From Streptomyces cadmiisoli (GTDB taxonomy: Bacteria > Actinomycetota > Actinomycetes > Streptomycetales > Streptomycetaceae): a stretch of 64,000 nt of DNA. This document shows positions 1-64,000 of this stretch, piece by piece. Within the stretch, counting starts at the first letter, position 1, and every line of letters begins with the position of its first letter. The notes under the pieces were generated by a model, which saw only the letters and a program-made list of their open reading frames with translations, had not been told where the DNA came from and ran no database searches. The stretch is taken from NCBI RefSeq assembly GCF_003261055.1, contig NZ_CP030073.1, positions 992,001 through 1,056,000 on the forward strand. Direction: 5' to 3'. The position numbers and the translations under genes were made by a program.

Positions 1-682
1 GGCGGCGGAACAGGCGCGGCGAGTCGGCGTGCAGCACGAACACGCCCGCCACCGCCACCACTCCGGCGAAGATCCCCGCGCCCAAGGCCCGGCGGCGGAA
101 GGCCTCCTCCATCGCGGTGTGCGCGTCGCGCCGGGCCTGACCGGTGAGGAACACGGCGGCGAGATAGGCGCAGACGGTGATCGCGAGCCCTCCGCCGAGG
201 AACGACGTCGGGTTCAGCCAACTGGTCAGCGGGTCTCCGTGCCCGGCCGAGGGAACACGGCCGGAGGCGATGCCACCCGCCACGGTGCCGAAGAAGAACG
301 GAGTGAGCACCGAGGACAACGCGAAGGTCGCACCGGAGATGCGTTCCAACGGGTGGTCGGCCAGTGCGTGGCGGAAGGCGAAGCCCGCCCCCCTGGCCAC
401 GATGCCCAGCGCCGCCAGCCCCAGCGGGAGGTACAACGTGGTGGTGATAGCGGTGAAGGCCTGGGGAAAACCTGTCCAGATCGTCACCAGGCAGAAGACC
501 AGCCAGGTGTGGTTGGCCTCCCACACCGGGCTCACGGAACTGTTGATCAGCTCGCGGGTGCGGTGCCCCCGCCTGCGGCCGCCGGCCGTCAGATCCCAGA
601 AGCCGGCCCCGAAATCGGCGCCGCCGAACAGGGCGTAGGCGATGACACCGACGAAGAGGACCACGGCGATCAGCGTGCTCAT
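1..682 (-). CDS. cydB: Cytochrome bd ubiquinol oxidase subunit II (partial, cut by left edge)
   Basis: This is the N-terminal part (about 227 residues) of the second subunit of cytochrome bd quinol oxidase, an integral membrane enzyme that oxidises quinol and reduces O2. Reading from the ATG at 682, the protein begins with a hydrophobic helix followed by the GGADFGAGFWDL motif typical of CydB, then an NHTWLVF-like segment and further hydrophobic helices. The start overlaps the cydA stop by four bases (ATGA), so the two are translationally coupled, as usual for cydAB. The 3' end lies beyond the window, so the total length and any downstream cydCD genes cannot be judged. Confidence 0.5.
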   Translation of the reverse strand, partial: MSTLIAVVLFVGVIAYALFGGADFGAGFWDLTAGGRRRGHRTRELINSSVSPVWEANHTWLVFCLVTIWTGFPQAFTAITTTLYLPLGLAALGIVARGAGFAFRHALADHPLERISGATFALSSVLTPFFFGTVAGGIASGRVPSAGHGDPLTSWLNPTSFLGGGLAITVCAYLAAVFLTGQARRDAHTAMEEAFRRRALGAGIFAGVVAVAGVFVLHADSPRLFRR

Positions 683-2094
683 GCGTCATCCACTCCATCC
701 GTCCGGGGTCCGGTCGCCGGTGCCCGCTCCGGCCCGTACGGGACGGCGACCGCATCGGTACCCGCCTGCTGCCACCGGCGCCGCATACCGCGGAGCACCA
801 CCACGGCACCGGCGGCGACACAGACGTAGATCGCGAGCACTGCCGCGAACAGCGGCCACAGGTTGCCTTCCGTGGTGACCGCGTCCTCCGTCAGCAGCAG
901 ACCCACGACGGTCCAGGGTTGGCGGCCGACCTCGGTCACCACCCAGCCCGACTCCAGGGACACGAGCGCGACCAGCCCGGCGACGGACGCGCCGCGCAGG
1001 AACCAGCGGTTCGTCGGGACCTCGCGCCGCCGCCACCACAGCCACGCGAACCAGGCCGCCAGCAACAGCAGGAGCGTGGCGGTTCCGACCATGACGTCGA
1101 AGGCGAGGTGCACGATGTTGACGAGTGAGTCGTCCGGGCGCACCTCCGCGGGGATCGCGTCCAGTCCTTGGATCTCGGTGGAAGGGCTGAAACCGGCGAG
1201 GATCGAGGCGGCGTCGGGGATGTCGATCCCGTAGCGCACCTGACCGTCGATCAGGATGCCGCCGAGCGTCTCCGGGACGTGATCACCGGTGGTCGGCACG
1301 AGTTCGATGGCGGCGAACTTGGCCGGTTCCCTGTCGAACACCTGGCGCGCGATCGTGTCCCCCACGAGGAACTGCAACGGCATGGCGATCGCCGCGACGG
1401 TGAAGGGGACCAGGAAACCCATCCGGTGGTAGTAATCATGACGGCCCTTCAGCAGGCCCCAGGCGTAGATGCCCGCGACACCGAAGCCCGCGACGATGTA
1501 CGCCGCGAGAAGCATGTGGACCGTCTCCCACCAGAACGCGCCGTTGAAGAAGACCTCCGACGGGACCACGTCGACCACGCGGCCGTCGCGCATGACGATC
1601 CCCGCGGGCTGGTTCATCCAGCTGTTGGCCGCGATGACGGAGGCCGTGCCGCCGATGCCCGACAGGGTGACCACCACTCCGGTGAAGAAGTGGGGCCATG
1701 CGGGAAGCCTCTTCCAGCCGTAGATGTAGATCGCCATGAAGATGGCTTCGAGAAAGAAGAAGAGTCCTTCGATCGCGAACGGGAACCCGAATGCCGCACC
1801 GTAGTTGCCCATCAGCCCGGGCCAGAGAATCCCCAACTCGAAGGTGAGCACCGTTCCGGACACGGCTCCCACGGCGAACAGCACGGCCGCCACCTGCGAC
1901 CACCGCCGGGCCAGGACCAGGGCCTGTTCGTCACCGCGCCGCAGTCCCCGGTACTGGCAGATCAGCATCATGAAGGTGAACGCGACTCCGAAGGGCACCA
2001 GAATGATGTGGAAGCCCAGGGTGAACGCCATCTGCAGGCGCGCGGGAAGCAACTGCGGCGGTTCCACGGCTCCCACCAGCGCGGACAACTCCAT
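679..2094 (-). CDS. cydA: Cytochrome bd ubiquinol oxidase subunit I
   Basis: This 471-residue, multi-spanning membrane protein is the haem-bearing, quinol-oxidising subunit of cytochrome bd oxidase. The N-terminus has RLQMAFTLGFHIILVPFG, in which His29 matches the haem b595 ligand (His19 in E. coli CydA). Near residue 385 is the signature EVGRQPW. The segment between the quinol-loop helices is short, so this looks like the short-Q-loop (CIO-like) type. It is first in an operon with cydB (four-base overlap). The ATG at 2094 is preceded by a modest purine stretch (GAAAGAGA). No clear Rex operator (TTGTGAA-N4-TTCACAA type) is visible upstream, although Rex commonly controls cyd genes in Streptomyces. 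Confidence 0.5.
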   Translation of the reverse strand: MELSALVGAVEPPQLLPARLQMAFTLGFHIILVPFGVAFTFMMLICQYRGLRRGDEQALVLARRWSQVAAVLFAVGAVSGTVLTFELGILWPGLMGNYGAAFGFPFAIEGLFFFLEAIFMAIYIYGWKRLPAWPHFFTGVVVTLSGIGGTASVIAANSWMNQPAGIVMRDGRVVDVVPSEVFFNGAFWWETVHMLLAAYIVAGFGVAGIYAWGLLKGRHDYYHRMGFLVPFTVAAIAMPLQFLVGDTIARQVFDREPAKFAAIELVPTTGDHVPETLGGILIDGQVRYGIDIPDAASILAGFSPSTEIQGLDAIPAEVRPDDSLVNIVHLAFDVMVGTATLLLLLAAWFAWLWWRRREVPTNRWFLRGASVAGLVALVSLESGWVVTEVGRQPWTVVGLLLTEDAVTTEGNLWPLFAAVLAIYVCVAAGAVVVLRGMRRRWQQAGTDAVAVPYGPERAPATGPRTDGVDDA

Positions 2095-2445
2095 GAAGTC
2101 TCTTTCGGGCTCGTAGGAAGCAGCAGTTCACGGTGCGATCCCGGGACGGGGCCACCACCGGTCTGCTGCGTGTCCGGATGTCCGTGTCGTTCTCGATTTG
2201 CTGGAGCATTCACTGGGCGCCGCCTGCGCCGAGTATGCAGGACGCGGGTACGGCAGCACCCTCAAGCGCTGGGCGCGTGTTGGGCCCCGATCGGCGATCA
2301 CCCCCGGCGGGCGGAGTGCCGCTCCACCGGTCGCGACGCCGCAGGGAAACGGATGTGCGAATGTCGGTGCCACGTGATAGTCACTACGTCCACGAGGGGG
2401 GTGATCATCGGCCTCTCGTGTCAGGACACGGCAAGGGGTGGGGAC
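2095..2445. other. Divergent intergenic region between cydA and the plus-strand 2446 gene
   Basis: About 350 bases that must hold the promoters of cydA (leftward) and of the 2446 gene (rightward). I see no convincing coding sequence, no Rex-type palindrome and no strong -10/-35 pair. The RBS of the rightward gene (AAGGGGTGGGG) is at its right end. Confidence 0.5.
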
Positions 2446-3423
2446 ATGGCGTTGCTCCGTGACTTGGGGCTCACGCTGGGCAAATGGGCGGGTCGGCCCG
2501 TCGCGCAGGTGCAGCAGGACTCGGGCGATCCCGAGGTGCAGCGGGTGCGCAAGGCCGCCGAGGCGGCGGACTGGGCCACCGTGCGCGCCGTGCTCGAAGC
2601 ACGGCCCGAGAGCGAGGACCGTACGGAACTCCTGTCGGCCGTCAGTGACACCGCGGGCGTGGAACGGTGGATCACCGAGGTGCTGGAGGCCGAGCCGGAC
2701 GCGACGCTGCCCCGGCTCGTCGCGGGGATGCGCCACATCAGCTGGGCCTGGGAGGCCCGGACGGGGGCGCGGGCCAAGCACGTCTCACGCGAGCAGTTCG
2801 AGGTGTTCCACACCCGGCTGCGCACGGCCGAGCAGTGGCTGTACGAGGTGGCGGAGCGCGAGCCGGGATGGGTCTCGCCCTGGTACGGCCTCCAGACCAC
2901 CGGTCGCGGCCTGCAGGTCGGCCAGGCCGTCGCACGGCGCCGGTTCGAGGCGACGGTGCGACGCGACCCGTACCACCTGGGCGCACACACGCAACAGCTC
3001 CAGCAGGTCTGCGACAAGTGGGGCGGCTCCCACGAGGAGATGCACGCCTTCGCTCGCGAGTCCGCGTTCGGCGCGCCCGGTGGCACGCTGCTGGGCCAGC
3101 TCGTCGCGATCGCGCACATCGAGCAGTGGCTCTCCCTCGACGCCGGACCGGACACCGAGTACATCCGCCGGCCCGAGGTCACGCTGTCCCTGCGGGAAGC
3201 GGCCGACCACTCGTTCCGGCACCCGGACTTCGTCCGCGGCGGCGCCTGGATCCAGGTCCTCAACACCTTCGCCATGGCGTTCTCGCTGGCCGGGAACCGC
3301 CACATGGCGCGGGAGTGCTTCGAGGCCATCGACGGCCGGGTGACCGAGTTCCCCTGGTACTACCTCAACGGCTCCGACCCTGCCGCGGCCTATCGCAGGC
3401 ACCGTTCGGCGGCCGGGCGCTGA
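2446..3423 (+). CDS. Hypothetical alpha-helical protein upstream of HSP90
   Basis: This 325-residue protein belongs to no family I can name with certainty. It has no signal peptide or membrane segment. The composition is Ala/Glu/Arg-rich with many short amphipathic helices and regularly spaced Trp/Tyr residues (for example ISWAWEAR, EQWLYEVAEREPGW, WYYLNG), which suggests a helical-repeat, TPR-like solenoid. The ATG at 2446 is chosen because a G-rich ribosome-binding sequence lies just before it; the frame stays open upstream but without a better start. It ends 96 bases before the HSP90 gene on the same strand, so the two may be co-transcribed. A role with the chaperone is inference from position only. 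Confidence 0.5.
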   Translation: MALLRDLGLTLGKWAGRPVAQVQQDSGDPEVQRVRKAAEAADWATVRAVLEARPESEDRTELLSAVSDTAGVERWITEVLEAEPDATLPRLVAGMRHISWAWEARTGARAKHVSREQFEVFHTRLRTAEQWLYEVAEREPGWVSPWYGLQTTGRGLQVGQAVARRRFEATVRRDPYHLGAHTQQLQQVCDKWGGSHEEMHAFARESAFGAPGGTLLGQLVAIAHIEQWLSLDAGPDTEYIRRPEVTLSLREAADHSFRHPDFVRGGAWIQVLNTFAMAFSLAGNRHMARECFEAIDGRVTEFPWYYLNGSDPAAAYRRHRSAAGR

Positions 3424-3519
3424 CCCGGCGCGACCAGCTCCGGGGGCAACGCCCTCCGTACCTTTCCCTCCGCGTCCGCGCCGCACGGCACGGGCGCGCC
3501 CACCGAAAGACTCCGTCAG

Positions 3520-5382
3520 GTGCCTCACTCCGAGACCGCTCACACCTTCCAGGTCGACCTGCGCGGCCTGGTCGACCTGCTGTCCCACCACCTCTACTCA
3601 AGTCCCCGTGTATACCTGCGCGAACTGCTGCAGAACGCCGTCGACGCCATCACGGCCCGGCAGGCGGTCGAGCCCTCGGCGCCCGGCACCATCACGGTGC
3701 GCACCGGTGACACCATCACCGTCACGGACACCGGCATCGGCCTGACCGAGGCCGATGTGCACCGGTTCCTCGCCACCATCGGGCGCAGTTCCAAGCGGAC
3801 CGCGGACGGCTCGCTCGACGGTGCCGGACTCGACGCCGCCCGCGGCGAGTTCATCGGCCAGTTCGGCATCGGCCTGCTCGCCTGCTTCGTCATCGCCGAC
3901 GAGATCAGCGTCGTCAGCCGGACCGCCGCCGACCCCTCGGCCCCCGCCGTCGAGTGGCGCGGCCACTCCGACGGCCGCTACACCATCCGTGCCCTGCCCG
4001 CGTCCGCCGTGCCCGAGCCGGGCACCACCGTGCGGCTGACCCCGCGCGCGGACAACGCCGAGTGGACCAGCCCCGAGCAGGTCGTCGCCCTGGCCCGGCA
4101 CTACGGCGGGCTGCTCCGGCACGAGGTCACCGTCGTCGGGCCGCGCGGCGACACCCACCGGATCAACGACACACCCCCGTGGGAGCACACGCACCGCTCC
4201 CCGCTGGCCCGCCGCGAGGCGCTCACCGCGTACTGCCGCACCCTCTTCGACTTCACCCCGCTCGACACCATCGAGCTGGACCTCCCGGCGGCCGGACTGC
4301 GCGGCGTCGCCTACGTCCTGCCCACCGCCGTGAGCCCGGCGCAGCGCGCGGGACACCGCGTCCACCTCAAGGGCATGCTGCTCACCGACCAGGCCCCCGA
4401 GCTGCTGCCCGACTGGGCGTTCTTCGTACGCTGCGTCGTCGACACCACGAGCCTGCGCCCGACCGCCTCCCGGGAGGCCCTGTACGAGGACGGCACGCTG
4501 TCGGCCGTACGGGACGCCCTGGGCGAGCGGATCCGTGACTGGCTCACCGGTCTCGCAGCCAGCGATCCGTCGCTGCTGCACCGCTTCATCGACACCCACC
4601 ACCTCGCCGTCAAGGCGCTCGCCCGCTACGACGACGAGCTGCTGCGCATCGTGCTGCCGTGGCTGCCCTTCGAGACCACCGACGGCAATGTCACCCTGGA
4701 GGAGTTCGCGCGGACGCACCCCACCCTCCTGGTCACACGCAGCGTCGAGGAGTTCCGCCAGGTCGCCCCCATCGCCGCGGCCGCCGGCCTCGGCGTCGTC
4801 AACGGCGGCTACACCTACGACCGCGACCTGGTGCACCGGCTGCCCGAGATCCGCCCGGGAACGGCCGTCACGGACCTCGACCCGGCCACCGTCACCGCGC
4901 ACCTCGACTCCGTGGACCCGGGCGCCGAACTGAGGGCGGCGGCTTTTCTCGCGGTCGCCCGGGAGACGATCGGTGAGCACGACTGCGACGTCGTCCTGCG
5001 GGACTTCCAGCCCGTCTCCGCGCCCGCCCTGCTGCTCGACAACCGCGAGGCGCGCCACGAACGGACCAGGTCGAGCCTCGCCGCCGAGAGCGACGGCCTG
5101 TGGGCGGACATCCTCGGCTCGCTGCGCCACGACACCCCGCGCGCCCAGCTCGTCCTGAACCACCTCAACCCGCTGGTCCGTCAGGCGATCACGATCACCG
5201 AGCGCGGTCTGGCCGTCACGACCGCCGAGGCCCTGTACGGCCAGGCCCTCCTGCTCAGTCGCCGCCCGCTGCGCGCCGGCGAGAGCGCCCTGCTCAACCG
5301 GGCCTTCATCGGCCTGCTCACCCACGCCATGCACCACCCCGGCACGGCCGCACCCGGCGCTGAGCCCCGGAAGGAACTGTAG
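3520..5382 (+). CDS. HSP90 family chaperone (HtpG-like ATPase)
   Basis: This 620-residue cytosolic chaperone is close to the length of E. coli HtpG. The N-terminal GHKL ATPase domain is clear. YLRELLQNAVDA contains the catalytic Glu35 and the Mg/ATP residues Asn39 and Asp42, DTGIGL at 70-75 is the second ATP motif, and GQFGIGL at 113-119 is the third. A middle domain follows; its RPTASREALYEDG segment corresponds to the conserved catalytic-loop region. The C-terminus ends PRKEL rather than an EEVD-type tail. The start is GTG at 3520. The stop codon directly abuts the ATG of a 1009-residue TPR protein, so the pair is tightly coupled. It is more divergent than housekeeping HtpG, so a dedicated client or partner is plausible (inference). 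Confidence 0.5.
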   Translation: MPHSETAHTFQVDLRGLVDLLSHHLYSSPRVYLRELLQNAVDAITARQAVEPSAPGTITVRTGDTITVTDTGIGLTEADVHRFLATIGRSSKRTADGSLDGAGLDAARGEFIGQFGIGLLACFVIADEISVVSRTAADPSAPAVEWRGHSDGRYTIRALPASAVPEPGTTVRLTPRADNAEWTSPEQVVALARHYGGLLRHEVTVVGPRGDTHRINDTPPWEHTHRSPLARREALTAYCRTLFDFTPLDTIELDLPAAGLRGVAYVLPTAVSPAQRAGHRVHLKGMLLTDQAPELLPDWAFFVRCVVDTTSLRPTASREALYEDGTLSAVRDALGERIRDWLTGLAASDPSLLHRFIDTHHLAVKALARYDDELLRIVLPWLPFETTDGNVTLEEFARTHPTLLVTRSVEEFRQVAPIAAAAGLGVVNGGYTYDRDLVHRLPEIRPGTAVTDLDPATVTAHLDSVDPGAELRAAAFLAVARETIGEHDCDVVLRDFQPVSAPALLLDNREARHERTRSSLAAESDGLWADILGSLRHDTPRAQLVLNHLNPLVRQAITITERGLAVTTAEALYGQALLLSRRPLRAGESALLNRAFIGLLTHAMHHPGTAAPGAEPRKEL

Positions 5383-8300
5383 ATGCTGGAAACCCCCGAG
5401 GCCGTGGTCGAGGCGCTCCGCGAGAACCACGACCGTCCCCACGGTGTGCAGCGCACCATCACCGCCGAGGAACTCGTCGAGGCGGCGGAACCCTTCGACA
5501 AGCCGGACGTCCTCGTCACCGCCCTGCTGGAGCTGATGACGGCGTACGAGTACACCGGCGAGCACCGCAAGTCGCCCGTCGTCTTCGCCCGGCTGCTCAA
5601 AGTGTGGGACACCGCTCCCGAGTCGTTCAGCCAGTGGGAGGCCCACCAGGTCTTCTGGCGCTTCAAGTGGGTGACGACGTCCCTGCTGCAGGTACCGGAC
5701 GTGCCGCTCGCGACCGTCGACGGCTGGATCGGCCGGATGCGCAGCCGCTACGAGGCGGCCGAGCACGGCATGCAGCCGGTGGCGGCGATGCGCTACCACG
5801 TCGCGGCGCACACCGGCGTCGGCCTGGCCGACGCCTTCGACCTGTGGGTCACCCGGCCCCGTACCGAGCTGAGTGACTGTGAGGCCTGCGAGATCCGGTA
5901 CCTCGCCGGACACCAGGTGACGACGGGCGAGGACGCGGCGGCCCTCGACACCTGGGCGCCCGTCCTGGCCGGCTCCACGGCGTGCAGCGAGGAACCGCAG
6001 ATGAGCCAGGCGCGCGCGCTGCTGCCGCTGGTGCGCCTCGGCCGTACCGACGAGGCCCGCTCCCACCACCTCACCGGCTACCGGCGGGTCCGCGGGAACA
6101 CCGGCATGATGCACGAGGTGGGTCTGCACGTGGAGTTCTGCGCCCTGACGCGCAACGAGGGCCGCGGCCTGGAGATCCTCGCCGAGAACCGGCCCCTGTA
6201 CGAAGCGACCGGCGCGCCGCTGGACCGCGTGGGCTTCCTCACCGGCGTGGAGGTACTGCTCGCCCGGCTGGTCGAGGACGGGCACGGCGCCACGCCCGTC
6301 GCCGGCCCGCCCGGCCGGAACTGGACCGCGCAGGAACTCCTCGCCCACGTCCGGTCCGAGGGGGACCGGCTCACCGCCGCCTTCGACGCGCGCAACGCCA
6401 CCACGGCCGTCGGGGAGCGCCGCCGGCTGCGCCTCGCCCAGGGTCCGCTGCTCGACGAACCGCTGCCGCTGGGACTGCGGACGTCCTCCGCCCGCCCGCA
6501 CGCCCCGGCCACCGCCCCGGCCGCCGTCCCCCCGGCCGCCACCCGGACGGAGGTGCCCGACGACTTCGTCACCCTGGTGCGCGAGGCACGCCGCATGGCG
6601 TCCGTGGGACACCCGGCAGGCATCCGGCTCTGGTCCCGTGTCGCGGAACGCCTCACCGACGGCACCGCGGTACACGACGACCGGCTCGGTCCGCCGGACC
6701 TGCTGCACGCGGAACTCGCCGAGCACCGCGCGCGCCTGCACGCGCAGGAGGACCGCACCGCGGACAGCGTCAGCGAGCTGAAGCGGAGCGCCGAGCTGTT
6801 CGAACGGCTCGAGATGCCCTGGCACGCCCTGTCCACCCGCACGCACGCCCTGGCCAGGGCCACGTCCCTCGACAGTGCCCCGCAGAGCTCGGAATCCGAG
6901 GAGGGCGACGGGACGGCCCCCGGCACCGGGCGGCCGGACGAGGACACCATCCGGGCCGGCATCGACGAGGCACTGCGCGAGCTGGAGCGGCTCAAGACCG
7001 AGGCCCCCCTCACGGGCGAGGCACGCGGCGCCGGGGAGGCCGCCTACGGTGCCGACGTGCAGACGGAGCGCGAGCTGGAGTGCCTCTCCGTACTGCACTC
7101 CTGCACCTTCGCCGCCTACGAGGAAGTACTGCGGCAGCTCCCGCAGGCCCCCGACTCCGCGATGGAGCGATTCGAGGAGACCGCTCGCCGGCTCCACGCC
7201 GAGGCCGAGCAGCTGGGCTTCCCCCACCAGGTGGCCAACGCACGGCAGTTCGTCGCCGATCTGGCCGCCCGCACCGGTGACCTGGCCCGCGCGGAGACGG
7301 AGCTGCGCGCCGCTCTGGAGGACATCGACGGGTCCGAGCGGCCCTGGCGCGCCACGCGCCCGCGCGCCATGCTCGCCCAGATGATGCTGGCCCAGGACGA
7401 ACCGGAAGCGGCCGTGGACCTGCTGCACCAGGTGATCGCGGATACCGTCCGCCACGACGACACGGAGTTCCCGCTCGCGCCGACGTACGCGCTGCTCGGC
7501 CATGCCGCCACGCACATGGGGGACTTCGGCGCGGCCGTACGTCATCTGTCCGAGGCCGCCACCCGCTACGACCACAAGGACGCGCCCGACGACGCCGCCG
7601 ACGTACGGCTCCAGCTCGCGGACGTCCTGGCCCGCAGCGGGCAGCAGGCCGACGCCGTCGCGGTCCTCGAGTCCGTACTCGCGGACGAGGCCGCGTCCTC
7701 GCTGGACGCACGACTGCGCGCCCAGGCCCGGCTGACGCTGGCGCGCGGACTGCGGGAGCTGGAGGAGTACCTGGCCTCGGCCGAGGAGTTCCTGCTTCTG
7801 GCGGACACCGTCGCCGGCTGGGAGGACGACGCCGCGATCCACACGCTGGTGGCGGCGGAGACCGCGACGGCGCTGGCGCTGGCCGACCGCTGGGACGCGG
7901 CCGGCACCGCCTACCAGCGCGCCGTCGCGTCCCACGCCGAGGCACCCAACCCGAGCCTGATCATGCACATGATGTGCGAGTTCGCACGTCTGGTCATGCT
8001 GGCCCAGGGACCGGACGGGCTGGACACGGCGCTGGCGCACCTGGCGGAGGCCGACGCGGTCGGGGCCGCCGTACCCGAGGGCACGGAGACCTTCGTCTCC
8101 TGGTTCGAGTCCGGCACCGTGCACTACCGCCGCGCCCGCGTCCTGGCGGAGGCCGAACGCTTCCCGGAGGCCCTGACCGAGGCGGAGGCGGCCATCGCCG
8201 CCCACGAACAGGGCGGCGAGCAGGGCGAGACGCCCCGCGCGGAAGCGGTCCGCATCGCGGCCCTGATCGAGGGGAACGGCCTGGAGCGGTTCAACGACGC

Positions 8301-8412
8301 GGTGGTCCGCCTGACCGCGGCATCCCGACGCTGCCGCCACGCGAACCTCCCCGAGGCGGCGCAGATCCTCGACGCCCTGCGCGAGGACTACCTGACCCGC
8401 CAACAGGCCTGA
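5383..8412 (+). CDS. Large tetratricopeptide-repeat protein coupled to HSP90
   Basis: This 1009-residue soluble protein is built from helical repeats. TPR-like units are most evident at about residues 600-960, for example GDLARAETELRAALEDIDG, EAAVDLLHQVIADTV, GDFGAAVRHLSEAATRY and GQQADAVAVLESVLADEAA. A low-complexity Ala/Pro segment near residues 365-385 separates an N-terminal helical region from this C-terminal repeat array. There is no signal peptide, membrane helix or catalytic motif. The gene starts immediately after the HSP90 stop codon with no gap, which implies one transcript and translational coupling. TPR proteins are the classic co-chaperones of eukaryotic HSP90, so a scaffold or adaptor role for the neighbouring bacterial HSP90 is an attractive inference without direct evidence. 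Confidence 0.5.
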   Translation: MLETPEAVVEALRENHDRPHGVQRTITAEELVEAAEPFDKPDVLVTALLELMTAYEYTGEHRKSPVVFARLLKVWDTAPESFSQWEAHQVFWRFKWVTTSLLQVPDVPLATVDGWIGRMRSRYEAAEHGMQPVAAMRYHVAAHTGVGLADAFDLWVTRPRTELSDCEACEIRYLAGHQVTTGEDAAALDTWAPVLAGSTACSEEPQMSQARALLPLVRLGRTDEARSHHLTGYRRVRGNTGMMHEVGLHVEFCALTRNEGRGLEILAENRPLYEATGAPLDRVGFLTGVEVLLARLVEDGHGATPVAGPPGRNWTAQELLAHVRSEGDRLTAAFDARNATTAVGERRRLRLAQGPLLDEPLPLGLRTSSARPHAPATAPAAVPPAATRTEVPDDFVTLVREARRMASVGHPAGIRLWSRVAERLTDGTAVHDDRLGPPDLLHAELAEHRARLHAQEDRTADSVSELKRSAELFERLEMPWHALSTRTHALARATSLDSAPQSSESEEGDGTAPGTGRPDEDTIRAGIDEALRELERLKTEAPLTGEARGAGEAAYGADVQTERELECLSVLHSCTFAAYEEVLRQLPQAPDSAMERFEETARRLHAEAEQLGFPHQVANARQFVADLAARTGDLARAETELRAALEDIDGSERPWRATRPRAMLAQMMLAQDEPEAAVDLLHQVIADTVRHDDTEFPLAPTYALLGHAATHMGDFGAAVRHLSEAATRYDHKDAPDDAADVRLQLADVLARSGQQADAVAVLESVLADEAASSLDARLRAQARLTLARGLRELEEYLASAEEFLLLADTVAGWEDDAAIHTLVAAETATALALADRWDAAGTAYQRAVASHAEAPNPSLIMHMMCEFARLVMLAQGPDGLDTALAHLAEADAVGAAVPEGTETFVSWFESGTVHYRRARVLAEAERFPEALTEAEAAIAAHEQGGEQGETPRAEAVRIAALIEGNGLERFNDAVVRLTAASRRCRHANLPEAAQILDALREDYLTRQQA

Positions 8413-8779
8413 CAACTCCCACCGTCCCGGGACCGACGCACCCTGCTGAAGACAGGCGTGGGTCCCGGGACGCCGGTTGCCGACCGGCAGACGACCGGCC
8501 GGGCGGGCCCCGAGATGCCTCAGAACCGTACGTGGACTTGTCGAGTACGCCCCCGACGGCACCGTGGAGAACGAGACGAGCAGGACCGTCCAGAACGAGA
8601 TCCGCTCAGCACCCTTCGGCAGCACACGCCCACTCCACACCTCGATGTGGGCTCTGGTCACACAAAGCTCGGGACGCATGGGCTCATCGCTCGCCCCGCT
8701 CCGTTGAGAACGGGGACGAGCCATGCGCTCGAAACGCGCTCGCGGCGGTCGGTGAGCAGGGGCTGAATGATCCGACCGG
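8413..8779. other. Intergenic region with terminator, otherwise no recognised feature
   Basis: About 370 bases between the TPR gene and the leftward small membrane protein. Apart from the hairpin at 8423-8472 I see no coding sequence with database-like character, no repeat and no clear promoter. Short open frames here have no convincing RBS. Confidence 0.5.
8423..8472 (+). terminator. Strong hairpin after the HSP90-TPR operon
   Basis: The arms CGTCCCGGGACC (8423-8434) and GGTCCCGGGACG (8461-8472) are perfectly complementary, with four more pairs (ACGC/GCGT) just inside. The hairpin lies 11 bases after the TPR-protein stop and ends the operon. Confidence 0.5.
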
Positions 8780-8974
8780 CTAGCCGCTCCGCGCCTCCCC
8801 CGTGCCTTCCGCCTGCGGCGGTGTGGTGGTTCCGCCCGGGACCAGGACGGCGAGGGTGTTGCGCGCTTCGAGTCGGAGCGTGCGGCGCCGCGCGAAGGTC
8901 GCGGTGAGCGCGAGGATCGAGACCGTGCCTCCGTAGAGCGCGGCGGCAATCGTGGAGAGGAGCCCGACCGTCAT
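8780..8974 (-). CDS. Small single-pass membrane protein (hypothetical)
   Basis: This 64-residue protein begins with a hydrophobic N-terminal helix (about residues 3-27, MTVGLLSTIAAALYGGTVSI and onward) followed by a basic stop-transfer cluster (FARRRTLRLEAR) and a polar Gly/Thr/Pro-rich tail. This is the layout of short predicted membrane proteins common in Streptomyces genomes. The ATG at 8974 follows a GAAAGG ribosome-binding sequence about 12 bases upstream. I do not know its function. It stands alone between a rightward terminator and the leftward catabolic operon. Confidence 0.5.
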   Translation of the reverse strand: MTVGLLSTIAAALYGGTVSILALTATFARRRTLRLEARNTLAVLVPGGTTTPPQAEGTGEARSG

Positions 8975-9167
8975 CGGGCACGCACCTTTCTTCCCCCGTT
9001 CGGCCGCCGGTACAGCACACGGCGGGCGGTGATGCGTTTCCCCTCCACCATACGCGCGTCGTCAACTCCCCGTCACCCACCGCGTCTTGTCGGTCGCGAC
9101 GGCGTGATGCGGCGCACCGTGCCGCCCGGCGACGGAGCGGTTCACGCCTGACTCCTGTGCGATGTCG

Positions 9168-9698
9168 TCACGGTCCGACTCGGCCCGCCTCGACGTCCTC
9201 ACCTGCGCCGCGCAGGTTTCGCCGGCGAAGGAGCAGCGGCGGTACCGCCGAGACGGCCGCCAGCACCGCGGCGGCGACCGCCCACGGCACCCCCGAGAAG
9301 TCGTCCGCGCCGACGGCGTGGTCCACCGACCAGTTCCCCGGTCCGGTCACCGCGACGACCAGCGCGAGAGAGCCGTAGAGAAAGGGGACTTCGCAGCCTC
9401 CGAGGTGAGCCCAGAGCCCGTTGGCGGCGCTGGGCGCCGCGGCGACGATCATGGTGCCCATGACGACGGCCGCGGCGAGCGGCGTCACCGCACCGGCCCC
9501 GAGGAGGACGGCACCGACCAGCTCGCACGTCCCGGCCAGCAGCACCATGGGCCTGCCCGGCCGGAAGCCCCAGCTCTCGAAGACGGCGGCGGTGCCGTCG
9601 GGTCCCAGGCCCCGGAACCACCCCAGGAGTTTCTGGGCGGCGTGTCCGAACAGCAGTGCGGCCAGCAGCAGCCGCAGGAGCAGCAGGCCGGCGCTCAT
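9168..9698 (-). CDS. DoxX family membrane protein
   Basis: This 176-residue protein has four predicted membrane helices. The DoxX signature is visible in the first helix and loop (LLLLRLLLAALLFGHAAQKLLGWFRG), followed by a FESWGFRPGRPM loop, LLAGTCELVGAVLLGAG, and two further hydrophobic stretches. DoxX proteins are small quinone-linked or scaffold membrane proteins, and most have no assigned reaction. The ATG at 9698 overlaps the stop of the upstream LigA-like gene by four bases, making it the last gene of the CoA-transferase / lyase / LigB / LigA / DoxX operon. Its place there suggests a redox or detoxification role linked to ring cleavage (inference). A longer in-frame extension is open upstream but reads through another gene. 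Confidence 0.5.
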   Translation of the reverse strand: MSAGLLLLRLLLAALLFGHAAQKLLGWFRGLGPDGTAAVFESWGFRPGRPMVLLAGTCELVGAVLLGAGAVTPLAAAVVMGTMIVAAAPSAANGLWAHLGGCEVPFLYGSLALVVAVTGPGNWSVDHAVGADDFSGVPWAVAAAVLAAVSAVPPLLLRRRNLRGAGEDVEAGRVGP

Positions 9699-10054
9699 GT
9701 CGCGATGTCCGGGTACGGCAGCGAGAAGTGGGCCAGCCGCCGGGCGTACTCCTTCTGGTAGTCCAGCCCATCGTGATCGCGTTCGAACATCGCGATGAAC
9801 AGGGTCAGTGTGAGGAAGGGGTGGGCGCCCAGTTCGAACAGCTTGGGGTAGTCGTGGTCGGCGAGCGCCTCGCGTTCCGCGTCGTCCAACCGGAGCCAGG
9901 TCGACGCCTCGCCGGAGACGCAGTTGAGAAGGGTGTTGGCCCGCTCGGACTCCCACCACCCGACGGTGCCGCGCGGGTCGGCGCGGTACCGCTCCACCAG
10001 GTCGGGATCGCGGTCGATCGTGTAGAGGAACTTGTTGACCAGGTACTTGCTCAT
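9695..10054 (-). CDS. LigA-like small subunit of an extradiol ring-cleavage dioxygenase
   Basis: This 119-residue protein resembles the alpha subunit of protocatechuate 4,5-dioxygenase (LigA) and the small LigA-like domains of related class III extradiol enzymes. It is all-helical, with KFLYTIDRDPDLVERYRADP near the N-terminus and LDDAEREALADHDYPKLFELGAHPFLT in the centre; the latter is the conserved LigA core. In LigAB enzymes this subunit caps the active site of LigB and helps define the substrate. It overlaps the upstream LigB-like gene by four bases and the downstream DoxX gene by four bases, so all three are translationally coupled. The ATG at 10054 is preceded by GGGGG within the end of the LigB gene. 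Confidence 0.5.
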   Translation of the reverse strand: MSKYLVNKFLYTIDRDPDLVERYRADPRGTVGWWESERANTLLNCVSGEASTWLRLDDAEREALADHDYPKLFELGAHPFLTLTLFIAMFERDHDGLDYQKEYARRLAHFSLPYPDIAT

Positions 10055-10914
10055 GCCGGAACCCCCTTCGGATACCAGGTGAAGTAGGCCTCCATGGTGT
10101 GGAACAGGTCGAGCGTGTCGACGTGATCGGCCTTGGCGCCCTCGCCGGCGACTCCCATCATCAGCATGAAGTCCATGAAACCGTGGGTGGCGTTGCCCGG
10201 CAGATGCAGGCTGTCCAGGGTGACCTCGGACAGGCAGCCCTCGATGTCCCCGTTGGCTATCCACTCGACCGCCCGTCGGTCGAACTCGGGATCCGGCCCG
10301 TGTGCCCCGAACTGGCGTGGCCCGCCGAGTTCGAGGGAGAGGTGTCCGGTGCCGATGACGGCGACGCGCTGGTTCGCGGGCCAGCTCTCGATGATCTCGC
10401 GGATGCTGCGCCCCAGCTGCACGAACCGCTTCGGCTGCGGCAGCGGCGGCGCGAAGATGTTGGTGTAGAGGGGCACGATCGGCAGGTCCGCCTCGGGGCG
10501 GAGGGTGATGATCGGGCAGGTGATGGAGTGGTCGATGCGAAGCTCGTTGCTGAAGGCGAGGTCGAATCCGGCGTCCAGGCCCTGGCGCAGTACGTGGGCG
10601 GAGAGCTCCTCGTGCCCCTTGAGCAGCATCCTGGGCAGGCCGAACTCGCGTTCCTCGTTGTAGAAGTTCGCGTCGTAGAACGGTGCCTTGCCCACCAGGA
10701 ACTGCGGCATGTTGTCCAGCCACAGTTGGTGGAAGTGGTCGGAGCCGACCATCACCAGCACATCGGGGCGGGCCCGGGTCAGGGTCTCCCGGAACTTCTC
10801 GATCTTGGCCACCCAGGTGTCGGCGAACGGGGGCCGGTCCTCACCGGTGGCCGTGCTGGCGCGGTAGTAGAACGGATGGTGGGTCGAGGCGATGACTGCG
10901 ACGAGCTCTGCCAC
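10051..10914 (-). CDS. LigB-like catalytic subunit of a class III extradiol dioxygenase
   Basis: This 287-residue non-haem Fe(II) dioxygenase of the LigB superfamily cleaves catechol-type rings next to the hydroxyl pair. Motifs seen are STHHPFYYR at 10-18 (iron-binding His12/His13 region), MVGSDHFHQLW near residue 60 (second metal and acid-base histidines), and GTGHLSLELGGPRQFG near 195. It starts with GTG at 10914, behind a good GGAGGC ribosome-binding site. The preceding gene encodes a citryl-CoA-lyase-like enzyme, and LigA-like and DoxX genes follow with overlaps. Typical substrates of the family are protocatechuate, gallate or 3-O-methylgallate; which one applies cannot be read from sequence alone. 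Confidence 0.5.
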   Translation of the reverse strand: MAELVAVIASTHHPFYYRASTATGEDRPPFADTWVAKIEKFRETLTRARPDVLVMVGSDHFHQLWLDNMPQFLVGKAPFYDANFYNEEREFGLPRMLLKGHEELSAHVLRQGLDAGFDLAFSNELRIDHSITCPIITLRPEADLPIVPLYTNIFAPPLPQPKRFVQLGRSIREIIESWPANQRVAVIGTGHLSLELGGPRQFGAHGPDPEFDRRAVEWIANGDIEGCLSEVTLDSLHLPGNATHGFMDFMLMMGVAGEGAKADHVDTLDLFHTMEAYFTWYPKGVPA

Positions 10915-10973
10915 GGGGCCTCCTTCGTGTGGCCGCCCGCTCCGGTCGGGGATCGGGGCTGCCGGGGACGGGG

Positions 10974-11837
10974 TCAGTCGTTGGGGGGCTGGACGTGGAC
11001 GGCGTTGCGGTCCACGGAGAGGTAGACGTCCATGCCGATGGGCGAGCGCTGTTCCTCGGCGAGCTGGCCGAGGAGTCCGGCCGCACGCGCCAGCAGTGCG
11101 TAGCCGCGCAGCAGGGCGATGGGCAGCCCGAGGTCGGCCAGGGCCGCGCCGCACACCCCGGCGCCGTTGAGCGGCAGTGTACGGCCGAGGACCGTGGGGT
11201 GGACCCGGCCGATGGCCTCGAAGAGGCGCAGGTGCGGGCCCTTGACGCCGTTCTCCTCGGCGAGGGCGATCAGGACCGGCGTGCGGGGGTCCTGGACCTT
11301 GTGGACGGGATGGCCGAGGCCGGGGATCAGCCGCCGTTCCTTCCTGGCGGCCTCGACCAGTTCCAGTGCCACCTCGTCCCAGGCTCGCTCGTCGGAACCG
11401 CCGGATTCACCGGAGCCGCCGGGATCAGCGGAGTCGTCGGAGGAGTGGGGCAGTCGCTCCGCGTGGGTGGTGATCGCCTCGTGCAGGAAGCGGCCGCAGT
11501 CCTCGGTCACACCGAGGAAGCGGGAGCCTCCGCCCAGCAGTCCGGCGGCGAGCGCCCCTTGAAGGGAGTCGGGTGCGGACAGATAGGTCAGCCGGGCCGC
11601 GATCGCGGTCGGGGTGAAGCCGTGGTCGGCCAGGGCCACCAGGACGGCCTCGAAGACGCGGACCTCGGCGGGCGTGGGGCGGCGTTGGGCGGACATCCAG
11701 AAGGCCAGCTCACCGAAGCCGACCTGGCCCATCAGATCGGCGGCCAGGTCGTGGCCGAGCAGCGTGATGGTGCTGGTGTCCGAGGTGCCCAGCGAGGTCG
11801 GGTACCGGGGCGGGCGGTCGGGGTCCGGTCGTTGCAC
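10974..11837 (-). CDS. Citryl-CoA lyase / citrate-synthase-like enzyme
   Basis: This 287-residue enzyme belongs to the citrate synthase superfamily but is much shorter than citrate synthase (about 370-430), as are stand-alone citryl-CoA lyases. The conserved PGLGHPVHK (His176, His179) carries an active-site histidine, and VHPTVLGRTLPLNGAGVCGAALADLGLP matches the C-terminal superfamily core. Residues 131-150 form an unusual Asp/Ser/Gly-rich insertion. The reaction expected from the family is cleavage of a 3-hydroxy-3-carboxy-acyl-CoA such as citryl-CoA into acetyl-CoA and an oxoacid. It starts with GTG at 11837 and sits 48 bases after the CoA-transferase gene in the same operon, which fits a CoA-transferase/CoA-lyase pair acting in sequence. 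Confidence 0.5.
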   Translation of the reverse strand: MQRPDPDRPPRYPTSLGTSDTSTITLLGHDLAADLMGQVGFGELAFWMSAQRRPTPAEVRVFEAVLVALADHGFTPTAIAARLTYLSAPDSLQGALAAGLLGGGSRFLGVTEDCGRFLHEAITTHAERLPHSSDDSADPGGSGESGGSDERAWDEVALELVEAARKERRLIPGLGHPVHKVQDPRTPVLIALAEENGVKGPHLRLFEAIGRVHPTVLGRTLPLNGAGVCGAALADLGLPIALLRGYALLARAAGLLGQLAEEQRSPIGMDVYLSVDRNAVHVQPPND

Positions 11838-11885
11838 GATGGAACGCTCCTCCAGGGTCGGTCGGTCGTCGCGGGTGGCGTCCGC

Positions 11886-13067
11886 TCAGTCGCGCGGTTC
11901 CGCGAGCCAGGCGCGCAGTTCGGCGCCGTGCTCGTCGAGTCCGGGCGGAGGCAGTCGGTAGTGGGCCGGTGTGGCCGAGAACGTGATGGGGTGACGGACC
12001 GTCGGTACCGCGGTGTCGCCGTCGCCGACGGTGACGACCGGTGCCAGGCCGAGCTCGTCGGCGAACGCGACGCCTTCGTCGATGGTGTTGATGGGTGCGC
12101 AGGGCACGCCGGCGGCGAGCAGCTCGCGGAACAGCTCCTGCCGGGTGCGTCCGGCCAGGGCTTCGACCAGCAAGGGCCGCAGTTGCTCGCGGTTGGCGGT
12201 GCGGTCCTGGTTGCGGGTGAACCGCGGATCGTCCGGGAGGCCGGGCAGGCCGAGCACCTTGCACAGCCGCGCGAACTGGCCGTCGTTCCCGGCGATGACG
12301 ATGAGTTCGCCGTCGGAGACGGGCAGCGGCTCGTACGGGAACAGGCTCGGGTGGGCGTTGCCCATCCGATACGGCACCGTGCCACCGGCCACATAGGCGC
12401 TCGAGTGGTTGACCAGCCCGGAGAGCGCGGTCGACAGGAGGTTGACCTCCACGTGCTGGCCCCGGCCGGTCTGCGCGCGATGGCGCAGGGCGGCCAGGAT
12501 GCCGATCACGGCGTGCAGTCCGGTCATCACGTCGAACACGGAGATGCCGGCCCGGTACGGCTGACCCTCCGGGTCCCCGGTCAGGCTCATCAGGCCCGAG
12601 ATGGCCTGCACCATCAGGTCGTAGCCGGGCAGCGACGCACCCGCACCGGTACCGAAGCCGCTGATGGACGCGTAGACGACGCCGGGGTTCTCGGCCCGGA
12701 CACCGGCGTAGTCGAGTCCGAAGCGGGTGAGCCCGCCGGGCTTGAAGTTCTCGATGACGATGTCGGCGCGCGCGGCGAGTTCCCGCGCCAGTGCCGCGTC
12801 GTCGTCGTTCTTGAGGTCGAGTGCCAGGGAGCGCTTGTTGCGGTTGACCGCCAGGTAGTACGTCGAGACCTCGTCCCGCACGGGCGGGAGCCAGGTGCGG
12901 GTGTCGTCACCCTGAGGGCTCTCCACCTTGACCACCTCGGCACCCATGTCGGCGAGCAGCATGGTCGCGTACGGGCCCGCGAGTACGCGGGAGAAGTCGG
13001 CCACCAGCAGTCCGTGCAAGGGGCCCACCGGGCTGGTCCCGGGGTTGTCCGTGTCGTCGTCAGCCAT
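11886..13067 (-). CDS. Class III (CaiB/BaiF-type) CoA-transferase
   Basis: This 393-residue enzyme of the formyl-CoA transferase family transfers CoA between carboxylic acids through an aspartyl-CoA thioester. The N-terminal LVADFSRVLAGPYATMLLADMGAEVVKVE motif is diagnostic, and GYDLMVQAISGLMSLTG places the catalytic Asp at residue 150. The ATG at 13067 is chosen because GGAGAAGG lies eight bases upstream; GTG at 13112 and ATG at 13100 are possible but less well placed. It is the first gene of the leftward operon with the citryl-CoA-lyase-like and LigB/LigA genes, and is divergent from the amidohydrolase. In context it probably activates a polycarboxylate produced by ring cleavage (inference). 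Confidence 0.5.
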   Translation of the reverse strand: MADDDTDNPGTSPVGPLHGLLVADFSRVLAGPYATMLLADMGAEVVKVESPQGDDTRTWLPPVRDEVSTYYLAVNRNKRSLALDLKNDDDAALARELAARADIVIENFKPGGLTRFGLDYAGVRAENPGVVYASISGFGTGAGASLPGYDLMVQAISGLMSLTGDPEGQPYRAGISVFDVMTGLHAVIGILAALRHRAQTGRGQHVEVNLLSTALSGLVNHSSAYVAGGTVPYRMGNAHPSLFPYEPLPVSDGELIVIAGNDGQFARLCKVLGLPGLPDDPRFTRNQDRTANREQLRPLLVEALAGRTRQELFRELLAAGVPCAPINTIDEGVAFADELGLAPVVTVGDGDTAVPTVRHPITFSATPAHYRLPPPGLDEHGAELRAWLAEPRD

Positions 13068-13278
13068 GCTGTCAGCCTTCTCCGTCCGCTCTACGGACAT
13101 GCGTCCGTTCACGGAGTCTCGATCGAGGAGACCACGCTGTCAAGGTTCGCGCGAGACCTATTGACAGTTCCCCGAGGGCGACCCATGGTTGCGCCAGCGC
13201 ACCCGAAGCTCGCCATACGGACGAGCGTCCGAAACTTTCCCGAGGTGCACGAACGACGACGGAGGAGGCACGAGTCGT
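13068..13278. promoter_or_regulatory. Divergent promoter region of the catabolic island with stacked palindromes
   Basis: This 211-bp region separates the CoA-transferase operon from the amidohydrolase gene. It contains three palindromes: GTCCG-N5-CGGAC at 13084-13098, TCCGT-TC-ACGGA at 13104-13115, and CTCGATCGAG at 13118-13127. They are candidate operators for the linked IclR-type regulator (16532-17353). The amidohydrolase RBS GGAGGAGG is at the right end. Confidence 0.5.
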
Positions 13279-14745
13279 ATGACAGCAGCCGAAACCGGCG
13301 GGACCGGCGGCGCCCCCGCGGTGGGCACACCCGTGGTGCTCCGCAACGCGACCGTCCTGACCATGGACGACCGGAAGACCGTGCACAAGGAGGCCGACGT
13401 CCTGGTCGTCGGCGAGCGCATCGAGGCGGTCGGACCTTCCCTCGCCGTACCCGAGGGAACCGCCACGATCGACGCCACCGGCGGCATCGTCATGCCCGGC
13501 ATGATCGACACACATCGGCACATGTGGCAGACCGCGATGCGCGGCTACGGCGCGGACTGGACCCTGACCCAGTACTTCGTCTGGTACTACCTGGAGCACG
13601 GCAAGCACTTCCGCCCCGAGGACATCCACGCCGGCAACCTGCTGGCCGCGCTGGAGGCTCTCGACGCAGGTGTCACCACGACGGTCGACTGGTCGCACGG
13701 CCTGCAGACCCCGGAGCACGCCGACGCCGCCGTCGACGCCCTGGAGGAGACCGCGGGCCGTTTCGTGTTCGCCTACGGCAACATCCACAACGGGCCCTGG
13801 GAGTGGTCGGCCGCACCGGAGTTCCGCGCGTTCGTCGACCGCCGCTTCCACGGCGACGACATGCTGGGCTTCCAGATGGCCTTCGACGTGACCGGCGATC
13901 CCGCCTTCCCGGAGCGGGCCGCCTTCGAGGTCGCACGCGAACTGGGTGCCAAGGTCACGACGCACGCGGGCGTGTGGGGAGCCACCGACGACGACGGCAT
14001 CCGCCTCATGCACGAGCACGGCTTCATGACACCGGGCACCGTCTATGTGCACTCGGCCACGCTCGCCGCCGACTCCTACCACCGCATCGCGGCCACCGGA
14101 GGATCGGTCTCCGTGTCGACCGAGAGCGAGCAGAGCTGCGGGCAGGGCTACCCGCCCACGTGGCGGCTCCGCTCCTACGGCGTCCCCGTCTCGCTGTCGA
14201 TGGACACCAGCGTGTGGTGGAGCGCCGACATGTTCTCCGCGATGCGCGCCACGCTCGGCGCCGACCGGGCCCGCGAGCACCTCGAAGCCCACGCCGAGGC
14301 CCGCACCGTCACCCACTCCAGTCTCCGTGCCGAGCAGGTGGTGGAGTGGGCGACCCGCGGCGGGGCCGGAGCCCTCGGGCTGGACGACAGGGTGGGCAGC
14401 CTGGAGGCCGGCAAGAAGGCGGACCTCGTCCTGATCAAGAACGACCACTCACCCGTCATGTTCCCCGTCCTCAATCCCTACGGCCATGTCGCGTTCCAGG
14501 CCCAGCGCGGGGACGTGCACACCGTGATCGTCAACGGACGGGTCGTCAAGTACGAGCACCGGCTGGTCGGTTCCGGCCTGGCCAAGGCCCGCCGGGCGGT
14601 CGAGGCGACGGTGGATCACCTGCGTGGACGGCTCGGGGCCGAGGCCTGGGAGCGCGGCATGAATCCGGACGTCCCCGAGACGAAGATCCTCGACAACCCC
14701 TACGGGTACACGGAGTACCGCAACGCGGCCACCCACCGCGGCTGA
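13279..14745 (+). CDS. Metal-dependent amidohydrolase (TRZ/ATZ type)
   Basis: This 488-residue amidohydrolase-superfamily enzyme hydrolyses C-N or C-Cl bonds, for example in ring deaminases, guanine/cytosine deaminases and triazine hydrolases. The metal-binding GMIDTHRHMW (HxH) follows the first strand, VTTHAGVWG carries the third histidine, VHSATLAADSYHRIA the fourth, and VSLSMDTSVWWSADMF the metal-binding Asp. The C-terminal KKADLVLIK closes the composite beta domain. The ATG at 13279 follows GGAGGAGG by about ten bases; an upstream in-frame GTG lacks such a site. It heads the rightward part of the catabolic island, followed by an MFS transporter and an IclR regulator, so it probably performs an early step on the imported substrate. 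The substrate is unknown. Confidence 0.5.
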   Translation: MTAAETGGTGGAPAVGTPVVLRNATVLTMDDRKTVHKEADVLVVGERIEAVGPSLAVPEGTATIDATGGIVMPGMIDTHRHMWQTAMRGYGADWTLTQYFVWYYLEHGKHFRPEDIHAGNLLAALEALDAGVTTTVDWSHGLQTPEHADAAVDALEETAGRFVFAYGNIHNGPWEWSAAPEFRAFVDRRFHGDDMLGFQMAFDVTGDPAFPERAAFEVARELGAKVTTHAGVWGATDDDGIRLMHEHGFMTPGTVYVHSATLAADSYHRIAATGGSVSVSTESEQSCGQGYPPTWRLRSYGVPVSLSMDTSVWWSADMFSAMRATLGADRAREHLEAHAEARTVTHSSLRAEQVVEWATRGGAGALGLDDRVGSLEAGKKADLVLIKNDHSPVMFPVLNPYGHVAFQAQRGDVHTVIVNGRVVKYEHRLVGSGLAKARRAVEATVDHLRGRLGAEAWERGMNPDVPETKILDNPYGYTEYRNAATHRG

Positions 14746-15047
14746 TCCGACGCCGGGGGGCTGCGCGCCTCCGATCACGCCCGGCCCCGTGCGCCGTTCC
14801 CCGTGCGCCGATCCCCGATCCCCGATCCCCGATCCCCGATCGCCGATCGCCGTTCGCCGATCGCCGTTCGCAGGTCTCCCCGTTCCGCCGCACCCCCGGC
14901 TTCCCACTCCCCCGTTACCGGCGTCACCTCGCGCCGTTCCACCGTCCTGTCCTTCACCGTTCCACCGTTCAGCCGTTCCACCGTTCCTTCCCTCTCCGCT
15001 CCAGCCCGCCGACCCGGCTACGGCTGACCCGACCCGAGGACCTTCAG
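14746..15047. repeat. Intergenic heptamer tandem repeat (12 x 7 bp) and CCGTTCCAC-type repeats
   Basis: Between the amidohydrolase and the MFS gene, 14788-14871 is exactly twelve tandem copies of a degenerate heptamer, consensus CGNNCSC (CGATCCC four times in a row, CGATCGC, CGTTCGC, CGTGCGC, CGTTCCC). A second, looser array at about 14934-14990 repeats CCGTTCCAC-like units. There is no gene. The array could be replication slippage or a multi-site protein-binding element; no known origin or attachment site is evident. Confidence 0.5.
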
Positions 15048-16313
15048 GTGGCACAGACAACCCCCGAAAGAACAGACGCCTCTTCCCCCTCGACGGGGCA
15101 CCCGACACGCGCCGCGGTCGCCATCGGCTTCGCCGTGCTGTGCGTGTCGTACATGCTCAACGCGATGGACCGGCAGGTCTTCTACCCGCTGCTGCCGGAG
15201 ATCCGCGAGGACTTCGGGTTCTCCCTCGACCAGGGCGGGCTGCTGGCCACCGGCTTCACGATCGGACTCGCGCTGGCCGGACTGCCGACCGGATATCTGG
15301 TCGACCGGCTGTCGCGCAAGAGCGTGCTCCTCATCAGCGTCCTGATCTACTCCCTCGGCACCCTGGCGATCCCGCTGGCCACGGGATTCGTCGACATGAG
15401 TGCCTACCGGCTCGTCTCCGGCGTCGGAGAGGGCATGCAGGCCACCGCCCTGTACGCGGTCATCGGGGCGTTCTTCTTCCACCGCCGGGCCGTCGCCGCC
15501 GGTGTCGTCGGTGTCGCGTTCGGCGCCGGTGTGTTCCTCGGCCCTCTCGTCGGCACACGTATCGCCTCCGCGGCCGACGACTGGCGGGGGCCGTTCTATG
15601 TGTTCGGTGCGGCCGGTCTGGTGGTGTGCCTGCTCATCGCCGTGACGGTCAACAGGGTCATGACCGAGTCGGTCACGGGCACCGCGTCGACGGCGGCGAA
15701 GTTCGATCACGTGCCGGCGAGCCCGTACAACCGCAACACCCTGGGCCTCGGCATCGCATGCGCCGTCGCCGGGCTGGTGTTCTACGGCTTCCTCGGCCTG
15801 TATCCGACGTACCTGCGGGAAGAACTCGGTTTCACCGCGGGGCAGGCGGCACTCGCCGTGTCCTGCTCGGGATTCGGCGCGATGATGGCGCTGCCGGCGG
15901 GCTGGCTGGGCGACCGCTTCAACCAGCGCAATCTGCTCGGTCTCGCCTTCGTCGCCACCTCGGCCACCGCCTGGCTGACGTACCAGTACGCCACCTCGCC
16001 CGGCGCCCAGTACGTGCTCGCCTTCCTCATGGGCACCTTCGCGAGCGGCTTCCTGTTCACCAACTGCACCACGGCCATGCAGCGTGCGGTGCGTCCCGAG
16101 CACGTCGGACGGGGAGCCGGGCTGTTCATGCTGACCTACTACGTGGCGGCGGCGTTCTCGGGTCTCCTGTTCGCCCGGCTGGTGGCGGAGCTCGGCTGGG
16201 ACGGCGCCGGTCTGTGGCAGCTGACCGTGCTTCCCGTGCTCGGCCTCATCGGCCTGACTCTCGTCGACCCCTCCCGGATGCTGGTACCACGCTCCCGAAC
16301 CGACGCGACCTAG
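15048..16313 (+). CDS. MFS transporter (aromatic/organic-acid type)
   Basis: This 421-residue major facilitator has about twelve membrane helices in two halves. The cytoplasmic loop after helix 2 reads PTGYLVDRLSRKS, a recognisable MFS motif A variant (G-x-L-x-D-R-x-x-R-K), repeated in the second half as PAGWLGDRFNQRN. The family exchanges or symports small organic acids and drugs. Here, between an amidohydrolase and an IclR regulator in a catabolic island, uptake of the pathway substrate is the likely job. The GTG at 15048 is chosen because GAGGACC precedes it and it begins the natural N-terminus MAQTTPERTD; the frame is open far upstream, but that region is the repeat array. Confidence 0.5.
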   Translation: MAQTTPERTDASSPSTGHPTRAAVAIGFAVLCVSYMLNAMDRQVFYPLLPEIREDFGFSLDQGGLLATGFTIGLALAGLPTGYLVDRLSRKSVLLISVLIYSLGTLAIPLATGFVDMSAYRLVSGVGEGMQATALYAVIGAFFFHRRAVAAGVVGVAFGAGVFLGPLVGTRIASAADDWRGPFYVFGAAGLVVCLLIAVTVNRVMTESVTGTASTAAKFDHVPASPYNRNTLGLGIACAVAGLVFYGFLGLYPTYLREELGFTAGQAALAVSCSGFGAMMALPAGWLGDRFNQRNLLGLAFVATSATAWLTYQYATSPGAQYVLAFLMGTFASGFLFTNCTTAMQRAVRPEHVGRGAGLFMLTYYVAAAFSGLLFARLVAELGWDGAGLWQLTVLPVLGLIGLTLVDPSRMLVPRSRTDAT

Positions 16314-16531
16314 TGCCGCAGCAGCAGGCCACGAACCGGTGGGCCTCGCGCCGAGGTGGCGACGAGGCCCACCGTGTCCGCACCGCGATCGGAGGCGACC
16401 CCCGGAGACGACGACACGACGCCCCAGGCCTCCATATGCTGGGCGAAGCACAAGCGTCGAAGTGTCCACACAGCGGACAGCGCCGTGGCTCACTGGCTCA
16501 CCACCGCCAGGGGCCACCGAGAGGAGTCCTC

Positions 16532-17353
16532 ATGCCGCGCGAAGGTACCGGGCCCGATTTCATCGAGTCCCTGGCGCGAGGGCTGGAAGTGATCGCCGCC
16601 TTCCAGCCGCGGCAGCCGGTGATGTCGCTGGCCGAGGTCGCGAACGCCACGGGACTGGCCCGGCCCACCGTGCGCCGGATCCTGCTGACGCTGGCCGAGC
16701 TCGGATACGTACGGCAGCACGCCGGCGGTTTCGCGCTCACTCCCCGGATCCTCGATCTGGGCGTCGCCTACATCCAGTCGATGGGGTTGTGGGACGTGGC
16801 CCGGCCGCATCTGGAGCGGCTGGTGGAACGCACCGAGCAGTCCTGCTCCATCGCGCAGCTGGACGGCTCGGACGTGGTCTATGTCGCCCGCGTGGCCGTC
16901 CCGAAGATCGTCACTCTCGCGGTGCAGATCGGCACCAGGTTTCCCGCGCTGCCGACGTCGCTGGGCAAGGTCCTGCTGGCCGCGCTGCAACCCGACGAGG
17001 TCGCCCGGGTCCTGTCCGAGCCGAGCAGGTCGGGCCTGGTTCCGGTGTGGCAGCCGGATCGCGAGGAATGGGAGGCGGAGCTGCGCGAGGTCCGTGCGCG
17101 CGGCTGGGCGATGACCGACGAGCAGTTGGCGAAGGGCATCCGGTCGGTGGCGGCGCCCCTGCGCGACGGCTCGGGGCGGGTCATCGCCAGTGTCAACGTC
17201 AACGCGCATGCCGCCGAGACCCCGGTGGAGGTGCTGCTCGACGAGTACCTGCCGCTGCTTCTCCAGACCGCCGGGGAGATCAGTGTGGATTTCGCCCGTC
17301 TGGAGTCGGCACCCCACGTGCAGCGGCCGTTGGCGCCGACGGGCTCCGGCTGA
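16532..17353 (+). CDS. IclR family transcriptional regulator (PcaR/PobR-like)
   Basis: This 273-residue DNA-binding regulator has the IclR winged helix at about residues 10-72 (MSLAEVANATGLARPTVRRI followed by LLTLAELGYV), then the effector domain. GFALTPRILDLGVAYIQS in the linker and TRFPALPTSLGKVLLAAL are typical of the PcaR/PcaU/PobR branch that controls protocatechuate and 4-hydroxybenzoate catabolism. The ATG at 16532 has GAGGAG seven bases upstream. It ends the rightward arm of the catabolic island and is the obvious regulator of the divergent promoters at 13068-13278. The effector is probably the aromatic or ring-derived substrate (inference from family). Confidence 0.5.
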   Translation: MPREGTGPDFIESLARGLEVIAAFQPRQPVMSLAEVANATGLARPTVRRILLTLAELGYVRQHAGGFALTPRILDLGVAYIQSMGLWDVARPHLERLVERTEQSCSIAQLDGSDVVYVARVAVPKIVTLAVQIGTRFPALPTSLGKVLLAALQPDEVARVLSEPSRSGLVPVWQPDREEWEAELREVRARGWAMTDEQLAKGIRSVAAPLRDGSGRVIASVNVNAHAAETPVEVLLDEYLPLLLQTAGEISVDFARLESAPHVQRPLAPTGSG

Positions 17354-17431
17354 CACCCGGCTCGTCCACGTCCAGGGGCCGGGCACTCCGGCGAACGGCC
17401 GGCCCTCGGGACGCGGAACCTGCGACGCGGA

Positions 17432-20400
17432 TCAGGGTCGACGCTCAGGGTGTCGGGCCGGAGGGTCCGCCACGAGGTGACGGGGGTCGGCGGCGCGGTT
17501 GATCGCCGACTCGACGGCCCCGACCCGGTCGGCGAGAAGGCCGAGGGCGGCGACGGCGCGGGTGAACTGATCGTGCTCCGGACCGCCGAGAGCCTGCGCG
17601 CGAACGTACCGGGCCTTCACCTCCGACCAGCGTGCCGCCTGCTCGGCGCTCAGGGTGCCGCGCAGTTCGGCCAGCTTGAGCAGATTGGCCTCGGCGCCGG
17701 TGGTGAGGGTCTGGGCCTGTGCCGCGTAATGGTCGTCGATCAGCGCCGACACCTCGGTGTCGTTCATGACGGGCCGTACACGCTGGGCGATCCGGTTCAT
17801 GGTGCGGTACGAACCCTGGAGCCGGAACGGGGGTTCCGTGCGGCTGGCGTCGGACTGCGCGGCGGACGCGATGTAGGCGGCGTTCACCGCCAGAACCGTG
17901 GCGCGGATCGTCAGCAGGTGGCTCAGGACCGCGACGATCCGCGTCCGCTCGGCGGGACTCCAGGGGTGGACGAGCCGGTCGGCGCGGGCCGTGGGATCAC
18001 CTTCGGCGAGCCGGAGGAACAGGTCGAGGTCGGCGCGGTCGCGGCCGGCGAGCGGGGCGAGGACGGGGTTCGCGGTCAGCGCGTTCTCGACGAAACTCAG
18101 CGCGAAGACCTGTTCCTTGCCGGCCAGGACGTCGCCGAGGTTCCACACGTCGGCGCGGTTGGCCAGCATGTCGGGCACGTGGAACCGGCCGCCGGACTCG
18201 GTGTGCGGATTGCCCGCCATGCAGACCGCGAAGCGTTTCCCGCGAAGGTCGTACGTATGGGGCCGGCGGTCCCGCACGCCGTCGATACGGCGGGTGGTGT
18301 CGCACAGCGGGATGAACGTCTGCATCAGCTCGGGCGAGTTGTGCTGGATGTCGTCCAGGTACAGAAGGGTGTTGTTGCCCGCGGCCAGCGCGAAGTTGAT
18401 CTTCTCGACCTCCTGGCGTGCGGTGGTGTTCGGGGCCTCGGCCGGGTCGAGCGAGGTCACCGCTCGGCCGAGGGCCGGGCCGCTCACCCTCACCAGCATC
18501 AGGCCGAGTCGATCGGCGACGTACTCCATGAGGCTCGTCTTGCCGTAGCCGGGCGGGGAGATGAGCAGGAGCAGTCCCCCGGTGTCGGTGCGCCCGGTCC
18601 CACCCGTGGTGCCGAGCTGCTTGGCGAGGCTGTCGCCCACGAGCGGCAGGTACACCTCGTCGACCAGCCGGTTGCGCACGAATGTGGACATGGTCCTCGG
18701 CCGGTACTCGTCCAGGCGCAGCCTGGTTCGTTCGGCGGACGTCAAGGCAGCTCGGCGGCGCTGGTAAGCGCGGTGGGCGGGGACCTGCTCGAGGCGGAAC
18801 GCGCCCGTGCGGGCGAGGAGTTCGTCGACGCGGATCGTGAGGCTGCCGCCGGTGAGACGGGGATGTGTGCCGAGCAGGCCGCCGACGGTCTCGGTCAACG
18901 GCGCGTCGGATGCGTAGCGCGGCAGGTCCGGGCAGAGTTCGGCGGCGACGGCCTCGGCGAGGTCTCCGGCGGTGACGTGCGTGCCGGTGGAGACGGCGTA
19001 CGAGGACAGCCAGGCGTCGACCAGTTGGCGGCGCGCGTCCAGGTCGTCGAGGGCGGCGAGATCGTCGGCGTACGCGGGGGTATCCAGCGTGCGGCGGAAC
19101 TTTTCCAGGAGGGTGCGTGTGGTGGACCCGATGACAAAACCGCCGGGTCCCGTGGTGAGTTCGTCGAAGAGGTAGGCCGCAGCGGCCTGTGCACCGGGTC
19201 CCCCGATCGCCTCCGCCAGTTCGGCCTGGAGGTCGGCGATCGCGGCCACGGGGCCGAAGGTGTCGCGTGCGCGCGCCAGTGACACGGCACGCCGCGACCA
19301 CCGCGTACGGGTCTCGGGCGTCGTGCCGTGGGTCCACATCAGCACCGCCCGGGCTCGGGCGGAGGGCTCGTGGCGCAGCCGGCCGGCCGTCGCGTGCAGG
19401 CGGAGCAGCGCGCTGAGGATCAGGACGGTGTCGTGGTCGTGGACCCCGCGTACGTACCCCTCGTCGTACGCCTCCTGGGCCGCCCTGCGCACGAGTGCGG
19501 GCAGGTCGGCCTCGGCGAGGGCCGCCGGGCCGTGCTCGTCGAGCAGTCGGGCGGCGAGGTGCTCGGCGCGGTAGACCTCGGGGGACTCGGACGGCAGCGG
19601 GCGGTCCCAGTACGGGCGGGTGGATGCGAAGTCGGGGTCCGTGATCGGGGAGCGGTGGTCCGTGCCGGTGAGCGCGAAGGCGAGCGTGTCACCGTGGGGG
19701 ACCAGGGCGATGTCGAGCGGTTGGGTGTTGACCGCGAAGCGGTGGGTGCCGAGGCGGAGGGTGCGTCCGTCGTCGGCGTAGAGGTCGCTCCGGTCGCGCA
19801 GGGCCCGGACGGCCTCCTGGCGGGCGGCCCGGATGCGGTCGTCCAGTTCGTCCGCCCGTACCCGGTCGCCGAGTTGCCGCAGTTCGTCGGCCAGGCGGCG
19901 GGCCTCGGCCGGCATCGCGTCGGAGCTGAAGTACGTGGCGACGGCGTCGGCGTCGGCGAGGGTGGCGGCACGGTGGGTGACGGTCGCCAGGACGCGGGCC
20001 GCCGATTCGGCCAGCCGCTCGGCCCGGCGGGCGCGGATGTCCATGAGGTTCTGCTTGCGGACGGCGAACGCCTCGTGGATCTCGTCCCGCTTGTCCGCGA
20101 GTTCGGTGAGGAAGTCGTCGAAGTGGACGAAGCGGGCTTCCAGGTTCTCCAGCCGGAGCAGCACGCGGGCCAGCTGTTCGTCGCACTTCTCGGGAGTGTC
20201 GGCCGACGCGAGCGCGCCGGTGACGGTCTGCCCCAGCAGGGAGAACTCCGCGGCGAACTCGGCCCGTCCTTCGAGGTCGAGCAGCTCGCGGCGGCGCCCG
20301 TCGAGGACGGCACGGGCGCGGTTGACGCCACCGAGGACCTCGGCGACGCGCTCCAGGACGGATGTACGGACCGTGGCGTCGCCGATGTCGAGGCTCGCGA

Positions 20401-22306
20401 CGACCTCGGTCACCGTGTGCAGCCCCTCGGCCAGTTCGCCGATGCGGGCGGCGACGAGGGCGGCCTCGGCGACCCTGGCGATGCCCGTCGCATCGGCGAG
20501 GAGTCGTTCGACATCCGTGTGAAGGTCGGTGAACGCGTGCTCGTCCGCCAGGTGGGCGACCGCCCTCCGTCCGAACGAGGCGAGGTCGCTCTCGACGTCC
20601 GCGGCCAGTTCGTCGATACCGGCGATGTCGGCGTACCGCATGTCCTTGAGCGTGAGCAGGTGGCCCTGCGCCTGTCGGAGTTCGGTCAGACCGGACACCC
20701 AGACGGTCACACCGCGCGGCACGTCGCCACGCAGCCGGCGTACGACCGCGGAGACATGTTCGGCCGTCTCAGCTAGCGCGTCGGCGGCCTGCCGGGTCAG
20801 TGCCCGGACGGCTCGGAACTCGGCCAGCACCTGCTCGGCTGTGTGCCGCACCTGCTCCAGCGGCTCCAGCAGGTCGCCGAGTTCCGCGTCCCCCAGCCAG
20901 TGGTGGGATTCCGCCGCGCGGACACACGCCGCGGCCAGTGCCCCGTACACCTCGCTCGTCTGGGTCGTCCCGGCGACCGAACCCGCGATGGACAGGCAGT
21001 CGGAGACACCGCGCACGAGGTCGACGTTGCCGACGCGGGCGAGCGGCCCGTCACCGACGTGCCGGCCGGCGGCATGGGTGTCGGAGACGTACGGCGAGGA
21101 CCACAACTGGAGCGGGTGGAGCCGCTGTTGCTCCGCGCCGCCGGAGCGCAGCAGGAACAGGGCGCCGTCGTCGAAGAGGTCCCACCCCTGGCAGGGCAGC
21201 GGAGTCGCGACCTCCTTCCGGATCGTGTCGTACGGCAGCAGCAGGCCGCGGCCGGCCGCGTGTGCGCGGAACGCGAAGAGGACCTCATCCCCTTCGGGCG
21301 GGCGGACCACCCGCTCGAACTCCAGGTCCCCGGTGTCGACGCCGTCGAAGGTCCGGTGCGTTCCGTCGGCCAGGCAGTAGCCGCCGGGGAAGACGACGCC
21401 CTGGTTCGCGGGCAGGCGGCGGCACGCCCGCCCGATGCCGTCGAGGCGGACGACCGTCCTGGTGAGCGTGTTGAACACCAGGTAGCGGTGGGCGTCCTCC
21501 TTGTAGGGAAGGACGCGCAGCAGAATCAGGGCGCCCACACGCGCGTACGCGATGTCGGCGTCGGCGAGCGACTGCAACGGCTCGGCGACGGGCTCGGAAT
21601 GGACTCCCTCGCCGGAGTTCGTGTCGTCCTCGGCCTTGACGGTGAGGGCGCCCGCGACGGTCGCCACGAACACCTCGCCCTCGACGGACACGTGCGGGTG
21701 GCGGCCGAGAACGTGGTCCGCCCGGGTCGTGACGGTCCACGAGAAGTCGTGGGCGGCCGGGGTGACGTGGTCACGCTCGCCGCGCGCGTCGAGGAAGGAC
21801 ACCTGCCCGTCGTCGGACAGCGCCCACCGCAGGACACGTACGTCGTGCACCGTCTCACCGGTCTGGAACACGGCCAGCAGCCGGCCGTCGACGCGGTGGA
21901 GCCGGAGGAGGCGGGCCTGGCGGTAGTAGCGGTGGAGGGCGGCGAACTCCCGCACGAAGGCCGGATCGTCCAGCAGCCCGGGTACGGCGTCGGCGGGCCG
22001 CCTGTTCAGGTCGCGGTCGTACAGGGTGAGGACGTCGGCCACCACCGTCTCCGCCTTCGCCCCGGCGACGGTGTTGTGGCCGAACAGCAGGCAATCCCCG
22101 ACGGCGACGATGTCCCGAGGCGCACAGAGGTGCTCGGTGCGCAGCGGCCGAGTGCCGGTGAGTTCCAGGCCGGCCGCGCCGAACGCCTCTGCGCGGCGGG
22201 CGTTGAGTGCCTCCGCCCGGCGTGCGAGCTCGGCGGCCCGCGCGGTCAGCCGGTCGCGCAGCACCTCGTACGTACCGGTGTCCAGGTCCGTGGCCCCGGT
22301 GGTCAT
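17432..22306 (-). CDS. Very large AAA ATPase of the DUF3686 'DNA repair ATPase' type
   Basis: This 1624-residue protein has three parts. An N-terminal beta-rich region (about 1-430, DUF3686-like) is followed by a long helical/coiled-coil middle (about 470-900, rich in Ala/Glu/Arg) and a C-terminal AAA+ module. The Walker A motif SPPGYGKTS is near residue 1250 and Walker B LLYLDDIQHN near 1314; a sensor region (VCMAGNPHTESGGRFHVPDMLANRADV) and lid helices follow. The family is often labelled a DNA-repair ATPase by automated annotation, but that function is not well established. In proteobacteria it occurs next to flotillin/YqiK genes, as it does here. The ATG at 22306 has GAGGGA close upstream. 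Stops are 79 bases apart from the convergent IclR gene. A remodelling ATPase acting at a flotillin membrane platform is my inference. Confidence 0.5.
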   Translation of the reverse strand: MTTGATDLDTGTYEVLRDRLTARAAELARRAEALNARRAEAFGAAGLELTGTRPLRTEHLCAPRDIVAVGDCLLFGHNTVAGAKAETVVADVLTLYDRDLNRRPADAVPGLLDDPAFVREFAALHRYYRQARLLRLHRVDGRLLAVFQTGETVHDVRVLRWALSDDGQVSFLDARGERDHVTPAAHDFSWTVTTRADHVLGRHPHVSVEGEVFVATVAGALTVKAEDDTNSGEGVHSEPVAEPLQSLADADIAYARVGALILLRVLPYKEDAHRYLVFNTLTRTVVRLDGIGRACRRLPANQGVVFPGGYCLADGTHRTFDGVDTGDLEFERVVRPPEGDEVLFAFRAHAAGRGLLLPYDTIRKEVATPLPCQGWDLFDDGALFLLRSGGAEQQRLHPLQLWSSPYVSDTHAAGRHVGDGPLARVGNVDLVRGVSDCLSIAGSVAGTTQTSEVYGALAAACVRAAESHHWLGDAELGDLLEPLEQVRHTAEQVLAEFRAVRALTRQAADALAETAEHVSAVVRRLRGDVPRGVTVWVSGLTELRQAQGHLLTLKDMRYADIAGIDELAADVESDLASFGRRAVAHLADEHAFTDLHTDVERLLADATGIARVAEAALVAARIGELAEGLHTVTEVVASLDIGDATVRTSVLERVAEVLGGVNRARAVLDGRRRELLDLEGRAEFAAEFSLLGQTVTGALASADTPEKCDEQLARVLLRLENLEARFVHFDDFLTELADKRDEIHEAFAVRKQNLMDIRARRAERLAESAARVLATVTHRAATLADADAVATYFSSDAMPAEARRLADELRQLGDRVRADELDDRIRAARQEAVRALRDRSDLYADDGRTLRLGTHRFAVNTQPLDIALVPHGDTLAFALTGTDHRSPITDPDFASTRPYWDRPLPSESPEVYRAEHLAARLLDEHGPAALAEADLPALVRRAAQEAYDEGYVRGVHDHDTVLILSALLRLHATAGRLRHEPSARARAVLMWTHGTTPETRTRWSRRAVSLARARDTFGPVAAIADLQAELAEAIGGPGAQAAAAYLFDELTTGPGGFVIGSTTRTLLEKFRRTLDTPAYADDLAALDDLDARRQLVDAWLSSYAVSTGTHVTAGDLAEAVAAELCPDLPRYASDAPLTETVGGLLGTHPRLTGGSLTIRVDELLARTGAFRLEQVPAHRAYQRRRAALTSAERTRLRLDEYRPRTMSTFVRNRLVDEVYLPLVGDSLAKQLGTTGGTGRTDTGGLLLLISPPGYGKTSLMEYVADRLGLMLVRVSGPALGRAVTSLDPAEAPNTTARQEVEKINFALAAGNNTLLYLDDIQHNSPELMQTFIPLCDTTRRIDGVRDRRPHTYDLRGKRFAVCMAGNPHTESGGRFHVPDMLANRADVWNLGDVLAGKEQVFALSFVENALTANPVLAPLAGRDRADLDLFLRLAEGDPTARADRLVHPWSPAERTRIVAVLSHLLTIRATVLAVNAAYIASAAQSDASRTEPPFRLQGSYRTMNRIAQRVRPVMNDTEVSALIDDHYAAQAQTLTTGAEANLLKLAELRGTLSAEQAARWSEVKARYVRAQALGGPEHDQFTRAVAALGLLADRVGAVESAINRAADPRHLVADPPARHPERRP

Positions 22307-22343
22307 GGGATCCCTCTCGGATGTCTCTGGGACGTGGGGCGAC

Positions 22344-22382
22344 GGTCCGGAGCTGCCGTCCCCTGCGCGGCAGCTCCGGACC
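22344..22382 (-). terminator. 15-bp hairpin between flotillin and AAA ATPase genes
   Basis: GGTCCGGAGCTGCCG (22344-22358) pairs perfectly with CGGCAGCTCCGGACC (22368-22382) across a nine-base loop. It begins about ten bases after the flotillin stop and ends 37 bases before the ATPase start, both genes being leftward. It should terminate or attenuate flotillin transcription, leaving the ATPase dependent on read-through. Confidence 0.5.
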
Positions 22383-22391
22383 GGCGGTCGG

Positions 22392-24425
22392 TCAGCTCCG
22401 GGCGTTGCCGTTCAGGGCGGCGAGCGGGGTGTCGGCGACACCCAGTTCGCCCGCCCTGTCGAGCAGTTGCCGCAGAGCGCCGGAGTCCGTCCCGCCCGTC
22501 TTCATCAGCCTCATCAGCAGTGCGGAGACCGTCAGGTTCTGCACGTCGGTCGTGGAGACCGAGCCGAGGAGGCGACCGAGGTCGTCGGTGAAGCTGCCCG
22601 TGCCGTCCAGCCAGGGCCGCGCCAGAGCCTGGGCGGTCTCGGAGTTCTGCACGAAGGCGTCGACGCCCTTGCCCAGCGCTATCGAGGACACCAGCCGGTC
22701 GAGGAAGACCGATTCGCCGCCGACGATGTTGATGTCGGCGTTCTCCAGCCCGGTCGCCAGCACGGTGGCCTGCGCCTCGGCGATCTGCCGTTGCACGTCC
22801 AGCCCGGCCAGCCGGATGTCCTTCTCGGCCGCCAGCCGCAGCCGGTACTCCTCGTGCGTGCGTGACGCCTCGTCGAGTGCCGCCATCGCCGCCGCCTTCT
22901 CGGTGAGGCCCGCCGCCTCCGCCTTGAGCTTCTCCCCGATGGCCGACGCCTCGGCGAGTGCCGCGGCCCTGGCTCCCTCGGCCTCCGCCCGCAGACGCGC
23001 CTCGGTGGCCCCGGCCTCCGCTCGGCCGGCCTTCTCGATGACCTCGGCCTCCTTGTCCCTGACCTGGACGGCCGCCAGGCCTTCGGCCGCCGCCTCCGCC
23101 TGCACACCTTCGGCCAGGCGCAGCTTGGCCCGCGCATCGAGATCGGCGGTCTTCAACCGCGCCTCGGCCAGCGTGACTTCCTCCGCCGCCCGGTGCGCGG
23201 CGGCCTGCTCCGCGGCCTCCGCCGCCTTGATGTCCTTGACGAGCCTCTCCTGCGCCTCGGCCTCGGCGGCGATGACGACCGCCTGCCGCTGCCGCTCCGC
23301 CTCTTCCACGGCACGCAGCTTCTTGATGGACTCCTCCTGCTCGGCGACCGTACGGTCCACCGCGACCCGCTCACGCACGACTTCGGCGATCTCCCGCTTC
23401 TCCGCCTCGACCTCCTTCGACGCGGCGATCTTCGTCAGCTCGGTCTCACGTTCGCGTGCGATGACTTCGAGGAGCCGGTCCTTCTCGATGCGCTCGCTCT
23501 CGATGGCGATGACGCGTTCGCGGTTCTTCGCCGCGACGGCGACTTCCCGCTGCTGGTTCTCGCGCTGTACGCCGAGCTGTTCCTCGGTGCGCAGGAAGGC
23601 TCCCTGTGCCCGCAGCCGCTCCTCCTCCACCACCCGCGCGGTCTCGGCCTCCTCCCGGGCCCGGCTGGTCTCGATCTCCCGCCGCTGCTTGATCTCGGCA
23701 TCGGCCTGGCGGCGCTCCAGCTCCAGGATGGCCTCCCGGGCGTCGACGTTCTGCCGGGTGATCTCCTTCTCCTCGGTGCGCCGTGCCTCGTTGGTGCGCA
23801 CGTGTTCCACAGCCGTCAGCTCGGTGATCTTTCGGATGCCCTGGGCGTCGAGGACGTTCGCCGGGTCGAGCTGGGTCAGCGGCGTCTGCTCCAGGTAGTC
23901 GATCGCCGCGTCCTCCAGGTGGTAGCCGTTGAGGTCCACGCCGATGACCTCGATGATCCGGTACCGCAGCTCCTCACGCTTGGTGTAGAGGTCGGTGAAG
24001 TCCATCTGCTTGCCGACGGTCTTCAGCGCCTCGGAGAACTTCGCGTGGAACAGCTGCTGCAATGTGTCCCGGTCACTCGCCCGTGCCGTGCCGACGGCCT
24101 GGGCGACCTTGACGACGTCCTCCACGGTCTTGTTGACCTTGACGAAGAACGAGATACGTATGTCGGCGCGGATGTTGTCCTTGCAGATCAGTCCGTCCTT
24201 GCCGGCCCGTGTGATCTCGATGGTCTTCACCGAGATGTCCATCACCTCGGCCTTGTGCAGCACCGGCAGCACCACCTGGCCGGTGAAGGTCACGTCGACC
24301 TTCCGTGTCCTGGAGACGATCAGTGCCTTGCCCTGCTCCACCTTGCGGAACAACCGGGAGAAGGCGAGCAGTGTGACGAGCACGAGGAGCAGACAGACAC
24401 CCACGCCCACGGTGACGGCATTCAT
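22392..24425 (-). CDS. Flotillin family protein (YqiK-like)
   Basis: This 677-residue protein is anchored by one N-terminal membrane helix (about 2-23, VTVGVGVCLLLVLVTLLAF), followed by an SPFH/PHB domain (about 28-190, KALIVSRTRKVDVTFTGQVV, with KDNIRADIRISFFVKVNKT). A very long coiled coil rich in Ala, Glu and Arg (about 190-520) and a C-terminal flotillin tail complete it. Flotillins oligomerise at membranes and organise microdomains. The ATG at 24425 is preferred over the ATG nine bases upstream because AAGGA lies eight bases before it. Its neighbours are a YqiJ-like membrane protein upstream and the DUF3686 ATPase downstream, a partnership known from proteobacterial yqiJ-yqiK loci. Confidence 0.5.
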   Translation of the reverse strand: MNAVTVGVGVCLLLVLVTLLAFSRLFRKVEQGKALIVSRTRKVDVTFTGQVVLPVLHKAEVMDISVKTIEITRAGKDGLICKDNIRADIRISFFVKVNKTVEDVVKVAQAVGTARASDRDTLQQLFHAKFSEALKTVGKQMDFTDLYTKREELRYRIIEVIGVDLNGYHLEDAAIDYLEQTPLTQLDPANVLDAQGIRKITELTAVEHVRTNEARRTEEKEITRQNVDAREAILELERRQADAEIKQRREIETSRAREEAETARVVEEERLRAQGAFLRTEEQLGVQRENQQREVAVAAKNRERVIAIESERIEKDRLLEVIARERETELTKIAASKEVEAEKREIAEVVRERVAVDRTVAEQEESIKKLRAVEEAERQRQAVVIAAEAEAQERLVKDIKAAEAAEQAAAHRAAEEVTLAEARLKTADLDARAKLRLAEGVQAEAAAEGLAAVQVRDKEAEVIEKAGRAEAGATEARLRAEAEGARAAALAEASAIGEKLKAEAAGLTEKAAAMAALDEASRTHEEYRLRLAAEKDIRLAGLDVQRQIAEAQATVLATGLENADINIVGGESVFLDRLVSSIALGKGVDAFVQNSETAQALARPWLDGTGSFTDDLGRLLGSVSTTDVQNLTVSALLMRLMKTGGTDSGALRQLLDRAGELGVADTPLAALNGNARS

Positions 24426-24549
24426 GAGAGACATCCTTGACGAGTCAGGAAACCGGAGGCCGGGACGGACCCGGGCACCTACGGGAGTCGGAAACTTCGC
24501 GACGGGGCACCGTCGCTTCGGCGCACCCTGCCGGCGGGGCCGGTGCGGC

Positions 24550-25062
24550 TCAGGCGGTCCGGTCGCACGGCTGCGGATGCGCGTCGCGGCGTCCGCTCCG
24601 GGCGAGGCGTTCGGCCCCGCCGCGGGCCCACGGCGACTCGACACGCGCCCCGGCGAGTACGCCGCGATCGTGCAGGCGCGGGCGGGCCGCCCCGGGTTCG
24701 TCGGGGTGGTGGGGACGCAGCCGCCGTACGAGCGCTCGCGTCACGCACCAGGACGCGGTGGAGGCGGCGGCGAGCACGCCGAGCCGGGCCGACGCGCGCG
24801 CCCACCCGGACGACGGGACGACCGGGTCGAGCAGAAAGGCGGCACCGAGGCTGGCGAACCAGGCCAGCCCCGTCCACAGGGAGAACGCGACCGCGACCGG
24901 GACCCCGCCCAGCCCCCACTTCCCGAGGTCCGCGTCCCCGTCGAAGGTGCGGGGACCGGCCGCGCCCACCGCGACCAACAGCCAGAACACCGCGGCCACC
25001 AGCGACGGAACGGTGAACAGGAAGGTCGGAAAGGCCGTGGCGGCCTCCAGAAACGTCCTCAT
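24550..25062 (-). CDS. YqiJ-like integral membrane protein next to flotillin
   Basis: This 170-residue protein has about three membrane helices: FPTFLFTVPSLVAAVFWLLVAVG near the N-terminus, then GLGGVPVAVAFSLWTGLAWFASLGAAFLLD, then ARLGVLAAASTASWCVTRALVRR. The order of elements resembles the membrane half of YqiJ and related flotillin-partner proteins. The C-terminus is a short Arg-rich polar tail rather than the OB-fold domain YqiJ normally carries, so it may be a reduced version. The ATG at 25062 is chosen because it begins the hydrophobic protein; the open frame extends upstream without an RBS. It leads the leftward set with flotillin and the AAA ATPase, although a 124-base gap separates it from flotillin. 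Confidence 0.5.
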   Translation of the reverse strand: MRTFLEAATAFPTFLFTVPSLVAAVFWLLVAVGAAGPRTFDGDADLGKWGLGGVPVAVAFSLWTGLAWFASLGAAFLLDPVVPSSGWARASARLGVLAAASTASWCVTRALVRRLRPHHPDEPGAARPRLHDRGVLAGARVESPWARGGAERLARSGRRDAHPQPCDRTA

Positions 25063-25114
25063 GCCCAACCCCCCTGTCGCCGCCGTCGCGTGACGGCCTT
25101 CGCACGGCTGCCGG

Positions 25115-25154
25115 GTCTTGATGCCGGACACCTGCCGGTGTCCGGCATCGAGAC
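25115..25154 (-). terminator. 18-bp hairpin downstream of the PucR-type regulator gene
   Basis: The arms 25115-25132 and 25137-25154 pair along 18 positions with one G-T wobble around a TGCC loop. The core GCCGGACACC / GGTGTCCGGC recurs in another terminator at 28232-28268. It lies about 180 bases beyond the leftward regulator gene. Confidence 0.5.
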
Positions 25155-25332
25155 TTCCTCGCGTGCTCCCCTGTGCCCTCATCCTGCCCACGGCGGCCCC
25201 GTTGTGCATTGCCGACTTCCGGCAGTCTTTGCCCGGTCCTTCATGCCGGTCTTCCGTCAAGGAAGCGTCAACGGCGCGGCAGAATCGGCACGGGATCGGC
25301 ACGCGGCTCTCCCGGAGCGGACGCCGCGCTGC

Positions 25333-26388
25333 TCACAGCGGTCTGGCCGGCCAGTCGAGCAGGCGGGCGCCGATGACCGCGGTCTGCAGGGTGTAGCGCT
25401 GCCCGGGGTCGGCCGGGTTGGTGCCGGTCAGGGTGTGGACCCGTTCCAGGCGATAGGTGAGTGCCCGAACGCTCAGTGCGAGCCGCCGGGCGGTCTCGGC
25501 CGCGACGCAGCCGGTGTCGAAGTAGGCGGTCAGTGTGTCGAGGAGCGGCCGGGCTCCGCCGCGGGCTTCCTGCAGCGGGCTGAGGGTGCTCCGCACGAGG
25601 TCCACCAGGGCCTGCCGGTCGCGGGCCAGCACGGGGTAGACCAGCAGGTCGGCGGCGCGCAGCACCGGGTCGTCGAAGCCCATGCGCTGGGCGACGTCGA
25701 GGGCGTTGAGGGCTTCTTCGTAGCTGTGCCCGATCCCGACGGTGCCGGGCCGGGGCCGGCCGATGGCGACCTGGCCGCCGTCGGTGGCGGCGTGCGCCTG
25801 TTTGGCGAAGTGGGTCAGGACGTCGCCCTGGTCACCGGGGGCGACGCAGACCATCCGCCCGTCCTTGGTGGTGAACAGGATCCGGCGGTTCTCGAAGCGG
25901 CCGAAGAGGGCGTCCTCCACCTGGCGCGGGACGGGGTCCGTCTCGTCGTACTTGTCGGGGCCTTCGGCGACGGCCACGGCGTGGACGCGCGAGAGACGCA
26001 GCCCGAACTGTTCGGCACGGGCGGAGAGGTGGCCGGAGTCGCCGCGTCCGTGGAGCAGGTCGTCGATGAACTCGCGTCTGGCCGCCTCCTCCTGCCGGAT
26101 GACGAGTCGCTGGGCGCGCTCATACCCGTCGGCGAAGGCGTCCATGGCCTGTTCGAGGACGAACAGGACGTCGTCGGTGCCGGCCGAGGCGGGCCGGGCG
26201 GCGCGGCCGGCGGCGAGATGTTCGCGCACCAGCACACGCCATCCGTATCCCGATGCCGCGGCCTTGGTGCCCAACTCGCGGCGCGAGGTCAGTTCGTCAC
26301 GGGTGAGACGACGGCCGGTGGAGGAGGCGTCCGCCAGGATCTCGGTGAGGCCGTCGAGGAACTGGCCGGGTGTGTCGTGTGCGGTCAC
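25333..26388 (-). CDS. PucR/CdaR-type helix-turn-helix transcriptional regulator
   Basis: This 351-residue regulator has its HTH at the C-terminus. Residues about 285-345 (AETARRLALSVRALTYRLER and the following helix) form the PucR C-terminal HTH with its YRLxR signature. A GGDEF-like central domain (about 130-230) and a helical N-terminal region precede it. The GTG at 26388 is preceded by GGGAGG at five bases, a strong site. The adjacent upstream gene is a cation/proton antiporter on the same strand, 83 bases away, so the two may be co-transcribed or functionally linked. The effector is unknown; family members respond to purines, sugar acids or amino acids. Confidence 0.5.
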   Translation of the reverse strand: MTAHDTPGQFLDGLTEILADASSTGRRLTRDELTSRRELGTKAAASGYGWRVLVREHLAAGRAARPASAGTDDVLFVLEQAMDAFADGYERAQRLVIRQEEAARREFIDDLLHGRGDSGHLSARAEQFGLRLSRVHAVAVAEGPDKYDETDPVPRQVEDALFGRFENRRILFTTKDGRMVCVAPGDQGDVLTHFAKQAHAATDGGQVAIGRPRPGTVGIGHSYEEALNALDVAQRMGFDDPVLRAADLLVYPVLARDRQALVDLVRSTLSPLQEARGGARPLLDTLTAYFDTGCVAAETARRLALSVRALTYRLERVHTLTGTNPADPGQRYTLQTAVIGARLLDWPARPL

Positions 26389-26471
26389 ATGTGCCTCCCA
26401 GGGGCGGTCGAGGAGTGGGCCGGCGCCGCCGGTCGGGCGACGGCACCGGCTGTGGTGCGCCGTGCTCGTGC

Positions 26472-27680
26472 TCAGGCGGTGGCGGGTGCCGGGTCCGCTT
26501 CGGCGTGGCCCGCCTTCTCGGCTGCGGCGGACCGGCGGGTGAGCCGGCCGACCAGCGGCTCGGTGTAGCGAGCGGTGAGCGGTCCGACGACGACGAGGAT
26601 CAGGACGTAGGCGGTGGCCAGTGGTCCGATACGGGGCTCGGTGCCGACGGCGAGTCCCGCGATGACGATGGAGAACTCGCCGCGGGCGACGAGGGTGCCG
26701 CCGGCTCGCCAGCGGCCCGCGCCCCGGATTCCGGCACGGCGGGCGGCGTACCAGCCGGTGGCGATCTTCGTGAGCGCGGTGACGACGGCCAGGAGGAGGG
26801 CCGGGACGAGGACGGGCGGGATGGCGGCCGGGTCGGTCGACAGGCCGAAGAAGACGAAGAAGACGGCGGCGAAGAGATCCCGCAGCGGGGTGAGGAGGTT
26901 GCCGGCGCCCTCGGCGACCTCGCCGGACAGCGCGATCCCGACGAGGAAGGCGCCGACGGCCGCGGACACCTGGAGTTCCTGGGCGATGCCCGCGATCAGC
27001 AGAGTCAGGCCCAGGACGACCAGCAGCAGCAGTTCGGCGCTGTCGGACGAGACGGCGCGGCTGACCAGGCCGCCGTGGCGCAGGGCGACGTAGAGCACGG
27101 CGCCGACCGTGCTCAGGGAGATCAGCAGGGTGAGGGTGCCGCCGGCCAGGCTGACGCCCGCGAGCAGGGCGGTGAGGATCGGCAGATAGAGCGCCATCGC
27201 GAGGTCCTCGATGACGAGGACGCCGAGGACGATGGGCGTTTCGCGGTTGCCGAGCCGGCGCAGGTCGCCGAGGACCTTGGCGATCACTCCCGAGGAGGAG
27301 ATCCAGGTGACGCCGGCCAGCGCGACGGCGGCCACCGGGCCCCAGCCCAGCAGGAGTGCCGCGACGGCGCCGGGTACCGCGTTGAGGACGAAGTCGACCG
27401 CCCCGGAGGGGTATTGGGTCTTGAGGCTGGTGACGAGTTCGGAGGCGCTGTACTCCAGTCCGAGCAGGAGCAGCAGGAGGATGACGCCGATCTCGGCGCC
27501 GGTGGCGACGAACTCCTCGCTGGCCCGCAGGGGCAGGATGCCGCCGTGGCCGAAGGCCAGCCCGGCCAGGAGGTAGAGGGGAATGGGCGAGAAGCCCACC
27601 CGTCCGGCGAGGCGGCCGAGGAGCCCCAGGGCGAGGATGATGGCCCCGAGTTCGATGAGCATGGCTGTGGTGTTGTGCAC
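26472..27680 (-). CDS. Cation:proton antiporter (CPA2/Kef type)
   Basis: This 402-residue membrane protein has about twelve helices (LIELGAIILALGLLGRLAGRVG, VILLLLLLGLEYSA, VTWISSSGVIAKVLGDL and so on). The discontinuous helices and SSSGVIAKVL / VIEDLAMALYLP motifs place it in the CPA2 monovalent cation/H+ antiporter family (KefB/GerN/NapA). Unlike KefB/KefC it has no C-terminal RCK/TrkA nucleotide-binding domain. It probably exchanges K+ or Na+ for protons. The GTG at 27680 is chosen because GGAGGAC lies about nine bases upstream; the open frame extends further but without hydrophobic character. Confidence 0.5.
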   Translation of the reverse strand: MHNTTAMLIELGAIILALGLLGRLAGRVGFSPIPLYLLAGLAFGHGGILPLRASEEFVATGAEIGVILLLLLLGLEYSASELVTSLKTQYPSGAVDFVLNAVPGAVAALLLGWGPVAAVALAGVTWISSSGVIAKVLGDLRRLGNRETPIVLGVLVIEDLAMALYLPILTALLAGVSLAGGTLTLLISLSTVGAVLYVALRHGGLVSRAVSSDSAELLLLVVLGLTLLIAGIAQELQVSAAVGAFLVGIALSGEVAEGAGNLLTPLRDLFAAVFFVFFGLSTDPAAIPPVLVPALLLAVVTALTKIATGWYAARRAGIRGAGRWRAGGTLVARGEFSIVIAGLAVGTEPRIGPLATAYVLILVVVGPLTARYTEPLVGRLTRRSAAAEKAGHAEADPAPATA

Positions 27681-27921
27681 GGGCGTCTGTCCTCCGGTTC
27701 GGTTCGGTGACGGCGTCTGTGCCTTCGTGGTCGCGGACGGTGATCGCGCGCTGCCGGTGAAGTCGGCGAGGTGGGTGGGGCAGGCGTCGGTGCCCGGCCC
27801 GGCGCGGGGCGGCGGCATCGGCCGCGCGTCGCGGGACGGGGCGCCGTGCGGATCGGCGGGGCAGGTGGACCGGGCCGGGAAACAGGCCGGGAGGCACTTG
27901 CGGAGCGCGTCCGGCCGAACG

Positions 27922-28065
27922 TCAGACGCCGAGTGCGGCGTGGCCCGGGTCGGGAACGCTGTCGCGCGCCGTGTTGTCGATGCGCGCGGTCCTGACCGCT
28001 GTCACGGCCGGACGGCAGTCGGCCACGGCGACGGGAAGGCCGCAGGCGTGGACAGCTCGGTCCAT
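27922..28065 (-). CDS. Possible small ORF (47 residues), hypothetical
   Basis: This short leftward frame has an ATG at 28065 preceded by GGGGGAC at a workable distance. The predicted peptide contains ACGLPVAVADCRPAVTAVRT and ends ALGV; it has no membrane helix or known motif. It could be a real small gene upstream of the antiporter or chance coding in GC-rich DNA. I know no family for it. Confidence 0.5.
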   Translation of the reverse strand: MDRAVHACGLPVAVADCRPAVTAVRTARIDNTARDSVPDPGHAALGV

Positions 28066-28231
28066 GTCACGTCCCCCGTCCCACCGGCGCCCGGAGTCAC
28101 CGGGCAGCAATCTCACAGAATGAGCAGCCAACCGCTCAATGGAGCGCTGCGGCTTGGTAAAGCAGTTTAGCGCACGACCAATTACCCATAGTTCGCGAGG
28201 TGTTGCATAACCGCCGTAAAGGTCCGGAAAG

Positions 28232-28268
28232 AGGTCTGCCGGACACCCTGGGGGTGTCCGGCAGACCT
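28232..28268 (-). terminator. Perfect 17-bp hairpin after the GH92-phosphatase gene
   Basis: The arms 28232-28248 and 28252-28268 are fully complementary with a three-base loop, about 50 bases past the leftward stop at 28319. The core GCCGGACACC is shared with the hairpin at 25115-25154. Confidence 0.5.
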
Positions 28269-28318
28269 GCCGCCTCGTCAGAGGAGGAACAACCGCCCGA
28301 CGAGACCGGGCGCGTGGG

Positions 28319-31300
28319 TCAGCGCTCGGAGCGAGGACGCGGAGGAACGGCTACCCCGTCCTCGGTGACGTACTTCGTTCCGTTGTCGTACTTGGTGATC
28401 GTGAAGGCGTCGAGCACCTCGCCGACCTCCTTGTCGGTGGTCGACTTGTCGTCCCACTTCGCGGCGACGACGGCCTCGTAACGCAACTGGTTCTTCGTGA
28501 CCTTGATGCCCTGGAAGGTCGAGGTGTGACCTGCGCGGACCACCTCGGTCGCGCCGTTGCGCTTCCAGACGCTCTCGCTGTCGGGGGCGAGCTCGTAGTA
28601 CTTCGGACCGGAGACCGCGACGGTGTAGACCGGTCCGGTCGTCATGCCCGGGGTGCCGGTCGCGTCCGCGTCGACGTACCCGCGGGAGTACACGTGGTCA
28701 TGGCCCATGAGCACCAGGTCGATGTCGTTGCGCTGGAAGACCGGCAGCCACGCGTCGCGGACCGGCTTCTCGTCACGGCCTTCGGCCGCGGAGAACACCG
28801 GCTGGTGGAAGACCGCCACCGCCCACTTGTTGGGGTTGTTCTCCAGGACGTGGTCCAGCCAGCGTCCCTGGAGCTCCAGCCACAGCTTCTCCGGGTCGGG
28901 GCAGTCCTGGCTGCACGCGGGCAGCCACGGCGGCGTCATCATCGAACGGGCGTCACCGGTGCTGGCGTTGAGGGTGATGAACCGCACGCCCTGGTAGTCG
29001 GTGTAGTACGCCGTCTCCGCGATCGCCTCGGCCATGTGGGCCTCGTAGATCGCACGCTGCCGCTCGGCGGGGGTGGCACCGGCGTTCTCGCCCGCTCGCG
29101 GCCCGTTGCCCGGGAACTCGAACGTCGACTTCCAGGTTCGCAGGAAGGTGTCGCCCGAGTACTCGTGGTTGCCGGGGGCGGCGATGACATTGGTGGACTG
29201 GCTGTAGCCGTCCATGGCGCCGAACCAGTCGCGCCACTCGCTGTCGTTGCCGCTGGAGTTGATCAGGTCACCGGCGTTGACGCTGCCGACCGCGTCGGGG
29301 TAGCGCTCGAACGCCTGCTTCACGACCGGGGCCCACTTGGACGACAGGTCGTTCTGGGCGTCGCCGAAGTACAGGAAGGTGAAGTCCTCACCGGGCCGCT
29401 CGGCCGTGGTGAAGGAGTGCGCCGAGCTGAACCAGTCGCCGGTGCCCACCTGGTACTCGTACTTCGTGCCCGGCCGCAGACCGGTCATGACCGCGGAGTG
29501 GGTACGGGTCGGGACTCCGGCGGCCACCAGCTCCTCGTTGGCACGCGCCTCGGCGGTGCGCCACTTGCGGGCTCCGGCCTCGCGGTACCGCACCTCGCCC
29601 GCGGTCACACCGGCGCCGGTGCGCCAGGTGACGGCCTGCGACGCGTGCGGCGTCCCGGTCGGGGTGAGCACGATCCGCTCCGGGGCCGTACCGGGCACCG
29701 CCAGGTCCTGCTCGGTGGTCAGCGCGACATCGAAGACGTGCATGATGCCGCGGTCCGTGCTCTGCGGCAGGACGACCGAGGCGACCCGCTTGGCCGGGTC
29801 CAGGAGCCGGGGCACGGTACCGAAGACCTTGGTCTCGACCGTGTCGTTGCCGCCCGACGCGCGGTTGCGGCCGACGGTGGTCACCAGCGGGGTGTTGCCG
29901 AACTGGTAGTTGGTGCCCGGCGTCCAGTCGGTGAGCTGGACACCCACGTCCTGGGTGGAGCCGTCGGTGTACTCGACGACCGCGGTGCCCTGCGAGGGGC
30001 CGTTGGTCGCCAGCCCCAGGAAGGAGACACCGGTCGCCCGGACGCCGCCCATGTCGACGCGCTGGCCGTGCGGGATCCAGTTGTCCGGCTGACCCGGCTC
30101 GGTCTTCGGCCAGGTGAAGGTGACACCGGTGTCGCCGTGCGCGATGCGGTCACCGGGGGCGGCGCCGACCGCGGCGAGCCGGTCACGGGACAGGGAGTTG
30201 TCGCTGACGTCCAGCGAACCCGTGTTGCCCGCGCCGTTCGGTGTGGTTCCGACGTTGTTCCGCGCGTCGCTGCCGTCGGTGTACGACGGGGGAACGTCCG
30301 ACTCGCGGGCGCCCCAGGTGCCCTGACGCGTCGACATGGTCAGACGGATCTCGCCGCCGTCGCGGGCGAAGTCCTCGCCCAGCCAGGAGCGGGTGGTGGA
30401 CCGGCCGTCGACCTTCATGCCGGTGACGTACGGCTTGGTGGAGCCGCCGTCGGCCTCGATCTCGATCTTGCGCCGGCTGTCGGCGCTGTCGATGACGACC
30501 CGCTCGAACCGGGGGCCGGTGACGAGCAGGTCGGCGGTGCCGTGAATGGCCGGGTAGAGGCCGACGTTGGCCCACACGTACCAGGAGCTGAGCGAACCGA
30601 GGTCGTCGTTGCCGGGCAGACCCGAAGGCGTGGTGTTGTACATCTCCGCGGAGGCGCGGCGCAGGGCGTCGCGGGCCTTGTTCGGCTGACGCAGCCAGTG
30701 GTAGACGTACGGCGCGCCGAAGCTGGGCTGGTTGCTCAGGTAGGCGCCGCGGGTGTTGTACACACCGGCGTCGAGGGCGCTGAGGTGCTCGTCCAGGGCG
30801 GCCGTGGCGACCTCCTGGCCACCGCGCTTGTCGATCAGCGTGCCGACGTTGTGCGGCACCATCCAGCCGTACTGCCAGCCGGTGGCCTGCTCGAACTGGT
30901 CCCCGCGCTCACCGAGGTTGAACCCGCGGTCGAAGCCGTTGCGGTCCCTCGGGCGGATGTGGCGGCTCTGCTCGTCGAAGACGTTCTGCCAGTTCTGCGC
31001 CCGCCCCATGTAGCGGTCGTAGGCCGTCGTGTCGCCGAGGCGCCTGGCCAGCTGGGCGATGCCGAAGTCGTTCACGGCGTACTCGAGTGTCTTCGAGGTC
31101 GCCGCGTCCTGCTTGCGGTTCTCGATGAAGCCGACGCTCATGTACTGGTAGCCGTGGCGGCGCAGGGTGCGGTCGGCCGGCAAGGTCTGCGTGTCCTTCA
31201 TGGACTGCAGGGCGGCGCGCCGGTCGTAGTCGGTGCTGCCGAAGGCGTCCACGGAGGACAGCAGCGACTGCAGCGAGTCACCGCTCATCTTCTGCTGGAG

Positions 31301-32635
31301 CTGGTTCAGGTGCGGCCAGTTGGGCCACTTGCCGCTCTGCGTCACCATGTCGGTGATCGACTGGTTGATGTCGCTGCCGACCTTCGGGAAGAGCAGCGCG
31401 ACGAGCTGGGCCTGGCTGCGGTAGGAGTCCCAGCCGGCGTAGGTGACGTAGTGGTGGCGCCCCTTGGCGACCTTGTGCACCTTGCCGTCGTAGCCCTGGT
31501 AGTCGCCGTTGACGTCGTCGAAGACGTTGGGGTGGTGCAGCGAGTGGTAGAGGGCGGTGTAGAACTTGGTCCGCTCCTCCTTGGTGCCGCCCTGGGTCCG
31601 GACGGTGTCCAGGGCGTCGCGCCAGATGCGCCGGGCGTCGCCGCGCACCTCGTCGAAGTCGTCCCGCCCCACTTCGTGCGCGGCGTTCTCGGCGGCGTTG
31701 GCGACGCTGACGTAGCTCAGGCCCACCTTGGAGGTGACCTCGGCGCCCTTGTCGAAGACGAGGTAGGCCCCAGCGCCGTGCTTGGCCTCACCGGCGCGCG
31801 CGGTGGCGGAGCCGGGGGTGACCGTGCCGCCCTCCCAGGTGCCGTGCGAGCGGATCGGCCGGTCGAAGGTGGCCGAGAAGTAGGCGCGGTAGCGCCCGCC
31901 CTCGTCGCACACCGAGGCGGCCTCGACCCAGCCCTGGACGGTGTGGTCGTCCTTGACGGTCACTTCGCTGTTGAAGACCCGGTTGTTGGACCCGGCCACG
32001 TCGAGGACGAGCGTGGAGCTGTCCGCCTCGGGAAAGTCGAAGCTGCTGACGGCGGTACGTGCGCTGGCGGTCAGTTCCGTCGTGACATCGTTGTCAGTCG
32101 TGACGGAGTAGTACCCGGGCTCAGCCTTCTCGCGGGCGTGGTCGAAGCCGAGGTAGTAGTCGGTGATGTTGTTCGCCGGGCTGGACGGCAGGGCGCCGTC
32201 CGGCAGCGCGCCGGTGTACGGCAGCACGGGGAAGTCGAAGCCGCTGAATCGGCCTTCGCAGCCGGTGCCGGACAGGCGCGTCATACCGAAGCCGCGGAGC
32301 CGGTCGGCGGTGTACTCGTACCCGCCCTTCTGGTCCCGGTCGGAGGTCCGGTAGGTGGTGGGGCTCGACTGCACCATGCCGAACGGGACGGTCGCGCCGG
32401 GCCAGGTGTTGCCGTAGGCGCTGTTGCCCTTGTTCTGCGAAGGGTCGAGGCGTGTCCCGATGAAGGGATCGACTGCCTCGAACGCGCTGATCTCCGAGGC
32501 GGCTTCGACGCCCTGCGCGGTGGGCGGAACTATGGCGAGGGAGCTGAGGGCGAGCGCGACCGCGGTGAGTCTGCGGCGGTTGCGTGCGAAAAGGGGCGGG
32601 CGCTTCGGGAGCGTCCGCCCTGGGGATGTCCACAT
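28319..32635 (-). CDS. Secreted GH92 alpha-mannosidase fused to a purple acid phosphatase
   Basis: This 1438-residue exported fusion begins with a signal peptide: a basic stretch (KRPPLFARNRRR), then LTAVALALSSLAIVPPTAQG. Residues about 50-760 are a GH92 alpha-mannosidase, with YAGWDSYRSQAQ and the SGLPGNDDLGSLSSWYVWANVGLYP region near 670 that is diagnostic of the family. After a beta-rich linker (about 800-980) comes an FN3-like domain (about 985-1080, MTGLRPGTKYEYQVG) and a purple-acid-phosphatase metallo-domain (about 1088-1370). This carries the dinuclear metal motifs FGDAQND, NAGDLIN, PGNHEYSG, FHQPVF and MGHDHVYSRG. The fusion could release a mannose cap and then remove the exposed phosphate from phosphomannans; some GH92 enzymes are known to uncap mannose-1-phospho-6-mannose. 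It lies downstream of the MurNAc PTS gene. The start codon is ATG at 32635 with a weak upstream GAAAGG. Confidence 0.5.
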   Translation of the reverse strand: MWTSPGRTLPKRPPLFARNRRRLTAVALALSSLAIVPPTAQGVEAASEISAFEAVDPFIGTRLDPSQNKGNSAYGNTWPGATVPFGMVQSSPTTYRTSDRDQKGGYEYTADRLRGFGMTRLSGTGCEGRFSGFDFPVLPYTGALPDGALPSSPANNITDYYLGFDHAREKAEPGYYSVTTDNDVTTELTASARTAVSSFDFPEADSSTLVLDVAGSNNRVFNSEVTVKDDHTVQGWVEAASVCDEGGRYRAYFSATFDRPIRSHGTWEGGTVTPGSATARAGEAKHGAGAYLVFDKGAEVTSKVGLSYVSVANAAENAAHEVGRDDFDEVRGDARRIWRDALDTVRTQGGTKEERTKFYTALYHSLHHPNVFDDVNGDYQGYDGKVHKVAKGRHHYVTYAGWDSYRSQAQLVALLFPKVGSDINQSITDMVTQSGKWPNWPHLNQLQQKMSGDSLQSLLSSVDAFGSTDYDRRAALQSMKDTQTLPADRTLRRHGYQYMSVGFIENRKQDAATSKTLEYAVNDFGIAQLARRLGDTTAYDRYMGRAQNWQNVFDEQSRHIRPRDRNGFDRGFNLGERGDQFEQATGWQYGWMVPHNVGTLIDKRGGQEVATAALDEHLSALDAGVYNTRGAYLSNQPSFGAPYVYHWLRQPNKARDALRRASAEMYNTTPSGLPGNDDLGSLSSWYVWANVGLYPAIHGTADLLVTGPRFERVVIDSADSRRKIEIEADGGSTKPYVTGMKVDGRSTTRSWLGEDFARDGGEIRLTMSTRQGTWGARESDVPPSYTDGSDARNNVGTTPNGAGNTGSLDVSDNSLSRDRLAAVGAAPGDRIAHGDTGVTFTWPKTEPGQPDNWIPHGQRVDMGGVRATGVSFLGLATNGPSQGTAVVEYTDGSTQDVGVQLTDWTPGTNYQFGNTPLVTTVGRNRASGGNDTVETKVFGTVPRLLDPAKRVASVVLPQSTDRGIMHVFDVALTTEQDLAVPGTAPERIVLTPTGTPHASQAVTWRTGAGVTAGEVRYREAGARKWRTAEARANEELVAAGVPTRTHSAVMTGLRPGTKYEYQVGTGDWFSSAHSFTTAERPGEDFTFLYFGDAQNDLSSKWAPVVKQAFERYPDAVGSVNAGDLINSSGNDSEWRDWFGAMDGYSQSTNVIAAPGNHEYSGDTFLRTWKSTFEFPGNGPRAGENAGATPAERQRAIYEAHMAEAIAETAYYTDYQGVRFITLNASTGDARSMMTPPWLPACSQDCPDPEKLWLELQGRWLDHVLENNPNKWAVAVFHQPVFSAAEGRDEKPVRDAWLPVFQRNDIDLVLMGHDHVYSRGYVDADATGTPGMTTGPVYTVAVSGPKYYELAPDSESVWKRNGATEVVRAGHTSTFQGIKVTKNQLRYEAVVAAKWDDKSTTDKEVGEVLDAFTITKYDNGTKYVTEDGVAVPPRPRSER

Positions 32636-32811
32636 CTGGGATGCGGCGCCTTTCGGTGAATGACCACTCGTCGTGGATACGACGTCATGACCGCCCTACG
32701 TTTACGGCACAGACAATCGGGTGTCAGGCCTGCGGGCAACGGTCCCGTGACCACGAAGTGAAGAGAAGGCACTCGCCGGTGTCCTGCGCCACACGGCGTG
32801 GGACAGTGTCG

Positions 32812-32840
32812 CCGCACACGCACACGCACACGCACACGCA
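32812..32840. repeat. (CGCACA)n microsatellite
   Basis: About 4.5 tandem copies of CGCACA lie immediately upstream of the terminator hairpin at 32843-32871, between the PTS gene stop and the GH92 gene start. Confidence 0.5.
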
Positions 32841-32842
32841 GA

Positions 32843-32871
32843 ACGGGGGCCGTTCGGCGAACGGCCCCCGT
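32843..32871 (-). terminator. Hairpin after the PTS EIIBC gene
   Basis: ACGGGGGCCGTTC (32843-32855) pairs perfectly with GAACGGCCCCCGT (32859-32871) around a GGC loop, 17 bases beyond the leftward PTS stop. It separates the murQ-PTS transcript from the GH92 gene, which therefore probably has its own promoter in 32636-32811. Confidence 0.5.
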
Positions 32872-32887
32872 CTGTCGGTACGGAGCG

Positions 32888-34447
32888 TCAGCGGGCGGAG
32901 GCGCCTGCTGTCGCCGACTGCTTCGCGGGGGCCGCGTCGCCGCCCGCCGGGGCGCCGGTGGCGACCGCTGCGGATTCGGCCGACGCGGGTGCCGCGTTGA
33001 GCTCGGTGAGCATGGTCTTGGTGAAGCCGAAGTAGTACGTGGCGATGAAGCCGCCCACGTAGCCGACGAGCAGACCGCCGGCGTAGATCGCCACCGTCCG
33101 GCCGAGGCCGTGGTCACCGTCGAGCAGCGGGAACAGCGCCCAGCCCGAGGGGCCGATCGCGGTGGAACCGACGTCCGTGCCCAGCTGGTTGAAGAATCCG
33201 ATGAACGCTCCGCCGAGGGCGCCGCCCGTGCAGGCCGTGATGAACGGGCGACCCAGCGGCAGGGACACACCGTAGATCAGCGGTTCGCCGACGCCGAGGA
33301 ATCCCGGCCACAGAGCGGACTTGATGGTCGTCCTGATCGAGGTGTTGCGGTTCAGCCGCAGGTAGACGGCGATCGCCGCGCCGACCTGGCCCGCGCCGGC
33401 CATCGCGAGGATGGGCAGCAGAACGGTGTAACCCTGCTGCTCGATCAGGGTCGTGTGGATGGGGATGAGCGCCTGGTGCAGGCCCAGCATGACCAGGGGC
33501 AGGAAGAGGCCGCCGAGGATCAGTCCGGCGCCCGCGCCGCCGTTGGACAGCAGCCAGTTGGCGCCCTCGCCGATCTGCGTGGAGATCTCACCGGCGAGGA
33601 ACATCAGGCCGAAGAGGGTGGCCAGTCCGGCCAGGAGCACGGTGAGGGTGGGGGTGACCAGGACGTCGACGGACACCGGCACCCAGCGGCGGCACCACTT
33701 CTCGATCTGCACGCCGAGCCATGCCGCGCCCAGGGCGCCCAGGACACCGCCCTGGCCCGGGGAGAGGCTCTGGCCGAACGCCTCGACGTTGGCCACACCC
33801 GCGTAGACGATGATGGCGGCGACGGCGCCGCCCAGGATCGGCGTACCACCGAACTCCTGCGCCGTGTTGTACCCGACGAACACGGCGATCAGCGCCATGA
33901 ACCCGGAGGCCATCGCGGCGAGGGCCGGCGTAATGCCGGGCAGCCAGCCCAGGTTGACGAGCAGACCGTTCAGGCCCGCGATGATGCCGCAGCCGATGAG
34001 GGCGGGGATCAGCGGGACGAAGATGTTCGCGATGCGGCGCAGGAAGAGCTTGAACGGGGTGGAGTTCTTCGCCTTGCGCTCGGCCCGCAGCGCGGCGCCC
34101 TGAGCCGCGAGGGCGTCAGCGGTCACGGGGTCACCGGCCGGACCGTCGCCGTTGCCGGAGGCGGCCGTGGCGGGAGCCGCGTCGCGCTCCTCCTCCACGA
34201 GGGTCTCGAACTCGGGGGTGACACGTGCGACCGTGCCGGGGCCGAGCACGATCTGGTAGGTGTCGTCCTCGACGACGCCCATCACCCCGGGAAGTGCCTT
34301 GAGCTGTTCGTCCTGCACGAGGGAGCGGTCGTGCAGGCCCAGTCTCAGCCGGGTCATGCAGTGGGCCACCGAGGTCACGTTCTGCGCGCCTCCGACGAGC
34401 GGCAGGATGGCCGCCGCGGTGTCCCGGTACTTGTTCTCGTTCGCCAT
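32888..34447 (-). CDS. PTS permease EIIBC, MurNAc (MurP)-like
   Basis: This 519-residue phosphotransferase permease has an N-terminal IIB domain (about 1-80) in which TSVAHCMTRLRLGL supplies the phospho-cysteine Cys30. A polar linker (about 85-130) and a IIC domain of about ten membrane helices (130-495) follow; the IIC substrate region includes HQALIPIHTTLIEQQGY and GVGEPLIYGVSLP. There is no IIA domain, so an external IIA/Crr is needed, as for MurP. The ATG at 34447 has AAGG eight bases upstream. It follows murQ by 35 bases in the same direction, so uptake and phosphorylation of N-acetylmuramic acid is the best call. Sucrose- or trehalose-type EIIBC are the alternatives. The C-terminal tail is Ala-rich and disordered. 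Confidence 0.5.
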   Translation of the reverse strand: MANENKYRDTAAAILPLVGGAQNVTSVAHCMTRLRLGLHDRSLVQDEQLKALPGVMGVVEDDTYQIVLGPGTVARVTPEFETLVEEERDAAPATAASGNGDGPAGDPVTADALAAQGAALRAERKAKNSTPFKLFLRRIANIFVPLIPALIGCGIIAGLNGLLVNLGWLPGITPALAAMASGFMALIAVFVGYNTAQEFGGTPILGGAVAAIIVYAGVANVEAFGQSLSPGQGGVLGALGAAWLGVQIEKWCRRWVPVSVDVLVTPTLTVLLAGLATLFGLMFLAGEISTQIGEGANWLLSNGGAGAGLILGGLFLPLVMLGLHQALIPIHTTLIEQQGYTVLLPILAMAGAGQVGAAIAVYLRLNRNTSIRTTIKSALWPGFLGVGEPLIYGVSLPLGRPFITACTGGALGGAFIGFFNQLGTDVGSTAIGPSGWALFPLLDGDHGLGRTVAIYAGGLLVGYVGGFIATYYFGFTKTMLTELNAAPASAESAAVATGAPAGGDAAPAKQSATAGASAR

Positions 34448-34482
34448 GAGATCGGCCTTGCTGTGAGGTGTCGGCTGGTACG

Positions 34483-35424
34483 TCAGGCGGCAGCGGCTTC
34501 GAGGGCCCTGCGCAGGTGCCCGTGCGCGTCCTGGAGAAGGCGCTCGGCCGTCCGCGCGTCCACGGACCCGAGCAGAGTGAGGATGGCGTTCTTGGCCTCG
34601 CCGCCGGTGGCGGCCAGTGCTGCCGCGATGGCCTCGTCGGACGCGTCGGTCGCCAGGCCGACGATCCGGTGGGCGCGGGCCCGCAGCTTCTCGTTGGAGG
34701 CGCGCACGTCGACCATCAGGTTTCCGTAGGTCTTGCCCAGCTTGATCATGGTGATGGTGGAGAACATGTTCAGCACCAGCTTCTGCGCGGTGCCGGCCTT
34801 GAGCCGCGTCGAGCCCGTCACCGTCTCCGGGCCCACCACGACCTCGATGCCGTGCTCGGCGGCGGCGGCCAGCGCGCTGTCGGCGTTGCAGGACAGGCCG
34901 ATGCTGAGCGCGCCGAGGGAGCGTGCGTAGCGGACCGCCTCGACGGCGTAGGGCGTACGGCCGGAGGCCGAGATGCCGACCACCACGTCGTCGGCGGACA
35001 GGTTCAGCGCGTCCAGGTCCTGCCGCGCCCCCTCCTCGGAGTCCTCCGCGCCCTCGACGGCGGTGACCATCGCCGCGGGTCCGCCCGCGATGAGGCCGAC
35101 GACCTGGGACGGGTCGGTGTTGAAGGTGGGCGGGCACTCGGAGGCGTCCAGCACCCCGAGCCGGCCGGCCGTGCCGGCCCCGGCGTAGACGAGGCGGCCG
35201 CCCCGGGCCATCCGCTCGGCGATGCCGTCGATCGCGGCGGCGATCTCGGGGAGCCGCTCCGCGACGGCCGCGCTGACGGTCGCGTCCTCGGCGTTCATGT
35301 GGCGGGCGATGTCCAGCGTGGGCAGGCGGTCGATGTCCGCCAGTTCGGGGCGGTACGCCTCCGTGGCCATCGTGGCGAGCTGGTCACGCAGTAGGCCGTT
35401 CCCGACGGCTTCTTGGGTGGACAT
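34483..35424 (-). CDS. murQ: N-acetylmuramic acid 6-phosphate etherase
   Basis: This 313-residue SIS-domain lyase cleaves MurNAc-6-phosphate into GlcNAc-6-phosphate and D-lactate in the cytosol, the committed step of murein-sugar salvage. The length and motifs match MurQ: RLVYAGAGTAGRLGVLDASECPPTF (about 78-102), VGISASGRTPYAVEAVRYAR (phosphosugar loop), and GTAQKLVLNMFSTITMIKLG with TYGNLMVDVRASNEKL. The ATG at 35424 is chosen because AGGAACC lies upstream and the protein begins MSTQEAVGNG. The PTS EIIBC gene follows 35 bases on, and a D-lactate-dehydrogenase-like oxidase precedes it, which would consume the lactate made by MurQ. Confidence 0.5.
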   Translation of the reverse strand: MSTQEAVGNGLLRDQLATMATEAYRPELADIDRLPTLDIARHMNAEDATVSAAVAERLPEIAAAIDGIAERMARGGRLVYAGAGTAGRLGVLDASECPPTFNTDPSQVVGLIAGGPAAMVTAVEGAEDSEEGARQDLDALNLSADDVVVGISASGRTPYAVEAVRYARSLGALSIGLSCNADSALAAAAEHGIEVVVGPETVTGSTRLKAGTAQKLVLNMFSTITMIKLGKTYGNLMVDVRASNEKLRARAHRIVGLATDASDEAIAAALAATGGEAKNAILTLLGSVDARTAERLLQDAHGHLRRALEAAAA

Positions 35425-35531
35425 GTAGATCACGGTTCCTGTCGTCCGGACATTCTGGAAGCTTTGGCTGGTTTCCGTCATACGCGACGGAGGAGCGGGT
35501 CGGCCGCCTCGTGTGACACGAGAGACACTTA

Positions 35532-35577
35532 CGAAATTTTCTTTCACTTCGCTCCGGTTGCACGAAACATATTTTCG
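35532..35577 (-). promoter_or_regulatory. AT-rich promoter/operator region of murQ with GAAA/TTTC palindromes
   Basis: In the 184-bp gap between the oxidase stop and the murQ start lies a conspicuously AT-rich patch with two related inverted repeats. GAAA-T-TTTC spans 35533-35541 and CGAAA-CATAT-TTTCG spans 35563-35577. They are good candidate operators for the linked RpiR/MurR-type repressor. Confidence 0.5.
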
Positions 35578-35608
35578 CCGCCGGGTCGCGTCAAGCGCCC
35601 GCCGGTGA

Positions 35609-38500
35609 TCAGTGGGTCACATCGCCCGGACCCGTCCGGGCCGTGGCCTCGTCGAGGAGTTCGAGGATGTGCCGGTAGGGACGTCCCGTGGCGCGGGTCA
35701 TACCCATCTCGCACGTGCGGTTGCACGACGCGTAGGCGTCGTACGAACGCGTGTTGATCTCCGCTGCCTGGAGTGCCGTCGCCGCGGCGGTGACCTCCGG
35801 GTACAGCAGGCCGCGGTCGCCCGCGAAGGCGCAGCAGCCCCAGGAGTCGGGCACGGTCACGTCCGGGCTCAGCGCGGCGGCCACGGTCCGCAGGGCGCCG
35901 TCGGCGCCGAGGTGCGTGGTCGAGCAGGTCGGATGCAGGGCCAGCGACCCCAAGGGCCGGGCGGGGGGCAGCGCGGGCAGCAGCCGCTCCGCGGTGAACG
36001 CCACGCTGTCGACGAACCGCAGGGCCGTGTAGCGGGCGCGGTCCGCTTCCGGCAGGGCGTCCGCCAGCCGCTCCAGGCCATGGGTGCACGACGAGGCGTC
36101 ACACACGACGGGCAGCCTTCCGTGGTCCGTGGCGGTCCACAGTGCGTCCAGGGTGCGGGCCGCCATGGTGCTGTGCCCGCGCGTGAATCCCTTGGACTGC
36201 CAGGGAGTGCCGCAGCACAGGCCGCCGAGCCCGTCCGGCACCGTGACCCCCACCCCCGCCCGCTCGCACAGCCGCAGGAACGCGGCCGCCGATCCCGCGG
36301 ACCGGCCCGCGCCCTCCTCAGGACCGAAGATGCTGCCGATGCAGGCCGCGAAGAACACGGCTTCCGTGTCGGCGGGATGCTGCGCGGCGGGGCGGACGGG
36401 GCCGCTGCGCGGCATGTCCTCGGTCCAGGCCGGCACCAGTTCCGCGGCGCCCAGTTTGCGCATCGCCCCGGTCGCGGCGCGGGTCAGGGGCGTCGGCACG
36501 GCGTGGGCGGCCCTGAGCCCGGTGCGTACACCCCGCACGGCGCCCTCCCAGTGCCGTGCCAGGCCGTCTCCCGCCTTCTGGGCCGCGCTGCCGTGCCGCT
36601 CCGCTCGCAGGCGTTTCATGACCTCCCCCGTGTCGATGTGCACGGGGCAGGCGGTGACGCAGAGGCTGTCGACCGCGCAACTGCCGACGGCCGCGTACTC
36701 GTAGTCGTCCTCCAGGGCGCGCCGCGTCTCGTCGTCCCCCGCGGCTGCGGCGAGGGCGATCTCGCGCAGCAGCGCGATCCGCTGGCGCGGGGTCGTGGTG
36801 GCGTCCGCCGTCGGGCAGACCGGTTCGCAGTAGCCGCACTCGACGCAGGCGTCCACGGCCGGGTCGACCTCGGGAACGCTCTTGAGGTTGCCGAGGTGGG
36901 CGCGGGGATCGTCGTCGAGCAGGACCCCGGGGCTGAGCACCTGGTGCGGATCGCACAACCGCTTGAGTTCACGCATGACGTCGTAGAGTTCGTCGCCGTA
37001 CTGGCGCCGCACGAAGGGGGCCATGGCGCGTCCGGTGCCGTGCTCGGCCTTGAGGGTGCCGCCGGCGTCCAGGACGAGGTCGACCATGTCGTCGGTGAAA
37101 CGGGCGTAGCGGTCCAGTTCCCCGGGGGAGTCGAAGTCCTGGGTCAGCATGAAGTGCAGGTTGCCGTCGCGCGCGTGGCCGAAGATCACCGCGTCCTCGT
37201 AACCGTGCCGTTCGAACAGGCCGATCAGGCCCTCGCCCGTGGCGGTGAGCCGTTCCATCGGCACGGCCACGTCCTCCAGCAGGGCGGTCGTCCCGGGCCG
37301 GCGCGCGCCGGCGACCGCGGTGTACAGCCCCTTGCGCAGCCGCCACAGCCGGTTCCTCTCCCCCGCCTCACGGGTGAGCGCCGCCGGGGTCACCGTGGGC
37401 AGCAGCCGCAACGCGGGGTGCGCGGCGCCGACCGTGTGCTCCAGCCTCTCGGCGTCGTCCTCCGCGAACTCGACCAGCAGGGCCGCGTGCCCCGTCACGG
37501 TCAGCCCGCGCAGGGCGTCCACCGGATCGGCGGACCGCTGCGCCACTCGCAGGGAGGCGGCGTCGAGCAGTTCCACCGTGCGGGCCCCGGCGGCCAGGAG
37601 TGCCGGCAGGCAGTCGGTGGCCTGGGCGAGCCCCGGCAGTACGAACAGACCGGTGGCGGTGTGCGGCAGCAGCGGGACGGTACGGAACACGGCCTCCGCG
37701 ACGAACCCGAGCGTGCCCTCGCTGCCGACCATGAGACGGGCGAGGATGTCGGCCGCGGTGGCGTGGTCGAGGAAGGAGTTGAGGCCGTACCCCATGGTGT
37801 TCTTCATGGCGAACAGCCGCTCCACGGTGGCCCGTGAGGCGGCCGAGCCCCGGACGCGGTCCCGCAGCCGCAGCAGTCCGGCGTGCAGTTCGGGCTCCCG
37901 GGCGCGCAGCGCCTGGTCGGCATCGGCCGCGGCGGTGTCGACGACGGTGCCGGAGGGCAGCACGAACCGCAGGGACTCGATGGTGCGGTAGGCGTTGTCC
38001 TGGGTGCCGCAGTTCATGCCGCTGGAGTTGTTGGCCACCAGGCCGCCGATGGTGCAGGCGCTCTCGCTGGCGGGGTCGGGTCCCAGTCGGCGGCCGTACC
38101 GGGCGAGCCGGGCGTTGGCCTGGCGGACGGTCAGTCCGGGCTGGAGCCGGATGCGGTGCCCGTCGTCGAGTACCTCCGCGGCCCGCCAGTGGGTACGGAC
38201 GTCGATCTGGATGCCGTCGCCGCCGGCCTGACCGGCCAGGCTGGTGCCGCCCGACCGCAATGTCAGCGGGATGCCGGCGGCGTGGGCCCCGGCCATCAGC
38301 GCGCCGACCTCGCCGGCCGACGCCGCGCGGACGACCGCGCGAGGGGTGAACAGGTAGGGCGAGGCGTCGTGGGCCGCGGCGATCCTGCGGGGCACTTCGG
38401 TCGTCACGCGCGCCGGGTCGCTGACGCAGGAGGCCAGGAGCTCGACCATGCGCTGGTCGGAGGCAGGGGCGGTGGAGGCGGTGGACTGGCTCGGGCTCAT
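35609..38500 (-). CDS. FAD/Fe-S oxidoreductase, D-lactate dehydrogenase (DLD/GlcD-GlcF) type
   Basis: This 963-residue fusion has an N-terminal FAD-binding type 4 domain (about 45-540; PLTLRSGGTSLAGQ, ACTIGGLVANNSSGMNCG, LMVGSEGTLGFV, and EHGTGRAMAPFV near 490). It continues into a ferredoxin-like 4Fe-4S domain (CVECGYCEPVCP and CVTACP, about 560-640) and a C-terminal pair of CCG cysteine-rich repeats (GGLCCGTPWQSKG, DSWGCCAFAGD) as in GlcF/heterodisulfide reductase. Such single-chain enzymes oxidise D-lactate or related 2-hydroxyacids and pass electrons to quinone. Located between rpiR and murQ, D-lactate from MurNAc breakdown is the likely substrate. The ATG is at 38500. Confidence 0.5.
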   Translation of the reverse strand: MSPSQSTASTAPASDQRMVELLASCVSDPARVTTEVPRRIAAAHDASPYLFTPRAVVRAASAGEVGALMAGAHAAGIPLTLRSGGTSLAGQAGGDGIQIDVRTHWRAAEVLDDGHRIRLQPGLTVRQANARLARYGRRLGPDPASESACTIGGLVANNSSGMNCGTQDNAYRTIESLRFVLPSGTVVDTAAADADQALRAREPELHAGLLRLRDRVRGSAASRATVERLFAMKNTMGYGLNSFLDHATAADILARLMVGSEGTLGFVAEAVFRTVPLLPHTATGLFVLPGLAQATDCLPALLAAGARTVELLDAASLRVAQRSADPVDALRGLTVTGHAALLVEFAEDDAERLEHTVGAAHPALRLLPTVTPAALTREAGERNRLWRLRKGLYTAVAGARRPGTTALLEDVAVPMERLTATGEGLIGLFERHGYEDAVIFGHARDGNLHFMLTQDFDSPGELDRYARFTDDMVDLVLDAGGTLKAEHGTGRAMAPFVRRQYGDELYDVMRELKRLCDPHQVLSPGVLLDDDPRAHLGNLKSVPEVDPAVDACVECGYCEPVCPTADATTTPRQRIALLREIALAAAAGDDETRRALEDDYEYAAVGSCAVDSLCVTACPVHIDTGEVMKRLRAERHGSAAQKAGDGLARHWEGAVRGVRTGLRAAHAVPTPLTRAATGAMRKLGAAELVPAWTEDMPRSGPVRPAAQHPADTEAVFFAACIGSIFGPEEGAGRSAGSAAAFLRLCERAGVGVTVPDGLGGLCCGTPWQSKGFTRGHSTMAARTLDALWTATDHGRLPVVCDASSCTHGLERLADALPEADRARYTALRFVDSVAFTAERLLPALPPARPLGSLALHPTCSTTHLGADGALRTVAAALSPDVTVPDSWGCCAFAGDRGLLYPEVTAAATALQAAEINTRSYDAYASCNRTCEMGMTRATGRPYRHILELLDEATARTGPGDVTH

Positions 38501-38902
38501 GGTTCCTCGGCTGCGCCGCCGGTTCGGCGCGGGACGACGGACGGTCGGTGGGCGCGTGTCGGATGGTCGGTGGGTGCGGCGCCCGGCCGTCCCGTACGGC
38601 CGCCTCGGCGGAGGCGGGCGTCAGGGCCGTTCGCGGCGCCTCGCGTCCGTGGGCGCCGCAGGACGGCGGCCCTCGTGCCGACGGCTCCGGCCCGGACGAT
38701 CACCGATCGCCCGCTTCCCGGTCAGGGCCGCGGCTTCAGGGAGTATCAAGACCATCGACGCGGGATGTCAATAATTTACACACCAAAGTTTTCCGCGTAA
38801 TTTATTTACATCGCAGGGCGGACGGCTCGCAGGGCGAGGGGAACTGCTGACGGGACAGGGCTGCGGAGCGCACGCCTGCGGCGGCGCCCAGGGGACCGCG
38901 TC
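38501..38902. other. Intergenic region between rpiR and the oxidase gene
   Basis: About 400 bases containing the promoter at 38742-38771 and an AT-rich island at 38766-38815; the remainder is a long GC-rich leader without a convincing ORF. Confidence 0.5.
38742..38771 (-). promoter_or_regulatory. Sigma70-type promoter for the D-lactate dehydrogenase-like gene
   Basis: On the minus strand, TTGACA (38771-38766) is followed after 18 bases by GATACT, a reasonable -10. It is embedded in an unusually AT-rich segment (38766-38815) that also contains GTAA-N5-TTAC (38797-38809), a possible operator. The predicted leader is about 235 nt. Confidence 0.5.
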
Positions 38903-39832
38903 CTACGGACGACGGCGCCGACGCCGCTGCACGGCGGTGTAGGTCTCCTGGAGGGCGGCTGCCGCCGTGTCGTAGGAGCGCTGTGCCACCGCGACGAAAA
39001 GGCAGTCGATCAGGGCCAGCTGCGCGATCCTGCTGACCGTCGCGCCCGAACGGAACGGTGTCTCGCGGGCGGCGGTGGTCAGGACCAGGTCGGCCGCCAC
39101 CGCGAGCGAGGAGTGGGGGAAGTTGGTGAGGGCGATCGTGGTGGCCCCGCGCTCGGCGGCGGCGACCAGCGGATCGACGGTGTCCTCGGTCTCCCCCGAG
39201 TGGGAGATGCCGATGGCCACGTCGTCGGGACCCAGCAGCGCGCTCGCCGTCAGCGCGGCGTGGACGTCCGTCCACACGAACGTGATGTGGCCGATGCGGT
39301 GCAGTTTCTGGTGCAGGTCCTGGCCGACGAACGCACTGGCACCGACACCGAAGATGTCGATACGACGGGCCGCGGTGATGGCGTCGACGGCTCTGCCGAG
39401 GACCGCGGGATCCAGACTGCGGGCGGTCGCGTCGAGCGTACGGACCTCGTTGTAGATGATCTTCTTGACGATCTGTTCCAGTGTGTCGGACGGATCGATG
39501 TCGGTTCCCAGGGCCGACTGTTCCCCGCCGACCGCCCGCTCGTGCGCCACCGCCGCGGCCAGCGCGAGCCGGAGCTGCGGGTAGCTGCCGAAGCCCAGCG
39601 TCCGGCAGAAGCGGAGCACCGTGGCGGGCGACGTGGCGGCCCGCTCGGCGAGCAGGCCGATCGAGAGTCCCGAGGATCCGGCCGGGTCCGAGACGACGGT
39701 GTCGGCCACCCGCCGCTCCGAGGGCGGCAGCGAAGGCCGGGCGGCGCGGATACGGGTGAGGGCGTCGGCTCCGGATCCACTGGTGGAACCGGACTCCGGC
39801 TCCGGAGCGTGGGGCACGTCCCGGCGGCTCAT
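38903..39832 (-). CDS. RpiR/MurR family transcriptional regulator
   Basis: This 309-residue regulator has an N-terminal RpiR-type HTH (about 25-100; LPPSERRVADTVVSDP, AERAATSPATVLRFCRTLGFGSYPQLR) and a C-terminal SIS phosphosugar-binding domain (about 140-270; RRIDIFGVGASAFVGQDLHQKL, VAIGISHSGETEDTVDP). It ends in a run of six arginines. RpiR proteins such as MurR sense phosphosugars, in E. coli MurNAc-6-phosphate. Lying at the head of the oxidase-murQ-PTS block on the same strand, it is the obvious MurNAc-6-P-responsive repressor; the AT-rich palindromes at 35532-35577 and 38797-38809 are candidate targets. The ATG at 39832 follows an AGGAGGAA-like site. Confidence 0.5.
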   Translation of the reverse strand: MSRRDVPHAPEPESGSTSGSGADALTRIRAARPSLPPSERRVADTVVSDPAGSSGLSIGLLAERAATSPATVLRFCRTLGFGSYPQLRLALAAAVAHERAVGGEQSALGTDIDPSDTLEQIVKKIIYNEVRTLDATARSLDPAVLGRAVDAITAARRIDIFGVGASAFVGQDLHQKLHRIGHITFVWTDVHAALTASALLGPDDVAIGISHSGETEDTVDPLVAAAERGATTIALTNFPHSSLAVAADLVLTTAARETPFRSGATVSRIAQLALIDCLFVAVAQRSYDTAAAALQETYTAVQRRRRRRP

Positions 39833-40687
39833 CGACTTCCTCCTGCACCGGACGACGGGAGCGTCCGCACCCTGACAGGCAGTAAATCACAACACCGGGT
39901 CAGGCCGGTGACGCCGCACGCCCCGCACCGGCCTGCGGGAACGGTTCCCACGCCCCGCCGACGCGCCTCGCCCCGCCACGGCCCCCGCAGTCGCCGGCAC
40001 ACCCCCTGCCGTCGACACCCCGGCCCGCACCCGGGACCGCCGGCCGGTCTCCGCGGCCGGCCCCACAGGCCGCCTGGGCCCATCGAGCCCTCCTGGTCGC
40101 CGCGGACCGTGCGTGTCCGGACACCGCGACCAGACGCCCCTCACTGAACACACCTTGTACGTAAGGCAGTTGAGGCTGCGGCGACGGCGCGGACCGTCCC
40201 ACCTCCGGCCACGACCCGGCCACCGCCGACAGCGCGGACCGATCCCACCGACCCTGTCCATCGACCGACTGCTGCGCGACCTGGACACCCTCCATGCGCG
40301 GACCGGCGTGACGGGCCACGCCGAGCTGCTCCCGGGGCGCGGCGGGCGACGGGGCGACGGCTGCGCGCCGACGGCCTGACCCGGTCAGCCGACCCCGTTC
40401 GCGCCCGGAACGGGGGGCGCGTCGCCGGGGGCGCCGTCACACCGGCCGTCGGCGCGGCGGTGGCCGTGGGTGCGGCGGGCGCGTCCATCGGCCTGCCGCA
40501 TCCTGACGGCGACGCCGCCGCGTCGCCGGCTCCGCCGAGGCAGCCGGGGCGACCGGCGAGGCGGTCGCCCACGATCCGTCGTCTAGGGTGACGTCATGCT
40601 GCACATCCGCATGTATGTGCCAACATGGCCGTACGAGACCCGCGTTGACGAGCCGATCGTGTGCTCCTGTGTGTCGGAGGCGTCACG
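39833..40687. other. Long intergenic region between rpiR and the PBP gene
   Basis: About 850 bases, the longest gap in the window. It must contain the divergent promoters of rpiR and of the penicillin-binding protein. Short frames on both strands are Arg/Gly/Pro-rich with no plausible RBS or family resemblance. I see no tRNA, repeat or mobile-element remnant. Confidence 0.5.
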
Positions 40688-42175
40688 ATGAACCGGACGA
40701 TACGGGCGGTGGCGATCTTCTGTGGCCTGACGGTTCTCGCCCTGCTCCTCAGGGCGAACTGGCTGCAGTACGCGACCGCCGACGATCTGGCCACCGACCC
40801 CAAGAACCGCCGCGTCGTCATCGAGAGGTACGCCTCGGTGCGCGGCGACATCATCGTCGACGGCCGGGCCGTCACCGGCTCGAAGAAGGTCCCCGGTGCC
40901 GAATTCCTGTACAAGCGCACCTACGTGAACGGACCCATGTACGCGCCGGTGACCGGGTTCGCGTCACAGGCCAACGGGGTGTCGCTGCTGGAGAGCACCT
41001 ACGACAGCGTCCTCAGCGGCCAGGACGACCGGTTCGCCTTCCAGCGCGTCGCCGACGTCGTCACGGGGAAGGGCCGGCGGGCCGGTTCGGTGGTCACCAC
41101 CATCGACCCCGAGGCGCAGAAGGCGGCGTACAAGGGTCTGAGCGACCTCAAGGGAGCGCGGGGCGCCGTCGTGGCCCTGGACCCGAGCACCGGGAAGGTG
41201 CTTTCCATGGTCTCCGTGCCGTCGTACGACCCCTCCCTGTTCGCCGGCAACACGTTCAAGGAAGCGGACCAGTTCGCCGCGCTCGACAAGGACAAGCGCA
41301 AGCCCATGGCCAACCGTGCGCTGCGTGAGACCTACCCGCCCGGATCGACGTTCAAGATCGTCACGGCGGCGGCGGCCCTGGAGCACGGAATCGTGACCGA
41401 CATCGACGCCCCCACGGACGCCGTGTCGCCCTACCCGCTCCCCCAGTCGACCAACAAGATCGGCAGCGAGGCGGGTGACGCCTTGTGCAACAAGGCGTCC
41501 GTGAAGACGGCGATGCAGTACTCGTGCAACAACGTCTTCCTCGACCTCGCCGCCGAACTGGGCCAGGAGAAGATGCGGGAGACGGCCGAGAAGTTCGGCT
41601 TCAACGAGGACGTGTACTCCGCCGAGCTCGGTGACCTGCGGGCGACGAAGAGCCTGTACCCCAACGACCTCGACAAGCCCGGAACCGCACTCACGGGCAT
41701 GGGCCAGGGAAGTCTCACCTCCACGCCCATGCAGATGGCCATGGTCACCGCCGCGCTGGCCAATGACGGCAAGCTGATGCAGCCCTACGTCGTCGACGAG
41801 GTACGAGGACCGGACCTCAACACCCTGGAGAAGGCCAAGCCCGTCGCCCTGGACGAAGCGGTGTCCCCGGCCACGGCGCAGCAGGTCCAGGAGATGATGG
41901 AGTTCACCGCCGAGAAGGGCAGTGCGCAGCGCGCCCTGATCGACGGCATCACCGTCGGCGGCAAGACGGGCACTGCGCAGCGTGGCGTCAACGTCGCCGA
42001 CGAGGTCCCGTACGGCTGGTTCGTCTCGTACGGCAAGGGCCCGGACGGCCGGTCGGTGGCGGTCGCCGTCTTCATCGATCCCACCGACATGGACATCTCC
42101 CGGCAGGACATCTCCGGCGGCCGCCTCGGCGCCCCCATAGCCCGCAGCGTCATGCAGGCCGTACTCCAGGACTGA
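40688..42175 (+). CDS. Penicillin-binding protein (PbpA/FtsI-like transpeptidase)
   Basis: This 495-residue class B penicillin-binding protein is anchored by an N-terminal helix (about 5-22, IRAVAIFCGLTVLALLLRA) with a short dimerisation/linker region and a transpeptidase domain. The active-site motifs are present: PPGSTFK with nucleophile Ser220 and Lys223, SCN in AMQYSCNN, and KTGT in VGGKTGTAQRG. It cross-links peptidoglycan outside the membrane. The ATG at 40688 has GGAGG seven bases upstream. It is a stand-alone gene, not next to rodA/ftsW as the core pbpA is, so it is a paralogue. The nearby MurNAc salvage genes make a cell-wall theme possible, but it is not in their operon. Confidence 0.5.
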   Translation: MNRTIRAVAIFCGLTVLALLLRANWLQYATADDLATDPKNRRVVIERYASVRGDIIVDGRAVTGSKKVPGAEFLYKRTYVNGPMYAPVTGFASQANGVSLLESTYDSVLSGQDDRFAFQRVADVVTGKGRRAGSVVTTIDPEAQKAAYKGLSDLKGARGAVVALDPSTGKVLSMVSVPSYDPSLFAGNTFKEADQFAALDKDKRKPMANRALRETYPPGSTFKIVTAAAALEHGIVTDIDAPTDAVSPYPLPQSTNKIGSEAGDALCNKASVKTAMQYSCNNVFLDLAAELGQEKMRETAEKFGFNEDVYSAELGDLRATKSLYPNDLDKPGTALTGMGQGSLTSTPMQMAMVTAALANDGKLMQPYVVDEVRGPDLNTLEKAKPVALDEAVSPATAQQVQEMMEFTAEKGSAQRALIDGITVGGKTGTAQRGVNVADEVPYGWFVSYGKGPDGRSVAVAVFIDPTDMDISRQDISGGRLGAPIARSVMQAVLQD

Positions 42176-42196
42176 GGCCGTGCGCGAGCCGTGGAC

Positions 42197-42230
42197 ACCC
42201 CGGCCGCCGGCCCAGTCCGGCGGCCGGGGT
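42197..42230 (+). terminator. 14-bp hairpin after the PBP gene
   Basis: ACCCCGGCCGCCGG (42197-42210) pairs perfectly with CCGGCGGCCGGGGT (42217-42230) around CCCAGT, 22 bases past the stop. It lies between the convergent PBP and HD genes and may serve both. Confidence 0.5.
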
Positions 42231-42337
42231 GCTCCCGGACCTCGCGAGGTGCTCACTTCGCCCCGTGACGGCCCCCGGTGAGGCGCGCTCACCGCAGCTC
42301 ACGCAACGGACCGCTTCCCTCGATGTGTCGCGCGTTC

Positions 42338-42943
42338 TCAGAACGCCGGGTTGACACCCGTGTGCTCTCGGTCGGCCAGATGAGCGGCGAGCAGGCCACC
42401 CGGCCACGTGGCGCGCGGGGCCTTCTCGGGACGCAGCAGGGCCTGCGCGACCACCGCGTCGGCGAGCACGGTCTCGATGTCCAGCCGCGGATAGAGCCCG
42501 AGCGATTCCGCCAGTTCCTCGGCGTCCTCCCCCTCGGGCGGGTCGATCGCCCCGAAGTCGGCCAGCACACCCAGCCGCACGAGCCTGGACAGCGTCCCCA
42601 TGCGCTCCGCGATACCGGGCGAGGTGTGCAGAGCGATGGCCTCCCACACCTGCTGGATCAGCGGCTCGGGCCAGTCGTGCCGGGCCAGGAACGCATGCGC
42701 GGCGTCCGCGCCCTCGACCTCGAAACGCTGCGGACCGTCGTACGCGTCGGACGTCCCGGCATCGTGAAACAGACACGCCACGGCCAGCGCTTCCCGTTCC
42801 CGGGCGTCGATTCCTTCCCGCCGGCCCATGAGGTCGGCCAACAGCCACACGCGCACGCTGTGGTTGACGATCGCGGGCTTCAGTACGGAACTCACGTGCT
42901 CGAGCGCGGCGTCGGCAACCACTCCCCCGAAGGAGACCTTCAC
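42338..42943 (-). CDS. HD domain-containing phosphohydrolase
   Basis: This 201-residue cytosolic HD-fold protein has NHSVRVWLLADLMG (first metal His, about 28) and ACLFHDAG (the HD doublet, about 60), with later metal-site residues in IALHTSP (His104 region). Similar proteins are metal-dependent hydrolases of nucleotides or cyanamide-hydratase-like enzymes; the substrate cannot be assigned. The GTG at 42943 has GGAGG seven bases upstream. It lies 60 bases after a TetR gene on the same strand, so the two probably form an operon in which TetR controls the HD protein. Confidence 0.5.
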   Translation of the reverse strand: MKVSFGGVVADAALEHVSSVLKPAIVNHSVRVWLLADLMGRREGIDAREREALAVACLFHDAGTSDAYDGPQRFEVEGADAAHAFLARHDWPEPLIQQVWEAIALHTSPGIAERMGTLSRLVRLGVLADFGAIDPPEGEDAEELAESLGLYPRLDIETVLADAVVAQALLRPEKAPRATWPGGLLAAHLADREHTGVNPAF

Positions 42944-43003
42944 TTCGCATCCTCCATGTCTCGCACGCCCCTCATGGGGCGCAGGCCACCCGGTGTCGAA
43001 AGG

Positions 43004-43585
43004 TCAGTCCAGAGCGTCGAGGGCGGTCTCGACGATCTCCATGAGCGACGCGCGGTCGGGGTTGAACGTGCCCATGACCCGCAGGCCGTGCATTGTCATG
43101 ATCAAGTACCGCGCCAGGGTCCGCGCGTCGTGCTTGCCGGTGAGCTGCCCATGGTCCTGGGCCTCGGCGACGACCTGGTGGAGGGCGTCCTCCAGCAGCT
43201 CCGTGGTGGACTGCACATGGGCCGTGACCTGGGGATCCTGGGAGATCCGTCCCACGGCCGCGCCGACGATCAGACAGGCCCGCCGGCTGCCGTCGCGGAC
43301 GATGTCGTCGACCGCCGCCACGAGCACCTCGTGCAGCAACTCACGGCCGGGGGCGCCATCGTGAAGCACCTGGACCAGCGGCAGGGCGTAGCACTCCCGA
43401 TAGCGGTCCATGGCAGCCAGGTACAGGCCTTCCTTGCTGCCGAAGGCCGCGTAGAGCGAGCCACGACCGACACCGGTGGCATCGACCAGGTCCTGGATGG
43501 ACGTGCCGTCGTAGCCGTTGCAGCGGAAGGCGTTCATCGCCGCCTCCACAGCCCTTTCGGTGTCGAACTCCCTGGTGCGTGCCAT
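43004..43585 (-). CDS. TetR family transcriptional regulator
   Basis: This 193-residue repressor has an N-terminal HTH (about 8-55; FDTERAVEAAMNAFRCNGYDGTS, QDLVDATGVGRGSLYAAFGSKEGLY) and a helical ligand-binding domain. The ATG at 43585 is the natural start (MARTREFDTE). Twenty-two bases upstream lies GAACGAACGGT (43608-43618), and its exact reverse complement occurs at 43944-43954 before the divergent SDR gene, so autoregulation plus control of the SDR is likely. The HD gene follows downstream. Confidence 0.5.
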   Translation of the reverse strand: MARTREFDTERAVEAAMNAFRCNGYDGTSIQDLVDATGVGRGSLYAAFGSKEGLYLAAMDRYRECYALPLVQVLHDGAPGRELLHEVLVAAVDDIVRDGSRRACLIVGAAVGRISQDPQVTAHVQSTTELLEDALHQVVAEAQDHGQLTGKHDARTLARYLIMTMHGLRVMGTFNPDRASLMEIVETALDALD

Positions 43586-44085
43586 ACCGCGACCATACGC
43601 CAAACCTGAACGAACGGTAAAGATTTTCAATAGCGAAGACAGGGGTGGTGCAAAGACTTTCCACAGCCTCCACCCACCCACACCCCCGCTCACCACCGAG
43701 ACCGCTTCACACCCTGCGCCGAGTGCCGAGAGTCGCGAGCACGAAGCCTGCGAGGCCCTCACGGAGCCGGACGGAGCACCCCTGGCCGACCACCGATCGG
43801 GCACGGCGCATGCACCAAACACACCAACCCGAGGGCGCCGGACACCCCCGCCGCACTGCGCTGTTCGGGCATCAATCCGCAGGTCAAAGCGATCCGATCA
43901 CCCACAGCACCCTCCTCCCGGCCGCCACAGCAATTCATTATCGACCGTTCGTTCCTGATAGCGGTAGGGTCCGGAAGCATGGGCTCGGGAAACCTGCGAA
44001 TCCTGTGGATCCATGCGCCCGCACCGCGATCCCTCCCTCCCGGCAGACCCATGGCTCGGCCGTGCCGGATGTTGAACGGAGACAC
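43586..44085. promoter_or_regulatory. Divergent TetR/SDR intergenic region with two matching operator sequences
   Basis: This 500-bp region has no convincing gene. GAACGAACGGT at 43608-43618 and ACCGTTCGTTC at 43944-43954 are exact reverse complements, one near each divergent gene, both in locally AT-rich DNA. They are the best candidates for TetR binding sites. Confidence 0.5.
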
Positions 44086-44849
44086 ATGTCCAAGCGTTTG
44101 CAGTCCAAAGTCATCATCGTCACCGGAGGTACCTCCGGCATGGGTTCGACCTTCGCTCGGCGAGCCGCGTCCGAGGGCGCGACCGTGCTGATCGGAGCGC
44201 GCGACAGGGAGCGGGGCGAGGCAACCGCGGCGGAGATCACCCGGGAGGGCGGGAAGGCACTCTTCGTCCCGACGGATGTGACGGTCGAGGAGGAACTGGC
44301 CCACCTGGTCGATGTCGCGGTCAAGGAGTTCGGCGGTCTGCACGGCGCCTTCAACAACGCGGGTGGCGGCAACAGCCGGGGAGCGCTCCGGAGCATGGAC
44401 GCCTCCCACTGGGACAGCGTCATCGCGCTCAATCTGACCAGCGTCTTCTACAGCCTCAAGCACGAGATCCCGGCCATCGTGGCCAGTGGTGGCGGCTCCA
44501 TCGTCAACAACGCGTCCGTGGTCGGCGTGGTGGGCGACCCCTCGGCCATCGCCTATACGGCCGCCAAGCACGGTGTCCTGGGCCTGACCCGATCGGCCGC
44601 GCTCGACGCGGCCAGGGGGGCGTGCGGGTCAACGCCCTGGTGACGGGTCTGGTGAACACCCCGCTCTGGCGCAGCCACGTGGAGAGCAGCCCGGAATCCG
44701 CCGCCATCCTCCTCGACAAGCAGCCCGCCGGCCGAGCCGCCGACGAAGCCGAGATCGCCGCATTCACCGCGTTCCTGATCAGCGACGAAAGCCCGTTCAT
44801 CAACGGAGCGGCTCTAGCGATCGACGGCGCGCTGACCGCAGGTTACTGA
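44086..44849 (+). pseudogene. SDR family oxidoreductase interrupted by a single-base frameshift
   Basis: The first frame (44086-44643) encodes an N-terminal Rossmann fold (VTGGTSGMGSTFARRAASEGA), NNAG, and the SDR catalytic Ser and YTAAK. At 44615-44620, a run of six Gs, the frame is lost. The continuation, beginning VRVNALVTGLVNTPLW and ending with a normal SDR C-terminus (ALAIDGALTAGY), is in another frame to 44849. One extra G would restore a standard ~254-residue SDR. The ATG at 44086 has GGAG six bases upstream. Either the gene is inactivated, or the homopolymer is a sequencing error, or it is a slippery site. It is controlled by the divergent TetR promoter region. Confidence 0.5.
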
Positions 44850-45078
44850 GTCGGCGTCCGCGCGCTTGGACCTTCTCGAGCCCGCACACCGTGCGGGGCA
44901 CCGCGGGCCGGTCGACCGGTGACGCAGTTCCGGTCGACCGGCCGTCGGCTCGCCCGCCCGCCGGGCACAGGTGCCAGAAGGGGTCACCCGAACTCCCGCG
45001 ACCCCGCCGCCCAGTTGCGCGGTCAGCACGCAGCCGCGGCCAGCACGCAGCCGGCGTTCGCAAGACAGGCGCCACCGG

Positions 45079-45735
45079 TCAAGGCGATCCGGGAAGGGCT
45101 CGCGCGCCCTGGCCATCCGACTGGACTGCATGCGCGGGATCCTGGAACAGCAGCTCGAGGACACTCTCCAACTGCCGGGCCAGAGCATCGCTTTCGGCCT
45201 GGACCAGCGCCGTATCGCCGATGATCTTTCGCATCAACCAGAACCCGGCGATCAGCGAAAGCGCGAGGCCCGCACGCTCCTGGGTACCGCTTCCCGTGAG
45301 CAGGTTCGCCAGATCCCGCCCCACGTGCCTCTCGATGGCCTGCCGCATGATCTCCGCGCTTCTCTCGTTGGACGCGGACCGAAGCATCAACAGGAACGGA
45401 TCAAGATGGCCTGCTTCGGGGGCCGTTCGGTCCACGAGCGCCCGGGCCACGTCCCGGCTCAGTTCCCGCGGGTCACCCGTGACCACCGTGCGCGGGGCGA
45501 AGGACACCTCCACCGCCTCGGCGAACAACTGCTCCTTGGAACCGAAATAGCGGTTGACCAGCATGGCGGTCACACCCGCCGCCCTGGCGATCTCACGCAC
45601 GCCCACACCGTCGTAGCCGAACCGGGAGAAGGCCTCCACCGCGGATCGCAGGATCGCCTCGCGCGTGGCCGCGGCGTTCCGGGGCCTCTTGGCGCCGGTT
45701 GCGCTGGTCGGCGGCTCGGGGAGGTCCATGTCCAT
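45079..45735 (-). CDS. TetR family transcriptional regulator
   Basis: This 218-residue regulator has an N-terminal HTH (about 22-70; NAAATREAILRSAVEAFSRFGYDG, REIARAAGVTAMLVNRYFGSKEQLF) and a C-terminal helical domain. The start is uncertain: ATG at 45735, with a second ATG two codons later at 45729 and a TTG at 45753. No clear Shine-Dalgarno precedes them; a TACACT hexamer lies only eight bases before the ATG, so a leaderless transcript is possible. Its upstream neighbour on the same strand is an atypical SDR. Confidence 0.5.
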   Translation of the reverse strand: MDMDLPEPPTSATGAKRPRNAAATREAILRSAVEAFSRFGYDGVGVREIARAAGVTAMLVNRYFGSKEQLFAEAVEVSFAPRTVVTGDPRELSRDVARALVDRTAPEAGHLDPFLLMLRSASNERSAEIMRQAIERHVGRDLANLLTGSGTQERAGLALSLIAGFWLMRKIIGDTALVQAESDALARQLESVLELLFQDPAHAVQSDGQGARALPGSP

Positions 45736-45916
45736 GGTGCGCAGTGTAGCCAAGCACAGACGGCAATTCTACGGACGTATACATGTCGCTGACCTTGTCC
45801 GTTGGCTCACATGGTCCGTTGCCCTACAGGGTCCGTCTCCCTCAGGGTCCGTGGTCGGCACCGCGCGTCGTGCGTGGTCGACCTGCCGGCGCTGTTCCGA
45901 TGGCGACGGTGCGTTG

Positions 45917-46696
45917 TCAGTACACCGAACGGATCGTGCCGCCGTCGACGCGGATGGTGGCGCCGCTGATGTAGTCGGCGTACGGACTGGCCAGATAGGC
46001 GACGGCGCCCGCGATCTCCACCGGTCGGCCGAAGCGGCCGATGTCGTTGGGCACGAAGTCGTGGGAGGCGTTGCGCTCGATCTCCTCCCACGATTCTCCC
46101 CAGCCGCGCTCCGGGGCGATCGCGGTGACCAGTTCCTGCACCGCGTCGACGAGGACCGCCCCCGGAGCGACCACGTTGGATGTCACGCCGGTGCCCGCCA
46201 GTTCCCGCGCGAGGGACACGGCCAGGTTGTGCCGCGCGGCGAGCGACGCGTTGTAGTGGGGCAGCGTCGCGATCGGCTGCGAGGCGAGACCGCCGCCGAT
46301 CTGAATCACCCGCCCCCAGCCGCGCCCGCGCATCCCCGGAACCAACCGCTGGATCATGCGGACACCCGAGACCACGTTGACTTCGTAGGTACGGGCCCAT
46401 GCCTCCGGCGTCGCCTCGGCCCAGCCGACGTGTTCGTACGATCCGGCGTTGTTGACCAGGATGTCCACCTCGCCCGCGGCGGCGGCCACGGAGTCCGCAC
46501 CTTCGTCCGTGGCGAGGTCGCCGATGGCCACGGCGACGGCGCCGATCTCGTCCGCCACCTTCCGGGTCCGGGTTTCATCCCGCCCGTGCACCACGACCTC
46601 GGCGCCCTCCGCCGCCAGCAGCCGGGCGATCGCCTCGCCCAGCCCCGAGCTCGAACCGGTCACCAGGGCCCGGCGGCCCGTCAGGTTCAGATCCAT
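45917..46696 (-). CDS. Atypical SDR protein lacking the catalytic Ser and Lys
   Basis: This 259-residue protein has the SDR Rossmann nucleotide-binding motif (VTGSSSGLGEAIARLLAAEGA) and NNAG. The active-site signature is changed: the tyrosine is present in HYNASLAARHN, but the Lys four residues later is Leu and the Ser 13 residues before it is Gly. It may be a non-oxidoreductase SDR relative or use other residues. The ATG at 46696 follows GGAAAGG. The palindromic region at 46716-46748 lies upstream, and a TetR gene follows downstream. Confidence 0.5.
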   Translation of the reverse strand: MDLNLTGRRALVTGSSSGLGEAIARLLAAEGAEVVVHGRDETRTRKVADEIGAVAVAIGDLATDEGADSVAAAAGEVDILVNNAGSYEHVGWAEATPEAWARTYEVNVVSGVRMIQRLVPGMRGRGWGRVIQIGGGLASQPIATLPHYNASLAARHNLAVSLARELAGTGVTSNVVAPGAVLVDAVQELVTAIAPERGWGESWEEIERNASHDFVPNDIGRFGRPVEIAGAVAYLASPYADYISGATIRVDGGTIRSVY

Positions 46697-46715
46697 CGCT
46701 CTAGCCTTTCCCTCT

Positions 46716-46748
46716 TGTATACGACTGTAGACATGACTTAAGTCTACA
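46716..46748 (-). promoter_or_regulatory. Palindromic operator candidate upstream of the atypical SDR
   Basis: TGTAGAC-N9-GTCTACA (46726-46748) is a perfect inverted repeat that encloses a second perfect palindrome, GACTTAAGTC (46736-46745), with GTATAC alongside at 46717-46722. A similar GTATACATGTC lies before the TetR gene near 45778. Likely a TetR-family target. Confidence 0.5.
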
Positions 46749-46974
46749 CCCGGCAACATGCGGGTGCGGCGAAGCGGCGCGCGCCGCGGTCGCGGGCCGG
46801 TGTGCTGAGCGCGCCGGGAAGTCCGGCTATACCGTTGAACCGGGTGCGCGCCGCTGAACGAGGTGCGCACCGCGTACGACGAGCGCCCTTCGACCCAGTC
46901 GGTCGACTCGGGCCGCACGCTCTCACCCTCCTCGGCATGTGGTGCGGTTCCGGCCGTGGCGGAACGGAGGAGGG

Positions 46975-47682
46975 ATGGCAGGTTCAGGCGACCGACCCGC
47001 TGATCCGGGGTTGGGAACGAAGTCACAGGTCCTGCTCACCACTGCCGCGGGGTGTGTCAACGCCATCGGCTTTCTGACCCTCGGCGGTGTCTTCACCAGC
47101 GTGATGACGGCCAATTCGGCACTGCTGGGGTTGGCACTGGGAAACGGCGACCCGGCCATGGCGAAACTGGCGGGGGTGGCGATCGTGGCCTATCTCGCGG
47201 GCGCGGTGCTGGGCGGGTCGGCTGCCGCACGAAGCGGCCGCGGGGTCCGCTCGGGCATGCGCGGGGCCCTGGCGGTGGAGTGCGTCGTGCTGTCAGCCGT
47301 GTGGGCGTTCTGGCTGGTCGTCGACGGCAGGCCTCAAGCCGTGGAGAAAGCGGTGCTGCTCGCCGCCAGTTGTCTCGCCATGGGATGTCAGAGTGGTGGT
47401 ATCCGAGTGGCGAGCGGTGGCGCACTGACCACCGCCTATATGACGGGTGCCATGACCGGTGTCGTGACGGACTTCGTGACGCGCAGACGGTTCGACAGAC
47501 ATGTCGCGCTGATCGTGCTGCTGCTCCCCGTCGGAGCCGCCATCGGCGGCTTGACCGTCCGCTGGGCCCGCCTGGCAGCCCCCGCCGTACCCGTACTGCT
47601 GGTGGCCGCGGCCCTCGCAGTCGTGATGTACGGCGGACGAAGCGCGGCTCGCCGCCACCACGGTGCCGAGCACAGCGACTAG
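46975..47682 (+). CDS. YoaK/DUF1275-type membrane protein
   Basis: This 235-residue protein has about six membrane helices. The first segment, LLTTAAGCVNAIGFLTLGGVFTSVMTANSALLGLALG, and later AASCLAMGCQSGGIRVASGGALTTAYMTGAMTG, match the YoaK (DUF1275) family, whose function is unknown. The ATG at 46975 is preferred because GGAGG lies just before it; an upstream GTG at 46939 is possible. It is convergent with the SDR gene at 47870, separated by a bidirectional hairpin. Confidence 0.5.
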   Translation: MAGSGDRPADPGLGTKSQVLLTTAAGCVNAIGFLTLGGVFTSVMTANSALLGLALGNGDPAMAKLAGVAIVAYLAGAVLGGSAAARSGRGVRSGMRGALAVECVVLSAVWAFWLVVDGRPQAVEKAVLLAASCLAMGCQSGGIRVASGGALTTAYMTGAMTGVVTDFVTRRRFDRHVALIVLLLPVGAAIGGLTVRWARLAAPAVPVLLVAAALAVVMYGGRSAARRHHGAEHSD

Positions 47683-47725
47683 GTCGCTCCCGGCACTGGA
47701 CGACGGCGAGCACAGCGTCAGTCCC

Positions 47726-47748
47726 GCCGGCCGTGGACGACGGCCGGC
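47726..47748. terminator. Bidirectional hairpin between YoaK-type and SDR genes
   Basis: GCCGGCCGT (47726-47734) pairs with ACGGCCGGC (47740-47748) around a GGACG loop, between two convergent genes. Confidence 0.5.
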
Positions 47749-47869
47749 ACAGCAAGTAGGACTCTCTGGGCCCTGACCGCTGACGAGCGCGACGAGTGGG
47801 CCGCACTCGGCCCCGAACTGCGGCCGGCAGGCCACTCGGGCGAAGGCCCGTTGATGCGGGGCTGTCCGA

Positions 47870-48832
47870 TCAGCGGCGGACGGCGTCGGCGGCGTAGGCC
47901 CAGAGCCGTTCCGCCGCGTGACGGTCGAGGGCGTGCCGGGCGACACCGCCGGGGCCCTCGTCGTCGATCTCCACGACCCGGGCCTCCTGGTTGTCCTCGA
48001 AGTAGCGGCCGGTGACGCCCTTCACCAGCGGTGACGCGGCCAGCAGTACGGATGTCGCGGCTCCCTGGGCGGGTGTCTTGTAGTACGGCAGCGGTGTCAG
48101 GTTCCCTTCGTCGTCCATCACGCCGAAAGCGCGCATGGTGTCGTCGTCGAGATGGCGCTGCAAATTGGTCAGGATGTACCCGGGGTTCAGGGCGTTGACC
48201 GCGATGCCGTCCGCCGCCCATCGGTCGGCCCCGACGGCGAAGAGGACCATGGCGGTCTTGGACTGCCCGTACGCGACCCAGGGATCGTAGGGGCGCCCCT
48301 CGAACTGCGGGTCGTCGAAGTCGAACGGCACATTGCGGTGGGCGCCTGAGCCGACCAGCACCACGCGGGCCGATCCCGCGGCGCGCAGCGCGGTGTGCAG
48401 GGCGGTGGTCAGCGCGAAGTGACCGAGGTAGTTCGTGGCGAGCTGCAGCTCCCAGCCGCCGGGACCGACCTCGCGGGTCGGCAGGGCCATGATCCCGGCG
48501 TTCGCGACCAGGATGTCCAGCGGACCCTCCCAAGCCTGCGCGAAGGCGTCGACGGAGGTGAGGTCGCCCAGGTCGAGTGCCTCGGCTCGCACGCTCCCCG
48601 CGCCGCGAACGGCGGCGATCTCGGCGGCCAGCGACTCGGCGGCCTCGGGACGGCGGGTGGCCACGGTGACCTCGGCGCCGGCCAGGGCCAGGGCCCTGAC
48701 GGTTTCGGCCCCGATACCGGAAGCGCCGCCGGTGACCACGGCGCGGCGTCCGGTGAGGTCCACGCCGTCGATCACCTCGGCGGCGCTGGTGTGGGAGTGG
48801 AAGGGGGTGGTCAGTCTGGATGCGGCGTTCAC
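47870..48832 (-). CDS. SDR family oxidoreductase (retinol-dehydrogenase-like)
   Basis: This 320-residue SDR has an intact active site. GRRAVVTGGASGIGAETVRALALAGA is the Rossmann nucleotide motif near residue 30, NAG is the central motif, VLVGSGAH carries the Ser, and YGQSKTA carries Tyr and Lys. The length and C-terminal extension resemble the retinol-dehydrogenase/WWOX-like branch of SDRs. The GTG at 48832 has GGAAAG eight bases upstream. It is divergent from an AraC-type regulator gene across a 114-bp palindrome-containing region, one of three such SDR-AraC pairs in this window. The substrate is unknown. Confidence 0.5.
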   Translation of the reverse strand: MNAASRLTTPFHSHTSAAEVIDGVDLTGRRAVVTGGASGIGAETVRALALAGAEVTVATRRPEAAESLAAEIAAVRGAGSVRAEALDLGDLTSVDAFAQAWEGPLDILVANAGIMALPTREVGPGGWELQLATNYLGHFALTTALHTALRAAGSARVVLVGSGAHRNVPFDFDDPQFEGRPYDPWVAYGQSKTAMVLFAVGADRWAADGIAVNALNPGYILTNLQRHLDDDTMRAFGVMDDEGNLTPLPYYKTPAQGAATSVLLAASPLVKGVTGRYFEDNQEARVVEIDDEGPGGVARHALDRHAAERLWAYAADAVRR

Positions 48833-48859
48833 AAGTGGTCTTTCCGGAGATGCGGAGTC

Positions 48860-48915
48860 CGTACGCACTTCACCGTACGATGGCCGAATCGGACGATCTA
48901 CAATTCAACGTCCGA
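48860..48915. promoter_or_regulatory. Palindromes in the first AraC/SDR divergent promoter
   Basis: Two CGTACG sites (48860-48865, 48874-48879) and the inverted repeat TCGGAC-N15-GTCCGA (48889-48894 / 48910-48915) lie between divergent SDR and AraC genes; candidate AraC operators. Confidence 0.5.
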
Positions 48916-48946
48916 GATACTTCAGCCATCGTCCAGAAGGAGTGCC

Positions 48947-49993
48947 ATGGATCCGCTGGAGGACGTGCTGGCCCTGCTGCGGACACGCAGCCACCTGTCG
49001 TCGAGCCTCGCGGCGGGAGGCCGGTGGGCCGTGCGGTTCCAGGCACCCCCCGGTGTGAAATTCAATGCGGTACGACGGGGCAGCTGCCTCCTGGAAGTCG
49101 ACGGCCTGCCCGAGTCCATCGCCCTGTCGGAAGGAGACTGCTACCTGCTCACCCGCCCGCTGCCTTTCACCCTGCGCAGCGACTCGGAGGCGACCCCGGT
49201 CGACGCGGCCTCCGTCTTCGCGGACGTCACCGGCGGCGTGGCGCGCACGGGAACGGGCGACGACGTCTTCCTGATCGGTGGTCGCTTCTCCTTCGGTGAG
49301 CGGGCCCAGGAACTGCTGCTCGACGGACTGCCCCCGGTGGTCCATGTACCTGCCGGTACCGAGCAGGCCGAGGCCCTGGAGTGGGCGCTCACCGCCATCG
49401 ACCTGGAACTGCGGCGCAAGCCGCCGGCCTCGACCCTCGTGGCGGAACACCTGGCCGTCGTGATGCTCGTCCATGTCCTGCGTCTGCACCTCGACCGGCG
49501 GCCCCACGCACTGTCGGGATGGCTGTCCGGTCTGGCCGACCCGGTGGTGGCCGAGGCTTTGGCGGCGATGCACGAGAATCCCACCCACGCCTGGACGGTG
49601 GCCGAACTGGCCGGGGCCGCCAAGGTGTCACGCTCCACGCTGGCCGCGCGGTTCAAGGACACGGTCGGTCAGGCCCCCCTGGAGTACCTGACCGGATGGC
49701 GGATCGAACTCGCCTCCCGGCGGCTGCGGGAGGGCACCGAAACCCTTGCATCCGTCGCCCGCTCCGTCGGGTACGGGTCGGAGAGCGCGCTCAGCGTCGC
49801 CTTCAAACGGGTCACGGGAATCTCACCCAGCACGTACCGAAGGCAGTTGAACGCCGTCGGGCCGGCGCACGACGAGGACTCGGGCACGGTGGACCAGGGC
49901 CTGTCCCCAGCAGGGGCGCGCGGGAGACGGGCACCGACACCACCTGCACCGCGGACGCGAACCGATCGGAACGGCGTGGCACGGTGCCGGTGA
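48947..49993 (+). CDS. AraC family transcriptional regulator with cupin domain
   Basis: This 348-residue regulator has an N-terminal cupin sensor (about 10-135) and a C-terminal double HTH (about 210-300; WTVAELAGAAKVSRSTLAARFK, SVARSVGYGSESALSVAFKR). A Pro/Arg-rich tail follows the HTH. The ATG at 48947 has AGAAGGAG six bases upstream. It is divergent from an intact SDR gene and is a clear relative of the AraC regulators at 58552-59508 and 61853-62752, which are also divergent from SDR genes. Confidence 0.5.
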   Translation: MDPLEDVLALLRTRSHLSSSLAAGGRWAVRFQAPPGVKFNAVRRGSCLLEVDGLPESIALSEGDCYLLTRPLPFTLRSDSEATPVDAASVFADVTGGVARTGTGDDVFLIGGRFSFGERAQELLLDGLPPVVHVPAGTEQAEALEWALTAIDLELRRKPPASTLVAEHLAVVMLVHVLRLHLDRRPHALSGWLSGLADPVVAEALAAMHENPTHAWTVAELAGAAKVSRSTLAARFKDTVGQAPLEYLTGWRIELASRRLREGTETLASVARSVGYGSESALSVAFKRVTGISPSTYRRQLNAVGPAHDEDSGTVDQGLSPAGARGRRAPTPPAPRTRTDRNGVARCR

Positions 49994-50042
49994 GGTCCAC
50001 GACCGTCAGGACCGGGCACCTGAGGATCGGTCAAGTGCCCTG

Positions 50043-50720
50043 TCAGCGAGTCGACGCACGGCGCGGGGACGGCGTTATGCGGACCGGCTTCTCCACCGGC
50101 GCGCTCTCGAGGTCGTCGAGCTGCGCGACGATCGTGCCGCGCAGGTCGTCGTAGTCCTCGAAGCAGTGGTCGTTGAAGAGGGTGTAGCCCGTCCACATGA
50201 GATTGGCGCACACCCGTGCCGGCACCCGGCCCGTCTGCGCGCCCATGCCGACCAGCGCCACCGAACGGATGCTGCCCGGCGTTCTCTTGTTCTGCTGGTG
50301 GATCGCCTGGAACGCGGCGGCGCAGGCCAGGGCCACGTTCAGTGTGTCGCTGACGTTCTGCGACGACGTCTCCATCGTCGGTGTGGAGATCAGGAATCTC
50401 GGCTTGACCGCGCCGGACGCCACGCACACCGCGCTGCCCACCGGCAGCGATCCGGCGAACTGGCTCTGGATCGCCTTCTGCACCCTCAGCTGGATTCCCG
50501 CGCCGAGATACCGCTTGACGACCGCGTCGACCCCGCCGTCCATCCGGCCCCGGGAGTTGGTGGGGCTGACCCAGGCGTCGACGTCCTCGTCGAGCAGGGA
50601 GCCCCGACGGATCTCGATCTCCGGGGTGTCCGCGAACGCCGCTCGCCAGGCCTCCACCACTTCGGTGTTGATGTCGGTCAGCACCACCTTGAGCGGCGAC
50701 GGCACGCGGTCCACAGTCAT
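50043..50720 (-). CDS. Macro-domain protein (ADP-ribose binding), divergent from an ART fusion
   Basis: This 225-residue protein is a single macro domain. The segment DAWVSPTNSRGRMDGGVDA (about 49-67) is the macro ADP-ribose loop, with the usual VNAAN replaced by VSPTN (Asn55 retained) and GG kept; FLISTPTM and the C-terminal NVSDTLNVALACAAAFQAIHQ strand-helix complete the fold. Proteins of this kind bind or hydrolyse ADP-ribose from proteins, DNA or RNA. The ATG at 50720 has GGAG six bases upstream. It faces, 189 bp away, a gene fusing a UNG-like domain to an ADP-ribosyltransferase, which implies paired write/erase functions as in DarT/DarG (inference). Confidence 0.5.
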   Translation of the reverse strand: MTVDRVPSPLKVVLTDINTEVVEAWRAAFADTPEIEIRRGSLLDEDVDAWVSPTNSRGRMDGGVDAVVKRYLGAGIQLRVQKAIQSQFAGSLPVGSAVCVASGAVKPRFLISTPTMETSSQNVSDTLNVALACAAAFQAIHQQNKRTPGSIRSVALVGMGAQTGRVPARVCANLMWTGYTLFNDHCFEDYDDLRGTIVAQLDDLESAPVEKPVRITPSPRRASTR

Positions 50721-50772
50721 GGCTAACTCCGATCGGGAAGCGGTCACTCGACTGATCGGGACGCTACCGCGA

Positions 50773-50834
50773 CCCACTGACAGCGCAGCCGCTCGGACCG
50801 GTGGCCGCACGCGTCGGAAGCGACTGTCAGTGGG
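50773..50834. promoter_or_regulatory. 11-bp inverted repeat in the macro/UNG-ART promoter
   Basis: CCCACTGACAG (50773-50783) and CTGTCAGTGGG (50824-50834) are perfect inverted repeats 40 bp apart, centred in the 189-bp divergent region. This geometry suits a looping or two-site repressor serving both genes. Confidence 0.5.
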
Positions 50835-50909
50835 CTGCCCTAATCTCCTGTGCACCTTACGGATCAGTCCTTCCACCAGGACAGTTCAACCTCTCGGAGT
50901 CCGTCCACC

Positions 50910-52526
50910 ATGAGCGATGCCCGCACCCCCGCCACGCCCGACCCCAACGACCCGCTCGCCCTCGCGGAACTGTTCAAGGGCGGCGGTGAACCATGGCTTC
51001 CGCTGCTGAAGCCGGTCATCGAGGCGCAGCCGGACGCTGCCGCGTTCATCGGCCCCGGCCGCAGCCCGGAGGTCGTCCCTGTTCGCGAACTGACCTTCCA
51101 GGCGCTGAAGCCCAACGCGCCGCACAAGTGGAAGGTCGTGGTCTTCGGCCAGAATCCGTATCCGCGGCCGGAGAGCGCCACCGGCATCGCCATGTTCGAC
51201 AACACCTTCCACGACTGGAAGGACAGCCAGTTCGGCAGGGTCGTCAGCATCCGCTGCATCATCAAAGCGGCGGCGATGTGGAAGTACGGGATTCCCAAGA
51301 AGACCCCGATAGCCGACATTCGCGCGCTGCTGAAGGAGCGCGACACCGTGCAGCCGCCGGAGTGGTTCCAGGCGATGCTCACGCAGGGCGTGCTGCTGCT
51401 GAACGCGGCGCTGACGGCCAGCGGCGACGGCGCGATGGGCACCGACCGGCACACCCGGTTCTGGCGACCGGTCGCCGAGCGGGTCGTCGAGGAGATACTC
51501 AAGGCCAAGCAGAGCGCCGACGAGGAGGACCGCGGGGTCGTCTTCGCGTGGTGGGGGGCGCACGCGCGCAGCCTGAAGAAGGTCGTCCTCCAGCTCCAGA
51601 AGAAGTATCCCGAGGTCGAGGTCCGGCACATCGACCACGCCAATCCCGCGGCACAGGGCGACATCTTCTGCGACGGCGACCACTTCGAGATGGTGAACAA
51701 CGCCCTCGCATCGCTGGGCGCCGACCCGATCGACTGGCTGCCGAGCACCGGCTGGAACAATCTCGCGGCGGGCAGCGGTCAGGCCGGCGGTGATGTCGCG
51801 GACCGTATGGGCGCGTTCATCGCGTCCACCATGGAACTGCATCAGCTGTACCTCGACCGTCTCTCGGGGGTCAAGGACGAAGGTCTCGTCCTCCCCGCGA
51901 TCACCGGGATGTTCGACACTCCGCTGATGGAGTTCCGCGAGGCCGTCGCCCCGGTCGCCGGGCTGCTGTCCGGACTGGGCCATCACGTCGACCGTTCACA
52001 CGAGTTCGGCAAGCGGCGGGCCGACGAGGCGTCCGGCGGCCTGTCCGCCGAAGCGATCGCGGCTCTCTACCTCTACACGTGCGAGTCCACGTTCTACCGG
52101 GAGATCAACTCCGTCCTGCGCACCCCGGACCGGACCAGACTCGTCCCGTACCTGCCCTACCTGCGCCTGCTGTTCTCGGCGGTGTCACAACTCCCGGCGC
52201 GGACAGCTCCGTTGTGGCGCGGTGTGGCCCTGGACATGCGTGCGCAGTACCCGCTCGGCCGGACCGTGACCTGGTGGGGTGTTTCCTCGTGCACCTCCGA
52301 GCTGGGCGTGGCCAAGGCGTTCCTCGGCGGCCGGGGCAAACGGACGCTGTTCGAGGTCGTCCCCGCCCGAGCGGTGAGCATCCGCGACTTCTCCGCGTTC
52401 ACCAGCGAGGAGGAGTTCATCCTGCTGCCGGGAACGCAGTTGAAGGTCACGGACGTCAAGGCCGAGCGCGGCGGTCTGTGCACCGTGAAGCTGACGGAGG
52501 TGCAGGAGCAGACCCTGGTGTCCTGA
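50910..52526 (+). CDS. Uracil-DNA glycosylase-like domain fused to an R-S-E ADP-ribosyltransferase
   Basis: This 538-residue fusion has an N-terminal domain (about 50-285) that follows family-1 UNG closely. VFGQNPYP (80-85) replaces GQDPYH, GVLLLNAALT keeps the uracil-pocket Asn165, VVFAWWGAHA matches the next strand, and HANPAAQGDIFCDGDHF replaces the HPSPLS loop (His243 kept), ending with the UNG-like PIDW. The catalytic Asp of UNG is therefore Asn82, so base excision may be weak or altered. The C-terminal domain (about 330-530) is an R-S-E ADP-ribosyltransferase: PLWRGV (Arg437), WGVSSCTS (Ser/Thr loop, 456-463) and SEEEFILLPG (E500-x-E502), resembling arginine-type ARTs. ATG at 50910, CGGAG nine bases upstream. 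A macro-domain gene diverges from it. DNA-directed ADP-ribosylation or phage defence is inference. Confidence 0.5.
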   Translation: MSDARTPATPDPNDPLALAELFKGGGEPWLPLLKPVIEAQPDAAAFIGPGRSPEVVPVRELTFQALKPNAPHKWKVVVFGQNPYPRPESATGIAMFDNTFHDWKDSQFGRVVSIRCIIKAAAMWKYGIPKKTPIADIRALLKERDTVQPPEWFQAMLTQGVLLLNAALTASGDGAMGTDRHTRFWRPVAERVVEEILKAKQSADEEDRGVVFAWWGAHARSLKKVVLQLQKKYPEVEVRHIDHANPAAQGDIFCDGDHFEMVNNALASLGADPIDWLPSTGWNNLAAGSGQAGGDVADRMGAFIASTMELHQLYLDRLSGVKDEGLVLPAITGMFDTPLMEFREAVAPVAGLLSGLGHHVDRSHEFGKRRADEASGGLSAEAIAALYLYTCESTFYREINSVLRTPDRTRLVPYLPYLRLLFSAVSQLPARTAPLWRGVALDMRAQYPLGRTVTWWGVSSCTSELGVAKAFLGGRGKRTLFEVVPARAVSIRDFSAFTSEEEFILLPGTQLKVTDVKAERGGLCTVKLTEVQEQTLVS

Positions 52527-52538
52527 CCGGCGTCGCCG

Positions 52539-52570
52539 CCGGCCGCCGTCCCGAGTGGGGTGGCGGCCGG
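52539..52570 (+). terminator. Hairpin after the UNG-ART gene
   Basis: CCGGCCGCC (52539-52547) pairs with GGCGGCCGG (52562-52570), starting 13 bases past the stop. Confidence 0.5.
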
Positions 52571-52827
52571 GGCGGTGTGGTCACCGATCCGGGAGCGGGC
52601 AGGCCGTAGCGATCGTTCCGCCCCCACGGACGGCACGGCACCGTACGGCACGACACGGCGTGGCGGGCGTGGTGTGGCCTGGCCACCGCACCTTCGGACG
52701 AGACGGATCACCAACCGCATGAAAGGATTCAACGGGTCAGGGCTCGGAAGCTATCCCCCAGTCCGCCGTCGCGTCAACGACTGAGGCAAAGAAAGCGCCT
52801 TCAGTCGCACGGCTGCACACCGGTCCC

Positions 52828-52856
52828 TTGACAGAGCATGCTCACGTCTCTAGCTT
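52828..52856 (+). promoter_or_regulatory. Sigma70-type promoter of the GH78 gene
   Basis: TTGACA (52828-52833) and TAGCTT (52851-52856) are 17 bases apart, a canonical spacing. The predicted start site is near 52863, which places translation initiation at the GTG at 52901, not at upstream codons. Confidence 0.5.
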
Positions 52857-52860
52857 CCAG

Positions 52861-52876
52861 TTTGAATCGTTACAAA
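52861..52876 (+). promoter_or_regulatory. LacI-type operator overlapping the GH78 transcription start
   Basis: TTTGAATCGTTACAAA is a near-palindrome (arms TTTG/CAAA, CG centre) typical of LacI-family sugar repressor sites, covering the predicted start site. No lacI-type gene is in this window. Confidence 0.5.
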
Positions 52877-52900
52877 AAGGTCGCAGATTCGGAGCCGCTC

Positions 52901-55900
52901 GTGATCAGTAGAAGACGACTGCTCAGCACGACCAGCACCGCCGCTCTTGCCACCGCGCTCACCGCACCGCTCGCTCGGGCCGCCGCACCCGACTCCGCCG
53001 GCGCGCAGCACTCTTCGCGAACATCGCTGGATGTCACCGCTCCCAGCGTCGAGTACACCCGAAATCCGCTGGGCGTCGATGTCGCACGTCCTCGACTCAC
53101 CTGGCCGCTCTCGGGCGACGGGACGCAGAGCGCGTACCAGGTCCGGGTCGCAACGACCGTGAACCGCCTCACCGACCCCGACGTCTGGGACAGCGGCAAG
53201 GTCGCCTCCCAAGACTCGGCCCTGGTGCCGTACGGGGGCCCGGCCCTCACGGCGCGCACCCGTTACCACTGGCAGGTCCGCGTCTGGGACGCCTCCGGAA
53301 AGGCGTCGAAGTGGAGCGCGCCGTCCTGGTGGGAGACAGGTCTGGACGACTGGTCGGCACACTGGATCGCCGCACCGGCCGCGCTGGTCGGCGCACCCGA
53401 TCTCAAGGACGCCTCCTGGATCTGGTTTCCCGAGGGGGACCCGGCGAGCAGCGCTCCGGCCGCGACCCGCTGGTTCCGGCTCCGAGTGGACGTTCCGACC
53501 GGCGTCACCCGGGCGCGCCTGGTGACGAACGCCGATGACGGCTACACGGCGCACGTCAATGGCACGCAGGTGGCGCACGCGGACGCGGACGGCCCCGCCG
53601 AGAACTGGCGCCGCCCCGCTCTCACCGACGTCACGGCGGAGCTGGGCTCCGGCCCGGCGGTGGTCGCGGTGGCGGCGACCAACGCCTCGGTGAGCCCCGC
53701 CGGCCTCCTCGGCACGCTGGAACTGACGCTGGCGGACGGCACCGTGCGCAGGGTGCCCACCGGCTCCGAGTGGAAGGTCACCGACAAGGAACCGTCCGGG
53801 AGTTGGACCACGACGGAGTTCGACGACACGTCCTGGTCCGCGGCCAAGGTCCTCGCCGCCTGGGGTGCCGGGCCATGGGGCAAGGTGACCCCGGCCCACT
53901 CCCCCGCCGCTCAACTGCGCCACGAGTTCCGGCTCAAGGGCGGACGGATCACACGGGCACGTCTGTACGCGACGGCGCTCGGTTTGTACGAGGCCCAGCT
54001 CAACGGCCACCGCGTCGGACAGGACAGGCTCGCGCCGGGCTGGACGGATTACCGCAAGCGGGTGCAGTACCAGACCTACGACGTGACGAAGCTGCTCTCC
54101 CCCGGCAGGAACGCGCTCGGCGTGACCCTGGCCGCCGGCTGGTACGCAGGCAGCATCGCCTGGTTCGGCGCCCACCAGTACGGCGAACGTCCGGCGGTGC
54201 TGGCCCAGTTGGAGGTCACCTACGCGGACGGGACGACGCAGACGGTCGTCTCGGACCCGGAGTGGCGCGCCGCCACGGGACCCGTCACGAAGGCCGACCT
54301 GATGGCGGGCCAGGACTACGACGCCCGGCTGGAGACGGCAGGCTGGACCGGCGCCGGCTTCGACGACCGCGGGTGGACGAAGGCAGAGGTCCTCGACAAG
54401 GTCACGGCGACCCTCGTCGCCCAGGTCGACGGCGCGACGAGGGTCGAGGACACGTTGCCCGCGCGGACGCTGACCGAGCCCGAGCCCGGCGTGTTCGTCT
54501 ACGACCTGGGGCAGAACATGGTCGGCACGGTTCGCCTCACCGTGTCCGGGAGGGCCGGTACGAAGGTGCGGCTGCGCCACGCCGAGGTCCTGAACCCGGA
54601 CGGCACGCTGTACACGGCGAACCTGCGCACGGCGCGCGCGACCGACACCTACACCCTCAAGGGCAAGGGCCGGGAGACCTACGAACCGAGCTTCACCTTC
54701 CACGGCTTCCGCTACGTCGAGGTGACCGGATACCCCGGGAAGCCTCCGCTGAGCGCGGTCGTGGGGCGGGTGGTGCACACGTCGGCGCCGTTCACGATGG
54801 ATTTCCAGACGAATCTGCCGATGCTCAACCAACTGCACAGCAACATCACCTGGGGGCAGCGCGGCAACTTCGTCTCGGTTCCGACGGACACCCCCGCGCG
54901 CGACGAGCGGCTGGGCTGGACCGGCGACATCAACGTCTTCGCCCCGACGGCCGCGTACACGATGGAGTCGGCACGGTTCCTGACCAAGTGGCTCACCGAT
55001 CTGCGCGACGCGCAGACCGACGACGGGGCGTTCACCGACGTGGCACCCAACGTCGGAGGGCTCGGCCACGGGGTCGCGGGCTGGGGCGACGCGGGGGTGA
55101 CGGTCCCGTGGGCGCTGTACGAGGCCTACGGCGACACCCGTGTCCTGGAGGAGTCCTGGGAGTCGATGCTGAAATGGCTCGCCTACCTGGAGGCGCACAG
55201 CAAGGGGTACCTGCGGCCGGCCGAGGGCTACGGGGACTGGCTCAACGTGCAGGACGAGACCCCCAAGGACGTCATCGGCACCGCGTACTTCGCGCACGCG
55301 GCCGATCTGGTGGGGCGTACGGCCGCGGCGCTCGGCAAGGACCCCAAGCCCTACCAGGAGTTGTTCCACGCCGTGCGCGACGCGTTCCGTGCCGCCTACG
55401 TGACCGGTGGCGGCCGCGTGAAGGGCGACACACAGACCGCCTATGTGCTGGCCCTGTCCATGGATCTGCTGGCCGACGGGGACAGGGGTCCGGCGGCGGA
55501 CCGCCTCGTCGACCTGATCCGCTCGAAGGACTGGCACCTGTCGACCGGCTTCCTGGGGACGCCGCGGCTGCTGCCCGTACTGACGGACACCGGCCACACG
55601 GACGTCGCGTACCGGCTGCTGACGCAGCGCTCGTTCCCGAGCTGGGGCTACCAGATCGACCGGGGCGCGACGACGATGTGGGAGCGCTGGGACTCCATCC
55701 GTCCGGACGGCTCCTTCCAGGACGCCGGCATGAACTCCTTCAACCACTACGCGTACGGGTCCGTCGGTGCCTGGATGTACGCGAACATCGCGGGCATCGC
55801 CCCGGCCGCTCCCGGCTTCCGCTCGATCCGCGTCCGGCCGCGCCCCGGTGGGGGTGTGACCCGGGCCCAGGGGCGGTTCGAGTCGGTGCACGGCCCGATC

Positions 55901-56098
55901 ACCACACGCTGGACCGCGGGCGACGACGGCTTCCGGCTGTCACTGTCCGTGCCGGCGAACACGACGGCCGAGGTCTGGGTCCCCGTCGGCGACGGTGCCG
56001 CGGATCAAGTCAGCCATGGTGCGGCGAAGTTCCTGCGCACGGAGGACGGCTGCGCCGTGTACTCCGCGGCTCCGGGGCGCCACGAGTTCGCGACCTGA
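52901..56098 (+). CDS. GH78 alpha-L-rhamnosidase, Tat-exported
   Basis: This 1065-residue exported glycoside hydrolase has a twin-arginine signal peptide (SRRRLLSTT, then ALATALTAPLARAAA). Two N-terminal beta domains include VEYTRNPLGVDVARPRLTW, the rhamnosidase N-terminal signature; beta-sandwich modules and the (alpha/alpha)6 catalytic domain (about 630-990) follow. ARDERLGWTGD (Asp668/Glu669 region) is the GH78 acid motif, and TTMWERWD supplies the conserved Glu928. It removes terminal alpha-L-rhamnose from plant glycosides or polysaccharides. The GTG at 52901 is chosen because GGAG is seven bases upstream and it falls downstream of the predicted promoter. A LacI-type operator overlaps that promoter, so rhamnose or substrate induction is likely. 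Confidence 0.5.
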   Translation: MISRRRLLSTTSTAALATALTAPLARAAAPDSAGAQHSSRTSLDVTAPSVEYTRNPLGVDVARPRLTWPLSGDGTQSAYQVRVATTVNRLTDPDVWDSGKVASQDSALVPYGGPALTARTRYHWQVRVWDASGKASKWSAPSWWETGLDDWSAHWIAAPAALVGAPDLKDASWIWFPEGDPASSAPAATRWFRLRVDVPTGVTRARLVTNADDGYTAHVNGTQVAHADADGPAENWRRPALTDVTAELGSGPAVVAVAATNASVSPAGLLGTLELTLADGTVRRVPTGSEWKVTDKEPSGSWTTTEFDDTSWSAAKVLAAWGAGPWGKVTPAHSPAAQLRHEFRLKGGRITRARLYATALGLYEAQLNGHRVGQDRLAPGWTDYRKRVQYQTYDVTKLLSPGRNALGVTLAAGWYAGSIAWFGAHQYGERPAVLAQLEVTYADGTTQTVVSDPEWRAATGPVTKADLMAGQDYDARLETAGWTGAGFDDRGWTKAEVLDKVTATLVAQVDGATRVEDTLPARTLTEPEPGVFVYDLGQNMVGTVRLTVSGRAGTKVRLRHAEVLNPDGTLYTANLRTARATDTYTLKGKGRETYEPSFTFHGFRYVEVTGYPGKPPLSAVVGRVVHTSAPFTMDFQTNLPMLNQLHSNITWGQRGNFVSVPTDTPARDERLGWTGDINVFAPTAAYTMESARFLTKWLTDLRDAQTDDGAFTDVAPNVGGLGHGVAGWGDAGVTVPWALYEAYGDTRVLEESWESMLKWLAYLEAHSKGYLRPAEGYGDWLNVQDETPKDVIGTAYFAHAADLVGRTAAALGKDPKPYQELFHAVRDAFRAAYVTGGGRVKGDTQTAYVLALSMDLLADGDRGPAADRLVDLIRSKDWHLSTGFLGTPRLLPVLTDTGHTDVAYRLLTQRSFPSWGYQIDRGATTMWERWDSIRPDGSFQDAGMNSFNHYAYGSVGAWMYANIAGIAPAAPGFRSIRVRPRPGGGVTRAQGRFESVHGPITTRWTAGDDGFRLSLSVPANTTAEVWVPVGDGAADQVSHGAAKFLRTEDGCAVYSAAPGRHEFAT

Positions 56099-56110
56099 GC
56101 CCACCGGCCG

Positions 56111-56132
56111 CCGAGCGGTGAGCACCGCTCGG
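56111..56132 (+). terminator. Hairpin after the rhamnosidase gene
   Basis: CCGAGCGGTG (56111-56120) pairs with CACCGCTCGG (56123-56132), flanked by additional GGCC pairs. Confidence 0.5.
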
Positions 56133-56281
56133 TGGCCGCAGCTCGACGAGGAGTGCCGCACCCGCGGCGCTCCTCGTGCCTCGACCCGTCCGCGGGCAGG
56201 CCGGGCAGAGGTCCGCGAATGAGCGGAGGCCCGCGGCGGGCCTCGCGTGCCCAGGGGCACCGAGTCCGGCAGACTGTGCGC

Positions 56282-56641
56282 ATGCATGACGATGCCATAG
56301 CCCAACTTCAGGAAATCCGGACGCTGTTGGCTTCCTTCGAGGGAACCTCCAGCATTCACCGCGCCGCGGAACTGGACGGTGCCGCGGAGAAGGTCGCGTC
56401 CTGCGCGGCCGACCTGGTCGACGTCAAGGTGCCCTACGATCTTCAGCACCGGCTGGCCTTCGCCGTCAAGGCGATCCAGGCCGCGGAGAAGGCGGGACGC
56501 GCACACCGAAGCAACCCCCTGGCTCGGCCGCTGTCCCAGGTGCGCTTCGCCCTGAAGACGGGATCGGCCCAGGGCTGGCTCCAGGGAGCCCTGGAGATCA
56601 TGGATCCGGCGAACACGCCCTCGTCGCAGCGCGCCGAATAG
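56282..56641 (+). CDS. Hypothetical helical protein
   Basis: This 119-residue soluble, mostly helical protein begins MHDDAIAQLQEIRTLLASFE and contains repeated Ala/Ala-Glu-rich helices (DGAAEKVASCAADLVDVKVP, KAIQAAEKAGRA). I recognise no family, signal peptide or metal motif. The ATG at 56282 lies two codons after an in-frame GTG (GTG CGC ATG); neither has a strong Shine-Dalgarno. It is transcribed rightward between the rhamnosidase and a DUF6233-type gene. Confidence 0.5.
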   Translation: MHDDAIAQLQEIRTLLASFEGTSSIHRAAELDGAAEKVASCAADLVDVKVPYDLQHRLAFAVKAIQAAEKAGRAHRSNPLARPLSQVRFALKTGSAQGWLQGALEIMDPANTPSSQRAE

Positions 56642-56746
56642 GGCCTGGCGCACGCCCGGCATCGCCGCCCCGCACCCGGAGCATCACATCGACTGCGCGG
56701 CCCTCACCGCCGAGCACCCTCGGAACCAGATTAGATCGCACGTTCG

Positions 56747-56764
56747 ATTTCTCGGGAAATCGGA
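56747..56764. promoter_or_regulatory. Perfect inverted repeat just upstream of the DUF6233 gene
   Basis: CGATTTC-TCGG-GAAATCG (56747-56764) ends 15 bases before the GTG start. It may be an operator or a leader stem-loop. Confidence 0.5.
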
Positions 56765-56779
56765 CGTACGCTCTGACAT

Positions 56780-57127
56780 GTGACCCAAGATCCGCCGTCC
56801 CGCCTCGAGCTGCTGCGATTCGCCCGGCGCGTGTTCGTCCAGCAGGCCAGGGCGGGCCTGACACAGATCGACCGGTGGATCGCCGACGAGGAACGCCGGG
56901 AGACGGAACGCCGGCGCCGCCTTCTCGCCCGGCCTCCCGCGCCGGAGTGGCTCGTCGAACAGGGCCTCGGCGAGAGCACCGCGGTGTACGTCCATGTCGG
57001 CGACTGCCACATGGCAGGCAAGCGGTCCAAGGGCGTGCAACGCGATCAGGCGGTCCGGGCGCTGGCCGACGGAGTCGACGCCTGCCCGCACTGCCGACCC
57101 GACACACGGCTGGGAATCCTCGACTAG
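56780..57127 (+). CDS. DUF6233-type protein
   Basis: This 115-residue protein is typical of the multi-copy DUF6233 family seen in streptomycetes. A helical N-terminus (RLELLRFARRVFVQQARAGLTQIDRWIADEERR) is followed by the conserved RPPAPEWLVEQGLG, a VYVHVGDCHMAGKR motif and a C-terminal ACPHCRPDTRLGIL with a CxxC. The family has no established function; His and Cys residues hint at metal binding. The GTG at 56780 is the only reasonable start; a stem-loop precedes it closely. Confidence 0.5.
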   Translation: MTQDPPSRLELLRFARRVFVQQARAGLTQIDRWIADEERRETERRRRLLARPPAPEWLVEQGLGESTAVYVHVGDCHMAGKRSKGVQRDQAVRALADGVDACPHCRPDTRLGILD

Positions 57128-57215
57128 TGCCGTGGGTTCGCCGCGTTCAGGCCGCCGCGGCGGCGGCCGTCGCCGGATGCGGGGCGGGGCGTGCGGGTCG
57201 GCCGGTGCGGCTCCC

Positions 57216-57743
57216 TCAGGCGTATCCGAGCAGCAGTTCCCGGTAGCGCTTGGCGTGCAGGGCGAGTTCCTCGTCGCTGGTTCCGCGGGCGTCGTGCAGT
57301 ACCAACGGGTCGGCGTACGCAAGACCCATCCGGTGCGCCGTCTGCTCCAGCGGCCTCAGCAGTTCCGCCATGGTGAAGCGATGGAAGCCATCGGGTCCGT
57401 ACGCGTCCTCGACCCCGCCCGTCGACGTGACGAGCTGAAGCGTCTTGCCCTCCAGCAGCGGACCGGTGTCGTAGGCGAAGTCCCGCAGCATGACCTCGTC
57501 CAGCCACTGCTTGAGGAAGCCGGGAACGGAGTACCAGTGGAACGGGAACTGGAAGACGATCACGTCGTGCTCACGCACCAGCCGCTGTTCGGCGGCGACG
57601 TCGATGACCCGGTCCGGGTACGCCTCATGGATGTCGTGCAGTGTGACGTGGTCCAGTCCGCGGACTTCGCCGGCCAGCGCCGCATTGATCCGTGAGCGGT
57701 GCAGGGCGGGATGGGCGAGCAGCACCAGAGTGCGTGTCGGCAT
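57216..57743 (-). CDS. NAD(P)H-dependent flavin oxidoreductase (YwrO/MdaB/KefF-like)
   Basis: This 175-residue flavodoxin-fold quinone reductase begins [20 protein letters not shown] (flavin-phosphate loop). It has [27 protein letters not shown] and a [14 protein letters not shown] loop, all typical of the NQO1/YwrO/KefF family that reduces quinones with NAD(P)H. The ATG at 57743 has AGAAGAAG upstream. A perfect palindrome at 57763-57780, shared with the upstream TetR gene, is the likely TetR operator, so it is probably induced by an electrophile or quinone. Confidence 0.5.
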
Positions 57744-57762
57744 ACGCGCTTCTTCTCTCTCC

Positions 57763-57780
57763 AGACAGACCTGTCTGTCT
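57763..57780 (-). promoter_or_regulatory. TetR operator of the oxidoreductase gene
   Basis: AGACAGAC-CT-GTCTGTCT, 8-bp perfect arms. Its reverse complement shares ACAGACAGGTCTGTCT with the site at 58472-58487. Confidence 0.5.
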
Positions 57781-57842
57781 TTTTCGGGCGGTCCGACCGG
57801 CTCGCCCGGAGCAGGGCGATACGCCGGTGGGCCGTCGAACAA

Positions 57843-58427
57843 CTAGTGCGGTGCGGGGATCGCCCGGTCGACCAGGACACGCGCGGCGGCCTTGGCGGCG
57901 GCCGGCATGGCCTCGTTCTGCTCCAGCCTGCCAGCGGCCAGGGTTCCGTCGATCAGGAGTGTGAGCTGGAGTGCCAGGGCCTGCGGCTGAGGAGCGCCGG
58001 CCGCCTCGGCCAGCCCGTGCACCCACTCCCGGACCAGCTGCTTGTGCTCGACGGTCACGGTGTGCGCGGCCGTCCCCGGCTCGCTCTCCGCCGCGGCGTT
58101 GATGAACGGGCAGCCGTGGAATCCGTGACGGCGATAGGAGGCGGCGACGGCGTCGAACATGCCGACGAGCTGCTCACGGGGATCGTCCCCCGCGGCGAGC
58201 GCGGCCGCCCGCAGCTTCCCGCGCCAGGAGTCGTCGGTCCGGCGCAGATACTCCGCGGCCAGTTCGTCCTTGGACGGGAAGTGCGCATACAGCGTCGCCT
58301 TGGCGACACCGGACTGATCGATGATGCGGTCCACGCCCACACCCCTCAGCCCGTGCTCCCTGAACAGCTCACTCGCCGTGTCCAGGATCCGCTGACGGGC
58401 GGGCGGGCGCTTCACCGTACCTGCCAT
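57843..58427 (-). CDS. TetR family transcriptional regulator
   Basis: This 194-residue regulator has an N-terminal HTH (about 10-55; RQRILDTASELFREHGLRGVG, QSGVAKATLYAHFPSKDELA) and a C-terminal domain with GFHGCPFINAAAESEPG, a motif of the AcrR-like branch whose members sense small lipophilic compounds. The ATG at 58427 has GGAGG eight bases upstream. Matching palindromes precede it (58472-58487) and the downstream oxidoreductase (57763-57780), so it likely represses itself and that gene. Confidence 0.5.
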   Translation of the reverse strand: MAGTVKRPPARQRILDTASELFREHGLRGVGVDRIIDQSGVAKATLYAHFPSKDELAAEYLRRTDDSWRGKLRAAALAAGDDPREQLVGMFDAVAASYRRHGFHGCPFINAAAESEPGTAAHTVTVEHKQLVREWVHGLAEAAGAPQPQALALQLTLLIDGTLAAGRLEQNEAMPAAAKAAARVLVDRAIPAPH

Positions 58428-58471
58428 GGCAACCACCTCCTCCTCGCTTCCGGTGCCACCCACCATAACGA

Positions 58472-58487
58472 ACAGACAGGTCTGTCT
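58472..58487 (-). promoter_or_regulatory. TetR operator (autoregulatory)
   Basis: ACAGACAGGTCTGTCT, identical over 16 bases to the reverse complement of the oxidoreductase operator, 45 bases upstream of the TetR start. Confidence 0.5.
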
Positions 58488-58551
58488 AGTCCGCTGCCGA
58501 TGTGTGCCGCACCACACGCGGATTCCTGTCCGAACGGCTGCTCGGGACCGT

Positions 58552-59508
58552 TCAGATCGCGTCGGGTCCGAGGTCGCCGGGGCCGGCTCCGTACGCCCCC
58601 GCGTGTTGGCGCCGGTAGGTGCCGGGGGTCGTGCCGTACTCCCGTTTGAAGGCGCGGTTGAAGGCGAACTCCGATGTGTAGCCGACGCGCTGGGCGATGG
58701 TGCGCAGGGCGGTGTCGGTGCCCTGGAGCTGCCGTCCCGCGATGGTCATGCGCCACCAGGTGAGGTACGCCAGCGGTGACTGGCCGACCAGCGATGAAAA
58801 ACGCCGGGAGAAGGCCGCCCGTGACAAGCCGGCCCGAGTGCCCAGCTCGGCCACGGTCCAGGCGCGGCCCGGCTCCCGGTGGATGTGGTGCAGCGCGGCG
58901 CTGACAGCCGGGTCGTGCAGGGCGCGGGCCCAGCCGCCGGTGCTCTGGGCGGCCTCGTCCTCGTACCACGCCCGCAGGATGTACAGCAGCATCGTGTCGA
59001 GCAGCGCCGGGACGATCGCGTCGGTTCCGGGGCGGCGGGCGTCCAGCTCGCTGCCGAGAAGGTCGATGACGGAACTCAGCGAACCGTGGTGCCCCACCCT
59101 TTTGGGGATGTGGATGTACGCGGGCAACTGCTGGAGAACGGGGTGCTGGCGCACCTGGTCCAGCTGGTAGGAACCGCAGATCAGCACGGTCGTCGGCCCG
59201 GAACGGGCCGGGCGGGCCGGCCGCCATGCGTCGTCCATCTCCTGAGTCACCGGGACGAGCCGGCGCTCCGGGTGATCAGCGAGCGCGATCCGCTGCCCCT
59301 GCGCCACGAACACGACGTCCCCGCTGCTCAGCGCCACGGGTTCGCCCGGTCCCGGGGGCAGCAGCCAGCAACTTCCCTGGAGGACCACATGAAACCCGGC
59401 ACCCTGCGCCGCGGGGAACTCCAGACCCCAGGGCGCGGCGAGGTGCGTCCGGGCGGACATGGGGCGCCCGCTGCGGATGGCACTGACGGCATCGCTGACA
59501 ACATCCAT
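58552..59508 (-). CDS. AraC family transcriptional regulator with cupin domain
   Basis: This 318-residue regulator has a cupin sensor (about 20-135; GFHVVLQGSCWLLPPG, LSSGDVVFVAQGQRI) and a C-terminal AraC double HTH (about 210-300; WTVAELGTRAGLSRAAFSRRF, IAQRVGYTSEFAFNRAFKRE). The ATG is at 59508. It is divergent from an SDR gene at 59628, and CGATCA-N5-TGATCG lies between them. It is paralogous to the other two AraC regulators in this window. Confidence 0.5.
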   Translation of the reverse strand: MDVVSDAVSAIRSGRPMSARTHLAAPWGLEFPAAQGAGFHVVLQGSCWLLPPGPGEPVALSSGDVVFVAQGQRIALADHPERRLVPVTQEMDDAWRPARPARSGPTTVLICGSYQLDQVRQHPVLQQLPAYIHIPKRVGHHGSLSSVIDLLGSELDARRPGTDAIVPALLDTMLLYILRAWYEDEAAQSTGGWARALHDPAVSAALHHIHREPGRAWTVAELGTRAGLSRAAFSRRFSSLVGQSPLAYLTWWRMTIAGRQLQGTDTALRTIAQRVGYTSEFAFNRAFKREYGTTPGTYRRQHAGAYGAGPGDLGPDAI

Positions 59509-59542
59509 GACCGGCAGGGTATGTCAGCCGCCGGGAGGAGGA

Positions 59543-59559
59543 CGATCAGACAATGATCG
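59543..59559. promoter_or_regulatory. Palindrome in the second AraC/SDR divergent promoter
   Basis: CGATCA-GACAA-TGATCG (59543-59559), perfect arms, between the AraC and SDR genes. Confidence 0.5.
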
Positions 59560-59627
59560 GAGACAGACAGGCATTGAACGGCTCATTCCGGAGTCCTTAG
59601 GTTCATGGAGTGCCCTGTTCCGGGGCC

Positions 59628-60461
59628 ATGAACCACCACAGCCGAAAGAGCCGAGAAGTGACATCCCCAGCGCACCACAGCAACCCGGTCAGCGATGAAC
59701 TCGAATTCTCCGGAAAACGCGCCTTCGTCACGGGCGGCACCCGCGGAATCGGGGCAGCCGTCGTCGAGCGGCTGAGCCGCGCGGGCGCCCAGGTCGCCTT
59801 CGGCGCCCGGTCGGCACCCGGCGACCGGCCTTCGGAGCTGTTCGTCCAGGCGGACATCGGCACACGGGCCGGCGTGGAGGCCATCTCCCGCCATGTCGCC
59901 CGGCACATGGGCGGGGTGGACATCCTCGTGCACAACGTCGGTGCGGACGGGGGCGAACACGTCCCGCTGCTGGGCCAGGCCGACGCCGTCTGGCAGTTGG
60001 TCATGGACATCAACGTGCTGGGACCGGCGCGCCTGGATCGTGCCCTCGTTCCCGGGATGGTCGAGCGCGGGTCCGGCGCGGTGGTGCACGTGTCGTCACT
60101 GTCACGGTCGGCACCGAACCCCAACCGGGTTCCGTACGGCTCGGCCAAGGCGGCGCTGACCCACTACAGCAAGGGCCTGGCCAACGAGGTCGCTCCGCAC
60201 GGCGTCCGGGTCAACAGCGTCACGCCCGGATTCACCGAGAGCGACTGGGGGCGCTCGTTCGTCGCGGCCGTCGCGGACAGCAGCGGCAGCACCTACGAGG
60301 AGGCGCGGCAGAGCGTCATGGCCCGGATCGGCATCCCTCTGGGCCGGCCGTCGCGGCCCGACGAGGTCGCCGAACTCGTCGCGTTCCTGGTCTCGGACCG
60401 CGCTTCGGCCATCGTCGGCGCGGAGCACGTCATCGACGGCGGCAGCAAGCCCACGGTGTGA
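59628..60461 (+). CDS. SDR family oxidoreductase
   Basis: This 277-residue SDR has an intact active site: GKRAFVTGGTRGIGAAVVERL (Rossmann), HNVGAD (central motif), VHVSSLSRSAPNPNRVPYGSAKAAL (Ser, Tyr, Lys), and a C-terminal EHVIDGG. The start is uncertain: ATG at 59628 is adopted, but the GTG at 59658 preceded by GAGAA is also possible; upstream sequence is only weakly ribosome-binding. It is divergent from the AraC gene at 58552. A SnoaL-like gene follows after a tandem-repeat region. Confidence 0.5.
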   Translation: MNHHSRKSREVTSPAHHSNPVSDELEFSGKRAFVTGGTRGIGAAVVERLSRAGAQVAFGARSAPGDRPSELFVQADIGTRAGVEAISRHVARHMGGVDILVHNVGADGGEHVPLLGQADAVWQLVMDINVLGPARLDRALVPGMVERGSGAVVHVSSLSRSAPNPNRVPYGSAKAALTHYSKGLANEVAPHGVRVNSVTPGFTESDWGRSFVAAVADSSGSTYEEARQSVMARIGIPLGRPSRPDEVAELVAFLVSDRASAIVGAEHVIDGGSKPTV

Positions 60462-60480
60462 ACGCGCCGGACCGAACCGA

Positions 60481-60544
60481 CACATCGCCGTACAGGCACA
60501 TCGCTGTAGCGGCACATCCCCGTACAGACACATCGACTCACCGA
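60481..60544. repeat. Four tandem 16-bp repeats
   Basis: Exactly four 16-bp units starting CACATC (60481, 60497, 60513, 60529) lie between the SDR and SnoaL-like genes, drifting toward the 3' copy. They sit in the leader of the SnoaL-like gene and may be operator iterons. Confidence 0.5.
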
Positions 60545-60573
60545 GAAATCGACGTACCGAGTAGGAGACAACG

Positions 60574-60912
60574 ATGACCGTCACTGCCGCTGGACTTCCC
60601 GAGTGCGTGGCCACCTATCTGACCACCCCCGTCGCCGAGTTGGCGGAGCTCTCAGATTCGGTCTTCACGCCGGACGCCGTCGTCCGCGACGAAGGCAGGA
60701 GCCACCAGGGCGCGGCCGGTGTTCACGACTGGCTGGCCGATCTCGCAGCGAACTTCACCCTCGACTGCACGATCCGACGTACCGTCCCCGGACCCGGCTT
60801 CGTGGTCGCCGAGACCACCTACGACGGCGACTTCCCCGGTAGCCCCGTCGACCGCTACCTGCACTTCAGCATCGCGGACGGACGGATCTCGGCGCTGACC
60901 ATCTCCGACTGA
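60574..60912 (+). CDS. SnoaL/NTF2-like small protein
   Basis: This 112-residue protein has the NTF2/SnoaL alpha+beta-barrel pattern: an N-terminal helix with LAELSDSVFTPDAVVRDEGRSHQG, a central HDWLADLAANFTLDCTIRR segment and C-terminal strands ending RISALTISD. Family members are isomerases, cyclases or ligand-binding proteins; the exact role is unknown. The ATG at 60574 has AGGAG upstream. The tandem repeat array at 60481-60544 lies just before it. Confidence 0.5.
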   Translation: MTVTAAGLPECVATYLTTPVAELAELSDSVFTPDAVVRDEGRSHQGAAGVHDWLADLAANFTLDCTIRRTVPGPGFVVAETTYDGDFPGSPVDRYLHFSIADGRISALTISD

Positions 60913-60952
60913 GCAGCGGGTCGGGCGCCCGGCCGCCCCGGAGTCCGCCGTC

Positions 60953-60982
60953 GCCGGCCCCGTGCGTGTGCACGGGGCCGGC
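60953..60982. terminator. 13-bp hairpin between convergent genes
   Basis: GCCGGCCCCGTGC (60953-60965) and GCACGGGGCCGGC (60970-60982) around GTGT, a bidirectional terminator. Confidence 0.5.
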
Positions 60983-61021
60983 TCACGGCATCAGCGGGGT
61001 GTCGCCGCGTCCGAGGCCGGA

Positions 61022-61771
61022 TCACTTGGCCTCGGCGAGCCGGACGGCGTCGGCGCCCGCCGGGAAGCGCAGCCGGCCGGTCGTGTCGTGCGCGGCGCGC
61101 CACACCGTCTCGGCCACGTCGCTCTCCCGGGTGTACACGTCCTGGCCCATGAAGTCGGCCATGACCTTCTCCGCCCAGGAAAGGTAGGGCTCCGGCACCA
61201 TCTCCTCCAGCCGCCTGCCGTTCAGAGCCCTGGCACCGAAGTTCGTGGTCAGACAGGCGCCCGGCTCGACCGTCTTCGCCTGCACTCCGAAGGGCGCGAG
61301 TTCGAGAGCGAGGGACGCGGTGAACCCCTCGACGGCCATCTTGCTCGCCTTGTAGACGGCCGAGAGCGGCATGTGCCCCAGCACCACGCTGGAGGTCACG
61401 TTGACGACCACACCGGAGCCGCGCTCACGGAACTGCGGCAGCACCGCCTGGGTCATCGCCATCACGCCGAACGTGTTGGTCTCGAAGACCTCCCGGACGC
61501 GGGCCATGGGAATGCCCTCGAACACGCTGATGGACGGGACGCCCGCGTTGTTGACCAGGACGTCGACGGGCCCCGCCGCCTCCAGCGCGGCGGTGATGCT
61601 CTCGGGCTTCGTCACGTCGAGGGCGACGACACGCAGCCGGTCCGACTCGGGCAGGACGTCCGCGCGCGGCGTGCGCATCGTGGCGATGACGTTCCACCCC
61701 TGGGAGTGGAAGTGCAGGGCGGTCTGCCGCCCGTATCCGGATGAGGTACCAGTGATCAGGACTGTCTTCAT
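61022..61771 (-). CDS. SDR family oxidoreductase
   Basis: This 249-residue classical SDR has KTVLITGTSSGYGRQTALHF (Rossmann), NNAGV, VVNVTSSVVLGHMPLSAVYKASKMAV (Ser, Tyr, Lys intact) and a C-terminal region lacking a known extra motif. The ATG at 61771 is adopted; GTG at 61780 is also in frame. It is divergent from an AraC regulator across an 81-bp promoter region with a strong palindrome. Confidence 0.5.
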   Translation of the reverse strand: MKTVLITGTSSGYGRQTALHFHSQGWNVIATMRTPRADVLPESDRLRVVALDVTKPESITAALEAAGPVDVLVNNAGVPSISVFEGIPMARVREVFETNTFGVMAMTQAVLPQFRERGSGVVVNVTSSVVLGHMPLSAVYKASKMAVEGFTASLALELAPFGVQAKTVEPGACLTTNFGARALNGRRLEEMVPEPYLSWAEKVMADFMGQDVYTRESDVAETVWRAAHDTTGRLRFPAGADAVRLAEAK

Positions 61772-61805
61772 GCCCACCACGCTATGAGCGCCGGGCCGGA
61801 CTATC

Positions 61806-61827
61806 TATAATTGCGAGTCCGCAATTA
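61806..61827. promoter_or_regulatory. TATAAT overlapped by a perfect palindrome in the third AraC/SDR promoter
   Basis: TAATTGCG-AGTC-CGCAATTA (61808-61827), 8-bp perfect arms, overlaps a TATAAT hexamer at 61806-61811. A textbook repressor/activator site between divergent SDR and AraC genes. Confidence 0.5.
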
Positions 61828-61852
61828 GTTATCAGAAGTCCGGGAGCGTGGA

Positions 61853-62752
61853 ATGAGCGATCCCCTCGCCCAGGTGGTCGAGCTGCTGCGGCCGCGGGCG
61901 GTGTTCGCCAAGAGCATCAGCGGCGCCGGTGCCTGGGGCGTGCGCTACTCGGAGTTCGGGGAGCCGGGCTTCTGCGTGGTCCTGGAAGGGCGGTGCCTGC
62001 TCACCGTCGCCGGGCATGCGCCCATCACTCTGGAGCAGGGCGACTTCATCCTGCTGCCCTCGACGCCCGCCTTCACCCTGTCGGGCTTCACGCCGGTGGA
62101 CCCGCCCGTCCGTGACCCGAAGCTCGCACCGCGCGGCACGAACGAGGCGCACCACCCGCAGAACGAGGACCCGGACGTGCGCATGCTCGGCGGGAATTTC
62201 GTCTTCGCCTCCCCCGACACCGCCCTGCTGGGCTCACTCCTGCCCGACGTCGTGCATGTGCGCGACGTCGGGAGGCTCGCCGTGCTCGTCCAGCTCGTCC
62301 GGGAGGAAGGGATCGCGAGCCGACCGGGCAAGGAACTCGTCCTGACCCGGCTGGTGGAGGTGCTGCTCATCGAGGCACTGCGCAACACCTCCGGGGTGCA
62401 CGCGCCTCCCGGCCTGTTGCGCGGCCTGGCGGATCCCCGGCTCGCACCGGTGCTGCAGCAGATGCACGAACGTATCGAACAGCCCTGGACCGTGGACCGG
62501 CTCGCGAAGGCGGCGGCGCTGTCCCGATCGGCGTTCTTCGACCGCTTCACCAGAAATGTGGGTCTGTCCCCCATGGAGTACCTGCGTGCGTGGCGCATGG
62601 CGGTCGCGAAGGATCTCCTGAGCCGGCGGGACCTGGGCATGGCGGAGATCGCCGAGCGCATCGGCTACGGCTCGGCCAGCGCGTTCAGCACCGCGTTCAG
62701 CCGGTATGCGGGCCGGCCACCCGGTCAGTACGCACGGCTGCCGGCCGGGTGA
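61853..62752 (+). CDS. AraC family transcriptional regulator with cupin domain
   Basis: This 299-residue regulator has a cupin sensor (about 10-135; GEPGFCVVLEGRCLLTVAGH, LEQGDFILLPSTPAFTLSGF) and an AraC double HTH (about 195-290; WTVDRLAKAAALSRSAFFDRF, IAERIGYGSASAFSTAFSRY). The ATG at 61853 has GGGAG upstream. It is divergent from an intact SDR gene and is the third such AraC-SDR pair within 15 kb. Confidence 0.5.
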   Translation: MSDPLAQVVELLRPRAVFAKSISGAGAWGVRYSEFGEPGFCVVLEGRCLLTVAGHAPITLEQGDFILLPSTPAFTLSGFTPVDPPVRDPKLAPRGTNEAHHPQNEDPDVRMLGGNFVFASPDTALLGSLLPDVVHVRDVGRLAVLVQLVREEGIASRPGKELVLTRLVEVLLIEALRNTSGVHAPPGLLRGLADPRLAPVLQQMHERIEQPWTVDRLAKAAALSRSAFFDRFTRNVGLSPMEYLRAWRMAVAKDLLSRRDLGMAEIAERIGYGSASAFSTAFSRYAGRPPGQYARLPAG

Positions 62753-62762
62753 CCGATGTGGC

Positions 62763-63374
62763 TCACGGATGTGTGGCCGCGGCCCTCAGCTCGTCCAGGT
62801 GGGACCGGCACGCGGCGTACGACGGCAGCAGGCCGGACGCGCGCGCCTCGGCGAGGGACGGCGCCGCGGCATCCTTGTCGGAGAGCAGGGGCACGATGTC
62901 CGGCCACTCGATGCCCAGTTCGGGATCCAGCGGATCGATGCCGTGCTCCCGTCGGGGCGCGTATCCCTCGGAGCAGAGATAGACCACGGTCGCGTCGTCG
63001 GTCAGCGCCATGAAGGCGTGGCCGAGTCCCTCGCTCAGGTACACGGCACGGTGGTCCACGTCGTCGAGGCGGACCGCCTCCCACTGTCCGAACGTCGGCG
63101 ATCCGACTCTGATGTCCACGATGACATCGAGGACGGCACCGTGCAGGCACTTCACGTACTTGGCCTGACCTGGCGGCACGTCCGCGAAGTGGACGCCGCG
63201 CAGCGTCCCCCTGGCCGACACCGAGCAGTTGGCCTGTGCCAGCGTCAGGTTGTACCCGAGGTGCTCGGCGAAGGCGTCCGCCTTGAACCACTCGTGGAAA
63301 CTGCCGCGGCTGTCCCGCAGTATCCGAGGCTCGAGGACCCAGGCCCCGTCGATGGAGAGTTCCTTCACATGCAT
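62763..63374 (-). CDS. rfbC: dTDP-4-dehydrorhamnose 3,5-epimerase
   Basis: This 203-residue cupin epimerase (RmlC/RfbC/StrM) matches the family throughout: LEPRILRDSRGSFHEWFKADAF at the N-terminus, ARGTLRGVHFADVP with the catalytic His, VLDVIVDIRVGSPTFGQWEAV, and EGLGHAFMAL with the proton-relay histidine. It makes the third intermediate of dTDP-L-rhamnose. The ATG at 63374 has GAGGA seven bases upstream. It follows the rfbD-type gene by 55 bases. Confidence 0.5.
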   Translation of the reverse strand: MHVKELSIDGAWVLEPRILRDSRGSFHEWFKADAFAEHLGYNLTLAQANCSVSARGTLRGVHFADVPPGQAKYVKCLHGAVLDVIVDIRVGSPTFGQWEAVRLDDVDHRAVYLSEGLGHAFMALTDDATVVYLCSEGYAPRREHGIDPLDPELGIEWPDIVPLLSDKDAAAPSLAEARASGLLPSYAACRSHLDELRAAATHP

Positions 63375-63429
63375 CACGTCCTCTGATTCCCGGCCTGCGC
63401 CGAGGCGTTGGTCCGCGCGTCGCGCGGGC

Positions 63430-64000
63430 TCATGAACGGGCCGGTGTCTCCGCTTCGACCAGTGCCGGGATCGCCTCCGCCAAGGCCTCACGCCAGTCGC
63501 GGATCGGGGCGATTCCGGCCGCCCGCCAGCGTTCGTGGCCGAGCACGCTGTAGGCGGGGCGGAGCGCGGGTCGTCTGTACGCTTCGCTGGTGGTGGGCCT
63601 GACCCGCCCGGGATCGGCACCGAGGAGTGCGAAGATCTCGTGTGCGAGACCGCACCATGTCGTCTCGCCCGAGCTGGTCGCGTGGTAGACGCCGGCGGGC
63701 GCGGTGCCCGCGACGGCCGCGGCGCCGAGCCGCACCAGACGATCGGCGAGATCGACCGTCCAGGTGGGCTGGCCTCTCTGGTCGCCGACCACGTCCAGGG
63801 ACCGGTCGGTGGCCGCCAGTTCGGTCATCGTGCGGACGAAGTTCTTGCCACCCGCGCCATAGAGCCACGCCGTCCGTACGACATAGCCTGTGTCGGGCAG
63901 CGTCCGGAGCACCGCACGCTCACCCGCGGCCTTGGTCCGTCCGTACGCGTTCAGCGGCGCGATCGGCGCGTCCTCCGCGTACGGCGTGGCGGCGTCGCCC
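63430..64000 (-). CDS. rfbD: dTDP-4-dehydrorhamnose reductase (partial, cut by right edge)
   Basis: The C-terminal 189 residues of RmlD/RfbD, the reductase that completes dTDP-L-rhamnose. Visible are APLNAYGRTKAAGERAV (active-site Tyr-Lys), VVRTAWLYGAGGKNFVRTM, DQRGQPTWTVDLAD, GVYHATSSGETTWCG and the RPAYSVLGHERW C-terminal motif. The N-terminus with the Rossmann motif is beyond the window. The gene lies 55 bases upstream of rfbC in the same direction. Confidence 0.5.
   Translation of the reverse strand, partial: GDAATPYAEDAPIAPLNAYGRTKAAGERAVLRTLPDTGYVVRTAWLYGAGGKNFVRTMTELAATDRSLDVVGDQRGQPTWTVDLADRLVRLGAAAVAGTAPAGVYHATSSGETTWCGLAHEIFALLGADPGRVRPTTSEAYRRPALRPAYSVLGHERWRAAGIAPIRDWREALAEAIPALVEAETPARS

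Follow-up and report, generated by a model that had tools for sequence, protein, structure and literature searches.

The window analyzed in this study, i.e., the whole stretch of 64,000 nucleotides from Streptomyces cadmiisoli, contains two divergently oriented genes, one coding for a macrodomain protein and one coding for a protein in which a domain similar to uracil-DNA glycosylases (UNG) is joined to an ADP-ribosyltransferase (ART). The genes, domains, and predicted promoters are compiled in Table 1. For the macro gene, the ATG at position 50720 is the likely start codon and not position 50876 of the longest frame. The likely start of the fusion gene, referred to as UNG-ART, is the ATG at position 50910, which has a GGAG motif upstream (recognized by eye) and fits the numbering of the residues H243, R437, and E500/E502 used below. 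Elsewhere in the window, a DUF6233 protein (Pfam assignment) is encoded at positions 56780-57127 on the plus strand, downstream of a rhamnosidase gene.

Table 1. Features of the macro/UNG-ART locus with their positions in the window.
Feature	Position	Strand	Description
Macrodomain gene	50043..50720	-	225 aa; PF01661
Predicted RecA-NDp/PafBC-type promoter of the macro gene	50761..50783	-	CTGTCAGTG-N8-TAGCGT
Predicted RecA-NDp/PafBC-type promoter of UNG-ART	50824..50846	+	CTGTCAGTG-N8-TAATCT
UNG-ART fusion gene	50910..52526	+	538 aa; open frame reaches up to 50850
UNG-like domain	50964..51740	+	residues ~19-277; based on PDB UNG matches/alignments and invariance
Helical linker and R-S-E ART domain	51765..52523	+	residues 286-538; Pfam match ~372-532

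All of the 42 matches that the UNG part gave against PDB sequences at E ≤ 1 are named uracil-DNA or DNA glycosylases, with 5x3g being the best one (E 9.6e-16). NCBIfam UNG models recognized the same part with E values down to 8.7e-20, yet with only 71.5 bits compared to a cut-off of 162, and the Pfam scan of UNG-ART yielded no UNG model at E ≤ 1. Since the scores lie far under the NCBIfam cut-offs, the domain has to be regarded as a divergent UNG, which, judged by its sequence, is homologous to family-1 UNG. In E. coli UNG, the residues D64, F77, L191, N123, and H187 have known roles. Alignment to 3tr7 places N82 of the motif A sequence GQNPYP at the position of the catalytic Asp, M95 at that of the Phe, and A247 at that of the intercalating Leu, whereas N165 and H243 coincide with the canonical pocket Asn and the canonical His of motif B; a further difference to family-1 UNG is the fused ART. 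None of the residues G80-Q81-N82-P83-Y84-P85, M95, F96, N165, H243, N245, P246, and A247 varies among 133 UNG-ART sequences. Thus, the catalytic Asp of the GQDPY motif is absent and replaced by Asn in 133/133 sequences, and it is kept in all 16 other UNG loci that were read (two of which represent one gene). Because the pocket with N82, M95, and A247 is invariant, the change is fixed and does not reflect decay. The exchange of Asp for Asn is by itself no proof of a lost glycosylase activity, and the domain most likely binds a base or a lesion with poor or changed catalysis. UdgX is a uracil-DNA-binding relative of family-1 UNG. The source genome (10.24 Mb, two contigs) possesses two further UNGs, both of the Asp type. 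The second Asp-type UNG (L170, G000:C1:7574100-7574705), which shows the motifs GQDPYP and HPSPMS, scores slightly under the family cut-off; the source genome thus contains three UNG-like genes.

The ART part matches PF01129, the family of NAD:arginine ADP-ribosyltransferases, with 41.1 bits (cut-off 22.3) and carries the motif residues R437, S459/S460, and E500-x-E502, the latter being aligned with the E-x-E of Vis. R437, S459, and S460 are present in 132/132 and E500 and E502 in 131/131 of the sequences covering these positions, so that all residues singled out in the initial annotation (Arg437, the Ser loop, E500/E502, and His243) turned out to be invariant wherever they are covered. Among PDB sequences, a profile of 52 relatives matched Vis (E 2.7e-5) as well as 6dre/6drh (E 0.006-0.007). 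For the ART part, AlphaFold2 yielded a model with a pLDDT of 75.4 and a pTM of 0.74. The best Foldseek matches of this model were Vis (E 3.4e-9, TM by query 0.49) as well as the ART of 6drh, which we take to be Tre1 (E 8e-8 and 2e-7, TM 0.53-0.56). HopU1, XopAI, ART2.2, and C3-type ARTs likewise appeared among the matches listed (TM by query about 0.44-0.56), whereby the specificity of the C3-type enzymes differs from the arginine type. Sequence and modeled fold together assign the ART part to the R-S-E, E-x-E class, with Vis and the 6drh ART as its nearest predicted relatives, and the model agrees with the earlier assumption that this domain keeps its fold. ARTs of this class usually modify arginine in proteins. 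To our knowledge, Vis and the 6drh ART are toxins or effectors that have neither an UNG domain nor a macrodomain partner. DNA, to which the UNG part could guide the ART according to the initial annotation, would be only a candidate target.

The macro protein matches PF01661 with 42.0 bits (cut-off 22). With a pLDDT of 56.5, the model obtained for it by AlphaFold2 is of poor quality, so the assignment of the macrodomain fold is based on the sequence. N54 (130/130 sequences) and D64 (131/131 sequences) are aligned with an N and a D of DR_2288, and their spacing is presumably that of the MacroD catalytic pair. The presumed catalytic residues of both the ART and the macrodomain are invariant in the sequences compared. 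In two loci (L092 and L099) the macro range holds stops, and in L163, one of the fused loci described below, part of the macro match lies in another frame; this may be due to decay or to sequencing errors.

The UNG-ART fusion was found in 66 of 392 Streptomyces genomes, including the source genome and one genome in which the gene is split over two contigs; as three candidates per genome were scored, 66/392 is a lower bound. When the same 392 genomes were searched with the macro protein, 67 were positive at E ≤ 1e-10; one of these has only a fragment of 46 residues, and the remaining 66 genomes are identical to the fusion-positive set. The macro gene is thus an obligate partner of UNG-ART wherever the assembly permits a check. 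Remnants of UNG-ART of about 60 residues were seen at G090:C1:1788869-1789066 and G012:C1:3005183-3005362, and a remnant of the macro gene at G017:C253:3859-3996; in these cases a loss of the module is possible. From a search of contig records, the best 80 of 109 relatives were studied, which show 76-90% identity and originate from Streptomyces, Kitasatospora, Nonomuraea, Nocardia, Micromonospora, Catellatospora, Dactylosporangium, and other actinomycetes. None of the 133 UNG-ART sequences, that of the window included, contains a stop, and 132 of them reach the ART domain. The fusion is therefore no assembly artefact, and its description as a real and conserved UNG-like/ART protein in the initial annotation is borne out.

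Broader scans, for which scoring covered the best 3 or 9 candidates of each genome, gave full-length matches in 3 of 396 phylum-wide genomes, which all belong to Streptomyces and include the source genome, and, with the ART profile, hits in 7 Streptomyces (source genome included) plus one other ART in 296 genomes of the class. At L210, another ART protein with a frame of about 520 aa and an E-x-E motif is encoded in a member of another actinomycete family; no UNG region was recognized in it by eye. Matches were also obtained in 38 of 72,556 plasmid records. Four of these are full-length copies, two of which are carried by replicons as large as 5.7 and 11.9 Mb; among the other 34, the 21 listed are UNG-region matches from Sinorhizobium/Ensifer with about 26-27% identity, and the one Ensifer sequence that was read has GQDPY. 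A phage origin was considered and rejected, as there was no match in 50,697 phage records and none of the 35 IMG/VR stretches fitting one of two peptide patterns was confirmed. In 10 of the 11 carrier contigs of at least 7.6 Mb examined, the module is located at most 1.7 Mb from a contig end.

For the analysis of gene arrangement, 154 loci were reduced by removing identical copies to 134 distinct loci, which include that of the window and three plasmid records. The macro gene is divergent from UNG-ART in 82 of these, lies upstream in the same direction in 24, and is fused to UNG-ART in one single frame in 25. A macro gene facing the fusion, as initially annotated for the window, is hence the most frequent of these arrangements; the pair as such, in any arrangement, co-occurs in 66/66 positive genomes. 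The remaining three loci are assembly breaks: in two of them the macro gene is found on another contig of the same genome, and the third is the second half of a contig-split gene, the first half of which was counted with its macro gene. The order in the fused frame is macro-UNG-ART, and the macro part comes first in all 49 same-strand loci. The linkers within the fused proteins have a high content of Pro, Ala, Thr, or Gly. The fusion on a plasmid of Streptomyces sp. Caat 7-52 has been annotated as one CDS and has its own protein accession. By parsimony, seven changes of arrangement are needed on a FastTree tree (130 rows), with the pair being kept throughout; when only well-supported branches were considered, 1, 3, and 4 changes were obtained for the three arrangement classes. 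L131 is the only locus with a gap of more than about 0.5 kb between macro and UNG-ART. Here, 2.3 kb (6500-8830) with an apparent sigma-factor gene, recognized by eye, and the gene following it are located in between. A conserved operon extending beyond these two genes was rejected, since each further neighbor is shared by at most 7 of 80 loci (frames of at least 100 aa, some flanks being ended by contig ends).

The intergenic region of the window was found to contain both matches of the pattern YTGTCRGTG-N8-TAnnnT that occur in the 64 kb, one for each of the divergent genes, and 100 shuffles gave 0 matches. The published consensus of LexA/RecA-independent promoters reads tTGTCRgtg-8 nt-TannnT (PMC5656591), whereby both sites of the window start with C at the base that is printed in lower case (t) in the consensus. 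The UV-inducible recA promoter of Streptomyces (S. rimosus) is given as TTGTCAGTGGC-N6-TAGggT, and ung, uvrB, dinG, and dnaE are named as S. coelicolor genes with related motifs (PMC2375139). In mycobacteria, PafBC is the regulator of RecA-NDp-type promoters (PMC8223512, PMC6789036). In the source genome, the pattern with T as first base occurs 41 times, a count that lies outside the two C-first sites of the window, and the mirrored form 0 times. Ten repair-looking downstream products were picked from 30 loci, and eight of them had a Pfam match, namely RecA, UvrD, a DnaX-type and a DnaE-type protein, MGMT, UvrB, UvrA, and MgsA; the other two had no Pfam match at E ≤ 1e-10, and several products among the remaining 20 loci returned are unlike repair genes. 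One T-first site ends 65 bases before a canonical ung match. The source genome thus seems to hold a regulon of the RecA-NDp type (41 places, G000; L173-L202), with two sites before recA and further ones at uvrA, uvrB, uvrD, dnaE, dnaX, the MGMT and MgsA genes, and ung. This contrasts with a LexA study, the initial search of which pointed to a lack of conservation of the mycobacterial PafBC motif in S. venezuelae (PMC9380542).

Among 130 loci (the 3 loci without a macro gene and L131 being left out), the strict pattern precedes the macro gene in 98 loci and UNG-ART in 12 of the 81 divergent ones; in the 1.31 Mb covered, it occurs at 2 other places. A pattern with looser requirements (TGTCRG-N10-TAnnnY), which was written after the regions had been inspected, is present before the macro gene in 121/130 and before UNG-ART in 41/81 divergent loci, with 6 occurrences elsewhere. 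On the macro side, the looser pattern is missing in all 7 loci from Catellatospora, Dactylosporangium, and Virgisporangium, in one from Nocardia, and in one fused Streptomyces locus; on the UNG-ART side, the motif is missing in 10/10 Nonomuraea loci. The LexA box GAAC-N4-GTTC was found in 0/81 divergent intergenic regions, that of the window included. Overall, the macro and UNG-ART genes mostly start behind predicted promoters of the RecA-NDp/PafBC type.

An ART gene adjoining a macrodomain gene is reminiscent of DarT/DarG, yet the two systems would share only the logic of reversible ART-macro pairs, as the module described here has another class of ART and of macrodomain, an UNG-like domain, damage-type promoters, and natural macro-ART fusions. 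An identity with DarT/DarG was rejected: PADLOC assigned the fusion to no family at E ≤ 1, and the macro protein matched DarG with 12.4 bits (E 0.02). Neither protein passes as DarT or DarG, in agreement with the initial annotation. Damage-linked ADP-ribosylation with an eraser is also known from eukaryotic PARP1/PARG, and macro-PARPs have macro and ART on one chain, but the PARP catalytic domain is of the H-Y-E class and PARPs are not known to have an UNG reader. The sirtuin-macro module of the Streptomyces phage Moab likewise combines an ADP-ribosylating enzyme with a macrodomain in an actinobacterial context, whereas it uses a sirtuin instead of an ART and is phage-borne, and the terms glycosylase and uracil have 0 occurrences in the paper (PMC9503650). 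SCO6735 from S. coelicolor is a Streptomyces macrodomain with a RecA-NDp promoter and a link to DNA damage, but it is of the TARG1/ALC1 type, its upstream neighbor is a permease, and the endogenous transferase is called unknown in the reports (PMC5087735, PMC9411070). Among the titles and beginnings of abstracts listed in a search of open-access literature, none described such an architecture. An ART with a macro partner is a known kind of system; it is the UNG-ART-macro architecture together with its regulatory setting for which no description was found.

The best reading of the locus, to which we give about an even chance, is a damage-inducible and reversible ADP-ribosylation module with an UNG-derived lesion reader. 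DNA damage would raise both the UNG-ART and the macro protein, and the UNG-derived domain, whose glycosylase activity is probably weak or lost, would bind uracil, abasic, or otherwise flipped-base lesions and bring the ART to such a site or activate it there. The ART would then modify arginines of proteins in the vicinity, or itself, with ADP-ribose, whereby the mark could alter repair, replication, or growth, and the macrodomain would read or remove it, making the response limited and reversible. The co-occurrence in 66/66 genomes, the 25 fusions and 24 co-directional pairs, the preservation of the pair through the changes of arrangement, the invariant residues, the promoters, and the two additional Asp-type UNGs of the source genome argue for this module. 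A precedent is the S. coelicolor macrodomain SCO6735, which has a RecA-NDp promoter and is UV-inducible (PMC5087735). The motif gaps across loci and the S. venezuelae report (PMC9380542) weigh against it, and the patchy presence (66/392) equally fits an accessory, conflict-type system.

Such a system is the content of the main rival, a function in anti-phage defense, abortive infection, or as toxin-antitoxin pair, in which the UNG-like domain would sense a phage trigger, the ART would arrest the cell, and the macrodomain would be the antidote. We regard this as possible but less probable; the trigger would be uracil in phage DNA, DNA damage brought about by the phage, or an UNG inhibitor that the phage makes. 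Phage defense would be in line with the obligate ART-macro pairing and the macro-first order in the 49 same-strand loci, with the presence in 66/392 genomes, with the varying flanks (no third gene in more than 7/80 loci), and with the 4 full-length plasmid copies (72,556 records searched), including those on the 5.7 and 11.9 Mb replicons; furthermore, DNA damage can also come from phage infection. However, PADLOC has no family for the fusion and found DarG for the macro protein only at E 0.02, Pfam recognized no defense family in five flanking genes, the promoters are of the repair-regulon type, and macro and ART share one chain in 25 loci, which is unusual for an antitoxin and its toxin. A damage module and phage defense are not far apart, and a damage-induced arrest could serve damage response and phage defense alike.

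It appears improbable that the module works like DarTG, with the ART being guided by the UNG domain to ADP-ribosylate DNA bases and the macro protein acting as DarG-type DNA-ADP-ribosylhydrolase. An ART with a macro partner and an attached UNG-like domain would suit such a mechanism, but the ART matches PF01129, Vis, and 6dre/6drh and has an E-x-E motif, PADLOC gave no DarT match, and the macro protein is not DarG and carries N and D in its alignment with DR_2288. We also see little chance for the UNG-like domain being a functional base-excision enzyme that uses Asn as an unusual catalytic residue, with ART and macro tuning repair at the abasic site it would make: although Y84, N165, and H243 are kept in 133/133 sequences and an Asn at the catalytic Asp position is used by other UDG families, the alignment combines the exchanges D to N, F to M, and L to A, and these sites matter for family-1 UNG catalysis.

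Altogether, the earlier interpretation is supported in part: the conserved fusion, the obligate macro partner, and the distinction from DarTG stand, and a DNA-modifying ART would be a candidate reading. The 25 fusions in the order macro-UNG-ART, the UNG pocket with its changed yet invariant residues, and the damage-type promoters of both genes go beyond it and shift the best reading from a toxin against phage DNA toward a damage-response module. If phage defense were true, the locus would represent an ART system with an UNG-like sensor, of which none was met in the literature searched. As a damage-response module, it may correspond in bacteria to the damage signaling known from animal cells. 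An ART, a domain of the DNA-lesion type, a macrodomain, and a damage-type promoter are brought together here in one compact unit, by which bacterial ADP-ribose signaling at DNA damage would become directly testable.
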